Shown here piece after piece: positions 1 through 64,000 of a stretch of DNA of 64,000 nt. Under the pieces are notes generated by a model. It had not been told where the DNA came from. It did not search any database and worked only from the letters and a program-made list of their open reading frames with translations. Source of the stretch: Mariprofundus sp. EBB-1 (lineage in GTDB: Bacteria > Pseudomonadota > Zetaproteobacteria > Mariprofundales > Mariprofundaceae); assembly GCF_003665155.1 (NCBI RefSeq), contig NZ_RCFQ01000005.1, positions 1 to 64,000 on the forward strand, given 5' to 3'. Position 1 is the stretch's first letter; each line of letters begins with the position of its first letter. A program made the translations under genes and the position numbers.

Positions 1-11
1 TAACCAAAGCC

Positions 12-33
12 TGGCCCCGTCATGGCCCCGTCA
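12..33. repeat. 11-bp direct repeat, two copies
   Basis: TGGCCCCGTCA occurs at 12-22 and immediately again at 23-33. It lies just beyond the stop of the first minus-strand gene, close to the window edge, so its full context cannot be seen. It may be a small slippage product. No function is inferred. Confidence 0.5.
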
Positions 34-93
34 GTCGGAGCAAGCCTTAAAGATCCCTCACCCCAACTGTACTGGCTGTACATCCAGTCTTAA

Positions 94-1806
94 TCAGTTT
101 AGTACAATAGTATCTACACTCCATGTCTCTTTGCTATTTCTGAATGTATGCGTTTTAACACTTTCAAGCCGCTCATCCACATAAATATAAACGCTAGCAG
201 TATCTCCACGACCTTTGGAAAAATTAACCACTTCAATCGAATAACTTCCTGGGTACCCTGGATAGGTAGAAATATTTTCTGGCCCGTAACCACTTTTATT
301 GTCTACATCAAGCGACATATTACCGACACTCTTGTTGCTATAGTAACAATGACCAGCTGGCCCTTTTACATGCAGGTCTATATCTGAACTACTCCCATCC
401 CATGTCAGTGTCGCACGCAATCTAGTTCGCCTGCCTTCATAGGATAGATTCAAGTTTTTTCGAGCCGCTATCTCTTTGGAGTTATTTGCAATGAATTCAA
501 ACTTCACACTATTATTTCCAGCTGCAAGGACAATTGGAGAGGAAAAACCACCATCATGGCTTACGCCAATATGTTGAGTATAACCGTTCACATTGACTTG
601 AAGTATACCCTTTCCAATGAGAGAACGACTAACACTACCTGACACTTTAACAACATTCTTTTGAAAGGATTGATTATTATTCACTGATGATACAGATATT
701 GTTCCTGAATATTTAGGTTTAAACAAAGCCAGATACCGTTGCCTTGTATCAGAGCTGCCTTTCTTAACCTTTCGTTTGCCCTTTTTGACTTCAGATAACT
801 GAACTTCCCAGCCTCTAAACTGGCGTTCTTTCTTCTTTTGTTTGGCTACGAATTTATTATGCTGATCTTCACTGGCCTTTAGCTCTGCTTTTAATTGGCG
901 AGCTTCATCGGCCCTACGGGCTTGCTGTTCTTCTGGAAACTCTTCAAACAGACCATCCAACTGCCCCAGTGATGATCCCGCAGAACCAGTACCTCCCTCT
1001 TCAGGAAAATCAGAAAAAAGATCATCCAGTTGATTCAAAGACTCTGTAGCAGCCTTCTTTTTTGCTTGCTCTACTTTATCCGCTTTTTTCGCTGCTATCT
1101 GCTTAACTGCCCACTTTCTGATGTAATAACTATCGATGGAAGCCCCTGCGGGTAAAATTTTTGTTTCGTAGTCTTCATAGCTTTTAAAATTCTTGTACAG
1201 CTTTTTCGCAGCATCTGTACTTAGATAACCTTGGGATGCAGCCTGCCGATACAACGCCGTCATGGATTTTCGAGGCTCATTAAACTGATAATTAAAGACA
1301 CTCCCATCGGTAAGGAATTTATTCCAATTTGGACTTGCTGGAATATTCCATGACCATTTCCCCGCGCCGGCATCTATGCCATTCTGGCACACAAAAGCAG
1401 TTCCAAGGTACCCATTCAACCTATCTGATTGGATCAAGTAGGCTTCAACATTAACCCGAGTTTTTCGGCGAACTTCTTCTGGTAATTCACCCCAGAAAAA
1501 CTCAAGTGAATCATTCCCCACTTTGATATAATTACTCCCCCCACCACCGCCTTCACCCATACCAGACCCTGCTGTCCAATTTTGCCAGCAGTTAACCACT
1601 GGCTCTCCAAGAATCGTCCAGGTTTTCCATTTCACTCTCATTCTGATGCGCAAAGTTAGATCCCCGAGAGCATCCTCTACATTGAGGCTGTACGATCCTT
1701 CATCGCTATATTCATATTTCGAGGCTGCCAATACACCTTGAGAAAAAAGTGGCAGACATAGAAGGCAAGCACCCACAATGTTAAATTTAATTTTGGTTAT
1801 CATCAT
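94..1806 (-). CDS. Exported protein with C-terminal DUF2135-like beta domain
   Basis: The 570-residue product starts with a clear signal peptide (about residues 1-28, cleavage near GVLA). The start is supported by AAGGAG six bases upstream. Residues about 250-295 carry a duplicated acidic motif, LNQLDDLFSDFPEE and LGQLDGLFEEFPEE, followed by a charged, probably coiled-coil stretch to about 345. About 370-455 looks like an Ig-like beta domain. The last ~110 residues (TLTWDGSSSDIDLHVKGP, then YPGYPGSYSIEVVNF) resemble the DUF2135/YfaP type, a putative secreted beta-sandwich. The neighbour upstream on the same strand is a lipoprotein 135 bases away, so the two may be co-transcribed. Function is unknown. 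An envelope location is inferred from the signal peptide only. Confidence 0.8.
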   Translation of the reverse strand: MMITKIKFNIVGACLLCLPLFSQGVLAASKYEYSDEGSYSLNVEDALGDLTLRIRMRVKWKTWTILGEPVVNCWQNWTAGSGMGEGGGGGSNYIKVGNDSLEFFWGELPEEVRRKTRVNVEAYLIQSDRLNGYLGTAFVCQNGIDAGAGKWSWNIPASPNWNKFLTDGSVFNYQFNEPRKSMTALYRQAASQGYLSTDAAKKLYKNFKSYEDYETKILPAGASIDSYYIRKWAVKQIAAKKADKVEQAKKKAATESLNQLDDLFSDFPEEGGTGSAGSSLGQLDGLFEEFPEEQQARRADEARQLKAELKASEDQHNKFVAKQKKKERQFRGWEVQLSEVKKGKRKVKKGSSDTRQRYLALFKPKYSGTISVSSVNNNQSFQKNVVKVSGSVSRSLIGKGILQVNVNGYTQHIGVSHDGGFSSPIVLAAGNNSVKFEFIANNSKEIAARKNLNLSYEGRRTRLRATLTWDGSSSDIDLHVKGPAGHCYYSNKSVGNMSLDVDNKSGYGPENISTYPGYPGSYSIEVVNFSKGRGDTASVYIYVDERLESVKTHTFRNSKETWSVDTIVLN

Positions 1807-1897
1807 CGATAACTCCTTATGTTGTATCTATTCGAGTGGCTACGCCGCTAAAGGCCCCTCCCCGGCCCTCCCTAAAGGGAGGGAGGGTGATTTTCTG

Positions 1898-1915
1898 TCG
1901 CAAATCACGCAAAGG
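1898..1915. repeat. Possible degenerate copy of a dispersed CGCAAAG-type repeat
   Basis: TCGCAAATCACGCAAAGG lies between the two exported-protein genes. It resembles the phrases CCGCA...CGCAAAGTA at 34331-34365 and, inverted, at 62930-62958. The similarity is short, so this is only a tentative member of a dispersed intergenic family. Confidence 0.3.
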
Positions 1916-1941
1916 AAAAAAGTACAAAGGGCAAAGAAAAA

Positions 1942-3114
1942 TTAGTCCTGGACGAGACGAAAGCCACTATCGTCGTCGCGAGCATCTGTAGAGTACCCGT
2001 AACGGTAGGCCGAACGCAGGCTGCTCGGAATGTCGAACCAGGAGCCGCCGCGCAAAACACGCTTACTACATACGCCTGAGGTCCAAGCCTCACCATTTGC
2101 TGGCGCCCTTTTATAATTTTCGTGGTAACAGTCCTCAACCCACTCCCAGACATTGCCTTGCATATCATATAAGCCGAAACCGTTGGCAGGAAATGAGCCT
2201 ACAGGTGATGTGTTTACCCACTGATCTCTGCCTGATGCATGCCCTTCACAGCATTTATCTTTACCATAATTCGCATAGTCATGACTTGCACTGTTGCCCC
2301 AAGGGTATTGACTGCTTGTACCCGCTCGGGCTGCATACTCCCACTCAGCTTCGCTAGGTAACCGATAATGCTTACCTGTCTTTTGATTTAATTTCACTAT
2401 AAATACTTTAACATTGTCCCAACTTATACTTTCTACAGGGCGGTCATCTGCTTTATAGCTACTCGGATTACTTCCCATGATACGCTTCCACTGTGGTTGG
2501 GTAATTTCATATTTACTCATCCTGAAACTATTAATGTGAACCGCATGTGCAGGTTCTTCATTTATATAACCATTACCAGCCAATAGCCCCATGCGAAAAT
2601 CTCCTGCTGGAATACGCACCATCTCAATAGTAAGCCCTGCTGACCTGATTTTGTCATTCATAGCACTGGCAAATTGATGTGCTGCTTGTGAGGCGCGGCT
2701 GCTTTTACCTCGGCTGTTATCGATTAGAGTCGATACAATAGCTTCTGTGGTTTGTTCTCCCGTGACTGGGACAGAGCCTACTGCGTCAGGAATGCCCTGA
2801 TCTGATAGCAGTAAATCAAGTATCTTGAGCTTGCCGTCATGCACAGCATTCAAACGACCCAAACGCTGATCCAGTGTTTCCCCCTGCTTCTTGGTTATAT
2901 CGTATTCCAGCAGCAGCGCATGCAGCACTTTTCCAACATCAGCTTTGGATGCCTTTTTCACATGAGGTAAAAGTGGTCTGAAAGTTTCTACATCCCCCTT
3001 CTTAGCAGCAGCAATATACTTATCCCGGCTATTTACATTTTCATCCTGCCCATCCTGTGAACAACCTGCTCCCAGTAGAGCAATCACAATTAAAAATAAT
3101 ATTACTCGTTTCAT
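1942..3114 (-). CDS. Lipoprotein with non-catalytic FGE-sulfatase (SUMF1-type) domain
   Basis: The 390-residue protein begins with a lipoprotein signal: LLGAGC, acylated Cys near residue 18. Residues ~30-140 are helical, and AAKKGDVETFRPLL resembles an ankyrin-type helix. Residues ~165-390 form an FGE-sulfatase domain: IPAGDFRMG, the EEPAHAVHINSF strand, WEYAARAG, GLYDMQGNVWEWVEDC, RVLRGGSWFD and the terminal SGFRLV. In true formylglycine-generating enzymes two active-site cysteines follow the RGGS motif. Here that stretch reads RGGSWFDIPSSLRSAYR with no Cys, so sulfatase activation is unlikely. A structural or ligand-binding role, as in many FGE-fold proteins, is inferred. GAGGGG-like purines precede the ATG. 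It is probably co-transcribed with the downstream exported protein. Confidence 0.85.
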   Translation of the reverse strand: MKRVILFLIVIALLGAGCSQDGQDENVNSRDKYIAAAKKGDVETFRPLLPHVKKASKADVGKVLHALLLEYDITKKQGETLDQRLGRLNAVHDGKLKILDLLLSDQGIPDAVGSVPVTGEQTTEAIVSTLIDNSRGKSSRASQAAHQFASAMNDKIRSAGLTIEMVRIPAGDFRMGLLAGNGYINEEPAHAVHINSFRMSKYEITQPQWKRIMGSNPSSYKADDRPVESISWDNVKVFIVKLNQKTGKHYRLPSEAEWEYAARAGTSSQYPWGNSASHDYANYGKDKCCEGHASGRDQWVNTSPVGSFPANGFGLYDMQGNVWEWVEDCYHENYKRAPANGEAWTSGVCSKRVLRGGSWFDIPSSLRSAYRYGYSTDARDDDSGFRLVQD

Positions 3115-3685
3115 TCTTCTATCCCCTCGGAAAATCCAATGGATCTGCGTCGATCATTACTTCGCAGTACATACCACCTTCACGACACTTAACCACCAGA
3201 TTATTCACCTATATTTAAAGTAGACTTTAACCGACAAAAGATCAACACCTAGTCTTTTCCAATATGAAGTGAGTCTGAAATCGCAGTTGTTCTGTTCATC
3301 ATACGGGGATGCTTATCCAGATGAACGAAAGGAAAATCAAAACAGTTACAGATATTTCAGCCTTTCTGGCTAGAACAGATCAGTCAGAACTGAGGCTCCA
3401 GGGTAGCAAAGATGACATTTAAGGATATTTGGGTCTTGATTCGCGCATTATTGCATTCCTCCACCCTTTACCATTGAAGCACATCATCCTGCAGCACACC
3501 AATAGCGTTTCATCATCAATAGTGATTCGTGCCATCCTGGCACTCACCCAGTAGGCGAGCTGAAGCTCGTCCAAATCAACTGTCCTGTTGGTTTGTGATT
3601 CAGAAAACGCACTTATTTTTAAGTATAGAGGTAAAAAATTGATTTTGGGCAATTCATTTGGATGAATTCGAGAGTCGGAGAAGTT
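3115..3685. other. 571-bp intergenic region, largely unassigned
   Basis: No convincing intact gene is visible between the lipoprotein gene and dinB. The region holds a short plus-strand reading frame (3309-3422, listed separately). It also holds a 77-codon minus-strand frame at 3419-3652 that lacks a ribosome binding site and resembles nothing I know. Composition is similar to the neighbours. This could be the scar of a lost mobile element. Confidence 0.5.
3309..3422 (+). pseudogene. Possible N-terminal remnant of a transposase/integrase
   Basis: A 37-codon frame reads MNERKIKTVTDISAFLAR and continues RTDQSELRLQGSKDDI before a TAA. This pattern loosely resembles the N-terminal region of some integrase-core transposases (a T-x-x-D/Q-I-x-x-F-L start followed by a strand and a short helix). 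The rest of such a protein is not found downstream in any frame that I can read. The resemblance is from memory and weak. It could also be a chance frame. Confidence 0.2.
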
Positions 3686-4765
<1,080 letters not shown>

Positions 4766-4940
4766 CGGTTCATACCCTAACAATGCAGCAGATATGTATG
4801 CAGGATTAAATTCCACAGCCTGTTTTTATCTCCATTACCCCTTAGGAGCTTTGGGGGCAGATACAAGGGCTTAAATCATGCATCACCCTTCCCGCTTTGG
4901 AGTGGAGGTTGGCTTCAAGCAGTGGTTTCACAACAATGGC

Positions 4941-4986
4941 AAAAAAAAGCCCCCTGCCAATCAACAAAGAATCAGCAGAGGGCTTT
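4941..4986 (-). terminator. Rho-independent terminator of ilvD
   Basis: Read on the minus strand, AAAGCCCTCTGC pairs with GCAGGGGGCTTT around a 17-base loop and is followed by a run of eight T. It lies 22 bases past the ilvD stop codon. Confidence 0.85.
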
Positions 4987-5007
4987 GATTTAGTGGAACT
5001 TTAAAAA

Positions 5008-6855
5008 TTACTTGAGCTGATCGAGGTTACGAACTGCACCTTTATCTGCGGATGTGGTCAGTGCGGCGTAGGCTTTGAGTGCATTGGAGACCGGACGCTG
5101 GCGATCAAGCGGTTTCCAGGCATCGGCACCTTTGGCTTCCATGACAGCGCGACGGGTAGCCAGTTCATCATCGGAGATGGCCAGATGAATGGTGCGGTTC
5201 GGGATATCTATCTCAATAGAATCCCCCTCTTCTACCAAACCAATAGCGCCACCTTCAGCAGCTTCCGGGGAAGCATGACCGATAGAGAGACCGGACGTAC
5301 CACCGGAGAAACGACCATCGGTGAGCAGCGCACACTCCTTGCCCATGCCTTTTGATTTCAGATATGAGGTTGGATAGAGCATCTCCTGCATGCCCGGGCC
5401 GCCTTTGGGGCCTTCATAGCGGATGATGACAATATCACCGGGTACGACTTTATCGTTGAGAATGGCACTCACAGAGTCATCCTGTGATTCAAATACACGG
5501 GCGCGACCAGTGAACTTCCAGATTGATTCATCCACACCGGCAGTTTTTACGATGCAGCCACGCTCTGCGATATTACCAAAGAGCACGGCAATGCCCCCCT
5601 CTTTCGAGTAGGCATGCTCTAAACTGCGGATGCAACCTGCTTCACGATCTGTATCGAGTGTTTTCCAGCGTTCAGATTGTGAGAATGCTGTCTGGGTAGG
5701 AATACCACCCGGTGCAGCACGGTACATTTCGCGCGGCGCACTATTGGCCTCATTCATCACATCGTTGGCATCCAGGCCCGCGCCCAGAGTAGCTGCGTGT
5801 ACCGTCGGTACGTCTCTGTGGATCAGCCCTGCCCGATCAAGCTCGGCAAGAATACCGATCACACCACCGGCGCGATGTACATCTTCCATATGGTATTGTT
5901 GAACAGCAGGTGCAACCTTGCACAGATTCGGCACCTTGCGGCTCATGCGATCAATGTCGGCCATGGTGAAATCAACACCGGCTTCCTGCGCACAGGCCAA
6001 GAGATGCAGAACAGTATTGGTGGAACCACCCATAGCGATATCCAACGCCATGGCATTTTCAAATGCTTCAAAGGTAGCGATAGAGCGCGGCAGTGCAGAG
6101 TGGTCTTCATTTTTATAATAACGTTCACACAATGCCACAGCAGTGCGACCTGCTTCGAGGAACAATTCTTTACGATCTGCATGTGTCGCTAAAAGCGAAC
6201 CATTACCGGGCAGCGCCAGACCGAGTGCTTCGGCCAGACAGTTCATGGAGTTAGCTGTAAACATACCGGAGCAAGAACCGCATGTTGGGCATGCCGAGCG
6301 TTCAACTGCAGCCACATCTTCATCCGTTTCATTCGGATCAGCCGCCATCACCATGGCATCGACCAGATCCAGATGTTTTTCACGATTATTGATGGTCACT
6401 TTACCGGCTTCCATCGGGCCACCGGATACAAACACCGCAGGAATATTCAGGCGCAATGCTGCCATCAGCATGCCCGGTGTGATTTTATCGCAATTGGAAA
6501 TGCAAACCATGGCATCGGCAGTATGGGCGTTACACATATACTCCACCGAATCGGCAATCAGATCGCGGCTTGGCAATGAATAGAGCATACCGCCATGACC
6601 CATGGCGATACCATCATCAATCGCGATGGTATTAAATTCTTTGGCTACACCGCCGGCCGCTTCGATCTCGCGCGCTACTAACTGCCCCATATCTTTCAGA
6701 TGCACATGGCCCGGCACAAACTGGGTGAAGGAGTTCACTACCGCGATAATTGGTTTAGAGAAATCTTCATCTTTCATACCCGTTGCACGCCAGAGTGAGC
6801 GGGCACCGGCCATATTTCGGCCTTGGGTGGATGTACTGGAACGGTAAACAGGCAT
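5008..6855 (-). CDS. ilvD: Dihydroxy-acid dehydratase
   Basis: IlvD dehydrates 2,3-dihydroxy-isovalerate and its methylvalerate homologue in valine and isoleucine synthesis. The 615-residue protein matches the E. coli length. It has [15 protein letters not shown], the cluster-ligand segments [11 protein letters not shown] and [11 protein letters not shown], and [17 protein letters not shown] near the C-terminus. The PGHVHL variant (no Cys where the [2Fe-2S] branch has PCNxHL) matches the E. coli-type, oxygen-labile Fe-S form. The start at 6855 is fixed by GGAGGA six bases upstream. A longer frame to 6948 lacks conservation. It is divergent from the hybrid kinase gene and is monocistronic with its own terminator. 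No other ilv gene is nearby. Confidence 0.97.
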
Positions 6856-7095
6856 TAGATTCCTCCGATAATTGGTAGCCGAAGCGTAGCGAAGGCATCT
6901 GACTGATGCACGCATACAAGTTAAAGTGAGTTCACCGACTAGCGCCAATGCATGTTACTGATACATGATCTTGGTGTTATGAGCACCATCTGATATGTAT
7001 TGCACTGCGTGCTTATTGAACGATTCGCCCCAGACTCTCTACCCGTCATCGCCCTTATTGTGTATGCTGTGCTCCGATTGCAAGGAGAGATGTCG

Positions 7096-10053
7096 ATGCA
7101 GGATACAAGTACCTTGTCCGCGCACCATGCCGGATTCTGGCGTAATTTTGTCATGCTGTTTATCAGCATGGCTCTGACAATATCGCTGCTCGGATTTCTG
7201 TTTTATCAACTTGAAATTCAAGAAGAAAGACAGCACATCATCGAACAAGACCAGCACCTGCACTCCTTTCAGCAAGCCCTGTTGACCGACACTCTGGCCA
7301 GTGCCTTTCGTTCACTCTCTTTTATTGCCTCTCAGGTGTACCGACATCACCCGTTTTCTGATCAGCAAGGTCAGTGGCAGATCTCCGAAGACAGTTTCTC
7401 TATTCTCGAATCGGCCCCCTCCTATGACCAACTGCGCATTCTTGATCATCAGGGGAAAGAGCTTATCCGCGTTAACCAGCATAACGATGCCCCTGATATT
7501 GTGGTTGATGCAGCACTCCAGAATAAATCTGATCGCTACTATTTCACTGAAACCATGCGCCTGTCCCGAGGCCAGATGTATCTCTCCGCACTGGATCTGA
7601 ACACCGAACATGGCCAACTGGAGCTACCGCACAAACCAGTCATTCGTTTGGCCATGCCACTATTTGAGGGGGACAGAAAAGCAGGTGTTGCTGTGCTTAA
7701 CCTGAACTTAAACAAGACACTGTTACGTTTTCAGCAGGTGGCAGACAAAGCCGCAAGCGAAGCTTATCTGCTCAACCAGAATGGTTTTTTTCTCTCAAGT
7801 CCACATCCCGAATGGAACTGGGGATTCATGATTCCGGGTCAGGATCAACAAAACTTCGCGGTGAAATTTCCACATGCCTGGCAACAGATGAACAAAAAGA
7901 GCCAGAACCAAGTTGAGGCTGGCAGTGACTTGTTCACATTCATCTCTTTTGATTTACTCAATCTGCTGGATCAAACCGGCCTGGATCAGGCGATAGTAAG
8001 CGGACATGATCGTTATATCATCGCTTCCAGACTATCCGCAGCCAGTTTTGCCCAAGCGACTTCACGGACGCGTTATAGTGTGACCATCACCTGTGCATTG
8101 TTAATGCTGGCCAGCATTCTATTGGCCTGGTTGCTGGCCCGCTATCGTCTGCAGCGTGATCTAAACTCGCAGGCACTGCACGAAAGTGAAATCAAATACC
8201 GGAGAGTGGTTGATGGTGCATTTGACAGCATTGTCATTCTGCAAGACGGCAACATTGTCTTTGCCAATGCTGCTGCCACGAAGGTATGGGGAAACACACA
8301 AGAAGAACTGACAGGCAAAGCCTTTCTGGAGCTGGTGCACCCGGATGATCATGCTCAGGTCATGAACAACTATCATCTCCAATTAGAGAATCACGGCAGT
8401 AATACACCCTATATTCTAAGGGTGATCAAACATAATGGAGAGATCGCCTGGATTGAAAGTGCAGGTAATCACATTGAATTTGCAGGCAAACCGGCTGATC
8501 TGGTTGTGCTTCGGGATATCACCGAACGCAGGCATGCTGAACATCAAGCCAGGATGCTTTCCCAAGCTGTGACCCAGTCCGGCGGATCGATATTAATCAC
8601 CGATCACGAAGGCGTGATTGAATACGTGAACCCGGCCTTTTCACAAATCACTGGCTATAGCCCGGATGATATTAAGGGCCAAACACCCCGCATCCTTAAA
8701 AGCGGCAAACAGGATGCGTTGTTTTATCAAAACCTATGGACGACCATTTCCAATGGTCACGTCTGGCATGGTAAGGTGATTGACCGGCACAAGGATGGCA
8801 CGCTTTTTCCAGCTATGCTGACCATTGGTCCGATCATCGATGATAACGGTAATATTACCCATTATGTTGGCTCACATTCCGATTTAACTCAGCTCGAAGC
8901 CATGGAGATGCAGCTCTCTCAGATGCAAAAAATGGAAGCCGTTGGCACACTGGCCGGTGGCATTGCCCACGATTTCAATAATATTCTGGCTGGCATTACC
9001 GGCAATCTCTATCTGGCCAAGCAGCGTATCAGGGCAATACCGGAAGCAGTACAGAAACTGGATAATATTGAAAGCCTCTCCTTACGCGCTGCTGAAATGA
9101 TCAAACAGCTGCTCACGTTTGCCCGCAAGGGTCATGTCAGTATGAAGGATTTACCACTAACACCCTTTATAAAGGAAACACTGAAATTTCTACGTACGGT
9201 CATCCCTGAAAATATCGAAATGGATCAGAATATCTGCAACGATTCACTCCTTGTACACGCTGACAGCTCCCAGATTCATCAGATACTGGTGAACCTGATT
9301 ACCAACGCACGTGATGCGCTTGAAGAGACCACCCGGCCCCGTATTACGATTCGCCTGAATACCTTTGATGCCAATGATACGTTTGTAAAACAACACCCTT
9401 ATTTCCAGATGATCCAGTACGCACACCTGCGGATTGAGGACAACGGCTGTGGTATTCCTGAAGAACGGATAGAGCATCTGTTCGAACCCTTCTTTACCAG
9501 CAAAGAGCAGGGAAAAGGTACAGGACTTGGTCTGGCCATGGTGTATGGCGCTGTAAAAACCCATCAGGGATGTATTGAAGTGGAACGCCTGACAGATGGC
9601 GGTACAGCCTTCGATATTTATCTACCGCTTATTGTCCCATCATCACTCCCGCTCTGCCCCGCTCCACATACAGCTTCCGAAACAGCTTGCGGAGAAACCA
9701 TTCTGCTGGCTGATGACGAACAAAATGTACGTGAGACCACAGCTGAAGTACTGACAGAGCTCGGTTATACGGTGTTGCAAGCAAGCGACGGAGAACAGGC
9801 ATATACACTGTTTATGGCCCATCAGGATGAGATCGCTATCGCCATACTGGATATAGTGATGCCGCATTGTGGCGGCCTTGAACTGATCAGCCGCATCAGA
9901 GTGCTCCGCCCCGCCCTGCCAGTGATTTTCATGACCGGTTATGACCGAGAGCATGTCTTAGGTGATAAAGGGCAGATACCGCATTGCGAAATTCTAACCA
10001 AACCCGTGCAATTTGATGATTTAAACCACCGTATAAAATTAATGATTGTATGA
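7096..10053 (+). CDS. Membrane hybrid histidine kinase, two PAS domains and receiver
   Basis: The protein is 985 residues from the ATG at 7096. AGGAG sits eight bases upstream, whereas the ATG at 7090 is only two bases from it. Order: TM helix about 14-38; a long periplasmic sensor region, probably Cache-like, to about 325; TM about 328-350; PAS at about 363-480; PAS at about 486-605; HisKA with phospho-acceptor His625 in GGIAHDFNN; HATPase with [20 protein letters not shown] and GTGLGLAM; and a receiver from about 866 with phospho-acceptor Asp919 in ILDIVMP. No DNA-binding regulator is adjacent, so the partner is unknown. From the first PAS onward it is closely similar to the kinase at 60233-62875. 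The ligand cannot be told from the sequence. Confidence 0.93.
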
Positions 10054-10106
10054 TATGTATGGCTGTGTGGTGACCATTCTTTGCTGGATAAACAGATAAT
10101 ATTATT

Positions 10107-10150
10107 AAACCCGAAGGCTGTCCGAGTATAGAAAGATCGGCACCGGGTTT
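10107..10150 (+). other. Inverted repeat in the nadA leader
   Basis: AAACCCG at 10107-10113 can pair with CGGGTTT at 10144-10150, with an inner CCGA/TCGG pairing. There is no U-run after it, so it is not a standard terminator. Its right arm contains the upstream TTG codon that could otherwise start nadA. A role in nadA leader folding is speculative. Confidence 0.35.
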
Positions 10151-10184
10151 GACAAGCCAGCCATCCGACCTGAAACTTTGGCTT

Positions 10185-11288
10185 ATGAATGCACAGACAC
10201 TGCTTACGCAGTTATACGATACCCCCGAAACAGATATTCTTGAACAAATCACTAATTTGAAAACCGAACTCGGTGATCAGGTGCTCATTCTCGGTCACCA
10301 CTATCAGCGCGAAGAGGTGTTCGCCTTTGCTGATGTGAGCGGTGATTCGCTCAAGCTTTCGCAACAGGCGGCTGAAACCACTGCCCCCTATATTATTTTT
10401 TGCGGTGTGCATTTCATGGCTGAGACCGCCGATATTCTCACATCTGACGAACAAACCGTGATTCTGCCTGATCTGGCCGCTGGCTGTTCAATGGCTGATA
10501 TGGCCAACGATGAACAGGTGGAACGCTGCTGGGCTGAACTCTCCGAAGTGATTAACCCAGAATTAAAGGTCACTCCGGTCACCTATATCAATTCAACCGC
10601 ATCTCTCAAATCCTTCTGTGGTGAACATGGTGGCATCGTCTGTACCTCCGGCAATGCGCGCAAGGTGCTGGAGTGGAGCTGGGGAAACCGCGAAAAGATT
10701 CTCTTTTTCCCTGACCAGTATCTGGGAGAAAACACCGCCGTAGCTATGGGTATTCCCGATGAAGATATGATTGTCTGGGACCCCTTCCAACCACTCGGTG
10801 GCAATACAGCTGAAGCGATTGAGAAAGCCCGTCTTATTTTGTGGAAAGGCTTTTGTTCCGTACATCAGTTCTTCAAACCTGAACATGTTGAAACCATGCG
10901 CCAGAACCATGCCGGTATTGAAATACTGGCGCATCCGGAATGTTCGCGTGCTGTGTGTGAAGTTTCCGATTTCATCGGTTCGACCGAAATGATCATCAAG
11001 CATGTCGAGAGCGCACCCTCTGGCAGTAAATTTGCCATTGCGACTGAATTGAATCTGGTGAACAGGCTACGTATTGAATTCCCCGACAAACCGATCTGGT
11101 TTTTATCACCGATGATCTGCATGTGCTCCACCATGTTTCGTACCGACCCGCAGCATCTGCTTGTTGCGCTCACTTCTGTACGTGAAGCCATTGAACACGA
11201 TCAGGCTGTAAGCAATCAAATTATTGTACCGCATGAACAACAACGCTGGGGCAAATTATCATTGGAAAGGATGTTGAACCTTGTATAA
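10185..11288 (+). CDS. nadA: Quinolinate synthase A
   Basis: NadA condenses iminoaspartate with dihydroxyacetone phosphate to quinolinate in de novo NAD synthesis, using a [4Fe-4S] cluster. The 367-residue frame shows GHHYQREEVFAFADVSGDS, the FCGVHFMAETADIL strand, and candidate cluster cysteines in LAAGCSMADM, GIVCTSGNA and SPMICMCSTM. Three-fold pseudo-repeat spacing of these segments fits the family. The start is uncertain: a TTG at 10149 would add 12 residues, and neither site has a strong ribosome binding site. The 3' end overlaps the next gene by eight bases, so the two are probably translationally coupled. nadB is not in the window. Confidence 0.95.
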   Translation: MNAQTLLTQLYDTPETDILEQITNLKTELGDQVLILGHHYQREEVFAFADVSGDSLKLSQQAAETTAPYIIFCGVHFMAETADILTSDEQTVILPDLAAGCSMADMANDEQVERCWAELSEVINPELKVTPVTYINSTASLKSFCGEHGGIVCTSGNARKVLEWSWGNREKILFFPDQYLGENTAVAMGIPDEDMIVWDPFQPLGGNTAEAIEKARLILWKGFCSVHQFFKPEHVETMRQNHAGIEILAHPECSRAVCEVSDFIGSTEMIIKHVESAPSGSKFAIATELNLVNRLRIEFPDKPIWFLSPMICMCSTMFRTDPQHLLVALTSVREAIEHDQAVSNQIIVPHEQQRWGKLSLERMLNLV

Positions 11289-12792
11289 AGCTGTCACACC
11301 ACTCGCTTCGTTACTTCTATCTCTGCTCTTTCTGGTTAGCTCAGCGAATGCCGCAGAAAATAGTCTGAAACAGGTGCAACAACAGCTAGATGACTTTAAA
11401 CAGAGTGAACTCGCTATGTTTGCCCCGCAAACTATTGATCGGGCCAATGCCTTAGTTGGTGCGGCAATGCTGGCCAAAGATCAGTTAAAACGGGAAGAGA
11501 GTAAAAGTGCGGTTGTACTGGCCACAGCAAAACTGGCTGAAGCCAAACAGACTGCCACTGCGTTTAAAAGACGCTTCAATGATCTCATCTTATTACGTGA
11601 CGATGCCAAGTCGATCGCAGAAATTGTCGCCTCACCCGGTCAATCGTCTGGTTATATTTCACCAACGCAAATTCTCAAACCTGCCAGAGACGCATTGATG
11701 CAAGCGATCAGTAGCCATGAACAGGGACAGCTGAATCAAACACAGGCTTATGCCGACAAGGCGCAGAAACTCTTTACGCAAATCATCTCCGATGCCATTC
11801 CACAACTCACAGAAATAACTGCCAGTGTAGTTGGTAAAGCGGCCAATAGCGGTGCGAAGCAATATGCTCCGAAAATATATCAACGTTCAAAAAAGAAACT
11901 GGCTGAACTGCGTAATTTTATGGATGGTTTAAGTCAGGTAATGCCATCACGGCCTGTAGATGGCCTTTATCTGGCTCGTGAAGCCAAACACATGTCGGAG
12001 CAGGTGAAATTATGGCGCAAAAAAACAGGTAGCCATGAACAGATAGTACTTGCTCAGCGCAGCTTGAAACTGAAACTGGCCAATGCACTTCATATCAGTT
12101 CTGCCACCAACCCCATGCTCACTGAGATCGAAGGGAAAGATCTTTTGGCCGCTCTGGAAAAAGCTAACCGGGATCTGGCTGATGAACGTACCGCACACAA
12201 GCAAACTATTGCGCTGTTGAAAAAGCAGGCGGCCGAAGAGCTCCAACGCCAACTCTCATTGCAAACTGAAAGTATGACATTGACCCAACAACAACGCATG
12301 TCCACCATCAAAGATGCCTATAGAGCAAAACTTGAACGCGGTCAGGCACAGCTTGAAAAAGAGACATTTGAAACCAAAAGACAGGCTAAATTGCATAAAC
12401 TGTTCAAGAAAAATGAAGCCAGCGTTCTGGTTAACCTTGATGGATCACTGTTAATCAGACTTTCTGGTCTGCAATTCGCCCCGGGCAGAAGTAAAGTCGA
12501 TGCAAAATATTATGATATGCTGGAACGCCTTAAACAGGCCATGGCAATCTATCAGGATCGATCCCTTAGCATTGAAGGACATACAGACAACCTTGGTGAA
12601 GTAAAACCCAATCAGCAATTATCACTGAAAAGAGCTGAGGCTGTACGTGATTTCTTAATTTCTTCCGGCGCTGACAGTTCACGTTTGAAAGCCCTTGGAT
12701 ATGGAGAAGTACGTCCCATTGCCAGCAATGATTTTCCACAAGGGCGCGCCATGAATCGACGCATTGATGTGGTTATTCAAACGGGCAAATAA
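11281..12792 (+). CDS. OmpA-family periplasmic/outer-membrane protein, coiled-coil plus OmpA C-terminal domain
   Basis: Starting at TTG 11281, with AAAGGA about eight bases upstream, the 503-residue protein has a signal peptide ending near SSANAAE. Residues 30-370 are almost wholly helical and charged, with likely coiled coils around 280-365. The last ~120 residues are an OmpA-like peptidoglycan-binding domain: LQFAPGRSKVDAKYYDML, SIEGHTDNLGEVKPNQQLS, RAEAVRDFLISSGAD and NRRIDVVIQ. The helical part resembles DUF4398-type regions of similar proteins. It likely tethers the envelope to peptidoglycan. The eight-base overlap with nadA is unusual because the two functions are unrelated. Confidence 0.88.
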   Translation: MYKAVTPLASLLLSLLFLVSSANAAENSLKQVQQQLDDFKQSELAMFAPQTIDRANALVGAAMLAKDQLKREESKSAVVLATAKLAEAKQTATAFKRRFNDLILLRDDAKSIAEIVASPGQSSGYISPTQILKPARDALMQAISSHEQGQLNQTQAYADKAQKLFTQIISDAIPQLTEITASVVGKAANSGAKQYAPKIYQRSKKKLAELRNFMDGLSQVMPSRPVDGLYLAREAKHMSEQVKLWRKKTGSHEQIVLAQRSLKLKLANALHISSATNPMLTEIEGKDLLAALEKANRDLADERTAHKQTIALLKKQAAEELQRQLSLQTESMTLTQQQRMSTIKDAYRAKLERGQAQLEKETFETKRQAKLHKLFKKNEASVLVNLDGSLLIRLSGLQFAPGRSKVDAKYYDMLERLKQAMAIYQDRSLSIEGHTDNLGEVKPNQQLSLKRAEAVRDFLISSGADSSRLKALGYGEVRPIASNDFPQGRAMNRRIDVVIQTGK

Positions 12793-12912
12793 AAGCATTG
12801 AACAGATCATAGTAGCTCAGTTACAGACCTATCAAATATTTAACTGCCGACAACACGTTCAGCACCATGCAAGATAAACGCTTATTGCTCCGCTAGCCGG
12901 TTGTACTACTAC

Positions 12913-13725
12913 CTATGATTCATCGGGTTTTGCTTTACTCAATTGAAAGCGCAGCTTCTCCAACGCTTGTTGTGTTTCATGCAACTCATCCATCAACTGA
13001 TCACGCGTTGGCGGCACGCGCATCTCTTTCAGACGCTCCTGTTTGGCTTCATCCAGATTATTGATTACCACAGCGATAAACAGGTTGATGATCACAAACG
13101 TGCCCATAATTACAAACGACACAAAATAGATCCAGCTCAAGGGGTGCATGGCCATGGCGGTGTACATCAGGTCAGTCCAGTCCTCTAAGGTGACAATGCG
13201 AAACAGCGTTAACAGTGAAATACCAAGATTACCCCAATGTTCAGGATCATGCGCATGAAACAGTTGCTGCCCAGCTACGGCATAAATATAAAAGATCACA
13301 CTCATCAGAAGCATGACATTGGCCATACTTGGGATGGAGCGCATCAATGTAGTCACAATCAAACGCAGTTCGGGAATAGCAGAGATCAAACGCAGCACTC
13401 GCAACAGACGCGCTAATCGTGCCAGCATGGCTAACTCACCCGTACTCGGGATCAGGGCTAATAAAATGATGGTAAAATCAAATACATTCCAACCTTCACG
13501 AAAATAGTTACCAACTTTCGGAGAAACAGCATAGATCTTCAACGTAGCTTCAATGATAAATATCGTTAATACAATCCTGTTACCCCACGTAATCCAATGT
13601 CCATATTGATCCACTAAATCAGTCGATGTCTCCATGCCAATCAACACCGCACTGAGCAAAATAATTCCAATAATAAAACGTTCAAAGGCAACGTGGGCAA
13701 TAATATTTTGAGCCAGAAGTTTCAT
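12913..13725 (-). CDS. Voltage-gated cation channel, NavBac fold, with Ca-channel-like acidic filter
   Basis: The product is 270 residues from ATG 13725, chosen because GGAGA lies about seven bases upstream; the longer ATG at 13743 overlaps that site. Six TM segments: S1 ~17-35, S2 ~47-66, S3 ~80-93, S4 ~98-118 with Arg every third residue (LARLARLLRVLRL), S5 ~128-155 and S6 ~192-220. The pore loop reads T179-L-E-D-W-T-D185, where NavAb has TLESWSM. The tail (~225-270) is charged and helical, as expected for the tetramerising neck and coiled coil. The family forms homotetrameric Na+ or Ca2+ channels. Asp at two positions used to make engineered CavAb Ca2+-selective suggests Ca2+ permeation; that is inference. 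Confidence 0.9.
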   Translation of the reverse strand: MKLLAQNIIAHVAFERFIIGIILLSAVLIGMETSTDLVDQYGHWITWGNRIVLTIFIIEATLKIYAVSPKVGNYFREGWNVFDFTIILLALIPSTGELAMLARLARLLRVLRLISAIPELRLIVTTLMRSIPSMANVMLLMSVIFYIYAVAGQQLFHAHDPEHWGNLGISLLTLFRIVTLEDWTDLMYTAMAMHPLSWIYFVSFVIMGTFVIINLFIAVVINNLDEAKQERLKEMRVPPTRDQLMDELHETQQALEKLRFQLSKAKPDES

Positions 13726-14089
13726 ATAATTTTCTCCACACATCCAATTTTATGCATCAGTATGAGTCACAAGGCGCGCAGCTTACTTTTCTTATCTGTG
13801 AATTTAAACCAACATAATAGATTGCCTTACACTCCCCCTATGAATCGCACTACGCAGCACTTTCATATATGGCAAAACACAAAATCTATTTATTTAAAAA
13901 GGAAAAGGGCTCGGATCATTATCCAGCCAATAGGATGTTTTAGCGGATATACGAAATAACACCTGGAAAGATGCTACAACAATGCATCAGCCAACCTGAT
14001 ATTCATCCTCAGGAAAACATACAGCATCCACTACAAACGGGTAAAATATAACGATCCAACACACCTAAGTGCCGTACCTTCATGACAGC
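13726..14089. other. AT-rich spacer with no supported gene
   Basis: These 364 bases separate the channel gene from the 3' end of the sugar operon; both are on the minus strand. An 88-codon plus-strand frame overlapping the channel start has no ribosome binding site and no recognisable features, so I do not call it. The channel promoter is presumably here, but no clear -35/-10 pair stands out. Confidence 0.5.
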
Positions 14090-15013
14090 TTACTTTTCAG
14101 ATACAAACTGCGCATAATCACGAATATATTCATCTGCATTATAGGCATGCGACGCATACACCATCAATAATGCATCTTTTGAAAACTTGTACTGGATACC
14201 CCAGGTCATGGTAGGCATATACAGCCCCATATCCGGACTATTCAGACAGACTTCCCTGTTATTGGAACCATCATCCACCACCACGTTGACACTGCCCTTC
14301 ATGCAAACAAGAAACTGTTCGCACTCGCGATGGGCATGCTCTCCTCTGACATCTTCGGAAGGTACATTATAGATACAAAAGGTACGAACCGGGACAAATG
14401 GAAGATCATCGGAAAATTCTGTCACAAGCAAGGAGCCGCGCATGTCTTCGAACTTTTTAAGCTGCCACAGCTCTGCCCCACCAACGCCCAAATGCGCGGG
14501 CCTCGAGGCCGTATGCTCGCTTTCGCTTACCACACTGTGCTGCTTACCTGTGCCCGTATAACCGACAATTCTGGCTGGATTACCAACCACAATAGCTTTT
14601 GGTGGTACATCTTTGGTGACCACTGCCCCTGCCCCAACCATCGCTTCCATGCCAATCCTGATACCGGGCAGAATAGTCGCATTGGCACCAATAGAGGCAC
14701 CACGTTCAATCACACTAGAGGAAAATTGCTCCGGATACTGTCTGGAGCGCGGAAATTTATCATTGCTAAAGGTCGCATTGGGGCCAATGAAGACATCATT
14801 CATAATGCGAATGCCATCCCAAATCTGTACGCCACACTTGATGGTGACACCATCACCGATACTGACATCGTTTTCAATAAACACGCCGTCACAAATATTA
14901 CACTGGCTACCGATCACGGCCCCGGGAAGCACATGTGCAAAAGCCCATATGCGTGTTTCTGAACCAATCTGGCTACTCTCGCAAATAGCTTGTTCATGTA
15001 CAAAATAATTCAT
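14090..15013 (-). CDS. Bifunctional sugar N-acetyltransferase / dTDP-6-deoxyhexose 3,4-ketoisomerase
   Basis: The 307-residue protein starts at ATG 15013 with AAGGGG upstream. Residues ~1-150 are a left-handed beta-helix acyltransferase (hexapeptide repeats, GVFIENDVSIGDG, IGANATILPGIRIG, VVTKDVPPKAIVVGNPARIVG). Residues ~175-307 are a cupin of the FdtA/QdtA (WxcM-like) type, with the characteristic RGEHAHRECEQFLVC and DMGLYMPTMTWG. Fused enzymes of this order (FdtD type) isomerise dTDP-4-keto-6-deoxyglucose and later acetylate the 3-amino group. It is the last gene of the run aminotransferase-GtrB-GtrA-this gene, 21 bases after gtrA. Whether the sugar is the galacto (Fuc3NAc) or gluco (Qui3NAc) form is not decidable from sequence. 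rmlA/rmlB must be elsewhere. Confidence 0.9.
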   Translation of the reverse strand: MNYFVHEQAICESSQIGSETRIWAFAHVLPGAVIGSQCNICDGVFIENDVSIGDGVTIKCGVQIWDGIRIMNDVFIGPNATFSNDKFPRSRQYPEQFSSSVIERGASIGANATILPGIRIGMEAMVGAGAVVTKDVPPKAIVVGNPARIVGYTGTGKQHSVVSESEHTASRPAHLGVGGAELWQLKKFEDMRGSLLVTEFSDDLPFVPVRTFCIYNVPSEDVRGEHAHRECEQFLVCMKGSVNVVVDDGSNNREVCLNSPDMGLYMPTMTWGIQYKFSKDALLMVYASHAYNADEYIRDYAQFVSEK

Positions 15014-15034
15014 AGACAACCCCTTTAACACCCC

Positions 15035-15463
15035 TTAACGCTCAGAACTACCGGCAGAATAGTTTTTTCCACCAGCAAACAACAGCCTGGAAAAGATAAA
15101 GTTCAATGCAGATGTAATCGCAATGACTGCAAATACAGCCAAGCGAGCATGCATTCCCAGGGCGACAAACGCAGATGTCAGATACAGGCCGAGAAAAAAT
15201 GAAAGCAGGTAGAGCAGAGCCAGTAACACTATCTGGCGAACACCGGTAGTAGCACTGCGAAACACATACTTCGGATATGCAATGGCGATAAAGGCAAAAC
15301 CGGCGAGCCAGGAAACAGCATAGGATATTTCCGGATTTATAAAGGTGACCAGCAGTTGGTAGAGTGCAATTGTCAGTAATGTATTAAGGCCACCTGTCAG
15401 GGCAAAACGGATGACTTCAGCTTTCAAACGCCCGTATCGTCCGGCATCATCCTTCATGTCCAT
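15035..15463 (-). CDS. GtrA-family membrane protein (putative lipid-linked sugar flippase)
   Basis: This is a 142-residue, four-TM protein. Its start is taken at ATG 15463, with AGGAG about 13 bases ahead; the next ATG is two codons on. FALTGGLNTLLTIALYQLLV and LAGFAFIAIAYPKYVFRS are typical of GtrA, and residues ~70-130 hold two further helices. The family is thought to translocate polyprenyl-phosphate-linked sugars across the inner membrane. It overlaps the 3' end of the GtrB-like gene by 17 bases, which argues for coupled synthesis and joint function. Confidence 0.88.
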   Translation of the reverse strand: MDMKDDAGRYGRLKAEVIRFALTGGLNTLLTIALYQLLVTFINPEISYAVSWLAGFAFIAIAYPKYVFRSATTGVRQIVLLALLYLLSFFLGLYLTSAFVALGMHARLAVFAVIAITSALNFIFSRLLFAGGKNYSAGSSER

Positions 15464-16394
15464 CAAACTGATGCTTCTCCTGCAGCAATGTAATGGGCCG
15501 TTTTTTGGTGTTTTCGTTGCAGCGCCAAACATAACTGCCAATGATGCCCTGCCCTAAAATCAACAAGGAACCAATGAAATAGATACTAAGAATAATCGGC
15601 GCATAACCGGGCACTGTAATCAGCGACAACATCCAGGAAATGGTCACCACCAGCGACACCACAAAGGATATGGCTATACCAAATCCACCCACCCACAGAA
15701 ACATAAGAATGGGCAGATCAGAAAAGGCAAACACGCTATCAAGCATATAGCGCAGTTTACGACTGAAATTCCAGGCAGATTGACCAAGTTCACGCTTCTG
15801 TCGCTCGTAGGTGACAAAACCACGCCGGAACCCAACCCAAAACAACTGCCCGATCAGGGATGAGTTACTCTCTTCCAGCATCAGTAGTGAAGATCTGACC
15901 TTGTCGTTACAGGCAAACACATCAACACCACCATCGGGCACATCTCTGATCACCAGCCGGCGATAAAAAGTCCAGAACAGTTTCGACAACAGTTTTGTCA
16001 GCGATGGATCATCCCTTTTGGCACGAACACCAACAGCAACATCATGTTGCCCCCCGGCCAACAAGGCGAAAAATTCGACAATCAATTCCGGTGGTTCCTG
16101 TAAATCAGCAGCCATCACAGCAAACAATTCACCACGGGCAACTTCCAAGCCTCTCCGGATAGCCGCAAAGGAACCAAAATTTCGCGATAATAAAATCAAC
16201 TGAGACATGAATGGCTGGGTCGATAATTGTTCCAGCAACATCGCATAACTATGATCTGGGGAACCATCTACAACGAATACTACTTCCAAATTTTCAATCT
16301 TCTGATTCAGATTACCAAGGGCAACAAGCAGAGCAGGAATATTTTCCTCATTCTTGTATACCGGAATGATGAGTGAATGAACGGGTTTACGCAT
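15447..16394 (-). CDS. GtrB-like polyprenyl-phosphate glycosyltransferase (GT2)
   Basis: The 315-residue protein has an N-terminal GT-A domain: SLIIPVYKNEENIPALL, VVFVVDGSPDHS, and the metal/nucleotide site MAADLQEPPELI. After about residue 225 come two long TM hairpins (FSDLPILMFLWVGGFGIAIS and SIYFIGSLLILGQGIIGSYV). This is the architecture of GtrB/DPM1-type enzymes, which load a sugar from a nucleotide donor onto undecaprenyl phosphate on the cytoplasmic face. Placed between a sugar aminotransferase and GtrA, its donor is probably the dTDP-3-acetamido-3,6-dideoxyhexose made by the flanking genes. That substrate assignment is inference; glucose would be the default for the family. Confidence 0.9.
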   Translation of the reverse strand: MRKPVHSLIIPVYKNEENIPALLVALGNLNQKIENLEVVFVVDGSPDHSYAMLLEQLSTQPFMSQLILLSRNFGSFAAIRRGLEVARGELFAVMAADLQEPPELIVEFFALLAGGQHDVAVGVRAKRDDPSLTKLLSKLFWTFYRRLVIRDVPDGGVDVFACNDKVRSSLLMLEESNSSLIGQLFWVGFRRGFVTYERQKRELGQSAWNFSRKLRYMLDSVFAFSDLPILMFLWVGGFGIAISFVVSLVVTISWMLSLITVPGYAPIILSIYFIGSLLILGQGIIGSYVWRCNENTKKRPITLLQEKHQFDGHEG

Positions 16395-16403
16395 GGGCCA
16401 AGC

Positions 16404-17519
16404 CTACACCATTTTGGCGATATACAAATCAAACACCTTTCCGATATGTTCAAGTTCATCATCGGTGATACCGGCATAACATGGCAATGAGAAAATTTCG
16501 GCCGTTGCGGCGATTGAGCGATCCAACCCCATCGATCTGAAAGGCTGCATCTGCATAGCTGGCTGGTCTGTATCCAATACCGGATAATGAATATCGGTAG
16601 CAATGCCATGGTAGGCTAGTTCATCCCGAATCAACTGGCGCTGAGGATGGCGCACCACAAACAAGTGACCGACATAAGCAGGTGATGCATGCGTCACCAC
16701 CTCCACAATGCCATGACAATGCTGCTGCAGATACGCAGCGGCCTGCTGTCGGCGTGCATTGAGTGTTGGCAACGCTTTCAATTTAACGCGTAGAATGGCG
16801 GCTTGCAGTTCATCAAGCCGACTATTCCGACCCAGAGGCAGCGTACTCTCATACTTACCCTGCCAACCATATTGTCTGAGCTGCATGCAGGTTTGCGCTG
16901 TTTGCTCATTGTTGCTCACAATGGCCCCGCCATCACCGAGCGCACCTAAATTTTTCGTGGGATAAAAACTAAAGGTCGCCACATCCCCAAGACCGCCCAC
17001 CATGCGTCCATGCATCATGGCACCATGTGCCTGAGCACAGTCTTCCAGAATGGTGACATCACTATGCCCCGCCTGATCCAGTGCGTCACGCAAGGCCGGC
17101 ACATCCACAGCCTGACCATACAAATGTGTTGCCACCACGCAGCGCGTGATTGGAGATGCAGCCGCATTCACCTTGTTAATATCGAGCAACAGATCGCTCT
17201 CAGAGACATCCACATAAACCGGAACTGCTCCGATAAGATTGCAGGCTGTTGTCGCATAGCAACCGGCATTGGCCACGGTAATCACTTCATCACCACGCCG
17301 AACACCCAGCGCCCGCAGTGCAATTTCTAACGCGTCAGTACCATTTCCAACTGAAACACAATGTTGAACCGAACAGTAATCTGCAAACTCCTGCTCAAAG
17401 GCCTTTACATGCGCACCCAGCAAATAATATCCAGAGTCGAGAACATCCTTGATCGTTTTGTCGATCTCATCCCTAAATAAAGCATTTTCTCTCGAAGGCA
17501 GATTAAATAACACGTTCAT
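16404..17519 (-). CDS. PLP-dependent sugar aminotransferase (DegT/DnrJ/EryC1 family)
   Basis: The 371-residue protein starts at ATG 17519, with GAGG a few bases upstream, rather than the ATG four codons earlier. Motifs: GNGTDALEIALRALG, ANAGCYATTACNLIGAVPV, ILEDCAQAHGA and the PLP lysine in FSFYPTKNLGALGDGGA. The HQ/HG-region and GRNSRLDELQAAIL loop are those of nucleotide-sugar aminotransferases. With a 3,4-ketoisomerase three genes downstream, amination at C3 of a dTDP-3-keto-6-deoxyhexose (FdtB/QdtB role) is the expected reaction. It is the first gene of the four-gene minus-strand operon; the spacer to the divergent PMT-type gene (259 bases) should hold both promoters. Confidence 0.92.
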   Translation of the reverse strand: MNVLFNLPSRENALFRDEIDKTIKDVLDSGYYLLGAHVKAFEQEFADYCSVQHCVSVGNGTDALEIALRALGVRRGDEVITVANAGCYATTACNLIGAVPVYVDVSESDLLLDINKVNAAASPITRCVVATHLYGQAVDVPALRDALDQAGHSDVTILEDCAQAHGAMMHGRMVGGLGDVATFSFYPTKNLGALGDGGAIVSNNEQTAQTCMQLRQYGWQGKYESTLPLGRNSRLDELQAAILRVKLKALPTLNARRQQAAAYLQQHCHGIVEVVTHASPAYVGHLFVVRHPQRQLIRDELAYHGIATDIHYPVLDTDQPAMQMQPFRSMGLDRSIAATAEIFSLPCYAGITDDELEHIGKVFDLYIAKMV

Positions 17520-17724
17520 GGATATCCTCATCTCATCTATGTCAGCAAGCCCATCACAGTTGCCTCAGGCTTGCAATAAAACGCATGCGTTTGATCTCGG
17601 CCACCGATACTGCATTAATGACAAACTTAGGCATGAACAATACCATTGCGAACAATCGACAATGCATTTATTTTTTTTAAACACCAACGCCTCAATGGCA
17701 AACAACTAATTCTCATGAGGGAAC

Positions 17725-17782
17725 TCGAACCTGATGCCGGTGCAATACAATGATCGAACCTAATGCTGGTATGATGCAATGA
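17725..17782 (+). repeat. 29-bp tandem duplication at the start of the PMT-type gene
   Basis: Unit 1 (17725-17753) and unit 2 (17754-17782) share TCGAACCT-ATGC-GGT and CAATGA. A third, degenerate start of a unit (TCAAACCC) runs into the coding sequence. The duplication creates a ten-codon frame, ATG 17750 to TGA 17782, whose stop overlaps the gene start as ATGA. A nine-codon frame begins at 17733. Neither the gene nor these frames has a strong ribosome binding site, apart from GAGGGA before 17733. Confidence 0.75.
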
Positions 17783-19146
17783 TCAAACCCGACACCTTAA
17801 AAATAGTTGTTCTATTCGCCGCCCTAGCCATGCTGTTACCTCTGCCTGTGATGCAATATATCGGTGAAGAGAGCTGGTACACCATGAGTGCCTACGAAAT
17901 GTTCGTAAACCATAAATGGTGGCACCAAACCCTGTTTGGCTGGGATTTAGGCAAACCCCCTTTATTTAACTGGCTGACGATTGCTGTAGCAGAAGTAATC
18001 GGATGGGAGCATCTTGAAATCGCCCCGAGGATTGTTTCTGTTGTCAGCACATGGGCTTCTGCATGTGTCGTGTTTCTGATGGCTCGCCGACTGTTCCCCG
18101 GCCACGACACCACACCCTGGCTGGCCACATTAATCTACCTGACAATGGGCGAAGTTTTCTTCTGGTATGGCTGGCTTGGTTATGCCGATGCCACATTCGG
18201 TTTTTTCATTTTTTCCGCCATTATCTGTTTATGGATTGCTATTGAAGATAATAAGCTGAAATGGTTTATAGTTTCTCTGCTGCTCATTTCTCTCGCATTT
18301 CTGGTTAAAAATTTCAGTTGCTACGCGATTTATGGCCTAGCCGGCATGGTATTGCTGCACCGCTTTCAACGCTGGCATATGTTATCCAACCCGCTTTTCC
18401 TTGCCCTGGGCTTATTAGGGCTGGCTTTTCCCTGGGCATATCAAACCTACTTTATTCAATTTGGATCCAGCACCAGTGACACCCTTATTCATGCCATGCT
18501 GAACTTCAAAGGGTTCGGCATACTTGATTATGTGTACCACTGGATCAGTTACCCGCTGCTCTTCATTGCCCGTGCATTTCCTATGACAATATTATTGGTC
18601 TGGTTGATGTGGAAAAACAAACAACGCTACCAACTCTCACCCTACCTGATCACGCTCATCTGCTTGCTGATTGCATGTATTGCACCTTTCTGGGTCTCTG
18701 CTGCTGCTACGCCACGCTACCTGATCCCATTTTACGGACTGTTTGCACTGCTTCTTACCGGGCTGGTTCTGCAGTTGGATCATGATAAGTTAAAGCTGGC
18801 ATTCAAAATCATGGTCATCATTGTTATCATCAAAGTGCCATATAGCTTTGGAATTCTCCCTTACATCAAAGATTGGAGACCTGAACGTGACATCAAAATT
18901 GTTGCTGAAGAGATCATGCAGTTCACTGGTGAGAAGCCTCTTCGTACACAAAATGATGTCTCGATTGGACTCAGCCTTGCCGCTTACATCAATGTACGCA
19001 CGCCGCATGACCAATTTATTCACTGGTATAATGGCAAAGAACGACAGGTATTCATTCTAACCGAAGTCGAAGAACCCTTGTTCGGTAAAATGATCAAACA
19101 CTGGCGACTGCAAGGCACAAATGCCTACCTGTATTGGCAACAGTAA
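17779..19146 (+). CDS. PMT/ArnT-like membrane glycosyltransferase (GT-C)
   Basis: The 455-residue protein is strongly hydrophobic with about ten TM helices. The first periplasmic loop reads MQYIGEESWYTMSAYEM, then GKPPLFNWLTIAV, matching the acidic residue and KPPL motif of the PMT2/ArnT family. TM runs continue to about residue 370, followed by a short soluble tail. Such enzymes transfer a sugar from polyprenyl phosphate to lipid A, O-antigen, lipid or protein on the outer face of the inner membrane. Divergent placement beside the aminosugar and GtrA/GtrB genes makes it the likely acceptor-side transferase of that module; the acceptor is unknown. The start codon lies in a duplicated 29-bp unit. 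Confidence 0.85.
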   Translation: MIKPDTLKIVVLFAALAMLLPLPVMQYIGEESWYTMSAYEMFVNHKWWHQTLFGWDLGKPPLFNWLTIAVAEVIGWEHLEIAPRIVSVVSTWASACVVFLMARRLFPGHDTTPWLATLIYLTMGEVFFWYGWLGYADATFGFFIFSAIICLWIAIEDNKLKWFIVSLLLISLAFLVKNFSCYAIYGLAGMVLLHRFQRWHMLSNPLFLALGLLGLAFPWAYQTYFIQFGSSTSDTLIHAMLNFKGFGILDYVYHWISYPLLFIARAFPMTILLVWLMWKNKQRYQLSPYLITLICLLIACIAPFWVSAAATPRYLIPFYGLFALLLTGLVLQLDHDKLKLAFKIMVIIVIIKVPYSFGILPYIKDWRPERDIKIVAEEIMQFTGEKPLRTQNDVSIGLSLAAYINVRTPHDQFIHWYNGKERQVFILTEVEEPLFGKMIKHWRLQGTNAYLYWQQ

Positions 19147-19310
19147 AGCTCATATCTATCGGCCAAACATTGATGGCCTGTTGATATGCATCACGATGAT
19201 CATTGTCGCACCGGCACAGAGCCTGAGTTTGCAGACAACTACCCAGTTGCCAGCCAGCGCTCTATAGTGTCGATTCGTGTAGCCAAAAATAGTATATACG
19301 GAGTACGATT

Positions 19311-20228
19311 TTGATTCTTGTCATTGGTGACATCATTGTAGATGAATTTATCTGGGGCGATGTAACACGCATCTCACCTGAAGCACCCGTACCGGTTGTA
19401 TCGGTCAACGAAATAGATCGACGCCTTGGTGGTTCGGCCAATGTGGTACGCAATCTGCATGCGCTCGACACCAGTTCAGCCATGTTCGGTATTGTCGGTG
19501 ATGATGAACCAGGCCAGTGGGTCAAACAACGCCTTGCTGAACTGGATTCGGATAACCGTGGTGTCATTACCAAAACCAATGACCGCCCCACTGCGATAAA
19601 AACCCGTGTGATTGCCCGTCATCAACAGGTGGTTCGTTATGATCGTGAGTGGACCCAGGCAGCACAGCCGGAAAGTCACCAACACTTAACAGATATAGTG
19701 AACGAACTATTGCCAAGCTCGACTGCCGTTATTTTATCCGATTATGGAAAAGGGGTGTTAACAGCTGACTTTATCCGACAACTCATTGCGCAGTTACAGG
19801 GTGGCATTATCGCGGTTGATCCCAAACCTGAACATACCGACGCTTATCGTGGTGCGACCGTCATTACCCCCAACCTCTTTGAAGCTGCCGCCATGGTCGG
19901 TATGCAGGCCATTAACAGCGATGAGCAGGCTGAAGCGATTGCACGCCAACTGCATGATCAGCTTGATCTGCAATATGTACTGCTCACCCGTTCTGAGCGC
20001 GGCATGACCCTGTTTGACGGTAAGCTTAGCCACCATATTCCAACCGCAGCGCGTGATGTGTTTGATGTCACCGGTGCCGGCGATACGGTGATTGCTGTAT
20101 TCACAGCCTGTCTGGCACGCGGTGATGATGCCTTGAGCGCGGCTAAAACGGCCAATCGAGCAGCCGGCGTTGTGGTAGGCAAAGTAGGTACTGCCACTGC
20201 CAACTGGTCTGAAATAGAGACACACTGA
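19311..20228 (+). CDS. D-glycero-beta-D-manno-heptose-7-phosphate kinase (HldE kinase-domain type)
   Basis: This PfkB-fold kinase of 305 residues starts at TTG 19311, with GGAG eight bases upstream. It contains VIGDIIVDEFIWGDVTRISPE (seen as shorter blocks), RLGGSANVVRNLHAL, IDPKPEH-like VDPKPEH, and the catalytic DVTGAGDTVIAVF near residue 245. It phosphorylates heptose 7-phosphate at O1 for ADP-heptose, the inner-core LPS precursor. E. coli HldE fuses this to a nucleotidyltransferase; here the adenylyltransferase half is absent and must be separate (HldC or RfaE2 type). The stop overlaps the kdsB start by one base, so both inner-core sugar genes are co-expressed. Confidence 0.92.
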   Translation: MILVIGDIIVDEFIWGDVTRISPEAPVPVVSVNEIDRRLGGSANVVRNLHALDTSSAMFGIVGDDEPGQWVKQRLAELDSDNRGVITKTNDRPTAIKTRVIARHQQVVRYDREWTQAAQPESHQHLTDIVNELLPSSTAVILSDYGKGVLTADFIRQLIAQLQGGIIAVDPKPEHTDAYRGATVITPNLFEAAAMVGMQAINSDEQAEAIARQLHDQLDLQYVLLTRSERGMTLFDGKLSHHIPTAARDVFDVTGAGDTVIAVFTACLARGDDALSAAKTANRAAGVVVGKVGTATANWSEIETH

Positions 20229-20950
20229 TGATGAATATTGCTATCGGTATTCCTGCCCGCATGGGCTCCACCCGTTTCCCAGGTAAACCACTTGCCATGC
20301 TGGCTGGTAAACCGATGATCGCACATGTCATTGAAAAAGCGCTTGCTGCTGATTTAGGACCTGTATTTGTAGCTACCGATGATGGCCGTATTGCAGCCAT
20401 TGCCCGCAGTGCCGGAGCATCTGCTGTCATGACCCGTTCCGATCATCCCAGCGGCAGTGATCGCCTTGCTGAAGCAGTCAGAGAGCTCGACTGCGACATT
20501 GTTATCAATGTGCAGGGCGATGAGCCTCTGATTGATCCTGAGGCGATTCGTGCGGTGGTAAAGCCGTTTGAAGATGATGCTTATCTACCGATGGCCACAC
20601 TGGCTCACCCGCTACGTGACATAAACGACCTGACCGATGCCAATGTGGTAAAAGTCGTATGCAATGCCAAAGGCCGTGCCATGTATTTCAGTCGTGCCCC
20701 TATCCCGTTCCCGCGCAGTGCTGCTGCGCAAGCCCTGCAACATGTGGGCCTATACGCCTATCGCAAAGAATTTCTGCTGATTTATCCTTCACTGGATGTG
20801 TGTGAAAGTGAACAGACCGAACAGTTAGAGCAGTTACGTGTATTGCATCATGGTTACGATATCGCTGTGACTGTGGGTGATTTTCACTGTATCGGTGTGG
20901 ATACACCGGCTGATCTTCAACGTGCAGAAACATTGCTCACTGCACCTTAA
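20228..20950 (+). CDS. kdsB: 3-deoxy-manno-octulosonate cytidylyltransferase
   Basis: KdsB makes CMP-Kdo for LPS core assembly. The 240-residue protein has IPARMGSTRFPGKPLA, TDDGRIAA, MTRSDHPSGSDRLAEA, INVQGDEPLIDPEAI and YFSRAPIPFPR, covering the CTP and Kdo sites. Length is typical (~250). The start ATG (or the ATG one codon later) overlaps the preceding kinase stop (TGATG). waaA, which uses its product, is 9 kb away in this window. Confidence 0.96.
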   Translation: MMNIAIGIPARMGSTRFPGKPLAMLAGKPMIAHVIEKALAADLGPVFVATDDGRIAAIARSAGASAVMTRSDHPSGSDRLAEAVRELDCDIVINVQGDEPLIDPEAIRAVVKPFEDDAYLPMATLAHPLRDINDLTDANVVKVVCNAKGRAMYFSRAPIPFPRSAAAQALQHVGLYAYRKEFLLIYPSLDVCESEQTEQLEQLRVLHHGYDIAVTVGDFHCIGVDTPADLQRAETLLTAP

Positions 20951-21058
20951 ACCCGCTGCGACATTTCTCTTTTGCACCCTATAGTGCATTAAATCACAGC
21001 GCATAGCTGCCACACAGCTCTATACTCTCCTCAGTATTACCGACAGGAGACTATCATC

Positions 21059-21691
21059 ATGACGCAATGGATTTCACAATATTGTCGTATAAAAACAATA
21101 TTTGGCATCATCGCCCTGCTCTCTTTTTCCGGCTGTGCGACCATGTCGCAACACAGCGATCTGTCAAAAGTAAAATTCACGCTTGATCATATCTCAGATG
21201 TCAGCGTTGCAGGCATCAATCTGACACATATCCAATCCCCTGAAGACCTGAATATGTTCCAGATTGCCCGCGCCACACTGGCTGTATCGCGAGAAAATCT
21301 GCCTTTGAATCTAACCCTTCATCTGAAATCAGAGAACCCATTGGCCAACAGGGTCGCTGCCAAACTTATACGCATTGACTGGACACTTGTGCTTGATGGC
21401 CGCGACACCGTCAGTGGCACCATGCATAACAATATCAAACTGACAGCAGGAAAAGTGGAATCCATCCCACTAAGCCTCAGTCTGAATATGTTCGAATATT
21501 TTAATGAAAAGTCAGCCATGGACATGCTTGATCTGGCCCTGGCTTTTGCCGGATCAGATGGTGCTATTCCACAAGGTGTAGCCCTAAAAGTGCGCCCAAC
21601 CATTGATACCATCTTCGGCCCGATCACCTATGGCAAAGGCATTCTCATTGAACCTCGCCCTAAAGAGCCTACACAGGAACGCTTTATTTAG
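21059..21691 (+). CDS. Putative LEA/WHy-like lipoprotein
   Basis: The 210-residue product has a lipoprotein signal with lipobox FSGC (acylated Cys about residue 26) and AGGAGA upstream of the ATG. The mature part carries a beta-rich region (ISDVSVAGINLTHIQ, LPLNLTLHLKSENPLANRV, DWTLVLDGRDTVSGTM) like the LEA14/WHy domain, which occurs in envelope and desiccation proteins. No partner is evident; the spacers on either side exceed 90 bases, so it is probably transcribed alone. Function is not established. Confidence 0.72.
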   Translation: MTQWISQYCRIKTIFGIIALLSFSGCATMSQHSDLSKVKFTLDHISDVSVAGINLTHIQSPEDLNMFQIARATLAVSRENLPLNLTLHLKSENPLANRVAAKLIRIDWTLVLDGRDTVSGTMHNNIKLTAGKVESIPLSLSLNMFEYFNEKSAMDMLDLALAFAGSDGAIPQGVALKVRPTIDTIFGPITYGKGILIEPRPKEPTQERFI

Positions 21692-21781
21692 CGCCGCTTA
21701 CAATGCCGCTGGAGACTCCTATCTATTATCATGCGTAGGTATAGTATCATTGGACAGCATTTTAATCTGAGCTAAATAGAG

Positions 21782-22186
21782 ATGAATAAAATGAAATTCA
21801 GCTTCAATATGGAAGATGCAAGTCAGGTCTTTGTCGGCGCATTTGCGCTGGCAGTGCCAATCTCCTTTTCTGAAGAGGCATGGCGATTAGGAGAAACACT
21901 GCCTTTTCCTAATATCATGATGTTATTTGTGCTCTCATTACTATTTCTTACCATTTTCACCTACCAAAGTGTGTTTCAGAAAAATGTTAAATCTCGTTTG
22001 TTCGTATTCATATTTCGTATCGTGATAGCGTACTTGATGACAGCTCTGGTTGTTGGCTTGGTTTTACTCTGCCTCGATAAACTACCTCTACTGGACGATC
22101 CTGTAACATCGATAAAACGCATCATAGTGATTACTATGCCAGCATCTATGGGTGCAATTATTGTAGACAGTTTTGACAAAGAATAA
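21782..22186 (+). CDS. Small integral membrane protein, DUF2391-like
   Basis: The 134-residue protein has four probable TM helices: about 15-35, 42-60, 76-100 and 112-130. It begins MNKMKFSFNMEDASQVFVGA; the region AFALAVPISFSEEAWRLGETLP resembles the DUF2391/TIGR02587 membrane family, of unknown function. It sits 155 bases before the catalase gene, outside the conserved element that precedes katA. No function is proposed. Confidence 0.65.
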   Translation: MNKMKFSFNMEDASQVFVGAFALAVPISFSEEAWRLGETLPFPNIMMLFVLSLLFLTIFTYQSVFQKNVKSRLFVFIFRIVIAYLMTALVVGLVLLCLDKLPLLDDPVTSIKRIIVITMPASMGAIIVDSFDKE

Positions 22187-22232
22187 GTTCAATAACTACT
22201 CTTCGCTGCCATTGTACATCATCTATAAAAAC

Positions 22233-22261
22233 AATCGTTATCATTAAAACGTTCAATTTTA
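22233..22261 (+). promoter_or_regulatory. Conserved element upstream of katA (shared with oxyR-katG)
   Basis: AATCGTTATCATT, eight bases, then CAATTTTA. The same 21 bases at the same spacing occur at 24792-24820 between oxyR and katG. Here it ends 80 bases before the catalase ATG. An OxyR operator or a shared promoter element is the obvious interpretation, because both targets are peroxide-detoxifying genes beside oxyR. It does not match the classical E. coli OxyR tetrad well. Confidence 0.7.
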
Positions 22262-22341
22262 CTTAAAGACTCACCCATTTACAATTTCTCTACAGAAGCA
22301 GTGTCTCTACAGAAGCAGATAAGCTTTACAAGGAGAGCGGA

Positions 22342-23808
22342 ATGAAAAAAAACAATTCATTAACTACATCGGTGGGCATACCAATAGCCAATGATCAAAA
22401 CTCAATCACCGCCGGAACTAACGGCCCTATTTTGATGCAGGATGTAGCGTTGCTTGAAAAGCTGGCGCACTTTAACCGGGAGCGGATTCCTGAGCGTGTT
22501 GTGCATGCCAAGGGAACAGGTGCTTACGGCACCTTTACATTGAGCAAGGATTTATCTGATTACACCATCGCCGATTTTCTACGAGCAGAGGGTAAACAGT
22601 CCGAAGTCTTTGTTCGTTTCTCAACGGTGGGCGGCGAAACCGGTTCAGCCGATGCAGAGCGTGATCCGCGCGGTTTTGCCGTGAAATTCTATACAGAACA
22701 GGGCAATCATGATGTGGCGGGCAATAATACACCTGTGTTTTTTATACGTGACCCTCAAAAATTCCCTGACTTTGTCCATACCCAGAAACGTGACCCGCAC
22801 ACCAATCTAAAATCAGCTGAAATGGTCTGGGACTACTGGTCACTGAATCCGGAAGCACTGCATCAAATCACTATCCTGATGTCTGATCGGGGTATTCCTA
22901 AAGACTATCGTCATATGCATGGCTTTGGTTCCCACACATTCTCATTCTGGAACAGTGGTGGTGAACGCTTCTGGATGAAATGGCATTTCAAAACAGTTCA
23001 AGGTGTTAAAAATCTGAGTGAAGAAGAGGCGGCCAAGATTCGTAGCAGTGACCCTGACCATGCCCAGCGTGATCTGGTAGAGGCTATCGAGAGAGGTGAG
23101 TTTCCCCGTTGGGACGTCAAGATTCAAATCATGCCGGAGATGGATGCCGAACAATGTGCATTCAATCCTTTTGATCTCACCAAGATCTGGCCACATGCCG
23201 ATTATCCATTGATCGATATCGGTGTCATGGAACTCAACCGCAATGTTGATAATTACTTTGCGGAAACCGAACAGGCTGCTTTCTCACCCGGTAATATGGT
23301 TCCCGGCATAGGCGCTTCACCTGACAGGGTACTTCAGGCCAGGCTGTTTGCTTACCCGGATGCACAGCGCTATCGCATTGGAGCCAACTACAATCAGCTG
23401 TCTGTGAACTGCCCGCATGCAACATCGGCACATCACTATCAGCGTGCCGGAGCGATGGCGGGAGCATCATGTCCGTTTAATCATGGCACAAGCGACGGTG
23501 CCAGCCCAGCAGTTAACTATGGCCCCAACTCCAAAGGCGGGCCTGTAGAAACGGCATCCCTAAGCGAGCCCCCGCTACGTATCAGTGGTGATGCGGATCG
23601 CTACGACCATCAGGAGGGCAATGACAACTATGGCCAGGCTGGAGCTCTGTTTAAACTAATGACAGAGGATCAGAAACAGCAGTTGGTAACCAATATTGCA
23701 GGTGGTCTTCAACAGTGCTCAACCCCTGTACAGGAGCGTATGCTACCGCATTTTGATGCCTGCGATGCCGATTATGGCCGTCGTATTCGTCAGGCTATGA
23801 AAGCATAA
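22342..23808 (+). CDS. katA: Monofunctional heme catalase, small-subunit type
   Basis: The 488-residue catalase disproportionates H2O2. Visible motifs are RIPERVVHAKGTGAYGTF (distal His), FSTVGGETGSADAERDPRGF, FFIRDPQKFPDFVH (heme-pocket Asn is replaced locally by the RDPxKF form, as usual) and the proximal heme-Tyr segment RLFAYPDAQRYRIG. No signal peptide is seen, so it is cytoplasmic. AAGGAGAG precedes the ATG. The order catalase, oxyR, katG and the shared upstream element indicate peroxide-induced expression. A bidirectional terminator separates it from convergent oxyR. Confidence 0.96.
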   Translation: MKKNNSLTTSVGIPIANDQNSITAGTNGPILMQDVALLEKLAHFNRERIPERVVHAKGTGAYGTFTLSKDLSDYTIADFLRAEGKQSEVFVRFSTVGGETGSADAERDPRGFAVKFYTEQGNHDVAGNNTPVFFIRDPQKFPDFVHTQKRDPHTNLKSAEMVWDYWSLNPEALHQITILMSDRGIPKDYRHMHGFGSHTFSFWNSGGERFWMKWHFKTVQGVKNLSEEEAAKIRSSDPDHAQRDLVEAIERGEFPRWDVKIQIMPEMDAEQCAFNPFDLTKIWPHADYPLIDIGVMELNRNVDNYFAETEQAAFSPGNMVPGIGASPDRVLQARLFAYPDAQRYRIGANYNQLSVNCPHATSAHHYQRAGAMAGASCPFNHGTSDGASPAVNYGPNSKGGPVETASLSEPPLRISGDADRYDHQEGNDNYGQAGALFKLMTEDQKQQLVTNIAGGLQQCSTPVQERMLPHFDACDADYGRRIRQAMKA

Positions 23809-23813
23809 ACTGC

Positions 23814-23853
23814 GAGGCGCAAGGGTATCCGGCTCTTGCGCCTCCTTTTCTTT
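23814..23853 (+). terminator. Terminator of katA, between convergent katA and oxyR
   Basis: GAGGCGCAAG (23814-23823) pairs perfectly with CTTGCGCCTC (23835-23844), followed by CTTTTCTTT. It ends at the oxyR stop codon and could act for both strands, though the T-run is on the katA side. Confidence 0.88.
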
Positions 23854-24754
23854 ATGACGCTGAATGCAGCTCCTTTAACAACTCACCGAGCAGAGTAAAT
23901 TCATCGCTACGACTACTGCCCTTGCGCCAGGCCAGACCAATCTCACGAAAACTCTTTCTGGGCATGGGATGAAGCTCCAGATCAGACTCTCCCCCTATCA
24001 ATGAGTGCCGGGCCATCGCGGGAAGAAATGTAATACCCAGATCAGCCACTACCATCTGCAACAGGGTCTGCAGGCTTGTTGCAGCAAAACGACTGACCTG
24101 ATCGGTCTCGCGAACATCACATGCCGCTAACGCATGATCGCGCAGGCAATGTCCATCTTCGAGCAACAATACACTTTCATCAGCTAGTGCATCAAAATCC
24201 AGTTTATTTTTCGTGGCGTTTACCCATTTACTGTCTCGTCTACAGGCAAGCAGAAAGGGGTCATCAAATAGTGGCATGACAGTCACGCCTCTCATTTGAA
24301 ACGGCAAAGCAACCAGAATCAGGTCAAGTTTGCCATCGAGCAACTGCTCGTGAATCACGGCTGTTTTATCTTCACGCAGATACAGTTGCAGCTTTGGGAA
24401 TCGTTTCAGAACCTCTGGAATGAAAGGCGGTAACAAAAATGGTGCAATGGTTGGAATAACACCAAGTGTCAATCGCCCGCTTAAAGGCGCTTGTCCACTT
24501 GCAGCGATTTCAACCAGAGCCTCCACATCGCCGATACACAGACGTGCCTGTCTGACAACTGCAGAACCGGCCTCTGTCATAATCACGCTTTTATTGGAAC
24601 GATCGACCAACTGCACATCCAGCGTCGTCTCCAGCTCTTTAATGGCAATACTGAAGGCAGACTGTGATATATAACAGGCCGCAGACGCCTTGCCAAAATG
24701 GAGATAATCATCGAGTGCGATTAAATACTTCAGTTGTTTGATTGTAGGAATCAC
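23852..24754 (-). CDS. oxyR: OxyR, peroxide-sensing LysR-type regulator
   Basis: The 300-residue protein has an N-terminal LysR helix-turn-helix (TIKQLKYLIALDDYLHFGKA, SAFSIAIKELETTL) and a substrate-like effector domain. The redox pair is present: LEDGHCLRDHALAACD has two cysteines nine apart, matching Cys199 and Cys208 of E. coli OxyR. The C-terminal LPMMAR-type region is also recognisable. It is divergent from katG (159 bases) and convergent with katA, and presumably controls both. Confidence 0.96.
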   Translation of the reverse strand: MIPTIKQLKYLIALDDYLHFGKASAACYISQSAFSIAIKELETTLDVQLVDRSNKSVIMTEAGSAVVRQARLCIGDVEALVEIAASGQAPLSGRLTLGVIPTIAPFLLPPFIPEVLKRFPKLQLYLREDKTAVIHEQLLDGKLDLILVALPFQMRGVTVMPLFDDPFLLACRRDSKWVNATKNKLDFDALADESVLLLEDGHCLRDHALAACDVRETDQVSRFAATSLQTLLQMVVADLGITFLPAMARHSLIGGESDLELHPMPRKSFREIGLAWRKGSSRSDEFTLLGELLKELHSAS

Positions 24755-24791
24755 TTATACACCTCCGAGATCATCATCGATCTAAATAATG

Positions 24792-24820
24792 AATCGTTAT
24801 CATTGATATATCCAATTTTA
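24792..24820 (+). promoter_or_regulatory. Conserved element in the oxyR-katG divergent spacer
   Basis: AATCGTTATCATT, eight bases, then CAATTTTA, identical in sequence and spacing to the element at 22233-22261 before katA. It lies 37 bases upstream of the oxyR start and 93 bases upstream of the katG start, where an autoregulatory, divergent OxyR site would be expected. The intervening eight bases differ between the copies, so this is constraint rather than a recent duplication. Confidence 0.72.
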
Positions 24821-24913
24821 TTTATGCTGATGATGTTTCTATAATTCATATCTAGTCCGCATTATTCATAAATACAGCGAGCTAAATAATGAAGTCCAGA
24901 AGGAGGATCAACC

Positions 24914-27154
24914 ATGAAAAAAAGCAACATACTAATGGCTACAATAGTCGCGGGTTTGATGGGCCTGTCGCTATCAACTGCTGTTTTAGCATCCCCAGAT
25001 TTAGGTAAAGGCGAAGCAAAGCCAAATCAATTCTGGTGGCCTGAGCAGCTCAATCTCAACCCTCTTCGCGCCCATGACATAAAGTCAAACCCTTATGGCG
25101 AAACATTTAATTATGCGGAAGCATTTAAAAACCTCGATCTTAAAGCTGTAAAGAAAGATATAGATACTGTGTTGACCACTTCACAAGAGTGGTGGCCATC
25201 AGACTACGGTAATTATGGTCCATTTTTCATTCGCATGGCTTGGCACAGCGCAGGCACATACCGCACACTTGATGGACGTGGCGGTGCGGCCGGTGGCCAA
25301 CAACGCTTTGAGCCCCTCAATAGCTGGCCTGATAATGGAAATCTTGATAAAGCACGTCGATTACTTTGGCCTGTCAAACAGCAATATGGACAGAGTATTT
25401 CATGGGCTGACTTGATGATTCTAGCCGGCAATGTCGCCATGGAAAACATGGGCTTTAAAACGCTTGGTTTTGCTGGTGGTCGTGAGGATGACTGGGAACC
25501 TGATTTGGTTTATTGGGGCCCTGAGACCAAGTTTCTTGATAATAAACGTCACGACAAAGACGGCAAGTTGATGAAACCTCTCGCTGCTGTTCAGATGGGT
25601 CTGATTTACGTCAACCCAGAAGGACCAAACGGTAACCCTGATCCGCTGCTTGCGGCAAACGATATTCGTGAATCATTTGGCCGCATGGCGATGAATGATG
25701 AAGAAATTGTAGCCTTAATTGCTGGTGGCCATACGTTTGGTAAAGCACATGGTGCTCGTGATGTACCCAAATGTGTTGGTGTTGAGCCTGCTGGTGCCGC
25801 TATTGAAGAACAAGGCTTTGGCTGGAAAAACAGATGTGGTAAGGGCAATGCTGAAGATACAGTGACCAGTGGCTTTGAAGGAGCATGGACATCTTCTCCA
25901 GCTGAGTGGACTACCATGTATCTGGATAATTTGTTCAATTTCGATTGGCAGAAAACCAAGAGTCCTGCTGGAGCCATCCAGTGGATACCAACCGATGAGT
26001 CTGCTTCGAATCTGGTTCCAGATGCACATATAAAGGGTAAAACTCATGCTCCGATTATGTTCACCACAGATTTGGCTCTCAAGTTTGATCCAAGCTTTGA
26101 AAAAATAGCGAAGCGCTTCCAGAAGGATCCGGAAGATTTCGAAAACGCCTTCGCCCAAGCCTGGTTTAAGCTAACACACCGAGATATGGGGCCGCAGGCA
26201 CGTTATATCGGGGCTGATGTGCCACATATAACGCTTGTTTGGCAAGATCCCATTCCGGCAGTTGATTATAAGCTGATTAATGCAGGAGACATTCAGGATC
26301 TTAAAGAAAAGATACTGCAATCGGGTTTGACTGTGCCTGAGCTTGTCGGAACAGCCTGGGCATCCGCGTCAACATTCCGTGGCAGTGACATGCGTGGTGG
26401 TGCAAATGGCGCACGCATTCGTCTTGAACCTCAAAACAGTTGGCAGGCGAATGATCCGGCTGAACTGAAGAGAGTGATTCAGGTCCTGGAGAAGCTTCAA
26501 AAGGAGTTCAATAAGTCGAAGCAAGACGGAACCAAAGTTTCACTTGCCGACCTGATTGTTCTTGCTGGATCTGCTGCTATAGAGAAAGCAGCGAAAGATG
26601 CAGGACACGGTATAAATGTTCCATTTAGGCCAGGCCGTGCAGATGCATCACAGCAACAGACTGATGTGAAATCTTTTTCAGTGCTGGAGCCAAAAGCAGA
26701 TGGATTCCGCAATTACTTCGCTAGTGATAATGATAGATCACCCGCGGAAATGCTTGTGGACAAAGCAAGCCTGTTGAATCTAAGTGTTCCTGAGATGACG
26801 GTTTTGGTCGGTGGCATGCGAGCACTCAACGCCAATTCCGGAAAATCAAAACATGGTGTATTCACAAACAAGCCGGGAACGCTGAATAATGACTTCTTTG
26901 TTAACTTGCTTGATATGTCTACAACATGGAAAAAATCAACCAAGTCTGAAGGTGTGTATGAAGGGCATGATCGCAAGACAGGTAAACTTAAATGGACTGC
27001 TACGCCTGTAGATCTTATTTTCGGCTCAAATTCTGAGTTGCGTGCTGTTGCAGAGGTTTATGCATTTGATAGCTCGAAAGAGAAGTTTGTGCATGACTTT
27101 GTTGCTGTCTGGGTCAAAACGATGAACCTTGATCGCTTTGACAACGGACAATAG
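24914..27154 (+). CDS. katG: Catalase-peroxidase with signal peptide (exported KatG)
   Basis: The bifunctional heme enzyme has 746 residues. It begins with a Sec-type signal ([19 protein letters not shown], ending near TAVLA), so it should be periplasmic, like KatP-type enzymes. The catalytic distal site is R-M-A-W110-H111; the Met-Tyr-Trp adduct residues are W110, Y232 (GLIYVNPEG) and M258 (GRMAMND), and the proximal heme His273 is in GGHTFGK. The second, inactive gene-duplicated domain runs from about 440 to the end. AAGGAGGA sits ahead of the ATG. It is divergent from oxyR and followed by a strong terminator. Confidence 0.96.
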
Positions 27155-27171
27155 ATGTAACAGATAGACTA

Positions 27172-27205
27172 AAAAAATGGGAGGGGCAATTGCCCTCCCA
27201 TTTTT
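27172..27205 (+). terminator. Rho-independent terminator of katG
   Basis: ATGGGAGGGGCAATTGCCCTCCCAT is almost a perfect hairpin, flanked by an A-run and followed by TTTTT. It begins 18 bases after the katG stop. The symmetry would allow use on either strand. Confidence 0.92.
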
Positions 27206-27431
27206 AATCTCCACTCATGATGGCTAGCTGGGTGGGGTAGCACGACAACGTTACGAAACCCCAGTCAGACCTTTGAATCTCCACCACTTTTCTAGTCGCA
27301 ATGATGTTTCTGTTTACATCGTAAGCTCAGCATGAGCATCTGACACTGACCCATTTGAGAGAGTCACCCCATCTATTATGCAAGGCTCACCTGAGTCAGC
27401 AGCAATAGCCATTTAGTGATATCCTTGCACT

Positions 27432-27569
27432 ATGCGTGAACTGAGAAAAGACCGTATCAAAGCAGTTCTGTTTGATGTCGGTGATGATATTGAATCAGAT
27501 ATTGGCGGTGCCCATGATGCAGGCTTGCAAACTGTACTGGTACAAACAGGATCATCTGCTGGCTTCCAT
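27432..27569 (+). pseudogene. C-terminal fragment of a HAD-superfamily phosphatase
   Basis: In frame with the next gene, residues read VGDDIESDIGGAHDAGLQ then TVLVQTG. This is the conserved C-terminal Mg-binding motif of HAD IIA/LHPP-type phosphatases. The catalytic DxD and the cap domain are missing, and no other part is found in the 230 bases upstream. It is either a decayed remnant or an unusual N-terminal extension of the GDSL protein. The internal signal peptide of the latter argues against a real fusion. Confidence 0.6.
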
Positions 27570-27593
27570 TCTTGGTCTGCCAGAACTGTTAAC

Positions 27594-28223
27594 ATGAATC
27601 TAAAACGTATATTCAAACCTATTGCAGCGCATCTATCTTATCTGCTGGCGGCATGCTGTTTGTTATCCTGTTCGCAGGCTGCACAACTGCCAAAATTATT
27701 TCCTGATGCGGTGATTCTCGCCTTTGGTGATAGTCTGACGTACGGCACTGGTGTTGAAGCTGAGCAGTCATACCCTTCAATATTATCGACCTTAACAGGC
27801 CATACCGTGATCAATGCAGGCATCCCCGGTGAAGAGAGTGATGCTGGGCTGGCACGATTGCCCAAACTGCTTGATGAGACACAGCCAGAGTTGATGATCA
27901 TCTGCCACGGTGCCAATGATATTCTGAGGAGGAAATCACTCAGACAGGCTGAGTTAAATGTGCGGGCTATGGTGAATATTGCACAACAACGCGGCATAGC
28001 CGTGATCATCATGGCCGTACCAGAGTTCGGTATATTGTTATCGCCAGCTGACTTTTATCTGAATATTGCTGAACAGATGCATATTCCTATCGAAGATAAA
28101 ATCATATCACATATCGTTGCCGATCACGCTCTGAAATCAGATCGTGTTCACCCCAACAGTAAAGGCTATCAGCTTATAGCGGAGACAATATATGCGCTAA
28201 TGAAGGAATCAGGAGCAATATAA
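27594..28223 (+). CDS. GDSL/SGNH-family esterase, lipoprotein
   Basis: The 209-residue protein has a signal and lipobox (LLAACCLLSC) when begun at ATG 27594. SGNH blocks are clear: AFGDSLTYGTG with the nucleophile Ser, INAGIPGEESDAG, CHGANDILRR and the catalytic Asp/His in SDRVHPNSKGYQLIAE. It resembles TesA-type arylesterase/thioesterase/lysophospholipase enzymes, anchored here in the envelope. The frame is open upstream to 27432 through a HAD fragment. Ribosome binding sites are weak at both candidate starts, so the true start is uncertain. Confidence 0.88.
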   Translation: MNLKRIFKPIAAHLSYLLAACCLLSCSQAAQLPKLFPDAVILAFGDSLTYGTGVEAEQSYPSILSTLTGHTVINAGIPGEESDAGLARLPKLLDETQPELMIICHGANDILRRKSLRQAELNVRAMVNIAQQRGIAVIIMAVPEFGILLSPADFYLNIAEQMHIPIEDKIISHIVADHALKSDRVHPNSKGYQLIAETIYALMKESGAI

Positions 28224-28329
28224 AATAATTTTAATTTGCAATTAACACATCACTCATAGCTCAACCCTAATGTTCGACCTGTCTGGTGCCACCCTCCTCC
28301 CCTCCCTTAGGCATCAGACACCGTTTAAA

Positions 28330-28357
28330 AAAAGGCCCCGCGATCGCGGGGCCTTTT
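28330..28357. terminator. Bidirectional terminator between convergent genes
   Basis: AAAAGGCCCCGCG ATC-centred to CGCGGGGCCTTTT is a perfect inverted repeat, with A and T tails on the two sides. It serves the GDSL gene (plus) and the CPA1 antiporter (minus). Confidence 0.93.
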
Positions 28358-28392
28358 ATCGTTTTGACTGAAGGGAACTTAAAAACGTGTAA

Positions 28393-29781
28393 TCAGTGAT
28401 GACCACCCTCTTCTTCCAGCTCCTGTGCAAATATCTCTTTGTTCTTTCCGATAATCGCCAACAGAATAAATGAATAAATAAACGTAGAAAGCATGATCAC
28501 ACCAACCACAATGGCTTTAAACATCTCCAGATGTTCAAAGCTGGATGGAATCATCATCAACATCACCACCGATAAACCGCCCTTAATGCCAGCAAAAGTT
28601 AATACTCCCCACCAGCGGAAATTCACATTGGTCATTTTATCCGTTTGATTGGTGATGATAGCAAACTTGGCCATCATGGCCGCACGGATCACTGTAGTGG
28701 CTAAGAACATCACTAAAATTTCTGTTTTATAATGCCATAACAGATCCATATCGACGATTTCGGCCATCGCTACAAACAGCATGGTATTGGCCACAATCGC
28801 CAGCAACTGAATATCTTCCTTGGTACGCATATGACGATCCCGCTCTTCCACAGTTGCTTTGATCTTATAAACAGCATGCTGAATCAAATTACGTGAAGAC
28901 TTTTCAGCCATCGATTCACGTTGCAAAGCATTTTCTTCAATTTCAAGCTGCACATTATCAGCAGCAATCTCCTTAGTCATAACGTGATGCACTGTTACCG
29001 TTGCAAAAATACAAGCTAAAATACCAGAGAGATGCATATGCGAATGAGCTCCGAATAAATTCAATAGCGCATAAAAATGTTCCGATAACTCAAATGCGCC
29101 ATAACCGGTCAGTATCAACACCAACAACTCCGCAATACGGTTGGTCGTTGTTTTCATACCGATCAATCCCAAATAACCAATAAACACACCAAACAAGGCA
29201 GAACCAACTACCACGAGGACACTGGTTTCTGCCACATACCCGAATGTAATTTCGCCACCATCAAGTGCATACAGACCAATAAATACAAACACAATTAATG
29301 CCGTCGCATCATTAAACAGACTTTCACCTTCACAAAGAATTTTCAATCTGTGCGGCAACGCGAAATTGGAGAATATACTGACTACCGATACCGGATCTGT
29401 CGCCAGCACCATGGCAAACAGAACGATAATAGCTGCGAATGACAAGTTGTACTCGGCAAACAATGTGTCCCCAACCAACAAAGCTGTCACTACAGAAAGT
29501 GCTACCGCCACCACGGCCAGATAAAATAGACTCAGGCCATGCTCTTTGAGATCATCCAACTTCAACTCAAGCGAGTCTGCAATCAGGAGAATTGGCAGTA
29601 ACAAAATCACCAAGGCTGCAAAATGTTCTGCATCCCCGGTAAGTAAAAACAGATCACCGAACAAGGCATGAAACCCAATAGACAAGGCAATCAGACCAAC
29701 AGGTGAAGGCAGGCTAATTTTATCTTCCAGTTGCAGTGCTAGGTATAGAATTGCAGCGATAGAAAGTACGGTTATGATCAT
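28393..29781 (-). CDS. CPA1-family Na+/H+ (cation/proton) antiporter
   Basis: The 462-residue membrane protein has about twelve TM helices. The CPA1 core motifs are ATDPVSVVSIF and the ion-binding ND motif in GESLFNDATALIVF; a later conserved R is in FAGIKGGLSVVMLMM. A cytoplasmic, charged insertion lies between about residues 275 and 320 (EIEENALQRESMAEKSSRN). The C-terminus is short (EEEGGHH) and lacks a TrkA/RCK domain. It likely exchanges Na+ or K+ for H+. It is convergent with the GDSL gene and stands alone. Confidence 0.92.
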   Translation of the reverse strand: MIITVLSIAAILYLALQLEDKISLPSPVGLIALSIGFHALFGDLFLLTGDAEHFAALVILLLPILLIADSLELKLDDLKEHGLSLFYLAVVAVALSVVTALLVGDTLFAEYNLSFAAIIVLFAMVLATDPVSVVSIFSNFALPHRLKILCEGESLFNDATALIVFVFIGLYALDGGEITFGYVAETSVLVVVGSALFGVFIGYLGLIGMKTTTNRIAELLVLILTGYGAFELSEHFYALLNLFGAHSHMHLSGILACIFATVTVHHVMTKEIAADNVQLEIEENALQRESMAEKSSRNLIQHAVYKIKATVEERDRHMRTKEDIQLLAIVANTMLFVAMAEIVDMDLLWHYKTEILVMFLATTVIRAAMMAKFAIITNQTDKMTNVNFRWWGVLTFAGIKGGLSVVMLMMIPSSFEHLEMFKAIVVGVIMLSTFIYSFILLAIIGKNKEIFAQELEEEGGHH

Positions 29782-29864
29782 AGAGGCATCCTTATGTGCA
29801 GTATCTTCACAACATTAGCAATAAACAGGCCACAATTGAATGTTATCGTGTGGCGAGAAACTGG

Positions 29865-29870
29865 TACAAT
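29865..29870 (+). promoter_or_regulatory. Candidate -10 box for the waaA-lpxK operon
   Basis: TACAAT at 29865-29870 lies 26 bases before the ATG at 29897. The -35 partner is weak (TTATCG at a 16-base spacing). If used, transcription would begin near 29877, ruling out the upstream in-frame codon at 29840 as the start of waaA. Confidence 0.4.
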
Positions 29871-29896
29871 GCACTTCTTCCTGTTCCAATACGCCT

Positions 29897-31126
29897 ATGC
29901 GTGATCCTTCCATGAAATGGCGACAACAATTCACCCTTGATCTACCAGCGCCGCAACCCGGTTGTATCTGGTTGCATGCCTGCTCCGTTGGTGAAGTGAG
30001 CTCCGTCTTTCCCTTGATCAAGGCTCTGATAAAACAAGGTCACAAGGTACATCTGACCGTGGTCACAGCAACCGGCTTCAGCCATGCTGAACGACTACTG
30101 CAAACAGAACTTGCAGCCAACCTTATATCTGTGGCCTTTTTACCGTGGGATTTACCTACCGCGATGTCACGCATGATCAGTAGATTAAAACCGGCACTGC
30201 TTTTACTGGCTGAGACCGAATTCTGGCCTGGTATGTTAGCAGCCTGTCGCCAACAACATATTCCAGTCATTGGTATTAACACACGCATTTCAGATCGATC
30301 ATTCCCACGTTATCGGGCCACATCATGGTTGTGGAAACGCTGGCTGGCTCCCGTGAATCTATTTCTGGCACAGAGTGATACTGATCGTAATCGTTTGATC
30401 GCGCTGGGTATTGCAGCATCCCATGTACAGGTTGTGGGAAATTTGAAATATGCCATCAGCCCTCCGAATGTGGACGCTACCGCCCTGCGCCAACAACTCG
30501 ATGCTTCCGGCTCTCGCCCTATCCTGGTCATCGCCAGCACGCATGAAGGTGAAGATGCACGCCTGTTGGATATGTGGCCGAAGTGGCACACGGCTTGCCC
30601 TGAACTGCTTACTGTGATCGTACCGCGCCATCCGGAACGCTTTGATCAGGTAGCGGCCTTAATTCGTCAACGTGGTATCTCTTTATCACGCTGGTCTGAC
30701 CCATCTTCGATTGCGATCAATAATGATGTAGTACTGCTGGATGCTATGGGCTTACTCACCGATCTCTACACGGTTGCTGATGCCGTCATTATTGCCGGTA
30801 GTTTAGAACATATCGGTGGACACAATCCCCTCGAAGCAGCCATATGTGGGCGCGGCATTGTCAGCGGACCGCATATACAAAATTTCCGCGAAATTATGGC
30901 CGATATGCAAACAGCAGAAGCGGCTATTGTTTGCCGTGATGATCATGAACTCGAACAAGCCGTGAGTCGTCTGCTCATGCATCCGCAAGAGCTTAAAAGC
31001 CTGCATGCCAATGCTGCCCTTTTTATTGAAGACCGTTCACATGTGCTCGATCGCATGTTGGATGCGATCAAAGCGTATCTACCCGCAACAAAGCAAGCTA
31101 CAGACACAGAACGGACCGATGTTTAA
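29897..31126 (+). CDS. waaA: 3-deoxy-D-manno-octulosonic acid (Kdo) transferase
   Basis: WaaA adds Kdo from CMP-Kdo to the lipid A precursor. From ATG 29897 the protein is 409 residues: IWLHACSVGEVSSVFPLI, LLAETEFWPGMLAAC, GINTRISDRSF, SDTDRNRLIALG, VPRHPERF and the sugar-nucleotide motif AGSLEHIGGHNPLEAA. Homologues carry about 20-25 more residues containing a membrane anchor before the segment that aligns with RDPSMKWRQQF. That anchor is missing here. An eleven-codon frame encoding MHFFLFQYAYA precedes it in another frame. The gene end overlaps lpxK by eight bases. Confidence 0.92.
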   Translation: MRDPSMKWRQQFTLDLPAPQPGCIWLHACSVGEVSSVFPLIKALIKQGHKVHLTVVTATGFSHAERLLQTELAANLISVAFLPWDLPTAMSRMISRLKPALLLLAETEFWPGMLAACRQQHIPVIGINTRISDRSFPRYRATSWLWKRWLAPVNLFLAQSDTDRNRLIALGIAASHVQVVGNLKYAISPPNVDATALRQQLDASGSRPILVIASTHEGEDARLLDMWPKWHTACPELLTVIVPRHPERFDQVAALIRQRGISLSRWSDPSSIAINNDVVLLDAMGLLTDLYTVADAVIIAGSLEHIGGHNPLEAAICGRGIVSGPHIQNFREIMADMQTAEAAIVCRDDHELEQAVSRLLMHPQELKSLHANAALFIEDRSHVLDRMLDAIKAYLPATKQATDTERTDV

Positions 31127-32141
31127 ATTACACCACTGGTTTGAACAGATGTGGTGGCGTCCTTCCCCACCTCCTTTATGGCTGCGCGTTGTCGAAGCTT
31201 TGTACTCGGGCATCAGTCAAATCCATCTGAACAGGCGCGCTGCCAATATAACTACACCTGCCCTACCGATGATCTCCGTTGGTAATATCACCGCCGGAGG
31301 CAGTGCCAAAACACCGTTTGTACTGTGGTTGGCAGAACAACTGAAAGCTCAGGGTTATAGACCGGTTATTCTCTGCCGTGGTGATGGTGGTCAAAACAGA
31401 TCCGGCAAACGTGTCAGTCGTGATGATCAAGCGGCATACGTTGGAGATGAAGCAAAAATGCTAGCTGATCTCTCCAACTGCCCGGTGATTTCAGCAGCTG
31501 ATAGAATCGCTGCTAGTCAGATGGCCGCCGAACTGGGTGATATCCTTATTCTCGATGACGGCTTTCAATACAGACATATGCAGCGTTGCTGCGATATCGT
31601 GCTCATTCCAGTTGAAGGCATCGGCAATGGACATGGTATTCCAGCTGGCCCATTACGCGAACCTGTGCAAGCACTTGCCCGTGCCGACATTATTATCCGC
31701 ACCGGCAGCACCTCCAACAAACAGTTATGCGAGAAACTGGGCGATTGGCATGAATGGCAATGGCTTACTGCCCCACTCGATATCATTGATCTCATGAAAA
31801 CAGGTATACCAACGCCAAAGCATGTCTATGCTGTAACGGCTATCGCCAGGCCTGAGCGGTTTTTCAATGATTTAACAAGCAGCGGACTCTCACTCATCGG
31901 CACCAAAGCCTATCCGGATCATTATGCATTCAGTGCCAGTGATGTCAGCGACATATTAAAACTTGGCGAACATATCGCTATCACAGCCAAGGATGCTGTT
32001 AAACTGCAAAGTCTGTGGCCTAAAGAGCGCCCCTTATGGTTATTACCGCAACAAGGTCATGCAGAAGCTGAACTATTATCTACCATTCAACATTATCTAC
32101 CGCAACGAAAAAACCCTGCCGCAAGCGACAGGGTTTCATGA
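31119..32141 (+). CDS. lpxK: Tetraacyldisaccharide 4'-kinase
   Basis: LpxK phosphorylates lipid A precursor at the 4' position. The 340-residue product begins at ATG 31119, inside the waaA stop region (ATGTTTAA, eight-base overlap). Motifs: PMISVGNITAGGSAKTPFVL (P-loop), VGDEAKMLADL, LILDDGFQYRHMQRCCD and PAGPLREPVQAL. The N-terminal amphipathic region (WFEQMWWRPSPPPLWLRVVE) fits membrane association. The last codons overlap the terminator of the convergent ppiD gene, so the C-terminus is constrained by that hairpin. Confidence 0.95.
   Translation: MFKLHHWFEQMWWRPSPPPLWLRVVEALYSGISQIHLNRRAANITTPALPMISVGNITAGGSAKTPFVLWLAEQLKAQGYRPVILCRGDGGQNRSGKRVSRDDQAAYVGDEAKMLADLSNCPVISAADRIAASQMAAELGDILILDDGFQYRHMQRCCDIVLIPVEGIGNGHGIPAGPLREPVQALARADIIIRTGSTSNKQLCEKLGDWHEWQWLTAPLDIIDLMKTGIPTPKHVYAVTAIARPERFFNDLTSSGLSLIGTKAYPDHYAFSASDVSDILKLGEHIAITAKDAVKLQSLWPKERPLWLLPQQGHAEAELLSTIQHYLPQRKNPAASDRVS
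32107..32136 (-). terminator. Terminator of ppiD, inside the 3' end of lpxK
   Basis: On the minus strand AAACCCTG (from 32136) pairs with CAGGGTTT (to 32111) and is followed by a T-run (to 32108). It lies 30 bases beyond the ppiD stop and within the last codons of lpxK. Confidence 0.82.
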
Positions 32142-32167
32142 TTCTTCTTTGTTCGTAGGGTTAGCGC

Positions 32168-34075
32168 TTAAAAGCGTTCCAGCTCTCTCTGATTGATCAC
32201 AATTTCAGAACGATCACGCACAGAAGCCATAAAACGTGCGAAACGCACATTGCCCTTGGCTTTCTCTACCTCTTTACGAATCTCTTCTTTTTTTCCATTG
32301 AATGCATCAGTAGCAGGAGCGATGGTTTTCTCTACCCTTACCGCTGCATAGCCTTGAGCTACCTTAATAGACTGAGACACCCAGCTGCCTGAAGCAGTAC
32401 TGAAAGCACGATTCAACAAACTACGACTCAACCATGACGCACTGTCACCTTCACCATTGCTGCGTAGTGGTTTAGAAATGTATTTGGCCTGACCATATTC
32501 CTGTGCCAATTGATCCAGCGATTTACCCGACGACGTGCGAATTGTATCGGCAATATCGCGCGCCTTTTTATTGGCAGCGTCCACTTTAGCGTTGGCTTTC
32601 ACCTTTGCCGCCACGTCTTCATAAGGCAAGGTATCCGGTTCAATGCGTTCAACCACTTCCAGAGCAACAAAACTGCCATTACTGGCTTCCACAATCTCAA
32701 TAGGCTGACCTGGCAATGTAGCAAATGCTTTCGAACGAATCTCCACATCGGTGAACATCGGATCCAGTTCAGCTTCTTGCAGACTAACAGCATTGCTTGA
32801 GTTCATTTTCAAATTCAGCACATCGGCAGCTGCTTTCAATGAGTCTTCCATACCCAGGGCATCATCCAAATTCTGTGATAGATTGTACGCTTCATTATTG
32901 GCAGCGGACTGAAGCAATCCAACACGTAAAGTATCTTTCATTTCAGCATAGCTCTTGGTCGTGGCTGGGCGAATATCATCCAACTGAATCAAATGATAGC
33001 CGAACTGCGTCTCAACAATACCGCTGACACTGCCCTTTTCCATCGCAAACACCGCCTGATCAAATCCACTTACCATAGCTCCCGGTTTGAACCAGCCCAG
33101 ATCCCCGCCCTTTTCGGCAGTAGAATCTTCAGAGACTTCTTTAGCGATCTTGGAAAAATCTTCACCAGCCTTGATACGTGCCTGTACAGCTTCAATCTTC
33201 ACACGGGCTGCAAGACGTTCGGTTTCTGAAGAATCCGATTTAAGTTTAATCAATATATGACGCGCTTTACGCTGTTCAGCTTCAACAAAATCACCTTTTT
33301 TCGCATCATATGCAGCCTGAATTTCTGACTCATCAACGCTCATATCTACAGCCAGAGCATTTGGATCAATCTCTACAGTATTCACTTTAATCCGTAGTGG
33401 TGATTGATAATCACCTTTATGTGATTCGTACCAGGCTTTGGCATCGGCTTCAGAGATTGTCACCTGATCCATTACTGAAACCGGATCAACAACAATAGCC
33501 ACCAATACGCGTTGTTCATATTCACGATCAAAACGTTCGCGAATTTCAGCATCACTAACATGCACAGAGCCAACAATCGCTTGCTGCAGTGCATCAACCA
33601 CCACATTCAATCGCACATCATTCTCATAATCCTGCTCTGAACCAAAGCCCATATTGCGGGTCAGTGCCTGATAACGTTTCGGATCAAATTCACCAGCAGA
33701 CTGGAATGAGGGGTTATTTGTAACTGTTGCCAAGACCACCGCATTCGGTGCCGTAAGCCCTAGCTCTGTGGCGGTATTGAGCATAACTCTACGGTTGATG
33801 ATCGTTTGTAAGGTATTGTCTTTCACATTCAGTGATTTGATCAAATCCTTGGAATACTGTTTACCCAGCATAGAGCGGTAATAGTTAATCTGGCGGTTAT
33901 AAGCCTGATAAAACTCAGCATTACTCACTGGAGTATCATTGATGGTGGCTACCGGCTCTGAATTGCCGCCTGTGAAATAATCACCAACACCCCACAAAAC
34001 AAACGATAGTGCGATACCGCCAAGGATGATTTTTGCGACCCAAGACTTCGCATGTTTACGCATCGATTCGAGCAT
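32168..34075 (-). CDS. ppiD: PpiD-type periplasmic peptidyl-prolyl isomerase/chaperone
   Basis: The 635-residue protein has one N-terminal TM anchor (WVAKIILGGIALSFVLWGVG, residues ~13-33), a SurA-N-like chaperone region (~35-250) and a parvulin domain at ~265-365: ARHILIK, FSKIAKEVSEDSTAEKGG, DLGWFKPGAMVSGF and FGYHLIQLDDI. A second, degenerate parvulin-like region follows. It is anchored in the inner membrane at the Sec exit and helps outer-membrane and periplasmic proteins fold. The putative ribosome binding site before the ATG (CTGGGGT) is weak. Confidence 0.93.
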   Translation of the reverse strand: MLESMRKHAKSWVAKIILGGIALSFVLWGVGDYFTGGNSEPVATINDTPVSNAEFYQAYNRQINYYRSMLGKQYSKDLIKSLNVKDNTLQTIINRRVMLNTATELGLTAPNAVVLATVTNNPSFQSAGEFDPKRYQALTRNMGFGSEQDYENDVRLNVVVDALQQAIVGSVHVSDAEIRERFDREYEQRVLVAIVVDPVSVMDQVTISEADAKAWYESHKGDYQSPLRIKVNTVEIDPNALAVDMSVDESEIQAAYDAKKGDFVEAEQRKARHILIKLKSDSSETERLAARVKIEAVQARIKAGEDFSKIAKEVSEDSTAEKGGDLGWFKPGAMVSGFDQAVFAMEKGSVSGIVETQFGYHLIQLDDIRPATTKSYAEMKDTLRVGLLQSAANNEAYNLSQNLDDALGMEDSLKAAADVLNLKMNSSNAVSLQEAELDPMFTDVEIRSKAFATLPGQPIEIVEASNGSFVALEVVERIEPDTLPYEDVAAKVKANAKVDAANKKARDIADTIRTSSGKSLDQLAQEYGQAKYISKPLRSNGEGDSASWLSRSLLNRAFSTASGSWVSQSIKVAQGYAAVRVEKTIAPATDAFNGKKEEIRKEVEKAKGNVRFARFMASVRDRSEIVINQRELERF

Positions 34076-34164
34076 TATAAACCCCAGTATTAAAGAATAG
34101 GCTGGATCGTATGAACAGAGTCAAATCCAGCCAATTTATGGAATCGGCACGCTACCTAAGCAAA

Positions 34165-34281
34165 CCTACCAGAGCAATGGGGTTGCTCTGGTAGGTGCGA
34201 TAGTTCAAAACAGATCGAGCAATGGGGTTGCTCTGGTTAGCACGATAGGTCTAAAAAAATAGAGCAATGGGGTTGCTCTGG
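34165..34281. repeat. Three 45-bp tandem units, each with an AGAGCAA-TTGCTCT hairpin
   Basis: Units begin at 34171, 34216 and 34261, exactly 45 bases apart. Each contains GAGCAATGGGGTTGCTCTGG. In the first, the arms extend to CCTACCAGAGCAA / TTGCTCTGGTAGG, a 13-bp perfect stem with loop TGGGG. Linker sequences are partly conserved (TAGGTGCGATAG, TTCAAAACAGAT). The tract sits between ppiD and pqiA-like genes. It is not a CRISPR array: units are contiguous and linkers are similar. Confidence 0.9.
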
Positions 34282-34330
34282 CAGGCAATCGCATTAAATA
34301 ACCTCTGTTTTACAGTCATTACTCAGTATA

Positions 34331-34365
34331 TTTTACCGCAGAGCAACAGTTACGCAAAGTAAAGA
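34331..34365 (+). repeat. Dispersed-repeat relic (TTTTACCGCA...CGCAAAGTAAAGAC)
   Basis: TTTTACCGCA, a 12-base insert, then CGCAAAGTAAAGAC. The same phrase without the longer insert occurs inverted at 62930-62958. Both copies lie between genes. Confidence 0.5.
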
Positions 34366-34490
34366 CAAAAAACAATGCAATCCTCATCTATTGCTCTCCG
34401 GTTACGCGATGTTGTTTGATCATTATACCAATTTCTCTGCATCACTCTGCTGTAAATGCTTTTAAACATATTAATGCGATTACCCTGTCG

Positions 34491-34520
34491 GGTAGGCGCG
34501 GTAGGTCAAAACAGATGTGC
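34491..34520. repeat. Outlying copy of the 45-bp unit linker
   Basis: GGTAGGCGCGGTAGGTCAAA then ACAGATGTGC matches the linker of the first 45-bp unit (34190-34215) with three differences, but has lost the hairpin. It marks the far edge of the repeat-bearing spacer, just before the pqiA-like gene. Confidence 0.6.
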
Positions 34521-34550
34521 ATGTAGGGCAATAAAAAGATGGCTCAACTG

Positions 34551-35039
34551 TTAAGCAATAGGTTTTAATTCATAATCTGAAAGCAGGGTATGTACCAATA
34601 ACATGCTAATCATCACCCCCGCAGCAAAGACATACAAACCGACATGCACTTCTATGCTAGCTATCATGTTCAACTTGACTGTAGCCGCCAGTACAGCAAT
34701 CACAAACACATCGGTCATCGACCATTTCCCGATAACTGCCAAGCGTTTTACCGTTCTCATGTTTTGTTCTGTATCCTTAAGCCGGTTACTCACCAGTAAA
34801 AAAGCCAGCACCATTTTATACATTGGTAACACGATACTGAAAACAGATAAAATTAAGAACAGCGCGATCTCACCCTGATCTAATAGATAAAGAACACCAC
34901 CGAGCAATGAAAAGGTATCATTAAATATATAAAACTTTTGAAATGAGAACATCGGCAAAACAATGCCAACAGCCAATAAGAGCGATGAACTGAACCACAT
35001 CAGGTATTCAACTATTTTTCTCTTCACGGGAAAGATCAT
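34551..35039 (-). CDS. PqiA-family membrane protein
   Basis: The 162-residue protein has four TM helices and the family signature IGKWSMTDVFVIAVLAATVKL (written here as blocks GKWSMTDVF and VIAVLAATVKL). It is a single PqiA domain, half the length of E. coli PqiA, and lacks its zinc-ribbon cysteines. PqiA proteins are linked to MCE lipid-transport complexes; no MCE gene is nearby. Its ATG overlaps the stop of the cation diffusion facilitator gene as ATGA, so it is translated with that gene. Confidence 0.85.
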   Translation of the reverse strand: MIFPVKRKIVEYLMWFSSSLLLAVGIVLPMFSFQKFYIFNDTFSLLGGVLYLLDQGEIALFLILSVFSIVLPMYKMVLAFLLVSNRLKDTEQNMRTVKRLAVIGKWSMTDVFVIAVLAATVKLNMIASIEVHVGLYVFAAGVMISMLLVHTLLSDYELKPIA

Positions 35040-35947
35040 ACCACCTTTTCATGCTCACACGGTTCACAACAGTGCTGATTGCAATATGTAGCACCTGATT
35101 CTGGCTGCAGGGTGGCGTGTTTCACCCCCGCTTCGTGTAATATAGTCTGTAGATCGACAAGTGTCTGATCCCAGCATTGTAAATCTTCAACTACAATATG
35201 TGCAGACATTGCCCACCCGCCGCCAGGCAGTGTCCAAATATGCAGATGATGGCTAGCCAATACGCCATCTGCCTCATGTATTACCGTTTCCAGTTTCGAC
35301 ACATCGATATCTACCGGTGTTGCTTCCATCAATTCAGATGTTGTCTCACACAAGAGGTTCCACCCTCCCCAGGCAAGAATAGCAGCCACCAGAAATGAAA
35401 GTATCGGATCTATAGGCATCCAGCCGGTGAGAAAGATGACAACACCGGCAACAATCGCGGCTATGGAGCCCAACATGTCGCCAAGCACATGCCAGTATGC
35501 CGCCCTTCTATTAATATCATGCGCACCATGCAACCATCTCAGGATCACCACATTGACAATGAGCCCTACAAAACCCACCGCAATGACAATTCCACCTCCT
35601 ACTTCAGGCGGCTCTGCCAAGCGTCCAAAAGCCTCCCAGATAATCCAACCACTCAAGAACCAAAGTGCCACACCATTGGCCTGAGCAGCCAGCACCTTGG
35701 CCCGGCCATATCCATAGGTCATGCCGCTATGTGCTGGTCTTAAAGCCACTCGCCCTGCAAAGGCGGCAATACCCAGAGCCACTACATCAGAACTCATATG
35801 TACAGCATCGGCCAACAAGGCCAGTGAATTTGATATCCATCCACCAGCAAACTCCACCACGGCAAACAAGGCCGTTAAAGCCAGCGCCATATCCAAATGA
35901 TGGTGATGCACATGTTCACCCGATGAATGGTGATGATGTCCAGACAT
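35036..35947 (-). CDS. Cation diffusion facilitator (CzcD/ZitB-like metal efflux)
   Basis: The 303-residue protein has a His-rich N-terminus (GHHHHSSGEHVHHHH), six TM helices and a C-terminal ferredoxin-like domain. Metal-site pairs HxxxD occur in TM2 (AVHMSSD) and TM5 (WHVLGDM), the pattern of Zn2+ exporters. The tail is Cys/His-rich (CNQHCCEPCEHEK), an unusual addition that may sense or hold metal. It probably exports Zn2+ (possibly Cd2+ or Co2+) in exchange for H+. It is the first gene of a two-gene operon with the PqiA-like gene. ATAACCATGGTAT in the upstream spacer is palindromic but unassigned. Confidence 0.93.
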   Translation of the reverse strand: MSGHHHHSSGEHVHHHHLDMALALTALFAVVEFAGGWISNSLALLADAVHMSSDVVALGIAAFAGRVALRPAHSGMTYGYGRAKVLAAQANGVALWFLSGWIIWEAFGRLAEPPEVGGGIVIAVGFVGLIVNVVILRWLHGAHDINRRAAYWHVLGDMLGSIAAIVAGVVIFLTGWMPIDPILSFLVAAILAWGGWNLLCETTSELMEATPVDIDVSKLETVIHEADGVLASHHLHIWTLPGGGWAMSAHIVVEDLQCWDQTLVDLQTILHEAGVKHATLQPESGATYCNQHCCEPCEHEKVV

Positions 35948-36184
35948 CAGGTCTCTCGCATAACGATACGTGTCATCATGACTTAATCATTATATATTCG
36001 CACAACTATTCAAGTCTTTAATACTATGCAGCAATGAAAGTTCATTGATTCCACTATGCATAACCATGGTATTTATAGTGCATAAAGGCATCCTTGATTG
36101 AAGACATTCATTCTATTCAATAAAATCCAAATATATTTCTTTAAATCCTATGGCCCTTTCGCTACATTGTGCTCGTGGCGATAT

Positions 36185-37228
36185 ATGTTTAAAAAAATAT
36201 ATATGCATCTATTAGGAATCATTGTCATTTCAATGTTTTCGCACTCATTTATCAGTGCTGCTGGAAGCTTTATTACTGCACCATTACCTGTTCGCAACCT
36301 CTATGCACCCATGATGCGCTTCCTTGATCCGATGCCAGACTCCGCCTTACGCGATTACAGCAACTGGGATATCAAGTTGGATCAACATCTGGCCAACATT
36401 CACCAAATTAACCATGGCACCATTGATTTTTTGATGGTCGATATGGAAATGTATGTGGCAGACCTGACCGTACGCAAATCCTTAAGCAACGACATGGATG
36501 TGTCGATTCAATTGCCAGTACAGCGCCCTTTCAATGGTGTGCTGGATCCATTCATCAATGACTTCCATAAGCTCCTGAACATACCTGCCGCCAATCGCTC
36601 AACCAGACCAAACAATACATTTGCATACCACCTCAAACAGGGTGGCAGTGCTGGCTGGCAAGGTAAAAACAGATGGGAACTGGGCAATGCAACTATTTCA
36701 CTGCGCAAGCAGATTATTGATGGCGATGGCTGGGCCATTGCGGCACTTGCTGCGGTCAAATTGCCAACTGCTTCGAAGCAACGCGGCTGGGGTAGTGGTA
36801 AACCCGATGCAGGCCTTGGTGCAGTCGCCAGTTTCAACAGTGAGCATTGGTTCATGCATGCTGAAGGCTGGCTAATCCACCCCTTCATCAATGATGTGCC
36901 GGGCACACAATTCAATGCATCCATCACTGGTCCTGCGTACATTCTTGGCTGGGATTACCAACCTTATTATACACGGGTATCCTCTACACTGGGCTGGAAA
37001 TATAGCCAACAACTCTCTGCCATCGCGCAAGTTCAGGTCGGCACATCCCCTTATTCAACACCTATGCAGCAACTCGATAGTAAACCCATGCTAATCTCGT
37101 TTGGCATACAAGCTGAAACAGATAACAGTTTAGGATGGACATTGGTTTTCACCGAAAATGGCCTAACACAACTGACCACTCAAGATTTCAGTTTTACATT
37201 CTCCCTGCATTACAGTTTTTCCGATTAA
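36185..37228 (+). CDS. DUF3187-type outer-membrane beta-barrel protein
   Basis: The 347-residue protein is taken from ATG 36185, where a signal peptide (LLGIIVISMFSHSFISAAG) begins within a few residues; the frame is open back to 36098. The mature protein alternates hydrophobic and polar residues with many aromatic strands (WELGNATISLRKQII, GWTLVFTENGLTQ) and ends in a strand closing with Phe-Ser-Asp. It matches the DUF3187 family, thought to be porin-like. N-terminal APLPVRNLYAPMMRFLDP is characteristic. The function is unknown. Confidence 0.75.
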   Translation: MFKKIYMHLLGIIVISMFSHSFISAAGSFITAPLPVRNLYAPMMRFLDPMPDSALRDYSNWDIKLDQHLANIHQINHGTIDFLMVDMEMYVADLTVRKSLSNDMDVSIQLPVQRPFNGVLDPFINDFHKLLNIPAANRSTRPNNTFAYHLKQGGSAGWQGKNRWELGNATISLRKQIIDGDGWAIAALAAVKLPTASKQRGWGSGKPDAGLGAVASFNSEHWFMHAEGWLIHPFINDVPGTQFNASITGPAYILGWDYQPYYTRVSSTLGWKYSQQLSAIAQVQVGTSPYSTPMQQLDSKPMLISFGIQAETDNSLGWTLVFTENGLTQLTTQDFSFTFSLHYSFSD

Positions 37229-37432
37229 TTAGTTCAACAACCGAAACTGCAAACTTTCTATAAAGCATTGGGCACACAAACCGTCACATACAAGCGTTTA
37301 CGCAAACGGTACATCTCCTTTCGCGCCCAGCCGGTGCTTTTTTTACACTACCATCATGATCAATCCAGCTGATACCTTCGCGGCACTATCACAACACGTT
37401 GAGATTCACATCAACCTCAGGAGAGAATAACA

Positions 37433-37654
37433 ATGAATAAACTCATCATGCTGTTCGCATTTCTTATGGCATCTGCTTTTGCAGTAGTACCAGCCTCATA
37501 CGCTGGAGATCATGGACATGACTCCAAGAGTTACTCCGAAAAATCATCAGGCTATGGCTCTGAAAAAGATGATAAGAGCGAAAGCAAACACGCCGATAAA
37601 GATGACAAAAGCAACAAAGACAGTGATCATAAAGATAAAAAAGATCACCACTAA
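37433..37654 (+). CDS. Small exported His/Asp/Lys/Ser-rich protein
   Basis: The 73-residue product has a signal peptide (cleavage near ASYAGDHG). The mature ~49 residues are almost only charged or small: DHGHDSKSYSEKSSGYGSEK, then repeated DDKS/KD/DHKDKKDHH. AGGAGA precedes the ATG and a good terminator follows, so it is a real monocistronic gene. It has no recognised family. A disordered, metal- or anion-binding periplasmic role is conceivable from its composition alone. Confidence 0.78.
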   Translation: MNKLIMLFAFLMASAFAVVPASYAGDHGHDSKSYSEKSSGYGSEKDDKSESKHADKDDKSNKDSDHKDKKDHH

Positions 37655-37674
37655 ACAGTGAGTAATGCAATAAG

Positions 37675-37700
37675 AAGCCCGGCCTTGTGCCGGGTTTTTT
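37675..37700 (+). terminator. Terminator of the small exported protein gene
   Basis: CCCGGC and GCCGGG pair around CTTGT and are followed by TTTTTT, 20 bases past the stop. Confidence 0.9.
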
Positions 37701-37939
37701 GATTGCATATTCAACATTCTTTAATGTTCCATACTGCGTCATACCTTTGAGTAGAACAGGCAATAGCAAGACATCGATAGAAGGCAAAAAATCGGACAAC
37801 ACGGTGCTCATAAAGGCGATGGTGATCAAGGTTCAATACTTACATGAATCACAACAAGCATGCCGGTAATCATCTGTGACTGGCAGAGTTGGCCATTCAC
37901 GCATATCTTCCCCATCATTCTGTTCAGGAGAACATTCAC

Positions 37940-38509
37940 ATGAAACTGATCTATCTGCATGGTTTTGCCAGCATCGGCAATAGCAGCAAAAGTCACTGGT
38001 TACGTGATCATATCAGTGATGATGATTTCACTGCTCCGGATCTACCCAACAAATCATCCGATGCCGCACGTTTTCTGGACAAACTCTTTGCTGACCTGAA
38101 AGGTGAATCTGTCGGCCTGATCGGCACCTCTCTAGGTGGATTTTTCGCAGCCTATTACGGCGCAAAATTTGCCTGGCCCACGGTATTGATCAACCCGCTT
38201 GCTGATGTGAATGATTTGACCAGTCATGCGCTTGGTGAGTACAAAAACTATTATACTGATGAAACCTTCATCATGGATCAAAGCGATGCTGATTGTCTGC
38301 ATCAAATGAGCGCAGAGATGCAGGAACCTTCTGCCCCATCACTATTGCTGCTGGACAGAGGGGATGATGTACTTGATTACAACAAAGCAATTGCACGCTT
38401 CAGCCAGCACTCAGACGTGCACCTTTTTGAAAACGGATCACACCGCTTTGATCATCTACCTGAATCATTACCCGCAATCAAAGCCATCTTTCAGCAAGGA
38501 AGCATATGA
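37940..38509 (+). CDS. yqiA: YqiA-like alpha/beta-hydrolase esterase
   Basis: The 189-residue protein begins at ATG 37940 with CAGGAGA upstream. It shows KLIYLHGFAS, the nucleophile elbow GTSLGGFFAAY, DRGDDVLDY (acid) and the C-terminal catalytic His in ENGSHRFDHL. It belongs to the UPF0227/YqiA group of small cytosolic esterases with unknown natural substrates. The last four bases overlap the start of the small [2Fe-2S] gene (ATGATG), indicating coupled translation. Confidence 0.88.
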   Translation: MKLIYLHGFASIGNSSKSHWLRDHISDDDFTAPDLPNKSSDAARFLDKLFADLKGESVGLIGTSLGGFFAAYYGAKFAWPTVLINPLADVNDLTSHALGEYKNYYTDETFIMDQSDADCLHQMSAEMQEPSAPSLLLLDRGDDVLDYNKAIARFSQHSDVHLFENGSHRFDHLPESLPAIKAIFQQGSI

Positions 38510-38769
38510 TGAATCATTCAACAACATCTCCTGACCAGGAACTAACAATAGAAGTGTGCCACGGCCCTCAGTGCAGCGATATTGGAGGCAGAGCGCTTTC
38601 AGAAGAGCTCGAAGCAAACGGCATGAAATCGATCATTGGTGACTGCCGGGGGCAGTGCCCTAATGCTCCACTGGTGCTGGTTGATAATCGAATGATCTGC
38701 AATGCTACCGTTGAAAAAGTACGCAACCGCATTGACGATATTGCCTCAGGCGCATTTCCCTCTTATTAA
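38506..38769 (+). CDS. Small thioredoxin-fold [2Fe-2S] protein
   Basis: The 87-residue protein has Cys in VCHGPQC (two, five apart) and GDCRGQCPNAP (two, four apart). This is the arrangement of thioredoxin-like [2Fe-2S] ferredoxins and NuoE-type subunits. There is no companion dehydrogenase; the partner gene upstream is the esterase. It may be an electron carrier or Fe-S sensor. The cluster assignment rests on the motif only. Confidence 0.8.
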   Translation: MMNHSTTSPDQELTIEVCHGPQCSDIGGRALSEELEANGMKSIIGDCRGQCPNAPLVLVDNRMICNATVEKVRNRIDDIASGAFPSY

Positions 38770-38928
38770 TCAGTGCCTTCCAAATGGAATACACTTCGCA
38801 ACCGATTCAACAGCGCTAACAGATATAAAAAGTGACCCATCTTGCATTTTGTGCGGTCTGTCACATTAATCCCTCTCTCTATGATCAGCCTTCGCCAAAC
38901 TAATGATCGGTATTTACCGGAGGATATC

Positions 38929-39735
38929 ATGGCAGTTGAAGCGAAGTTAAAAGCGTCCAATAGAGAATTAAAAGCACTTCCTGTTTCTCCCGCTAGAACA
39001 CGTGCAAAAAAAACAAACACAAATGGTGTCGTAGATCTGGTTGTAGTACCTACAATGACAGCATCCAAGCCTGCCAATCGTATGGACAGTGAGTTGCTTG
39101 AGATTGATACCATTATCGAAGAAGTGTCTCATGCTATCGCCACCAATGATGATCAATATAAATGCATCATGTTCACCGATTTAGAATCCTCAACCGAATA
39201 CAAACGTGAAATGGGCCATAGCAAAGGCTATATGCGCAATCGTCTATTCTGTGACATCTGCGAAAATGCGGTAAAAAAACACAAGGGCCATGTTGTTAAA
39301 CGCCTTGGTGATGGTGTCATGGTGGTGTTTGAAAATGCCATTGATGCTGTACTCGCATCCTTATTAATTAAACGCAGCATTGCCGCGAACCGTAAAAAGC
39401 TGAAGAAACTCGTAGGCCCTATGAATTATCGCATTGGCATCACCTGCGGATATGTAAAACAGATTCCCGGTAGAAATAAAGACTATATCGGCCATGCCAT
39501 GGATAAAGGCTCACGTATTCAAACCAATGCACTGCGTAATCAGGTGTTGATCGACGAAATTGTGTACGGATTGATTCATACAAAAATCCGCGACTATTCT
39601 GGAGATATTGTCATTGGGAAACCAAAAAACATGACACTCAAAGGTGTAGGTGTGAGTACACTGTATGAAGTCTCGCCCAAAAACCTTGGTCTGGAATCCA
39701 GTATTTTCACACGTATGAAAAAGGTGTTCCATTAA
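38929..39735 (+). CDS. Soluble class III adenylate/guanylate cyclase-like protein
   Basis: Starting at ATG 38929 (GGAGG five bases before), the 268-residue protein has a basic, probably disordered N-terminus (~1-60). Then comes one cyclase homology domain: CIMFTDLESSTEY with the first metal Asp, HVVKRLGDGVMVVFENA with the second Asp, and MNYRIGITCGYV. No TM, GAF or CHASE sensor is present. The family makes cAMP or cGMP; substrate residues were not assigned. It is followed by a weak hairpin. There is no CRP-type regulator in the window. Confidence 0.88.
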   Translation: MAVEAKLKASNRELKALPVSPARTRAKKTNTNGVVDLVVVPTMTASKPANRMDSELLEIDTIIEEVSHAIATNDDQYKCIMFTDLESSTEYKREMGHSKGYMRNRLFCDICENAVKKHKGHVVKRLGDGVMVVFENAIDAVLASLLIKRSIAANRKKLKKLVGPMNYRIGITCGYVKQIPGRNKDYIGHAMDKGSRIQTNALRNQVLIDEIVYGLIHTKIRDYSGDIVIGKPKNMTLKGVGVSTLYEVSPKNLGLESSIFTRMKKVFH

Positions 39736-39740
39736 GGAAT

Positions 39741-39760
39741 CGCTGATGTAGTCAGCGTTT
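39741..39760 (+). terminator. Weak terminator after the cyclase gene
   Basis: CGCTGA pairs with TCAGCG around TGTAG and is followed by TTTCCGTTTT, five bases past the cyclase stop. The stem is short, so efficiency is uncertain. Confidence 0.55.
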
Positions 39761-39828
39761 CCGTTTTGCCTTTTGCGAGCTCTGTTTGGCAGGAGCCAAT
39801 AAATCAGTACCGCCCTAAAATACAACCA

Positions 39829-40350
39829 TCACACCAGTGATGTCAGGCTTTCCCACTGCGCGAATGACACTTTTCTTGCACTACCAAATCCACCGACCCA
39901 ATGGATACGGGCTGGAGAAAACTTAAACAGTCGAAAATCAGCGAATGCAAAGAGCTGTTCTGCATCCGGTATGCATTTGAGGTAGGCGGCTTTGGCTGCT
40001 GCAATATCCATATCCCCAACCGGGGTGAGTTTACCTTGCATAGTGATTCGTGGCAGGGCAAGCGGTGATTCAGTTACTGATTCAGGCGTGCAAACCATGA
40101 GGCCTATATTCGCATCGCGTTCAATGTTGCCAGTGTGTCTCGCCAGAGCAGAGAGATGCAACAGGATGTTAGCCTTGTGAAGCGCAAAGGGGGCCATGCT
40201 TGCCTCTGGTCCATGCATACCCGTCGTTGCGATCAAAGCGACTCTGCTCTGTTTGAACAGCTGTTGAACACCCTCTAGCCAGTTATTAGTTATCGGGGCA
40301 TCTGCAACATTGCCCCCTCCTCCGTCTGCATCCACGCGATCTGCCACCAT
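39829..40350 (-). CDS. HugZ-like pyridoxamine-5'-phosphate-oxidase-fold protein
   Basis: The 173-residue split-barrel protein begins after GGGAGGA. VALIATTGMHGPEASMAPFA, HLSALARHTGNIERD and the terminal RIHWVGGFGSAR match HugZ-type heme-utilisation proteins, which use a related FMN/heme-binding split barrel. The C-terminal DUF2470 part found in many is absent; the protein ends at the HWVGGFG region. A role in heme breakdown or flavin binding is possible, not shown. It is convergent with the cyclase gene. Confidence 0.82.
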   Translation of the reverse strand: MVADRVDADGGGGNVADAPITNNWLEGVQQLFKQSRVALIATTGMHGPEASMAPFALHKANILLHLSALARHTGNIERDANIGLMVCTPESVTESPLALPRITMQGKLTPVGDMDIAAAKAAYLKCIPDAEQLFAFADFRLFKFSPARIHWVGGFGSARKVSFAQWESLTSLV

Positions 40351-40551
40351 TTAAATATCCTCCCGCTTCACTGTCACACATCTTATCCGGGAAAATGTTG
40401 AAAAACTACGACCTCATATAGTATTCCACTCTTTTCATTGCAGAGATGCCTCTTTATTTTTTTTCGCGCAATAAATAATGACAGCGCACATCTGTTCATA
40501 TATTATGCGTTTTAATCGTTTACGTCGATTCATAAAAGGATAAAAAAAACC

Positions 40552-40971
40552 ATGAAAATCAATCCAGGCATCAATAAAACTATCACTACCATTGACGAAA
40601 ATCATACAGCGCTGGAAGCGGCACAGCTGATGACAGAAAATCAGATTGGCTCAGTTGTGGTTACCAGTCATGCTCAGGTTGTTGGCATCTTCACCGAGCG
40701 TGAATTGATGATGCAGGTCGTTGGTAAAGGACGTGAGCCGGGCAATGTTAAAATCAAAGGCGTGATGCATACCGATCACCTGAAGATTGATCCTGAAGCG
40801 ACATGTGATGAAGCACTGCAAATCATGAAAGAGAAACGATGTCGTCATCTGCTGGTATTCAATGGCGATGAATTTATCGGACTGATATCACTCAGGGATA
40901 TTGTTGTGCTCAACTTGCAGGAAAAGGATGATCTTATCCAGCAACTCGAAGGCTATATCTCTGTCACCTGA
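40552..40971 (+). CDS. Tandem CBS-domain protein
   Basis: The 139-residue protein consists of two CBS motifs: HTALEAAQLMTENQIGSVVV / GIFTERELMMQVV, and DEALQIMKEKRCRHLLVF / FIGLISLRDIVVLNL. Such small proteins bind adenosine nucleotides and regulate partners. AAAGGA precedes the ATG. A hairpin separates it from hypA, so operon membership with hyp genes is unlikely despite the same direction. Confidence 0.93.
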   Translation: MKINPGINKTITTIDENHTALEAAQLMTENQIGSVVVTSHAQVVGIFTERELMMQVVGKGREPGNVKIKGVMHTDHLKIDPEATCDEALQIMKEKRCRHLLVFNGDEFIGLISLRDIVVLNLQEKDDLIQQLEGYISVT

Positions 40972-40992
40972 GCTGACTTAACATCACCGCGA

Positions 40993-41025
40993 GAAGAGGA
41001 TCGGGAATCATCACTCCCGCTCTTC
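40993..41025 (+). terminator. Hairpin terminator between the CBS gene and hypA
   Basis: GAAGAG and CTCTTC, and inside them CGGGA and TCCCG, pair around ATCATCAC. No long U-run follows, so it may need a factor or act as an mRNA end-stabiliser. Confidence 0.6.
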
Positions 41026-41126
41026 CGTCATTCTATTCAACAGATTAATCATGGGTTAATCATCAAGGATAATTATGCGGCTCATTCAGAATAGAAATGT
41101 TAATTGCGATGTTATGGAGTTCACGC

Positions 41127-41468
41127 ATGCATGAGATGTCACTGTGCGAAGGCGTTATACAATTGATCGAACAACAGGCAGATGAGCAGGATTTTAACAA
41201 GGTCACTACAGTGTGGCTGGAAATCGGTGCATTGGCAGGTGTTGAAGTCGAAGCGATGCGTTTCAGCTTTGATGCCATCGCCAGAAACACGATCGCAGAT
41301 GCTGCCAAACTGGAAATTATTCACGTTCAGGGGCATGCAGCATGTCCACTCTGTAAACAGCAGACAGAGGTCTCGGCACGTTTTGACCTCTGCCCTGCAT
41401 GTGGACACTACCCTCTGAATATTTTAGCAGGTGAAGAGATGCGAATTAAAGAACTGGAGGTGCAATAA
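41127..41468 (+). CDS. hypA: Hydrogenase nickel incorporation protein HypA
   Basis: HypA delivers Ni to the hydrogenase large subunit with HypB. The start at 41127 gives the invariant N-terminus MHEMSL, whose His2 binds Ni; GGAG lies seven bases ahead. The protein has 113 residues with zinc-site pairs CPLC and CPAC near residues 73-93. The frame is open 10 codons further upstream, but that would bury His2. The stop overlaps the hypB ATG by one base. Confidence 0.96.
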
Positions 41469-42322
41469 TGTGCACAACATGCGGTTGCGCTGAAGGCGAC
41501 ACAACCATTGAAGGCCACACTCATGAGCATGCTCACACGCATGACCACGATCATTCCCACGACCACTCCCACGGGCATCATCATGAAAATGCATTGATGG
41601 CCACACATGCTGCTGGTATCAGCCCTTCACGTATTTTAAAAATAGAGCAGGATATCCTCAGTAAAAATAATGCCTATGCATCAGACAACAGAGGCTATTT
41701 CAACCAACGCAACATGTTGGCGCTCAATCTGGTCTCAAGCCCCGGCTCCGGTAAAACCACCCTGCTCACGCGCACCCTGAATGATCTCAAGGGTGAAGTT
41801 TCCTTGGCTGTCATAGAAGGTGACCAACAAACAGTGCTTGATGCAGAGCGTATTCGTGCCACTGGTGTAAAAGCGATTCAGATCAACACTGGCAAAGGCT
41901 GCCATCTGGATGCGCATATGGTCGGCCACGCCCTTGAATCCCTTAAGCCCGAAGATAACAGCCTGCTGTTTATTGAAAATGTAGGCAACCTGGTATGCCC
42001 TGCTTCATTTGATCTCGGTGAAGCGCACAAGGTGGTTATTTTATCCGTCACGGAAGGTGAAGATAAACCGCTCAAATATCCGGACATGTTTCATGCAGCA
42101 GGTCTGATGTTGCTGAACAAAACAGATCTCTTGCCTTATCTTGATTTCGATGTTGATCAATGCATCGCCTATGCCCAACGCGTTAATCCGGGCATTACGA
42201 TCCTGCAGGTCTCAGCCACCACCGGTGAAGGCATGGAACAGTGGTATCAATGGTTACTGGATCTGCATCAATCCATTCAGACAACGACAGCACAGCAAAT
42301 AACAATAGACCAGGACGCTTAA
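41468..42322 (+). CDS. hypB: Hydrogenase nickel GTPase HypB
   Basis: The 284-residue G protein has the N-terminal CxxCGC Ni site (MCTTCGC). A His-rich stretch at ~17-37 alternates [14 protein letters not shown] and HDHSHGHHH, for Ni storage. Then come the P-loop [40 protein letters not shown] and the guanine motif LLNKTDLL. Both a high-affinity CxxCGC and a His-rich tract are present, so it may double as a nickel store. AGGAGG precedes the ATG. Confidence 0.97.
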
Positions 42323-42323
42323 T

Positions 42324-42572
42324 ATGTGCTTAGCAGTTCCAGCCATTGTCATCGCACTGAATGAAAGCAGTGAAATGGCAACCGTCGACTTATCCGGCAT
42401 ACAAAAAGATGTCTCCACCGTGCTGGTGGATGATGTAAACATTGGTGACTACCTCCTGATTCATGTGGGTTTTGCCCTGCATAAACTCAGTGAAAAGGAA
42501 GCCATAAGCACGCTGGCCCTGTTTGAAGAGCTTGAAGTCATGAACAATCAAGATGAACAGGCATCCTCATGA
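42324..42572 (+). CDS. hypC: Hydrogenase assembly chaperone HypC
   Basis: The 82-residue protein begins MCLAVPA, with the essential Cys2 that contacts the Fe(CN)2CO group and HypD, and has VLVDDVNIGDYLLIHVGFAL. It follows hypB by one base and its stop overlaps hypD by four bases (ATGA). Confidence 0.97.
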   Translation: MCLAVPAIVIALNESSEMATVDLSGIQKDVSTVLVDDVNIGDYLLIHVGFALHKLSEKEAISTLALFEELEVMNNQDEQASS

Positions 42573-43717
42573 AATACGTCAATGAGTTTCGTAATGGTGA
42601 TGTCGCGGCCAAATTAGCCAGAGTTATTGCCAACGAAGTGGAGAGCGATAGAGATTACCGTCTGATGGAATTTTGCGGTGGTCACACCCATGCTATCTTC
42701 CGTTTTGGTATTCAGGATCTGATGCCTGAAAACGTGAATTTTGTGCATGGCCCGGGTTGCCCTGTATGTGTGTTACCCAAAGGGCGTATTGATAATGCCA
42801 TCAAACTGGTTCAAGACCATAATGTAATCCTCTGCACCTATGCAGACCTGGTACGTGTACCTGCCACTAAACAGATGAGCCTGCTCAAAGCCAAGGCTGA
42901 TGGTGGCGATATCCGCATGGTCTATTCCACCCAGGATGCACTACAAATTGCACGTCAGAACCCTAATCGACAGGTGGTTTTTTTTGCTATCGGCTTTGAA
43001 ACGACCACACCACCCACAGCTGTTGCTCTGCAAGTTGCGCAACAGGAAGGCTTAAACAATTTCTCAGTCTTCTGTAATCATGTGCTCACCCCTCCTGCCA
43101 TGCGTCATATCTTGCAACAGGATGGCGATCAAAGTGCCAATATCGATGGCATATTAGGCCCATCGCATGTCAGCACCATTATTGGCAGTCAGGCTTATGC
43201 ATTCTGTGCCACTGAATTTCATACACCGATCGTCATTGCCGGTTTTGAACCACTCGATGTCATGCAATCCACGCTGATGTTAATTCGCCAGCTCAATAGT
43301 GGGCGGGTTACAGTGGAAAATGAATATACCCGCGTCGTCACCGATGAAGGTAATCGTAAAGCCCAGGCTTTGATGCAGGAAGTGTTTGAACTGCGCCCAA
43401 TCTTTGAATGGCGCGGGCTTGGCATGATGCCGAACAGTGCGCTGCAAATTCGTGATATCTATGCCGAGTGGGATGCAGAACAACGTTTTGCTATCGAACA
43501 CATTACCAGCAGTGATGTGAAAAGCTGCCTCTGCCCTGCCATCTTGCGTGGCCTGAACAAACCCACCGACTGCAAACTGTTCGGTACGGTCTGTACGCCT
43601 GAAAACCCGATGGGTGCCTGCATGGTTTCATCAGAAGGTTCATGTGCTGCATACTGGAGTTATGGCCGTTTTCGCCAACCCGACACAGCAACAGCGCAAC
43701 AGGAGAGAACAGCATAA
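42569..43717 (+). CDS. hypD: Hydrogenase Fe-cyanide assembly protein HypD
   Basis: The 382-residue protein is the scaffold where Fe(CN)2CO is built with HypC. Conserved Cys motifs are MEFCGGHTHAI, GPGCPVCVLP and the C-terminal [4Fe-4S] set CLCPAILRG, CKLFGTVC and MGACMVSSEGSCAAYW. The central domain contains FFAIGFETTTP. The gene overlaps hypC by four bases and the hypE ATG by one. Confidence 0.97.
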   Translation: MKYVNEFRNGDVAAKLARVIANEVESDRDYRLMEFCGGHTHAIFRFGIQDLMPENVNFVHGPGCPVCVLPKGRIDNAIKLVQDHNVILCTYADLVRVPATKQMSLLKAKADGGDIRMVYSTQDALQIARQNPNRQVVFFAIGFETTTPPTAVALQVAQQEGLNNFSVFCNHVLTPPAMRHILQQDGDQSANIDGILGPSHVSTIIGSQAYAFCATEFHTPIVIAGFEPLDVMQSTLMLIRQLNSGRVTVENEYTRVVTDEGNRKAQALMQEVFELRPIFEWRGLGMMPNSALQIRDIYAEWDAEQRFAIEHITSSDVKSCLCPAILRGLNKPTDCKLFGTVCTPENPMGACMVSSEGSCAAYWSYGRFRQPDTATAQQERTA

Positions 43718-44754
43718 TGCGCCCCTATTCAGGTAAACTTGATATCAAGCACGGCCTTGTCAACATGAGCCACGGCAGTGGTGGTCGTGCCATGGCGCAA
43801 CTCATCGATCAAATATTCATGTTTCATTTCGACAACGAACTGCTGCGTCAACAAAACGATCAGGCGGCTTTCAATGTGCCGGCAGGACGCATGGTGATCA
43901 GTACCGATGCCCATGTGATTTCACCCCTGTTTTTTCCCGGTGGTGATATCGGCTCCCTCTCCGTGCATGGCACCATCAATGATGTCTGTATGTCCGGCGC
44001 CAAGCCACTCTATCTCTCTGCCGCCTTTATTCTGGAAGAGGGTTTTCCACTATCCAAGTTGGAACAAATCGTCATCAGCATGGCCAAAGCCTCGCGTGAA
44101 GCCGGTGTCCCCATTGTTACGGGCGACACCAAAGTGGTTGAGAAAGGCAATGGTGATGGCGTGTTCATCACCACGACCGGTGTAGGTGTTGTGCCTGATA
44201 GCATCAATATCTCCGGCGAGCGTGCATGCATAGGTGATGTGATTATCTTATCTGGCAGCATTGGTGATCACGGCATGGCCGTACTCTCAAGTCGTGAAAA
44301 CTTATCCTTTGAAACCACCCTGCAATCCGATTCTGCTGCACTACACAGGCTGGTAAAACGTATGGTAGAGGTTGCTCCAGACATCCATTGTCTGCGTGAC
44401 CCTACCCGCGGTGGCTTGGCCACCACACTCAATGAGCTGGCCCTGCAATCATCTGTCGGCATGTTGCTTGAGGAATCATCCATCCCCGTTAAAGCTGCAG
44501 TGACGGGCGCATGTGAACTGCTCGGACTGGACCCTTTATATGTTGCCAACGAAGGTAAATTAATCTGTATCTGTGATGCAGCCGATGCCGATGCCCTGAT
44601 CGCTGCCATGCAAGCGGATCCACTTGGGCGTGATGCAGCCATCATTGGTACAGTAGTAGCTGATGATCATCATATGGTACAGATGCAAACATCTTTCGGC
44701 GGCTCGCGCATTGTCGACTGGTTAGCCAGCGAACAACTGCCCCGCATCTGCTAA
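43717..44754 (+). CDS. hypE: Hydrogenase thiocarbamate/cyanide-forming protein HypE
   Basis: The 345-residue PurM-like enzyme dehydrates a C-terminal thiocarboxamide to thiocyanate. It begins at ATG 43717 (MRPYSGKLDIKHG), overlapping the hypD stop by one base. SHGSGGRAM, STDAHVISPLFFPGGDIG and ITTTGVGVV are conserved, and the essential tail PRIC ends the protein with the acceptor Cys. A frame is open upstream within hypD but is not used by homologues. Confidence 0.97.
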   Translation: MRPYSGKLDIKHGLVNMSHGSGGRAMAQLIDQIFMFHFDNELLRQQNDQAAFNVPAGRMVISTDAHVISPLFFPGGDIGSLSVHGTINDVCMSGAKPLYLSAAFILEEGFPLSKLEQIVISMAKASREAGVPIVTGDTKVVEKGNGDGVFITTTGVGVVPDSINISGERACIGDVIILSGSIGDHGMAVLSSRENLSFETTLQSDSAALHRLVKRMVEVAPDIHCLRDPTRGGLATTLNELALQSSVGMLLEESSIPVKAAVTGACELLGLDPLYVANEGKLICICDAADADALIAAMQADPLGRDAAIIGTVVADDHHMVQMQTSFGGSRIVDWLASEQLPRIC

Positions 44755-44772
44755 AACAACTGAAGTATCATC

Positions 44773-47136
44773 ATGGCACTATCCATCCGCATTCATGGTC
44801 TGGTTCAAGGCGTCGGTTTCCGACCCTTTGCGTGGCACCTCGCCACTGCATTAGGTATCACCGGCAGTATCTGGAATGATGCTGAAGGTGTTGTCATTCA
44901 CGCATGGGGCAATGAGGGTGCACTCACAGATTTTCAGCATCAGATTGTGACGCAAAGCCCAGCACTTGCCCGCATTGATCATATGGAAACATCATCGTTT
45001 ATTACAAGCGATACACCATCAATATTTACTATTGCAGAGAGTCAGACCGAAGGCCGGGTAAGTGCCGCGATCACCCCGGATGCAGCCACCTGCCCCCACT
45101 GTCTGGCAGAGGTTCGCAACAGTAACGATCGTCATCACGCTTATGCGTTCACCAGCTGCACCTACTGCGGCCCGCGCCTCTCCATTGTACAAGCAGTACC
45201 CTATGACCGTGCCAACACCAGCATGGATGCGTTTCCCATGTGCCCCGCCTGTCAGCGTGAATACGACACCCCTTCCGATCGCAGGTTTCATGCCCAAACC
45301 AACGCATGTCCTGATTGCGGGCCACAACTAACACTCGAAGATGCAACCGGTAATCTGTTACCGGATGCAACATCGCCAATGCAAATCATTACAACGACAG
45401 CTGCGTTGCTACATCAAGGTCATATTGTTGCGATCAAAGGTATTGGTGGCATCCATCTGGCCGTCGATGCCAGCAATCACAATGCCGTGCTTCGCCTGCG
45501 CTCACGCAAACAACGCTATAGCAAAGCCTTTGCACTGATGGCGAAAGATCAACAAAGCATCGCGCATTATGCCAAAATAGAAGCACAGGAATCAGCTCTG
45601 TTAAACGCTTCAGCAGCACCTATCGTACTGCTTGAATCTCTACCGCAAAACAGCAAACTCTCCGGAGCCATTGCACCCGGTCAGTCCAGACTCGGTTTTA
45701 TGCTACCCTATTCTCCCCTGCATCATCTGCTCATGGTTCAAATGAATGGCCCGATAGTCCTCACTTCAGGTAACCGTTCCGATGAACCGCAATGCATCAC
45801 CAATAAAGATGCCCGCGAACGCCTCTCTGGTATCGCCGACTATTTTCTACTACATGATCGCGACATCATCAATCGACTGGATGATTCCGTCGCCATGGTC
45901 ATGCATCATGACACCCGCCTGTTAAGGCGTGCCCGTGGTTATGCGCCTGCTCCTGTACTGCTGCATGACAGTTTCACATCGGCTGCACCCGTCCTGGCCA
46001 TGGGCGGCGAACTCAAAAGCACCTTCTGCCAACTGCGTGATGGTCAGGCTATTGTATCGCAACATCTGGGTGATCTGGAACACGCTGAAAGCCATCATGA
46101 TTACCGGCATACACTCACGCTGTACGAGCAGATGTTTACATTCAGGCCTGAGCTGATTGCTGTGGACAAACACCCGGACTATTTCTCCACCCAACTGGGA
46201 CAACAGATATCAGAAACTTCTGAAACAGATCTGCTCAGCATACAACATCATCATGCCCACATTGCAGCGGTACTGGCCGAACATCGCATGCCAGTAACTA
46301 CCGGTAACGTGCTCGGTATCGCACTGGATGGGCTTGGTTTTGGCGAAGATGGCACCATCTGGGGTGGAGAGTTTCTGCTGGCCGACTTCACATCATTCAC
46401 GCGTCTGGGCTGCTTTCAGCCGGTTGCCATGCCGGGAGGGACACAAGCGATACGTGAGCCATGGCGCAATACCGCAGCACACCTGTTTGGCCTGGGCTGG
46501 AATGAACGCGAATCCGACTTCAGCGACACGGATCTGCTGCGTTTTCTATCCACAAAACCATTAACACTTATGCGCAACATGGTCGACCAAGGTATAAACA
46601 GTCCGCTCACCTCATCCTGCGGTCGTCTGTTTGATGCGGTCGCCGCAGCACTGGGCATCTGTCTGAACGGCACCAGCTACGAAGGAGAGGCTGCGATTGC
46701 ACTTGAATCTCTGGCACAACAGGCATTTAGCACGCAACCGGCTGCCTATGCATACCGTTTGGATTGCGTCAAAAGCGATAGCAGTAACGATGGCATCATG
46801 CAGATCAACTGGCAGTCCATGTGGCGCGACCTGCTTCACGATCTCAAAATCGATGTCAATAAAAGCATCATTGCCGCCCGCTTTCACCACACTGTCATTG
46901 CCGCAGTTGCTGAGTTAGCCACGCAGTTATGCCGTAAGCACGCGGTGGAGAGCATCGTACTTTGCGGGGGCGCATTTCAAAATAGATTGCTACTCGAAAC
47001 ATTGGCTTCCGGTTTTGAAATTGCGGGTTTCAACGTACTGATCGCTCAACAGACTCCCATCAATGATGGCGGGCTCTCGCTTGGTCAGGCTGCTATCGCT
47101 GCAGCAACACGATTATCAGGAGCAACAGATGCTTGA
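44773..47136 (+). CDS. hypF: Carbamoyltransferase HypF
   Basis: The 787-residue protein provides the carbamoyl group for cyanide ligands. Domains: acylphosphatase at 1-90 (HGLVQGVGFRPF), two zinc fingers at ~105-180 (CPHC, CTYC, CPAC, CPDC), YrdC-like at ~200-380 (IKGIGGIHLAVDA, LTSGNRSDEP) and a Kae1-like carbamoyltransferase at ~390-787 (AMGGELKSTF, LSIQHHHAHIAAVLAEH, ALDGLGFGEDGTIWGGE, CGGAFQNRLL). All family motifs are intact. Its end overlaps the transporter gene by eight bases. Confidence 0.97.
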   Translation: MALSIRIHGLVQGVGFRPFAWHLATALGITGSIWNDAEGVVIHAWGNEGALTDFQHQIVTQSPALARIDHMETSSFITSDTPSIFTIAESQTEGRVSAAITPDAATCPHCLAEVRNSNDRHHAYAFTSCTYCGPRLSIVQAVPYDRANTSMDAFPMCPACQREYDTPSDRRFHAQTNACPDCGPQLTLEDATGNLLPDATSPMQIITTTAALLHQGHIVAIKGIGGIHLAVDASNHNAVLRLRSRKQRYSKAFALMAKDQQSIAHYAKIEAQESALLNASAAPIVLLESLPQNSKLSGAIAPGQSRLGFMLPYSPLHHLLMVQMNGPIVLTSGNRSDEPQCITNKDARERLSGIADYFLLHDRDIINRLDDSVAMVMHHDTRLLRRARGYAPAPVLLHDSFTSAAPVLAMGGELKSTFCQLRDGQAIVSQHLGDLEHAESHHDYRHTLTLYEQMFTFRPELIAVDKHPDYFSTQLGQQISETSETDLLSIQHHHAHIAAVLAEHRMPVTTGNVLGIALDGLGFGEDGTIWGGEFLLADFTSFTRLGCFQPVAMPGGTQAIREPWRNTAAHLFGLGWNERESDFSDTDLLRFLSTKPLTLMRNMVDQGINSPLTSSCGRLFDAVAAALGICLNGTSYEGEAAIALESLAQQAFSTQPAAYAYRLDCVKSDSSNDGIMQINWQSMWRDLLHDLKIDVNKSIIAARFHHTVIAAVAELATQLCRKHAVESIVLCGGAFQNRLLLETLASGFEIAGFNVLIAQQTPINDGGLSLGQAAIAAATRLSGATDA

Positions 47137-47842
47137 GATATTGTTTATCGGATTTCTGCTCGGCATGCGACATGCGATCGAATCAGACCATGTGGCGGCA
47201 GTGGCATCACTGGTAACACGCTCTTCCAGTATAAGTGAATCCATCCGTCTGGGTTCAGTCTGGGGCGTAGGCCATACGATCACCCTGTTTATTTTCGGCT
47301 CTGCCGTGATGCTGCTCGACAACATGATTCCCGAACAGATCGCCATGATGCTGGAGTTCTTCGTTGCTATCATGCTGGTCGTACTCGGTGTGGATGTGCT
47401 GCGGCGCGCCATGAAAAAACATCTGCATTTCCACGCCCATCAGCACCAGAATGGCACGGTGCATTTTCATGCACATACGCACATCAACACCACAACACAC
47501 ACCAACAGCGATCATGAACATCGCCACCCTTCCACCCCTTTCCCCATGCGTGCGCTGCTGGTCGGTATCATGCACGGCATGGCAGGTTCTGCTGCTCTGA
47601 TCGTATTAACACTGCAAAGTGTACACTCTTTTTCAATGGGTCTTATCTATATTACCCTGTTCGGCATCGGTTCTATTGCAGGCATGGCGCTACTTTCCAT
47701 CGCCATCATACTGCCTCTCCGTCACACCAGCACACGCTATAACGGCCTGTATCAGTATCTGCTGATGGGCATTGGAACAACCACTATCTTCCTCGGCTGC
47801 AGCATGATGGTCGGGATAACAAACAACGGGCTTTTCTTATGA
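47129..47842 (+). CDS. NicO/NiCoT-like nickel transporter
   Basis: The 237-residue protein starts at ATG 47129 within the hypF stop region (eight-base overlap). It has about six TM helices. The metal motif in TM1 is RHAIESDHVAAVAS, the HxxxxDH signature of NicO/UreJ transporters. A cytoplasmic or periplasmic loop at ~105-145 is a dense His tract (HLHFHAHQHQ, HFHAHTH, HEHRHPS), which may bind Ni. Position between the maturation and structural genes supports Ni supply for this hydrogenase; Co2+ transport is not excluded. Confidence 0.9.
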   Translation: MLEILFIGFLLGMRHAIESDHVAAVASLVTRSSSISESIRLGSVWGVGHTITLFIFGSAVMLLDNMIPEQIAMMLEFFVAIMLVVLGVDVLRRAMKKHLHFHAHQHQNGTVHFHAHTHINTTTHTNSDHEHRHPSTPFPMRALLVGIMHGMAGSAALIVLTLQSVHSFSMGLIYITLFGIGSIAGMALLSIAIILPLRHTSTRYNGLYQYLLMGIGTTTIFLGCSMMVGITNNGLFL

Positions 47843-47898
47843 AAACCCACCTTAAAAAACATATTTTAAAAAGATACAAAAAAAGTGTGGTTACCCCC

Positions 47899-47927
47899 TT
47901 TCATACTTCTATTTTATTCGCTATAAT
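47899..47927 (+). promoter_or_regulatory. Candidate sigma-70 promoter for hoxFUYHW
   Basis: TATAAT at 47922-47927 is a perfect -10 box, 17 bases after TTTCAT, a poor -35. Predicted start near 47934 leaves a short leader with AGGAG before the hoxF TTG. It would let the structural genes be expressed apart from the upstream hyp genes. Confidence 0.6.
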
Positions 47928-47951
47928 GCACCCGCGCAAAAGGAGCCTCTC

Positions 47952-49733
47952 TTGAAACCACATCATGGCTTAAACACCCATACAAATCTCATCAGCAATG
48001 AGAACAGCGATCATCTCTACAATAATCACCTGCTGCATCGACTACATGACATACAGCAACAGCTTCACCATATTCCGAAACAGAGCATCACGGATCTGGC
48101 TGAAGAGCTGAAACTACCTGTCAGCCAGATAGAAGCTGCCATCGACTTCTATGCCTTTTTCCACCGTAGTGCGCGTGGCCGCTTTGATATCATGTTCAGC
48201 AACTGCACCAGCTGCGGTGATATGACAATGATGCAATACCTGTGTGATCAGTTGAGCGTTATGCCAGGTGAAACCAGGGCCGATGGAGCTGTCAGCATTA
48301 GCGATGCATCCTGTATAGGCATGTGTGATCAGGGGCCTGCGCTACTGATCAACGGGCGCACGATCACCCAACTCTCCAACCAACGACTGGATCTGATTGC
48401 TGAATACATCCAGGACAGTACCCCGCTTGAACAGTGGCCCGTCGAATGGTTTGAAGTGCATGATAATGTGCGCAAAAATGGCCTCCTGTTAAGCGCACCA
48501 TTTGAACCGGGTTCTGGTCTGCTGGCTGCAATCAAGCAAGGTGCCGAAAGCATGCTTGCCAGCATTGATGACTCCGGTCTGCGAGGACGCGGCGGTGCCG
48601 GTTTCAGTACCGGTATGAAATGGAAGTTCTGCCGCGAAGCAGTCGGCGATGCGCATTATGTCGTATGTAATGCCGATGAAGGTGAACCGGGGACATTCAA
48701 GGACCGTATCCTGCTCACCAGCCACGCCCATTCGGTGTTCGAAGGCATGACCATTTGCGGTTATCTGATCGGCGCGCAAAAAGGCTATCTCTACCTGCGT
48801 GCAGAATACCGTTATATGTTACCCGTCCTGCAGGCAGTACTGACTAACCGTCAAGAATCCAACCTGCTTGGCACAAAAATCTTGGCACAACAGGATTTCA
48901 ACTTTGACATCGAGATTATTATCGGTGCTGGTGCTTATATATGCGGGGAAGAATCTTCCCTGATTGAATCGATGGAGCAGAAACGCGGCGTCCCGCGTGT
49001 ACGTCCCCCGTTCCCGGTTACCTGCGGTTATCTCGGCCAACCCACTGTTGTGAACAATGTTGAAACACTAGCTGCTGCGGCTCACATTGCCGTGCATGGC
49101 AGCGACTGGTTCAACGCACACGGATCTGATAAATCTGCAGGTAGCAAAATTTTAAGTATCAGCGGTGATTGCCTCAATCCCGGCGCATATGAGTATGCCT
49201 TCGGGGTCAGTATTCAACAGATTCTGGATGATTGTGGTGCAGAAGATGTACAAGCCATTCAGGTCAGTGGCCCATCGGGCACATTGATCGGGCCCGATGA
49301 ATTCGAACGCAAACTTGGTTTTGAAGACCTTGCCACCGGCGGCTCATTCATGATTTTCGGTAAAGATTGTGATTTGCTCAAGGTCATTCAAAATTTTGCT
49401 CACTTCTTTGCCCATGAAAGCTGTGGTTTCTGCACACCATGCCGTGTCGGCACCACGCTGCTCAGAAATGGACTGGATAAAATCTGCAAAGGTTGCGGCA
49501 CGCAATATGATGTCGATGAGATGCGGCGCATGGCAGCACTGGTCAAACGCCGCTCACACTGCGGACTGGGCCAAACTGCCCCTAACCCGATTCTCGATGC
49601 TCTGGAACGATTCCCTGAGTTGTTTAATGCAAAACTGGTACACAGTGACTATGAACCCCATTTTGACCTGGATGCAGCGCTTGAAGAAGCACGCCAGCTC
49701 ACCAAACGCGATGATGCGGAGGCACACCTCTAA
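47952..49733 (+). CDS. hoxF: NAD-reducing hydrogenase diaphorase subunit HoxF
   Basis: The 593-residue subunit carries the NAD(H)-reactive FMN site. It starts at TTG 47952 with AGGAG seven bases before. The N-terminal ~170 residues are NuoE/HoxE-like with FSNCTSCGD, ASCIGMCDQ ([2Fe-2S]). The NuoF-like part has GRGGAGFSTGMKWKFC, CNADEGEPGTFKDR, GAGAYICGEESSLIESMEG-type (here ESMEQKRG) and the terminal [4Fe-4S] site ESCGFCTPCRVG. The fused NuoE-like domain explains the lack of a separate hoxE. The stop overlaps hoxU by one base. Confidence 0.96.
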   Translation: MKPHHGLNTHTNLISNENSDHLYNNHLLHRLHDIQQQLHHIPKQSITDLAEELKLPVSQIEAAIDFYAFFHRSARGRFDIMFSNCTSCGDMTMMQYLCDQLSVMPGETRADGAVSISDASCIGMCDQGPALLINGRTITQLSNQRLDLIAEYIQDSTPLEQWPVEWFEVHDNVRKNGLLLSAPFEPGSGLLAAIKQGAESMLASIDDSGLRGRGGAGFSTGMKWKFCREAVGDAHYVVCNADEGEPGTFKDRILLTSHAHSVFEGMTICGYLIGAQKGYLYLRAEYRYMLPVLQAVLTNRQESNLLGTKILAQQDFNFDIEIIIGAGAYICGEESSLIESMEQKRGVPRVRPPFPVTCGYLGQPTVVNNVETLAAAAHIAVHGSDWFNAHGSDKSAGSKILSISGDCLNPGAYEYAFGVSIQQILDDCGAEDVQAIQVSGPSGTLIGPDEFERKLGFEDLATGGSFMIFGKDCDLLKVIQNFAHFFAHESCGFCTPCRVGTTLLRNGLDKICKGCGTQYDVDEMRRMAALVKRRSHCGLGQTAPNPILDALERFPELFNAKLVHSDYEPHFDLDAALEEARQLTKRDDAEAHL

Positions 49734-50476
49734 TGAGTGACAGCAATAATCAAACCATCACCATTGATGGCCGTGAGATTCCTTTCACAGCAGGACAAAC
49801 TATTATGGATGCCGCCCTCGAAGCGGACATCTATATTCCACACCTATGTCACAGGCCCGGCTTAAAGCCGCACGGCAGCTGTAAACTCTGTACTGTGGAT
49901 GTGGATGGGCGCAGTGCATCATCCTGTACCCTGCCCGCCACGGCAGGACAGCAGATAAGTTCTAACACAACAGATCTGAATGAAGTACGCAAAACCATCA
50001 CCCAAATGCTGTTTGTCGAAGGCAATCATTTCTGCCCATCCTGCGAAAAGACCGGCGACTGCACGCTGCAAGCAGTGGCATATCATCTGGATATGCTCGA
50101 TGGTCATTTTCCACAATTTTATCCACGTCGCGAAGTTGATGCTTCCCATGCCAGCATTATCATTGATCGTGACCGCTGTATTCTGTGTGCATTGTGTGTA
50201 CGCGCCAGCCGTGAAGTTGATGGCAAAAATGTCTTTGATATTGCCGGCCGTGGCAGCGCTGCTAAATTGATCGTCAACGCTCCTTCCGGAAAACTGGTCG
50301 ATACAGATATTGATCGCGATGATCTGGCTGCGCATATTTGTCCGGTAGGTGCCATCATGATCAAAGAACATGGTTATGAAGTGCCAATTGGCCGACGCAC
50401 CTTTGACCTGCACAGTGTTGCTGAACCCGGTGTTGAGCCGGTTATCTTGCGCAAAGGAAAGCATACTGATGAGTAA
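49733..50476 (+). CDS. hoxU: Hydrogenase electron-transfer subunit HoxU
   Basis: The 247-residue NuoG-like Fe-S protein has a plant-type [2Fe-2S] domain (LCHRPGLKPHGSCKLC, then SSCTLPA), a His/Cys [4Fe-4S] site (HFCPSCEKTGDC) and ferredoxin-like motifs CILCALCVRASREVDG and HICPVGAI. It links HoxF to HoxY. Its end overlaps the hoxY start by eight bases. Confidence 0.96.
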   Translation: MSDSNNQTITIDGREIPFTAGQTIMDAALEADIYIPHLCHRPGLKPHGSCKLCTVDVDGRSASSCTLPATAGQQISSNTTDLNEVRKTITQMLFVEGNHFCPSCEKTGDCTLQAVAYHLDMLDGHFPQFYPRREVDASHASIIIDRDRCILCALCVRASREVDGKNVFDIAGRGSAAKLIVNAPSGKLVDTDIDRDDLAAHICPVGAIMIKEHGYEVPIGRRTFDLHSVAEPGVEPVILRKGKHTDE

Positions 50477-51011
50477 TAAAATTCGTGTCGCCACCACCTC
50501 ACTGGCGGGCTGCTTCGGCTGCCATATGTCCTTTCTTGATATTGATGAACGTATTGTCGAACTCATCGAACACATTGAATTTGATCGGTCCCCACTTACC
50601 GACATCAAACACTGTAGTAACACCTGTGATATCGGCCTGATTGAAGGCGGTCTGTGCAATGCAGAAAATGTGCATGTACTCAAAGAGTTCCGCGAGAATT
50701 GTAAGATTGTCATTGCGGTTGGTGCCTGTGCCATCAATGGCGGCGTGCCAGCCATGCGCAACCATTTCACCTTAACCGAGTGCCTGGAAGAAGCCTATCT
50801 GAATGGCGTTGGCGTCGATAACCCCATGATTCCCAACGATGTGGAAATTCCACTACTACTGAATAAGGTTCACCCCATTCATGAAGTAGTACATGTCGAC
50901 TATTATCTACCCGGATGCCCGCCACCGGCTGACGCCTTCATGAAGGTATTAACCGACCTGCTCGAAGGCAAAGAACCCAGCCTGCCAAAAGACATTCTGC
51001 ACTACGATTAA
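50469..51011 (+). CDS. hoxY: [NiFe]-hydrogenase small subunit HoxY
   Basis: The 180-residue subunit holds the proximal [4Fe-4S] cluster. It starts at ATG 50469 inside the last codons of hoxU. Cluster cysteines are in LAGCFGCHMSFLD, GACAINGGVPAMRN and LPGCPPPADAF; CSNTCDIGLIEGGLCN is also typical. There is no Tat signal, so the enzyme is cytoplasmic, as in group 3d. Confidence 0.96.
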   Translation: MSNKIRVATTSLAGCFGCHMSFLDIDERIVELIEHIEFDRSPLTDIKHCSNTCDIGLIEGGLCNAENVHVLKEFRENCKIVIAVGACAINGGVPAMRNHFTLTECLEEAYLNGVGVDNPMIPNDVEIPLLLNKVHPIHEVVHVDYYLPGCPPPADAFMKVLTDLLEGKEPSLPKDILHYD

Positions 51012-51024
51012 CGAGGAATATGCT

Positions 51025-52515
51025 ATGCCATCCAACCAAGTAAACAGTCAAACCACAGCAAACGGATCGCGTCGTTTTGCCGTCGATCCCATTTCACGCG
51101 TAGAGGGTCATGGAAAAATCACCCTGCTGATGGATGATGATAATCATATTCAGGAAGCACGACTGCATATCGTCGAGTTTCGTGGTTTTGAAAAATTCAT
51201 TCAGGGACGCCCCTACGGGGAAGTGCCAACCTTTGTTCAGCGCCTGTGTGGTATCTGCCCGGTCAGTCATCATCTGGCTGCAGCGAAAGCAGTGGATCAA
51301 CTGGTCGGTGTAGAGTCATTAACACCTACAAGTCTGAAATTAAGAGAGCTGCTGCATTTCGGTCAGACCATGCAATCGCATGCCTTGCACTTCTTTCACC
51401 TCTCCTCTCCGGATCTGCTGTTCGGTTTTGGTAGTGATATGGCCAAACGCAATATTGTCGGCGTCATCGACAAACACCCTGATGTTGCCATCAAAGGTGT
51501 GAAATTGCGCAAATATGGCCAACAGGTTATCGCTGCGATCATGGGTAAACGTGTACACGGTTCCGCAGCCATCCCCGGCGGCATGAACAAATCACTCACT
51601 AAAGAGCAACGCAATACGCTATTAGCTGATATTGAGGACATCAAAGCCTGGTCTATGGATGCGGTATTGCTCAATGAACAGCTGCATATGACCAATGCTG
51701 AAAACCAGAGTTTTGGCACCTTGAACACACCATTCTTAAGCATGGTCGGCCCCAAGGGTGAGTTAGAGCTCTATCATGGTGGTCTGCGTGCCAACCTGGC
51801 CAATGGTGACTCACTGTTCGACCAGTTCGATTACCGTGGTTATGAAGAGATCATCCGTGAAGAGATTCGCCCATGGAGCTATATGAAGTTCCCTTACCTG
51901 ACCGAACTCGGTAAAGAGAACGGCTGGTATCGTGTGGGCCCATTGGCACGAGTGAACAACTGTGATTCCATCAACACCCCATTGGCTGAAGAAGCACGTC
52001 AACGCTTCAAAGCCTATGGCGGCGGTGCATTGGTACAGGATACACTGGCTTATCACTGGGCCCGTATGATCGAAGTATTGCACTGTGCGGAAGCGATTGA
52101 ACGCCTGCTCAATGATCCGGATATTTCCGGTGATGATCTGGTCGTGACCGGTGAAAAACGCCGTGAAGGTGTTGGTGTGATTGAAGCACCGCGTGGTACC
52201 CTCTTCCATCATTATAAGATTGATGAAGAGGGTTTGATTGAAAAAGCCAACCTGATCGTATCCACCACCAGCAACAATCAAGCCATGAATGAATCCGTAC
52301 GCTCTGTTGCCAATCATTACATTGAAGGCAATGAAGTGACTGAAGGGCTGCTCAACCACCTTGAGGTCGCCGTACGCGCCTATGATCCATGTTTATCATG
52401 TGCGACCCATGCGCTGGGTAAAATGCCCCTACAGGTCGAACTGGTGGATAGCGCAGGTAATATGGTGGATCAGCTCAGCAAGGGTAGTGACGGGAAATTC
52501 GAGCGTTTGTCTTAA
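51025..52515 (+). CDS. hoxH: [NiFe]-hydrogenase large subunit HoxH (precursor)
   Basis: The 496-residue catalytic subunit binds the NiFe(CN)2CO site. Both Cys pairs are present: L1 RLCGICPVSHH and L2 DPCLSCATHALG. RVEGHGKITLL opens the protein. A C-terminal extension of ~30 residues follows the L2 His (ALGKMPLQVELV to FERLS) and is expected to be removed by HoxW after Ni insertion. GAGG precedes the ATG, 13 bases after hoxY. Confidence 0.97.
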   Translation: MPSNQVNSQTTANGSRRFAVDPISRVEGHGKITLLMDDDNHIQEARLHIVEFRGFEKFIQGRPYGEVPTFVQRLCGICPVSHHLAAAKAVDQLVGVESLTPTSLKLRELLHFGQTMQSHALHFFHLSSPDLLFGFGSDMAKRNIVGVIDKHPDVAIKGVKLRKYGQQVIAAIMGKRVHGSAAIPGGMNKSLTKEQRNTLLADIEDIKAWSMDAVLLNEQLHMTNAENQSFGTLNTPFLSMVGPKGELELYHGGLRANLANGDSLFDQFDYRGYEEIIREEIRPWSYMKFPYLTELGKENGWYRVGPLARVNNCDSINTPLAEEARQRFKAYGGGALVQDTLAYHWARMIEVLHCAEAIERLLNDPDISGDDLVVTGEKRREGVGVIEAPRGTLFHHYKIDEEGLIEKANLIVSTTSNNQAMNESVRSVANHYIEGNEVTEGLLNHLEVAVRAYDPCLSCATHALGKMPLQVELVDSAGNMVDQLSKGSDGKFERLS

Positions 52516-52518
52516 ACG

Positions 52519-53010
52519 GTGACTATCGCAAGCAGCACGCCTGCCATCCTGCTATTCGGTTACGGCAACCCTGGACGCGGTGATGATGCTGTCGGCCCAG
52601 CCTTGATTGAGGCTATGCAAACGTATCTGGCTGATAGCGGTCGTGCCGCCGATATTGAGTGTTTGACGGACATGCAATTGCAAATTGAGCATGTCACCGA
52701 TCTGGTGGATCGCGATCGCATTCTCTTTATCGATGCGGATATGTCGTGCGAAGAGGAGTGCGCGCTGCGCCTGCTGCCGTCTGAAAAAGATGACAGCTAC
52801 ACCACCCATGCCATGAATCCGGGTGCGCTGATCTATACCTATCAACAGGTGTATGGCCGCCCTGCTCCGACAGCTTATGTATTGAGTATCCGCACTTATG
52901 CATTTGAACTGGGCGATGATATTTGCGAGCAAGCACGTCAGCATTTATCCTTGGCAATCGAAATGGCCAAAGCGTTTTGCGACGTGAATTTCGACGCCAC
53001 AAAGATATAA
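52519..53010 (+). CDS. hoxW: Hydrogenase maturation protease HoxW
   Basis: The 163-residue endopeptidase processes HoxH. It starts at GTG 52519, three bases after hoxH. Ni-sensing acidic/His residues lie in GYGNPGRGDDAVG, FIDADMSCEEE and TTHAMNPGAL. It completes the hydrogenase locus. Confidence 0.92.
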   Translation: MTIASSTPAILLFGYGNPGRGDDAVGPALIEAMQTYLADSGRAADIECLTDMQLQIEHVTDLVDRDRILFIDADMSCEEECALRLLPSEKDDSYTTHAMNPGALIYTYQQVYGRPAPTAYVLSIRTYAFELGDDICEQARQHLSLAIEMAKAFCDVNFDATKI

Positions 53011-53080
53011 AGCAGCACATGATCTATATCTCTTAAGCAACTATTATGATTAAATAAAATAACTCACGCTAGGTGAAAGA

Positions 53081-53410
53081 ATGAATAATTACCCTGAAAA
53101 AACATGCGAGATAGATCGTCTGGTTCGTCATCCCAAACTGGTGGCCGCAGCCCTTTCCGGTCAAAAAACTGAACAGCGTCGTGATGGTGTTTACGCCTAT
53201 CCTGGCGAAGCGTTTGAACTGGATGGTGTGCCGTTTATTGTCACTGATCTAAAACGCGAAACCCTCGGCGAAATGGGTGATCGCGGTGCTACCGCTGAAG
53301 GCTATGAATCGATGGATGCCTACAAATCATTAATCCTGATGATGCATAAAGGCATGGAGTGGAATGATGATGCCAAAGTCTGGGTACACTGCTTCAAACG
53401 CAACGATTAA
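53081..53410 (+). CDS. ASCH-like small protein
   Basis: The 109-residue protein reads VRHPKLVAAALSGQKTEQRR, then YAYPGEAFELDGVPFIV and WVHCFKR. This pattern resembles ASCH-domain proteins, a PUA-like fold proposed to bind RNA or modified nucleosides. It follows hoxW by 70 bases on the same strand, so it may share the hydrogenase transcript. No role in hydrogenase maturation is known for it, and the domain call is by motif resemblance. Confidence 0.7.
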   Translation: MNNYPEKTCEIDRLVRHPKLVAAALSGQKTEQRRDGVYAYPGEAFELDGVPFIVTDLKRETLGEMGDRGATAEGYESMDAYKSLILMMHKGMEWNDDAKVWVHCFKRND

Positions 53411-53436
53411 ACAGAGCCACAGAAGAAAATAATCTT

Positions 53437-53645
53437 AGCCACGACACACGAATGCACAGAAGATGAATTGTGACTGTAGGAAATGCCTGTGATGCGTAGC
53501 AAGAGAGGCTCCCCTAGGGAACGAATTACTAATTCGTGATTTATGTTTAAACTGTGTACACCCCTTATTTATCCAACGTTCACATCCATTTTTTATTCTT
53601 ATTTCTGATTGTTGCCTTATTCGTGGAAATTCGTGTGTCGTGGCT
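53437..53645. mobile_element. 209-bp MITE-like element with 17-bp perfect inverted ends
   Basis: AGCCACGACACACGAAT (53437-53453) is exactly inverted at 53629-53645. The interior holds a second palindrome, ACGAATTA-C-TAATTCGT (53521-53537), and no coding frame. No target-site duplication was seen at its flanks. Short elements with ends of this CCACGA...CACGAA type recur in several proteobacterial genomes. The 330-bp gap between the ASCH-like gene and ybaN is otherwise empty. Confidence 0.75.
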
Positions 53646-53740
53646 CGCTTGTAGTTATGTTTTTGAGTTAAAGGGTGTATTTTCGCTCTTTATAAACAGG
53701 TCGTAAAATAGCTGAACTTTGTGCGTAATCAGGAATTTAT

Positions 53741-54100
53741 TTATTGTGCACACAGTTTCAAACGCAATACCGAGAATAGAGAGAGCAACACAACCGTGGC
53801 AGCAAAGGCGATAAAGTACGGATCTTCAAAGGCGAAGATGACCGCGTAACCACCAAAGATCAACATGGATAACACAGCAATGCGTCGGACATGACAGGAG
53901 ATGCATTGCTGCTCCTGCCAGTTTCTAATCATCGGACCAAATGTACGGTTGGCCAGCAGCCAGCCATACCAACGCTCTGATGATTTAGCAAAGCAGCCTG
54001 CCGCCAGCAATATAAACGGCGTAGTCGGCAACAGGGGCAGAAATACCCCGACAAACCCTAAACCCAGAAACAGAAATCCCAGCGTTTTGTATAACAACAT
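53741..54100 (-). CDS. ybaN: YbaN-family (DUF454) inner-membrane protein
   Basis: The 119-residue protein matches the family: GFLFLGLGFVGVFLPLLPTTP, LLAAGCFAKSSERWYGWLL and FGPMIRNW. It has about three TM helices. Function is unknown; some homologues lie near heme or iron genes, not here. Confidence 0.9.
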   Translation of the reverse strand: MLLYKTLGFLFLGLGFVGVFLPLLPTTPFILLAAGCFAKSSERWYGWLLANRTFGPMIRNWQEQQCISCHVRRIAVLSMLIFGGYAVIFAFEDPYFIAFAATVVLLSLFSVLRLKLCAQ

Positions 54101-54206
54101 CCCAGCAAGGCTATATGCTTTACATAGCGAGCCAAGGCCTCTGTTGATTTCCCCGCGCCATCATCGCGCCTTTTATCGAGCCACTCAATTCATGACTACA
54201 GTAATA

Positions 54207-54854
54207 TCAGAGTAACTTCGGTTTTTTAAATGCTAATCTCAAGGCTTCTACCTCGTGCCTGCAAGCGCACCCTTCCATGTGATCATTCACCAGCCCCATG
54301 GCTTGCATGAAGGCATAGGCTGTGGTCGGGCCAAAAAATTTCCAGCCGCGTTTTTTAAGATCTTTACTTAAGGCCTGAGAAGTTCTGGTAATGCTCGGGA
54401 TGGGATGATTGTACTCGCCCTTGCCGATATGTGGCTCCGGCGCATCAGGCTCCCATTGCCATATATACGCAGCCAGTGATCCAAACTCGTCAACGATGTC
54501 ACAGGCACGACCGGCATTATTGATCGTGGCTTCAATCTTGCCCCGATGTCGGACTATGCCCGCATTTTGAAGCAGGCAAAGCACAGAATTATCATCGAAC
54601 AGAGCCACTTTATTAAAATCAAACCCGGCGAAAGCCTCCCGGAAATGTTCTCTCTTGCGCAGGATAGTGAGCCAGGAAAGCCCCGACTGAAAACCCTCAA
54701 GAGAGATCTTCTCAAACAACTTAAAATCATCGATTGTAGGACGGCCCCATTCTTCATCATGATAACGACGATAGTCCGGATCATCACTCCCCCACCAGCA
54801 ACGGCTGATGCCATCTTCAGCGGTATGTAAATATGAATGGCTCTCATCAGACAT
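54207..54854 (-). CDS. tag: DNA-3-methyladenine glycosylase I
   Basis: Tag removes 3-methyladenine from alkylated DNA. The 215-residue protein has RCWWGSDDPDYRRYHDEEWG, FEKISLEGFQSGLSWLTIL and the zinc-site tail VNDHMEGCACRHE. The Cys near the N-terminus (RCWW) completes the Zn ligands. Length is slightly above E. coli (187). It is a single gene, convergent neither with ybaN nor ygiQ. Confidence 0.95.
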   Translation of the reverse strand: MSDESHSYLHTAEDGISRCWWGSDDPDYRRYHDEEWGRPTIDDFKLFEKISLEGFQSGLSWLTILRKREHFREAFAGFDFNKVALFDDNSVLCLLQNAGIVRHRGKIEATINNAGRACDIVDEFGSLAAYIWQWEPDAPEPHIGKGEYNHPIPSITRTSQALSKDLKKRGWKFFGPTTAYAFMQAMGLVNDHMEGCACRHEVEALRLAFKKPKLL

Positions 54855-55009
54855 TGTTCAATGACTCCTCTTTCACATCACACGGACATGCAATATGTGA
54901 CAGATAAAACAGTAGTCAGCAAAGCGATGCATGTCCATTTCAGACTAAAACACTGAACTAAAATTCCCACTACCGCGCATCTATCTGAATTGATGATAGC
55001 GTTTGCGAC

Positions 55010-57136
55010 ATGACTTCCCCTTTCACACCTGAAACACAATCGATTCTGGACTGGCCGAAATATCGGCCTGATTTGCGGCCTGCTCCGCAATTGCCCATGA
55101 ATAAAGCCGAGATGCAACAGCTCGGCTGGGATAGTTGCGATATTATTATCGTAAGTGGTGACGCCTATGTGGATCACCCGAGTTTTGGCATGGGCGTGAT
55201 CGGGCGTGTGCTCGAAGCACAGGGATTCAGGGTTGGTATTATCGCCCAACCAGACTGGAAATCGGCTGATGACTTTCGAACTTTGGGTAAACCCAATCTC
55301 TATTTTGGTGTTACGGCTGGCAATATGGATTCGATGGTCAACCATTACACCTCAGAACGACGCATTCGCTCCGATGACAGCTATACACCGGGCGGAGTTG
55401 CAGGCAAACGCCCTGACCGTGCCGTGACAGTCTATGCTCAGCGCTGCCGAGAAGCCTTTAAAGGTGTACCCGTTATTATTGGAAGCATCGAAGCATCGTT
55501 GCGCCGCATTGCGCATTATGATTACTGGTCGGATACGGTACGCCGGTCTGTGTTGCCCGATTCCAAAGCGGACATGTTGGTCTTCGGCAATGCCGAACGA
55601 CAGATCATTGAAATTTCACATCGTTTGGCTGCCGGTGAATCGATCAAGGCGATGCAGGATATTCGTGGCACGGCCTTGATGCGCCGTGATGTGCCCACCG
55701 GCTGGTCGGAACTCGATTCAACCGACGTCGATACACCCGGTGAACTGATTGAACACATCGACCCTTATGCCATAGCTAAACCTGATGATGGCAGCGATTG
55801 CGCCACAAAATCCAGCGCTCAAGCAACCCAAAACAACAATGAAATCCATATTCCCATCTCGCATCTCAAACTGAATCGGGCCAGAACCGTCATTCGCCTG
55901 CCCTCGTTTGAAGCGGTCAAAGCTGACCCTGTGCTTTATGCCCATGCATCACGTCTGCTGCATCTGGAAACCAATCCGGGTAATGCGCGCGCCCTGGTAC
56001 AGAAACATGGTGAACGTGATGTCTGGCTCAACCCACCCGCTATTCCATTAACTACAGCCGAGATGGATGCCGTATTCGGCCTCTCTTATTCACGACTACC
56101 GCACAAGGCTTATGGTGATCAACGCATCCCTGCTTATGAGATGATCAAACACTCGGTCAATATCATGCGTGGCTGTTTTGGCGGCTGTACGTTCTGCTCT
56201 ATCACCGAGCATGAAGGGCGCATCATTCAGAGCCGTTCAGAAGATTCAATTATCCATGAAATTGAGCAAATTCGCGACAAGACGCCGGGCTTTGCCGGCA
56301 CCATTTCAGACCTTGGTGGACCAACCGCCAATATGTATCGCTTGAGCTGTAAATCTACCGAGATTGAAGAAGCCTGTCGCAAACCATCCTGTGTATTCCC
56401 CGGCATCTGCAACAATCTCAATACCGACCATAATCCACTGATTAAACTCTATCGCCGGGCGCGCTCCATACGCGGCATTAAACGTATCTTCATCGCCTCA
56501 GGGCTGCGTTACGACTTGGCCGTTGAATCACCGGAATATATCCAGGAACTGGCTACCCACCACGTGGGAGGTTACCTGAAGATAGCACCGGAACATACGG
56601 AAAATGAACCACTTTCCAAGATGATGAAACCCGGCATTGATAGTTTTGATCGTTTTAAAAAGATGTTTAACCAAGCCTCGCAAAAGGCCGGTAAAAAGCA
56701 GTATCTGATCCCATATTTTATCGCGGCACACCCCGGCACTAACGATGAGGACATGTTAAATCTGGCCCTCTGGTTGAAGGCCAATCAATTCAGACCGGAT
56801 CAGGTTCAAGCCTTTCTGCCATCTCCGATGGCGACCGCCAGTGCGATGTATTATTCGGGTAAAAACCCGCTTAGAAAAATTACCAGAAAGAGTGAATCGG
56901 TATTCACTCCTAAACGCAAAAAACAGCGTGATCTACACAAAGCACTGCTGCGCTATCACGACCCTAAAAACTGGCCACTACTTAGAGATGCATTGAAAGC
57001 TATGGGGCGAACTGAACTTATTGGAAATACGCCTGAGTGCCTGGTGCCAGCAGCAGGCAGAAACGAACGTTTAATGAAAAAGACATCCGTTCAGCAACAC
57101 AGATCAAGCCGGAATCGACATAACCGGAGAAGGTGA
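55010..57136 (+). CDS. ygiQ: YgiQ-family radical SAM protein
   Basis: The 708-residue protein has a cobalamin-domain-like N-terminus ([20 protein letters not shown]), [18 protein letters not shown], and the radical-SAM cluster [19 protein letters not shown] near residue 390. GGPTANMY and [14 protein letters not shown] follow. The family is conserved but its reaction is unknown. The Arg-rich end ([10 protein letters not shown]) overlaps a small minus-strand frame. No neighbouring gene suggests a substrate. Confidence 0.95.
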
Positions 57137-57244
57137 TTGATGTTTATCGCTAAATAGAGGGCGTGGGAATGTATGAGTCACACGCGTTACGTTATTTTCA
57201 CTTTCAGCGCTCTGTTTTTCTTCTTTGCTGATTTTTTCAAACAT
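57104..57244 (-). CDS. Possible 46-residue small protein
   Basis: The frame [20 protein letters not shown]... has AGAGGAG six bases before its ATG, one of the best ribosome binding sites in this region. It lies 114 bases after the diguanylate cyclase stop on the same strand and overlaps the ygiQ end by 33 bases. It is hydrophilic, with no known relatives. Codon bias was not tested, so it may be fortuitous. Confidence 0.4.
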
Positions 57245-57358
57245 AGTGATCTCCTCTTCATACCCTTTGGTGTCTATAACCAGAAAGCTACGATCAGCCA
57301 ACCATCATAAAGTGATCAAGATCACACTGTGTGAAAATGATACAGCAATTTGGTCGGA

Positions 57359-59239
57359 TCAGGTTTCCACCTGTTCATAACGGACCACTTTATTGCGACC
57401 AGACTCCTTAGCCTCATAAAGCGCGGTATCAGCCAGACCAATACAAGCGGACAGATCACTCTCATTAGCCGGATACATCGACATGCCGATGGACATGGTA
57501 ATGCTAAAACTGCCCTGAGCATCCTTCATTTCAAAGGCTTCAATATTTTTGCGGATACGCTCTGCAATTTCATGTGAGCGAACTTCATCAGCATCCATCA
57601 AGAGCACAACAATCTCTTCTCCACCATAACGTACAATAAGATCGCTGGCCCTGACTGCATCCTTTAGAATGGCCGCGGTTTCAACCAACACCTGATCTCC
57701 ACTGGCATGGCCACGTTTATCATTGACCTGTTTGAACAGATCAATATCACACATCAACACACCAAGTGATGAATTACGGCGGCTGACAGATGCCTCCATA
57801 CTCATGGTAAACTCTTCGAGGAAACGCCTGTTATACATACCGGTCAGTGCATCACGTAACGATGATTCTTTCAAACTGCGCATCAGACGCTTGGCCTCGA
57901 TTTCTGGCGCCGCCACACGCAAATAGTATTCAAGCAGAGATACTTTTTTCTCAATATCAGGCTGTTGGGTCACATCAAAAATAATCTGCAGCACTACACC
58001 ATCACCATCTGAATTGAGCACTGGGAGACAGATATGCCGCAAGCCAACACAAGACTCTTTGCAGTCGGCACAGAAAGGCGGACAGATTCCCTGATCATTA
58101 CGAGAATCCACCATACGCACACTACGTTTGGCTCTACATGCCTGTGCATCTTCCATCACATCCGATGAACACCAACCCTCAAGTCCATCAGGTAAACCTG
58201 CCGAGGCAACAGGTACACTTCTATTTCTCAATGAGGATATTTCATACAATACAAACTGTTCAATGCCAAAATCATGCAATAAAATACGCTGAAAATGTTC
58301 ATAGACCTCTTCAAGATTTCTATCCGCCTCAATCTCCTCCTTGAAACGCACCGCCGATGTCAGATTATGTACAACGTTGGCCATGTGCTGCATAGGTTCC
58401 AGATTGCTGTCGTTAAACATTTCACCGGTCAAGCCTTCGATATCTCGCGCAATAGCACCAATATGATCCTCCAGCGACTGCATCAAAAGGTTTGTGCTAG
58501 TTGAAATATCACCAATCTCATCATTTGACTCATATGCAATGCGCTGTGAAAAGTCACCATGTCTGGCCTTACTAAACACGGATGTAATCTGGCCGACAAT
58601 ATCCATCATTGGTAAAAATATTCTGCGCATAACAAAAGCAAACAAAACACCAACAAACAACAGCAGTGCAATCAACTGATAAATAGCTGATTTGATCGCA
58701 TCTTCAGCATCGCTCAAATCCACCTGCACAGACAGCCCGCCTAGCACATCACCTTCAGCGGCATCGTGACACTTCATACAATTCAAGGCGCCATGAGATG
58801 ATGCAATCAAGGGGCCATTATAGTGGTAAATCTTGATCCCGTTTTCATTCACTTCAATCTCTTCTGAAGACTTCCCCGAATTGAGCATTCTTTTCTCAAC
58901 CGCTTCAATTTGACCCTGCGCGGCACGCTTTCCATATTGACGATTAACCAGCTCACCACGTAAGGCCCGCATTTCAATCAATTGAGGGATTTTGGAAAAC
59001 TCATCAAACAAACGACTGATTTCATCGCGCACATGCTCCTTATTATCGGCAAGCAGCATACCCTCCTGCATAGAGTGCAATAAACCGATCCTTGCCATCT
59101 CGACAATAATTAACCCCTCTTTGCGAGCCTGATTTTCGGCGTAATCACGAATCAGGACTGAAACAACAGCACTCACCAATAGTGCCAAAACAAGGGTTAT
59201 TAGAATCGTTAAGCGGTTAACTTTAGTTTTTAGTTTCAT
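57359..59239 (-). CDS. Membrane diguanylate cyclase with periplasmic c-type-heme motif
   Basis: From ATG 59239 (GAGA six bases ahead) the protein has 626 residues. TM1 ~13-30; a periplasmic sensor ~31-186 containing C154-M-K-C-H158, a covalent heme-c motif; TM2 ~187-204; HAMP ~205-260; a GAF-like region with a Cys cluster (CPPFCADCKESC) near 420; and a C-terminal GGDEF domain with active-site GGEEI from 539, preceded by the inhibitory RxxD site (RASD). It should make cyclic di-GMP in response to a redox or gas signal sensed by heme. Synthesis is coupled to the K+ channel gene, which it overlaps by 17 bases. Confidence 0.9.
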   Translation of the reverse strand: MKLKTKVNRLTILITLVLALLVSAVVSVLIRDYAENQARKEGLIIVEMARIGLLHSMQEGMLLADNKEHVRDEISRLFDEFSKIPQLIEMRALRGELVNRQYGKRAAQGQIEAVEKRMLNSGKSSEEIEVNENGIKIYHYNGPLIASSHGALNCMKCHDAAEGDVLGGLSVQVDLSDAEDAIKSAIYQLIALLLFVGVLFAFVMRRIFLPMMDIVGQITSVFSKARHGDFSQRIAYESNDEIGDISTSTNLLMQSLEDHIGAIARDIEGLTGEMFNDSNLEPMQHMANVVHNLTSAVRFKEEIEADRNLEEVYEHFQRILLHDFGIEQFVLYEISSLRNRSVPVASAGLPDGLEGWCSSDVMEDAQACRAKRSVRMVDSRNDQGICPPFCADCKESCVGLRHICLPVLNSDGDGVVLQIIFDVTQQPDIEKKVSLLEYYLRVAAPEIEAKRLMRSLKESSLRDALTGMYNRRFLEEFTMSMEASVSRRNSSLGVLMCDIDLFKQVNDKRGHASGDQVLVETAAILKDAVRASDLIVRYGGEEIVVLLMDADEVRSHEIAERIRKNIEAFEMKDAQGSFSITMSIGMSMYPANESDLSACIGLADTALYEAKESGRNKVVRYEQVET

Positions 59240-60065
59240 GATTAATCTCTTCCTGATCCTGCTTAGTCGCACAATATGGACAATAAGGAAATTCTGGCGC
59301 AATACCTTTTCCACAAGCTTCACATTTCACACCATGGTGCAGGCTGCGCGCAATTTTAACCGAGACTACCGCTGTAACCGCCGCAAACATGCAAATGCCG
59401 ACCACCATCAGGCAAATTGCGATAGCACGTCCGGCCAGCGTATGTGGCACCACATCACCGTAACCCACCGTAGTCATCGTCACGATGCCCCACCACGCCC
59501 CTTCAAAGGCACTCGAAAATGTTTCAGGTTCGATCATATAAATAATATTGCCTGCTAACACTGCACCAAGCGCAATGCCTCCAAACACCATGGCCAGCAT
59601 TTCCAGTGTATCGCGCATCGATGAAATAAATAACCGCATCGAACGCAGATAACGCACCAGTTTAAGCAGCCGAACGATGCGTAATAATCTAATGGCAATA
59701 TTGGGATCGCCGATCAACAACATCGGTAATATCGCCAACATATCGACGACACCGTAAAAACTGAACAGATAGGCACGTAAATTTCTAGCGGAATAACAAC
59801 GGGCTAAGAACTCCACCGCAAATACAACGGTCACCCAGAACTCCAACAGCTGAATCCGTTGGACATCTACGGCGTCCAGCCCTTTCAAGGTACCAAACAT
59901 GGAGACAAATACACTGACAACGATCAACAGGGTAATACTTAAATTGGTTGTTTTACCAAGCTTACTATGCACATCAAACAACATATTATTCAACAGTGCA
60001 CGCAATCTGTTGCCATCCTGTTCATGTTTAAAGGCACGATCAGGTGAATTCGAATCAAGCCGCAT
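59223..60065 (-). CDS. Voltage-gated K+ channel with C-terminal zinc ribbon
   Basis: The 280-residue protein has six TM helices. S4 is RIVRLLKLVRYLRSMRLF (~129-146), and the selectivity filter T-T-V-G-Y-G-D is at 198-204. After S6 (~215-238) a cytoplasmic zinc ribbon is formed by C248, C251, C262 and C265 (CEACGKG, YCPYC). It is the first gene of an operon with the heme-c diguanylate cyclase. Its promoter lies in the 167-base spacer shared with the divergent hybrid kinase. Confidence 0.93.
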   Translation of the reverse strand: MRLDSNSPDRAFKHEQDGNRLRALLNNMLFDVHSKLGKTTNLSITLLIVVSVFVSMFGTLKGLDAVDVQRIQLLEFWVTVVFAVEFLARCYSARNLRAYLFSFYGVVDMLAILPMLLIGDPNIAIRLLRIVRLLKLVRYLRSMRLFISSMRDTLEMLAMVFGGIALGAVLAGNIIYMIEPETFSSAFEGAWWGIVTMTTVGYGDVVPHTLAGRAIAICLMVVGICMFAAVTAVVSVKIARSLHHGVKCEACGKGIAPEFPYCPYCATKQDQEEINHETKN

Positions 60066-60232
60066 ACATTCATTCCCCCTAGTCTATAAAAAGAGAGCAT
60101 ATTTAGTGCCATAATTGAAGAATTCGTATCCCGCATACTAAAGACTGAAAAATAAGGCCCCGTTAAACCCTCATTATGGCATAATACATGCTTTAACCGT
60201 TCATGATGTTTCACTGATTTAAGGAGACAGCA

Positions 60233-62875
60233 ATGGCAACACCGATATTTTTTATCAAACTGCGATTCTTATGGGGTCTGGTTGTGATGCTGTTTGGCAT
60301 GCTGTTGGCTTCTTTAATTTATTTAAGTGCCATCCAACATCACACCATTGAGCATTACCACCCTTTGCTTGAGGCCACCATCGAGACCAGAGCACATACT
60401 GCAGAATTTCATATCTGGCTCGAAGAAGCACTGGAAAGTAATACCAGTCCAGATAAAGCATGGCCACACTTCGATCATGCTAAAGGATTTGCCGGCATAT
60501 TGAGCGAGGCAGATGAGCATGAAGCACTGCACAATGGCCGCCTGTTTCACCTCTCTGTGGATAATGTTGAATTGGGGCATCAAAGCCAACACGTGATGTC
60601 TGATCTTCAGCAATTACGCAGCATCGCCCAACTGCGAATCAAAGATAAACAACATAGCGGCATCGGCACGCCGATCGATAATCGCTTCGATCAAGTGTAT
60701 AACAATATCATTGATGAGACCATGCAGATGGAAACATTGCTGCAAAAGCTGATTTACACTGACATGAATCACTATGAAAACCTCTCTAATGGCATCTATA
60801 TCTTCGTGGCACTGTTGGCATTTCTAATGATCGCTGTGCTGCAATTTATATTCCGACTCAGATCCTCACATACAGCGTTGGATACATTGAACAGCCAACT
60901 CGATGAGAATAACCAGGCCTTGCAACTGCAGATTAACGCACGACGTCAATCCGAAGCGAAGTTACAAGATTCCGAAACCCGTTTACGCACCATGCTTAGC
61001 ACTGCTCCCGACGCTATTATAACCATCAACAAGGCAGGTAATATCGTTGAATGGAACCATGGTGCGTGCCGAATTTTCGGCTATGCCGAAGATGAATGCA
61101 CAGATAATGCTATTACGATGATCATGCCAGAGCGATACCAGCAGGCCCATACGCTCAGCTTCACTCGCCATTTAGAAGGCGTCGAAGGCAACCTGATTTT
61201 AGGAAAGGTGAATCAGTTTCATGGCCGCCATAAAGATGGTCATGAAATACCGCTTGAAGTCTGTATTTCGGAATGGCAAAAAGACAATCAATATTTTTTC
61301 ACTGCCATTATTCGCGATATCAGCGAGCGTAAAAAAGCCGAATCTGAATTACACAAGATCAGAGCCTGTGTTGAACAGACTGGTGAATCAATCGTCATCA
61401 CGGACAAAGCCGGCATCATTGAATATGTAAATCCGGCCTTTACCCGCATCACCGGCTACAGCGCCAGCGAAGCTATCGGTCAATCGCCGCGCATCCTTAA
61501 AAGCGGCAATTATGATAACACTTTCTATAAACAGATGTGGGCGACCATCGCCAGTGGAAACGTCTGGGAAGGCCGCATCACAGACCGCAGAAAAGATGGC
61601 AGCTTTTATCCCGCCATGCTAACAATCTCCCCAGTGCGCGATACTCACGATAACATCACCCATTACGTTGGCATTCAGGAAAACCTCTCCGAACTACAAA
61701 AGATGGAAGATCAATTTATTCAGGCCCAGAAGATGGAGGCCATCGGCACACTGGTGGGTGGCATTGCACATAATTTCAATAATGCCTTAGCCGGCATGAC
61801 CGGCAATCTCTATCTGGCCAAATCAAAAGCAAAAACCATACCGGATGTTGTTCGACACATATCCAATGTTGAGCAACTGGCCATGCAGTCAGCGGACATG
61901 GTCTCTCAATTGATGGTCTTTGCCCGTAATGATTTATTGGTCAAAAAAATCACCCCACTTACCGGTTATATCAAAGAGGTTATGAAACAGATGCATCTGT
62001 TTGTGCCTGAAAAAATCAATTTTACATTCGAGGTCTGCCAACAAGAGATGCAGGTACAATGCGATGCTTCACAATTGCATCAGATCATTATGAATCTTAT
62101 TAATAATGCCATTCACGCCACCAAGGAATGTGATCAACCGAGCATATCTGCCCACCTGAACATGCTGACTAATGACGCGGCGCTGCAAGCCCGTCACGAT
62201 AATCTCTCCCCTACTGCCAGCGGTTTCGCACGTTTGTGCATCAAAGATAATGGTTGCGGCATCAGTGAGGAACACCTTGAACATATTTTTGAACCCTTCT
62301 TCACGACTAAACCGACGGGCGAAGGCACCGGGCTTGGACTATCCATGACCTACGGGTCTGTAAAAAGCCACGGCGGAGCTATTGATGTGGAGAGTGCTGC
62401 AGGTATGGGTACTGAAATGTGTATTTTGTTACCCCTTATAGATTCAACAGTGGTAGCCGCTGCGGATGATGATGCAGGCGAGGTGATTCTCGGCCACGGA
62501 GAGCGAATCCTTATTGTGGATGATGAACAGTCAGTGCGCGATACCACAGCCGATGTACTGCAAAGCCTCGGTTACAAAACCATGACAGCTGTTGATGGCC
62601 GTGATGCAGTCAACGTTTTTACTGATCATGCCCATGAAATTGATCTGGTATTGCTTGATGTGGTTATGCCTAACATTGGTGGTGTTCAAGTTGCTCAAAA
62701 ACTAGCGCAAATTAAGTCTGGTTTGAAAGTTCTGTTCATCAGCGGCTATGACATGACCAATTCCTTGCAACTGGTAGTTAGTAAAGAAGGAAGTCAGCAT
62801 ATATTGATGAAACCATTCAGCATCGTCGATTTAAGCACCACTATCCGGCAACTACTTGATGGTGTTGAGCTCTAA
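60233..62875 (+). CDS. Membrane hybrid histidine kinase, two PAS domains and receiver (paralogue)
   Basis: The 880-residue protein begins after AAGGAGA. TM ~12-30; a helical periplasmic region ~31-182; TM ~183-205; PAS ~245-365; PAS ~375-500; HisKA with His513 in GGIAHNFNN; HATPase with NLINNAIHAT, KDNGCGISEE and GTGLGLSM; receiver with Asp809 in LLLDVVMPN. From the second PAS onward it closely parallels the kinase at 7096. The residue after the phospho-His is Asn, not the usual Glu or Asp. It is divergent from the K+ channel/diguanylate cyclase operon. The cognate output is not in the window. Confidence 0.93.
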   Translation: MATPIFFIKLRFLWGLVVMLFGMLLASLIYLSAIQHHTIEHYHPLLEATIETRAHTAEFHIWLEEALESNTSPDKAWPHFDHAKGFAGILSEADEHEALHNGRLFHLSVDNVELGHQSQHVMSDLQQLRSIAQLRIKDKQHSGIGTPIDNRFDQVYNNIIDETMQMETLLQKLIYTDMNHYENLSNGIYIFVALLAFLMIAVLQFIFRLRSSHTALDTLNSQLDENNQALQLQINARRQSEAKLQDSETRLRTMLSTAPDAIITINKAGNIVEWNHGACRIFGYAEDECTDNAITMIMPERYQQAHTLSFTRHLEGVEGNLILGKVNQFHGRHKDGHEIPLEVCISEWQKDNQYFFTAIIRDISERKKAESELHKIRACVEQTGESIVITDKAGIIEYVNPAFTRITGYSASEAIGQSPRILKSGNYDNTFYKQMWATIASGNVWEGRITDRRKDGSFYPAMLTISPVRDTHDNITHYVGIQENLSELQKMEDQFIQAQKMEAIGTLVGGIAHNFNNALAGMTGNLYLAKSKAKTIPDVVRHISNVEQLAMQSADMVSQLMVFARNDLLVKKITPLTGYIKEVMKQMHLFVPEKINFTFEVCQQEMQVQCDASQLHQIIMNLINNAIHATKECDQPSISAHLNMLTNDAALQARHDNLSPTASGFARLCIKDNGCGISEEHLEHIFEPFFTTKPTGEGTGLGLSMTYGSVKSHGGAIDVESAAGMGTEMCILLPLIDSTVVAAADDDAGEVILGHGERILIVDDEQSVRDTTADVLQSLGYKTMTAVDGRDAVNVFTDHAHEIDLVLLDVVMPNIGGVQVAQKLAQIKSGLKVLFISGYDMTNSLQLVVSKEGSQHILMKPFSIVDLSTTIRQLLDGVEL

Positions 62876-62929
62876 TAACGTCATAACCAAGCTAACCAGA
62901 GAGTAAGAGATGAGGTTGCATCGGTGGTT

Positions 62930-62958
62930 GTCTCTACTTTGCGTACTTTGCGGTAAAA
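62930..62958 (-). repeat. Dispersed-repeat copy (TTTTACCGCAAAGTA...CGCAAAGTAGAGAC)
   Basis: On the minus strand TTTTACCGCA is followed by AAGTACGCAAAGTAGAGAC. It shares TTTTACCGCA and CGCAAAGTA-AGAC with 34331-34365. Confidence 0.5.
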
Positions 62959-63013
62959 GCTTTTAGCATTTTATAACGATTATCTGACACCCTTGGCAGT
63001 AGTTTTAACCTGT

Positions 63014-63367
63014 TTACGCTATATTTCCTTCAGACTGAGCCAAGCCAAAATAGATCATTATCATATCATCATGGCTATCATTGATCACTTCGTGCAGCTC
63101 TCCCGGATCAATCCGCATGCAACTACCTGTAGTGACCCGATATGCATCTTCGTTAATGCGAAACAGACCTGAACCGCCGATGACATAAAAAATTTCATAC
63201 AGATCATCATGGCTGTGTGCAGAAGCCTTTTGACCGGGCTTGAACACGGCATGCGACAAACGTACCGAAGCTGGCAGTTCATTTTCGTGGAATAGAATCT
63301 TTTTCACAATCTCTGCATCATGCGATAATCCCTGCTCTGCACAGTGATCAAGATGGGTTATTTTCAT
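63014..63367 (-). CDS. Single-domain cupin protein
   Basis: The 117-residue protein has the cupin metal motif GQKASAHSHDDLYEIFYVI (His, His, Glu) and the second motif MRIDPGELHEVIN (His). GGAGG lies nine bases before the ATG. It is a small cytosolic cupin of unknown substrate, like many metal-dependent isomerases and sensors. Confidence 0.88.
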   Translation of the reverse strand: MKITHLDHCAEQGLSHDAEIVKKILFHENELPASVRLSHAVFKPGQKASAHSHDDLYEIFYVIGGSGLFRINEDAYRVTTGSCMRIDPGELHEVINDSHDDMIMIYFGLAQSEGNIA

Positions 63368-63597
63368 AAACTATTTCCTCCCGCTGCATCATTATACAAC
63401 GCCTCTGTAGCCATCACGGTTGTTCAACAGGATCGGCTAGCCCAATCTACATCGCCCATGAGCACATTCTGCGAGACCTGTTCAGCATCATATATTAACA
63501 ATGTAACCATCCAATGAAATTTTGCGAGCACCCGTTAAATGTTCCGATTCAGTAACAAGGATATGGACGCATCAAATCATCACGCTAGCTTCACTGC

Positions 63598-64000
63598 ATG
63601 CATGAAAACCTTGATGACAACACACTTAGTCACGATGCTACGCTGGAAGGCGCGCTGACTAACCTGAAAAATAACTACCCGAACATTACCGGCAATCATC
63701 TCGACATTGGCAGCGGCACCGGAAATTTAATCCGTCGCATGCGCATGCAGTATAATCTCACCAGCTCTGCCTGCGATTATACCGATGAATTTATGGCCTT
63801 GGATGATGTTAAGGTTGATATCGTTGACCTCAATGACGGCGTTTTACCGTATGCAGATAACAGTTTTGATCTGGTTACATTTACAGAGGTTGCCGAACAC
63901 CTTGAGAATTACCGCGCCATTGTGCGTGAAGTTCATCGGATACTAAAACCGGGCGGTGTGATTGTTCTCACCACCCCCAACATATTGAATATGAAATCAC
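63598..64000 (+). CDS. SAM-dependent methyltransferase, truncated by the window end
   Basis: From ATG 63598 the frame runs open off the edge. It reads HLDIGSGTGNLIRRM (motif I), VKVDIVDLNDGVLPYADNSF, DLVTFTEVAEHLENYRAIV and RILKPGGVIVLTTPNI, a class I methyltransferase of the Methyltransf_11 type. An in-frame stop at 63586 shows the start is close to right, though no strong ribosome binding site precedes it. Only 134 codons are present. Confidence 0.88.
   Translation, partial: MHENLDDNTLSHDATLEGALTNLKNNYPNITGNHLDIGSGTGNLIRRMRMQYNLTSSACDYTDEFMALDDVKVDIVDLNDGVLPYADNSFDLVTFTEVAEHLENYRAIVREVHRILKPGGVIVLTTPNILNMKS

What the first reader, a model, noticed from the sequence alone, without database searches (positions are those of the whole stretch)
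12913..13725. Bacterial NavBac-fold channel with a natural Cav-like selectivity filter (TLEDWTD)
The pore loop reads T-L-E-D-W-T-D at residues 179-185. NavAb has TLESWSM, and the engineered Ca2+-selective CavAb was made by placing Asp at the second, third and last acidic positions of this loop. This protein naturally has the S-to-D and M-to-D changes and keeps the Glu. Native Ca2+-selective prokaryotic channels are few, so this is a candidate for one.
Basis: partly seen in the sequence, partly recalled or inferred. Interest (0 to 1): 0.62.

Follow-up and report, generated by a model that had tools for sequence, protein, structure and literature searches.

The report
Ancestor-like bacterial voltage-gated cation channel
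An iron-oxidising marine bacterium carries a voltage-gated ion channel whose pore sequence looks calcium-selective, but the one native channel measured with exactly that sequence prefers sodium and is blocked by calcium, so the calcium claim does not follow from the sequence.

Summary
On the minus strand, 13725-12913 encodes a 270-aa six-helix channel (Pfam Ion_trans, 175 bits) with TLEDWTD at residues 179-185, exactly at the P1-P2 filter turn by alignment, by AlphaFold model and by match to CavAb/NavAb. The filter is conserved in 24 of 25 zetaproteobacterial orthologues with a readable filter.

The interpretation goes too far. TLEDWTD is not rare: it is common in a broad non-canonical BacNav group ('ancestor-like', AnclNav). 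The native channel NavPp has this identical heptad and was measured as Na+-selective (PCa/PNa 0.31) with Ca2+ block. The same heptad on the CavMr backbone gives 13.8. Only the close mutants TLEDWSD (NavAb) and TLEDWAD (NaChBac) are reported Ca2+-selective. Backbone decides, so selectivity cannot be read off.

What I add: the channel lies in a well-supported short-loop subclade, apart from canonical BacNavs and from the long S6-loop group that holds CavMr (by residue numbering) and probably NavPp. I found no recordings from it. Within it, filter position 4 varies naturally: Asp in most members, Gly in all 16 sampled Chloroflexota homologues (the CavMr Ca2+ determinant), Ser (TLESWTS) in one same-genus orthologue: a natural test panel. 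New member of a known kind.

The parts
12913..13725 (-). CDS of the channel, 270 aa plus stop, ATG at 13725
   Evidence: Ion_trans PF00520 174.9 bits; orthologues start at or near the same Met
13734..13737 (-). Shine-Dalgarno GGAG, 8 nt before the ATG
   Evidence: read
13627..13692 (-). S1 helix, residues 12-33
   Evidence: AlphaFold secondary structure
13378..13431 (-). S4 voltage sensor, residues 99-116, arginines R103, R106, R109, R112 at every third position
   Evidence: invariant in the 16-sequence alignment; helix in the model
13258..13374 (-). S4-S5 linker and S5, residues 118-156
13192..13227 (-). P1 pore helix, residues 167-178
13171..13191 (-). selectivity filter TLEDWTD, residues 179-185
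   Evidence: codons read; aligned to NavMs and NaChBac filters
13153..13179 (-). P2 pore helix, residues 183-191 (overlaps the filter end)
13018..13137 (-). S6 and its cytoplasmic extension, residues 197-236; the filter-to-S6 (L6) loop is short (23 residues between D185 and T209, the position of NaChBac T220)
12931..13005 (-). C-terminal helix, residues 241-265, candidate tetramerising coiled coil as in BacNavs
   Evidence: helix in the model; coiled-coil role inferred from BacNavs

Best explanation
It is a single-domain, homotetrameric, voltage-gated cation channel of the non-canonical ('ancestor-like') BacNav group, in a short-loop subclade from which I found no recordings. Depolarisation moves the four-arginine S4, which opens the S6 gate; four TLEDWTD loops form a pore mouth with twelve carboxylates (E3, D4, D7). 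Most likely these bind divalent cations, so the channel passes Na+ with Ca2+ block and some Ca2+ permeation (NavPp-like) or is weakly Ca2+-preferring and poorly selective. A strict Ca2+ channel is the less likely outcome. Shown here: fold, S4 charges, filter position, conservation, phylogenetic place. Inferred: tetramer, voltage gating, conductance and selectivity.
For: Fold and filter. Place: canonical channels (NavMs, NavSp-type, NaChBac) are split from all TLEDWTD groups at 100/96, the query clade is one group at 99/97, and the long-loop group at 100/99 (filter columns left out). Filter function: NavPp, identical heptad, PCa/PNa 0.308 with Ca2+ block; CavMr with TLEDWTD 13.8; NavPp D4G 41.4; CavMr 218 (PMC7041947). 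Conservation of the heptad in the class.
Against: No recording exists for any member of this clade that I could find, and AnclNavs of Halomonas elongata and Teredinibacter turnerae gave no current in the published test, so function may be hard to show. The query's short S6 loop is like NavAb, on which the close filter TLEDWSD is reported Ca2+-selective (cited in PMC7041947), so the NavPp analogy may not transfer.
Confidence: 0.6

Rival explanations
1. It is a native Ca2+-selective channel: on a short-loop, NavAb-like backbone, E3/D4/D7 give Ca2+ selectivity as in the NavAb TLEDWSD and NaChBac TLEDWAD mutants.
For: The S6 loop has the NavAb/NaChBac length, not that of CavMr; TLEDWSD and TLEDWAD are reported Ca2+-selective on canonical backbones and TLEDWTD on CavMr still gives PCa/PNa 13.8. 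Sister Chloroflexota homologues carry Gly4, the CavMr determinant.
Against: NavPp with the identical native filter is Na+-selective with Ca2+ block, and TLEDWSD/TLEDWAD on NavPp did not give Ca2+ permeation; Gly4 is absent here.
Confidence: 0.28
2. It is an ordinary Na+-selective BacNav, with D4 and D7 of little consequence.
For: Fold and about 39% identity to NaChBac; one same-genus orthologue has TLESWTS, close to the canonical TLESWAS.
Against: It lies outside the canonical clade at 100/96 support, and D4 and D7 are kept in 24 of 25 orthologues with a readable filter, which suggests that they matter.
Confidence: 0.12

Closest known systems
NavPp (Plesiocystis pacifica AnclNav; PMC7041947)
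   Same: identical heptad TLEDWTD; single-domain six-helix channel of the non-canonical BacNav group
   Different: NavPp most likely has the long, Cys-containing S6 loop of its phylum (sampled Myxococcota TLEDWTD homologues: 41-51 residues against 23 here); it is measured, this one is not
CavMr (Meiothermus ruber; PMC7041947)
   Same: non-canonical BacNav group by the published tree; Glu3 and Asp7 in the filter
   Different: TLEGWVD with Gly4 and Val6; S6 loop about 41 residues by its own numbering, with a disulphide (PMC10120453)
CavAb (TLDDWSD) and NavAb TLEDWSD (engineered)
   Same: same charge pattern at positions 4 and 7; short S6 loop; best Foldseek hit
   Different: engineered; Asp3 in CavAb; canonical backbone
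NaChBac / NavMs / NavSp (canonical BacNavs)
   Same: fold, S4 pattern, short S6 loop, C-terminal helix
   Different: TLESWAS/TLESWSM filters; separate clade; 33-40% identity

Membership tests
BacNav / single-domain Ion_trans channel superfamily | six TM helices with P1-filter-P2 loop, Ion_trans profile | tested here: met
BacNav / single-domain Ion_trans channel superfamily | S4 with arginines at every third position | tested here: met
   R103, R106, R109, R112 invariant
BacNav / single-domain Ion_trans channel superfamily | voltage-gated cation current | not testable with these tools
   needs electrophysiology
canonical BacNav (NavAb-like or Bacillus group) | branches with NavMs, NavSp or NaChBac | tested here: not met
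   canonical set is its own side of a 100/96 branch, query outside
canonical BacNav (NavAb-like or Bacillus group) | TLESW filter | tested here: not met
   TLEDWTD
AnclNav (ancestor-like BacNav) | branch distinct from canonical BacNavs, together with NavPp and CavMr | tested here: inconclusive
   distinct branch met, and on the same side as Myxococcota TLEDWTD homologues, but NavPp and CavMr themselves were not in the data; unrooted tree
AnclNav (ancestor-like BacNav) | TLESW-like filter with more acidic residues | tested here: met
   TLEDWTD, identical to the NavPp filter
native prokaryotic Cav (CavMr type) | Gly at filter position 4 | tested here: not met
   Asp at position 4 (residue 182)
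native prokaryotic Cav (CavMr type) | long S6 loop (about 41 residues) with disulphide | tested here: not met
   23 residues, no Cys
native prokaryotic Cav (CavMr type) | PCa/PNa well above 1 | not testable with these tools
   needs electrophysiology

The most novel reading that the evidence does not exclude
The short-loop subclade (Zetaproteobacteria, Gammaproteobacteria, Acidobacteriota, Chloroflexota and others) is an unmeasured branch in which Na+/Ca2+ preference has switched repeatedly in nature through filter position 4 (D, G, S), and the Mariprofundus channel is a Ca2+-selective member that needs no Gly4.
Probability: 0.2. Interest if true: 0.6.

Novelty: new member of a known kind. Interest (0 to 1): 0.33.

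Why it matters
Two channels with the same filter heptad behave differently on different backbones, so filter sequence alone does not predict Na+ versus Ca2+ choice. This clade has canonical-length loops, one backbone at about 50-96% identity and natural D4, G4 and S4 variants (one S4 variant in the same genus). It is a better natural panel for asking what sets the preference than the two divergent channels measured so far.

Tried and rejected
Offset of the motif from the filter: rejected by alignment and model. Rarity of the filter: rejected by survey. Gene neighbourhood as a clue to function: an OmpA-like gene, a quinolinate-synthase-like gene, a pfkB-type kinase and, in gammaproteobacteria, trpE and rpe genes recur (names from my reading of the sequences), but nothing tied to ion handling. 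Linked change of positions 4 and 7: S4 goes with a neutral position 7 in 3-4 of 5 independent pairs, too few for significance (sign test median p 0.25), so suggestive only. NavPp and CavMr could not be fetched by name: the single named-genome scan returned the best 80 only, and a locus id is not accepted as a search centre. A Myxococcota search used as a proxy gave many TLEDWTD long-loop channels. Plasmid hits were only 27-40% identical and not informative. No paper in the library links Mariprofundus with a voltage-gated channel.

Full report
OBSERVATION. The ORF is on the minus strand, ATG at 13725, stop ending at 12913, 270 aa, with GGAG 8 nt before the start. It matches Pfam Ion_trans with 174.9 bits. 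The search placed the window in contig C45 of a 2.88-Mb genome. A same-genus relative in the named collection is Mariprofundus sp. KV (L041, on a contig of 105,288 bases, the same length as contig C3 of same-genus genome G015), so the host is a Mariprofundus-type zetaproteobacterium. TLEDWTD is at residues 179-185, codons 13191-13171.

IS IT THE FILTER? Yes. It aligns with the filters of NavMs (L023, identical to the solved NavMs chain over the aligned part) and NaChBac. The AlphaFold model (mean pLDDT 81, pTM 0.52, 16-sequence alignment) has S1-S6, with the motif in the turn between P1 (167-178) and P2 (183-191). Foldseek puts CavAb and NavAb first (E 3e-14). S4 has arginines 103, 106, 109 and 112, all invariant.

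IS IT UNUSUAL? No. Of 25 zetaproteobacterial orthologues with a readable filter, 24 have TLEDWTD; the exception is TLESWTS in a same-genus species (L019). In hits not chosen by filter, the other Pseudomonadota homologues have TLESWSM (39 of 89) or TFEDWTD (29 of 89), Myxococcota have TLEDWTD in 16 of 28, and all 16 Chloroflexota sequences have Gly at position 4. The named-genome scan used a pattern that contains the filter, so its counts were kept out of the frequencies; that scan does show a few Chloroflexota members with TLEDWTD (L056, L058, L062, L063, L065).

PHYLOGENY. Trees were built without the filter columns. In the careful tree of 46 rows, canonical BacNavs (NavMs, NavSp-type, NaChBac) are split from the rest at 100/96. 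The query clade is one group at 99/97, the long-loop group at 100/99, and a gammaproteobacterial TFEDWTD group at 100/100. The query clade spans Zetaproteobacteria, Gammaproteobacteria, Acidobacteriota, Nitrospirota and Chloroflexota. The trees are unrooted.

LOOP LENGTH. From filter end to the S6 Thr/Ala (NaChBac T220) the query clade, the TFEDWTD group and canonical channels have 23-24 residues. The long-loop group (Myxococcota, Verrucomicrobiota, Balneolota, Gemmatimonadota and others) has 40-51, often with two Cys. CavMr's filter is 183-189 and its G240 corresponds to NaChBac G229, which puts the T220 equivalent at 231 and the loop at about 41: a long-loop channel, as PMC10120453 also describes. 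NavPp T232 corresponds to T220; with a Myxococcota-type N-terminus this also implies a long loop, but that is inference.

WHAT THE FILTER DOES. PMC7041947: NavPp, native TLEDWTD, PCa/PNa 0.308, blocked by Ca2+; NavPp with TLEDWSD is still blocked, and with TLEDWAD shows no inward current in divalent solutions; CavMr with TLEDWTD 13.8; CavMr 218; NavPp D4G 41.4; CavMr G4D 7.73. The same paper cites TLEDWSD on NavAb and TLEDWAD on NaChBac as Ca2+-selective, and notes that TLE(D or S)WTD is the predicted ancestral BacNav filter. One heptad, or near-copies of it, thus gives anything from Na+-selective to Ca2+-selective, depending on the backbone. For this protein, on a short-loop backbone that has not been measured, the outcome is open. 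I put about 0.4 on NavPp-like (Na+ with Ca2+ block), 0.3 on poorly selective, 0.3 on clearly Ca2+-selective; these are judgements, not computed values.

POSITION 4. Across the 131-row tree position 4 changes at least 21 times. Within the query clade Gly4 appears in a large Chloroflexota group and apart from it in two betaproteobacterial sequences (L050, L075) and a Kangiella (L078); Ser4 appears once in the same genus, together with loss of Asp7. A similar joint change (TFEDWTD to TFESWTS or TFESWAT) is seen in the TFEDWTD group. The numbers are too small for a significant test of linkage.

VERDICT. Confirmed observation; the inference to Ca2+ selectivity is contradicted by the nearest functional precedent but not excluded. 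New member of a known kind, useful mainly because its clade offers natural filter variants on one backbone.

Noticed in passing
window 59223-60065 (-): A second Ion_trans protein in the window is a K+ channel (TMTTVGYGD filter) with a C-terminal CxxC...CxxC zinc-ribbon-like tail; a third (L003) elsewhere in the genome is also a TVGYGD K+ channel.
   Followed up: partly
L162, L170, L185, L199 (G103, G150, G132, G216): Adjacent same-strand tandem pairs of BacNav-like genes with different Gly-Pro filters (TTEGWPT/S beside TMEGWPD or TSEGWPD) in two families. In the tree the TMEGWPD/TSEGWPD copies group across both families (95) inside a 100-supported set of six, which suggests an old retained duplication and perhaps a two-subunit channel.
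   Followed up: partly
L019 (G002), 1489-2304: Same-genus orthologue (73% identity) with TLESWTS in place of TLEDWTD: both extra Asp replaced by Ser.
   Followed up: yes
L240-L257, L049, L051, L060, L064: Chloroflexota homologues of the query (42-60% identity) all have Gly at filter position 4 in the unbiased sample (16 of 16), the CavMr Ca2+ determinant: candidate native Ca2+ channels, better than the query itself.
   Followed up: partly
L143, L152, L164, L166: In the gammaproteobacterial TFEDWTD group, TFESWAT and TFESWTS appear as two separate sublineages that lack both Asp4 and Asp7.
   Followed up: partly
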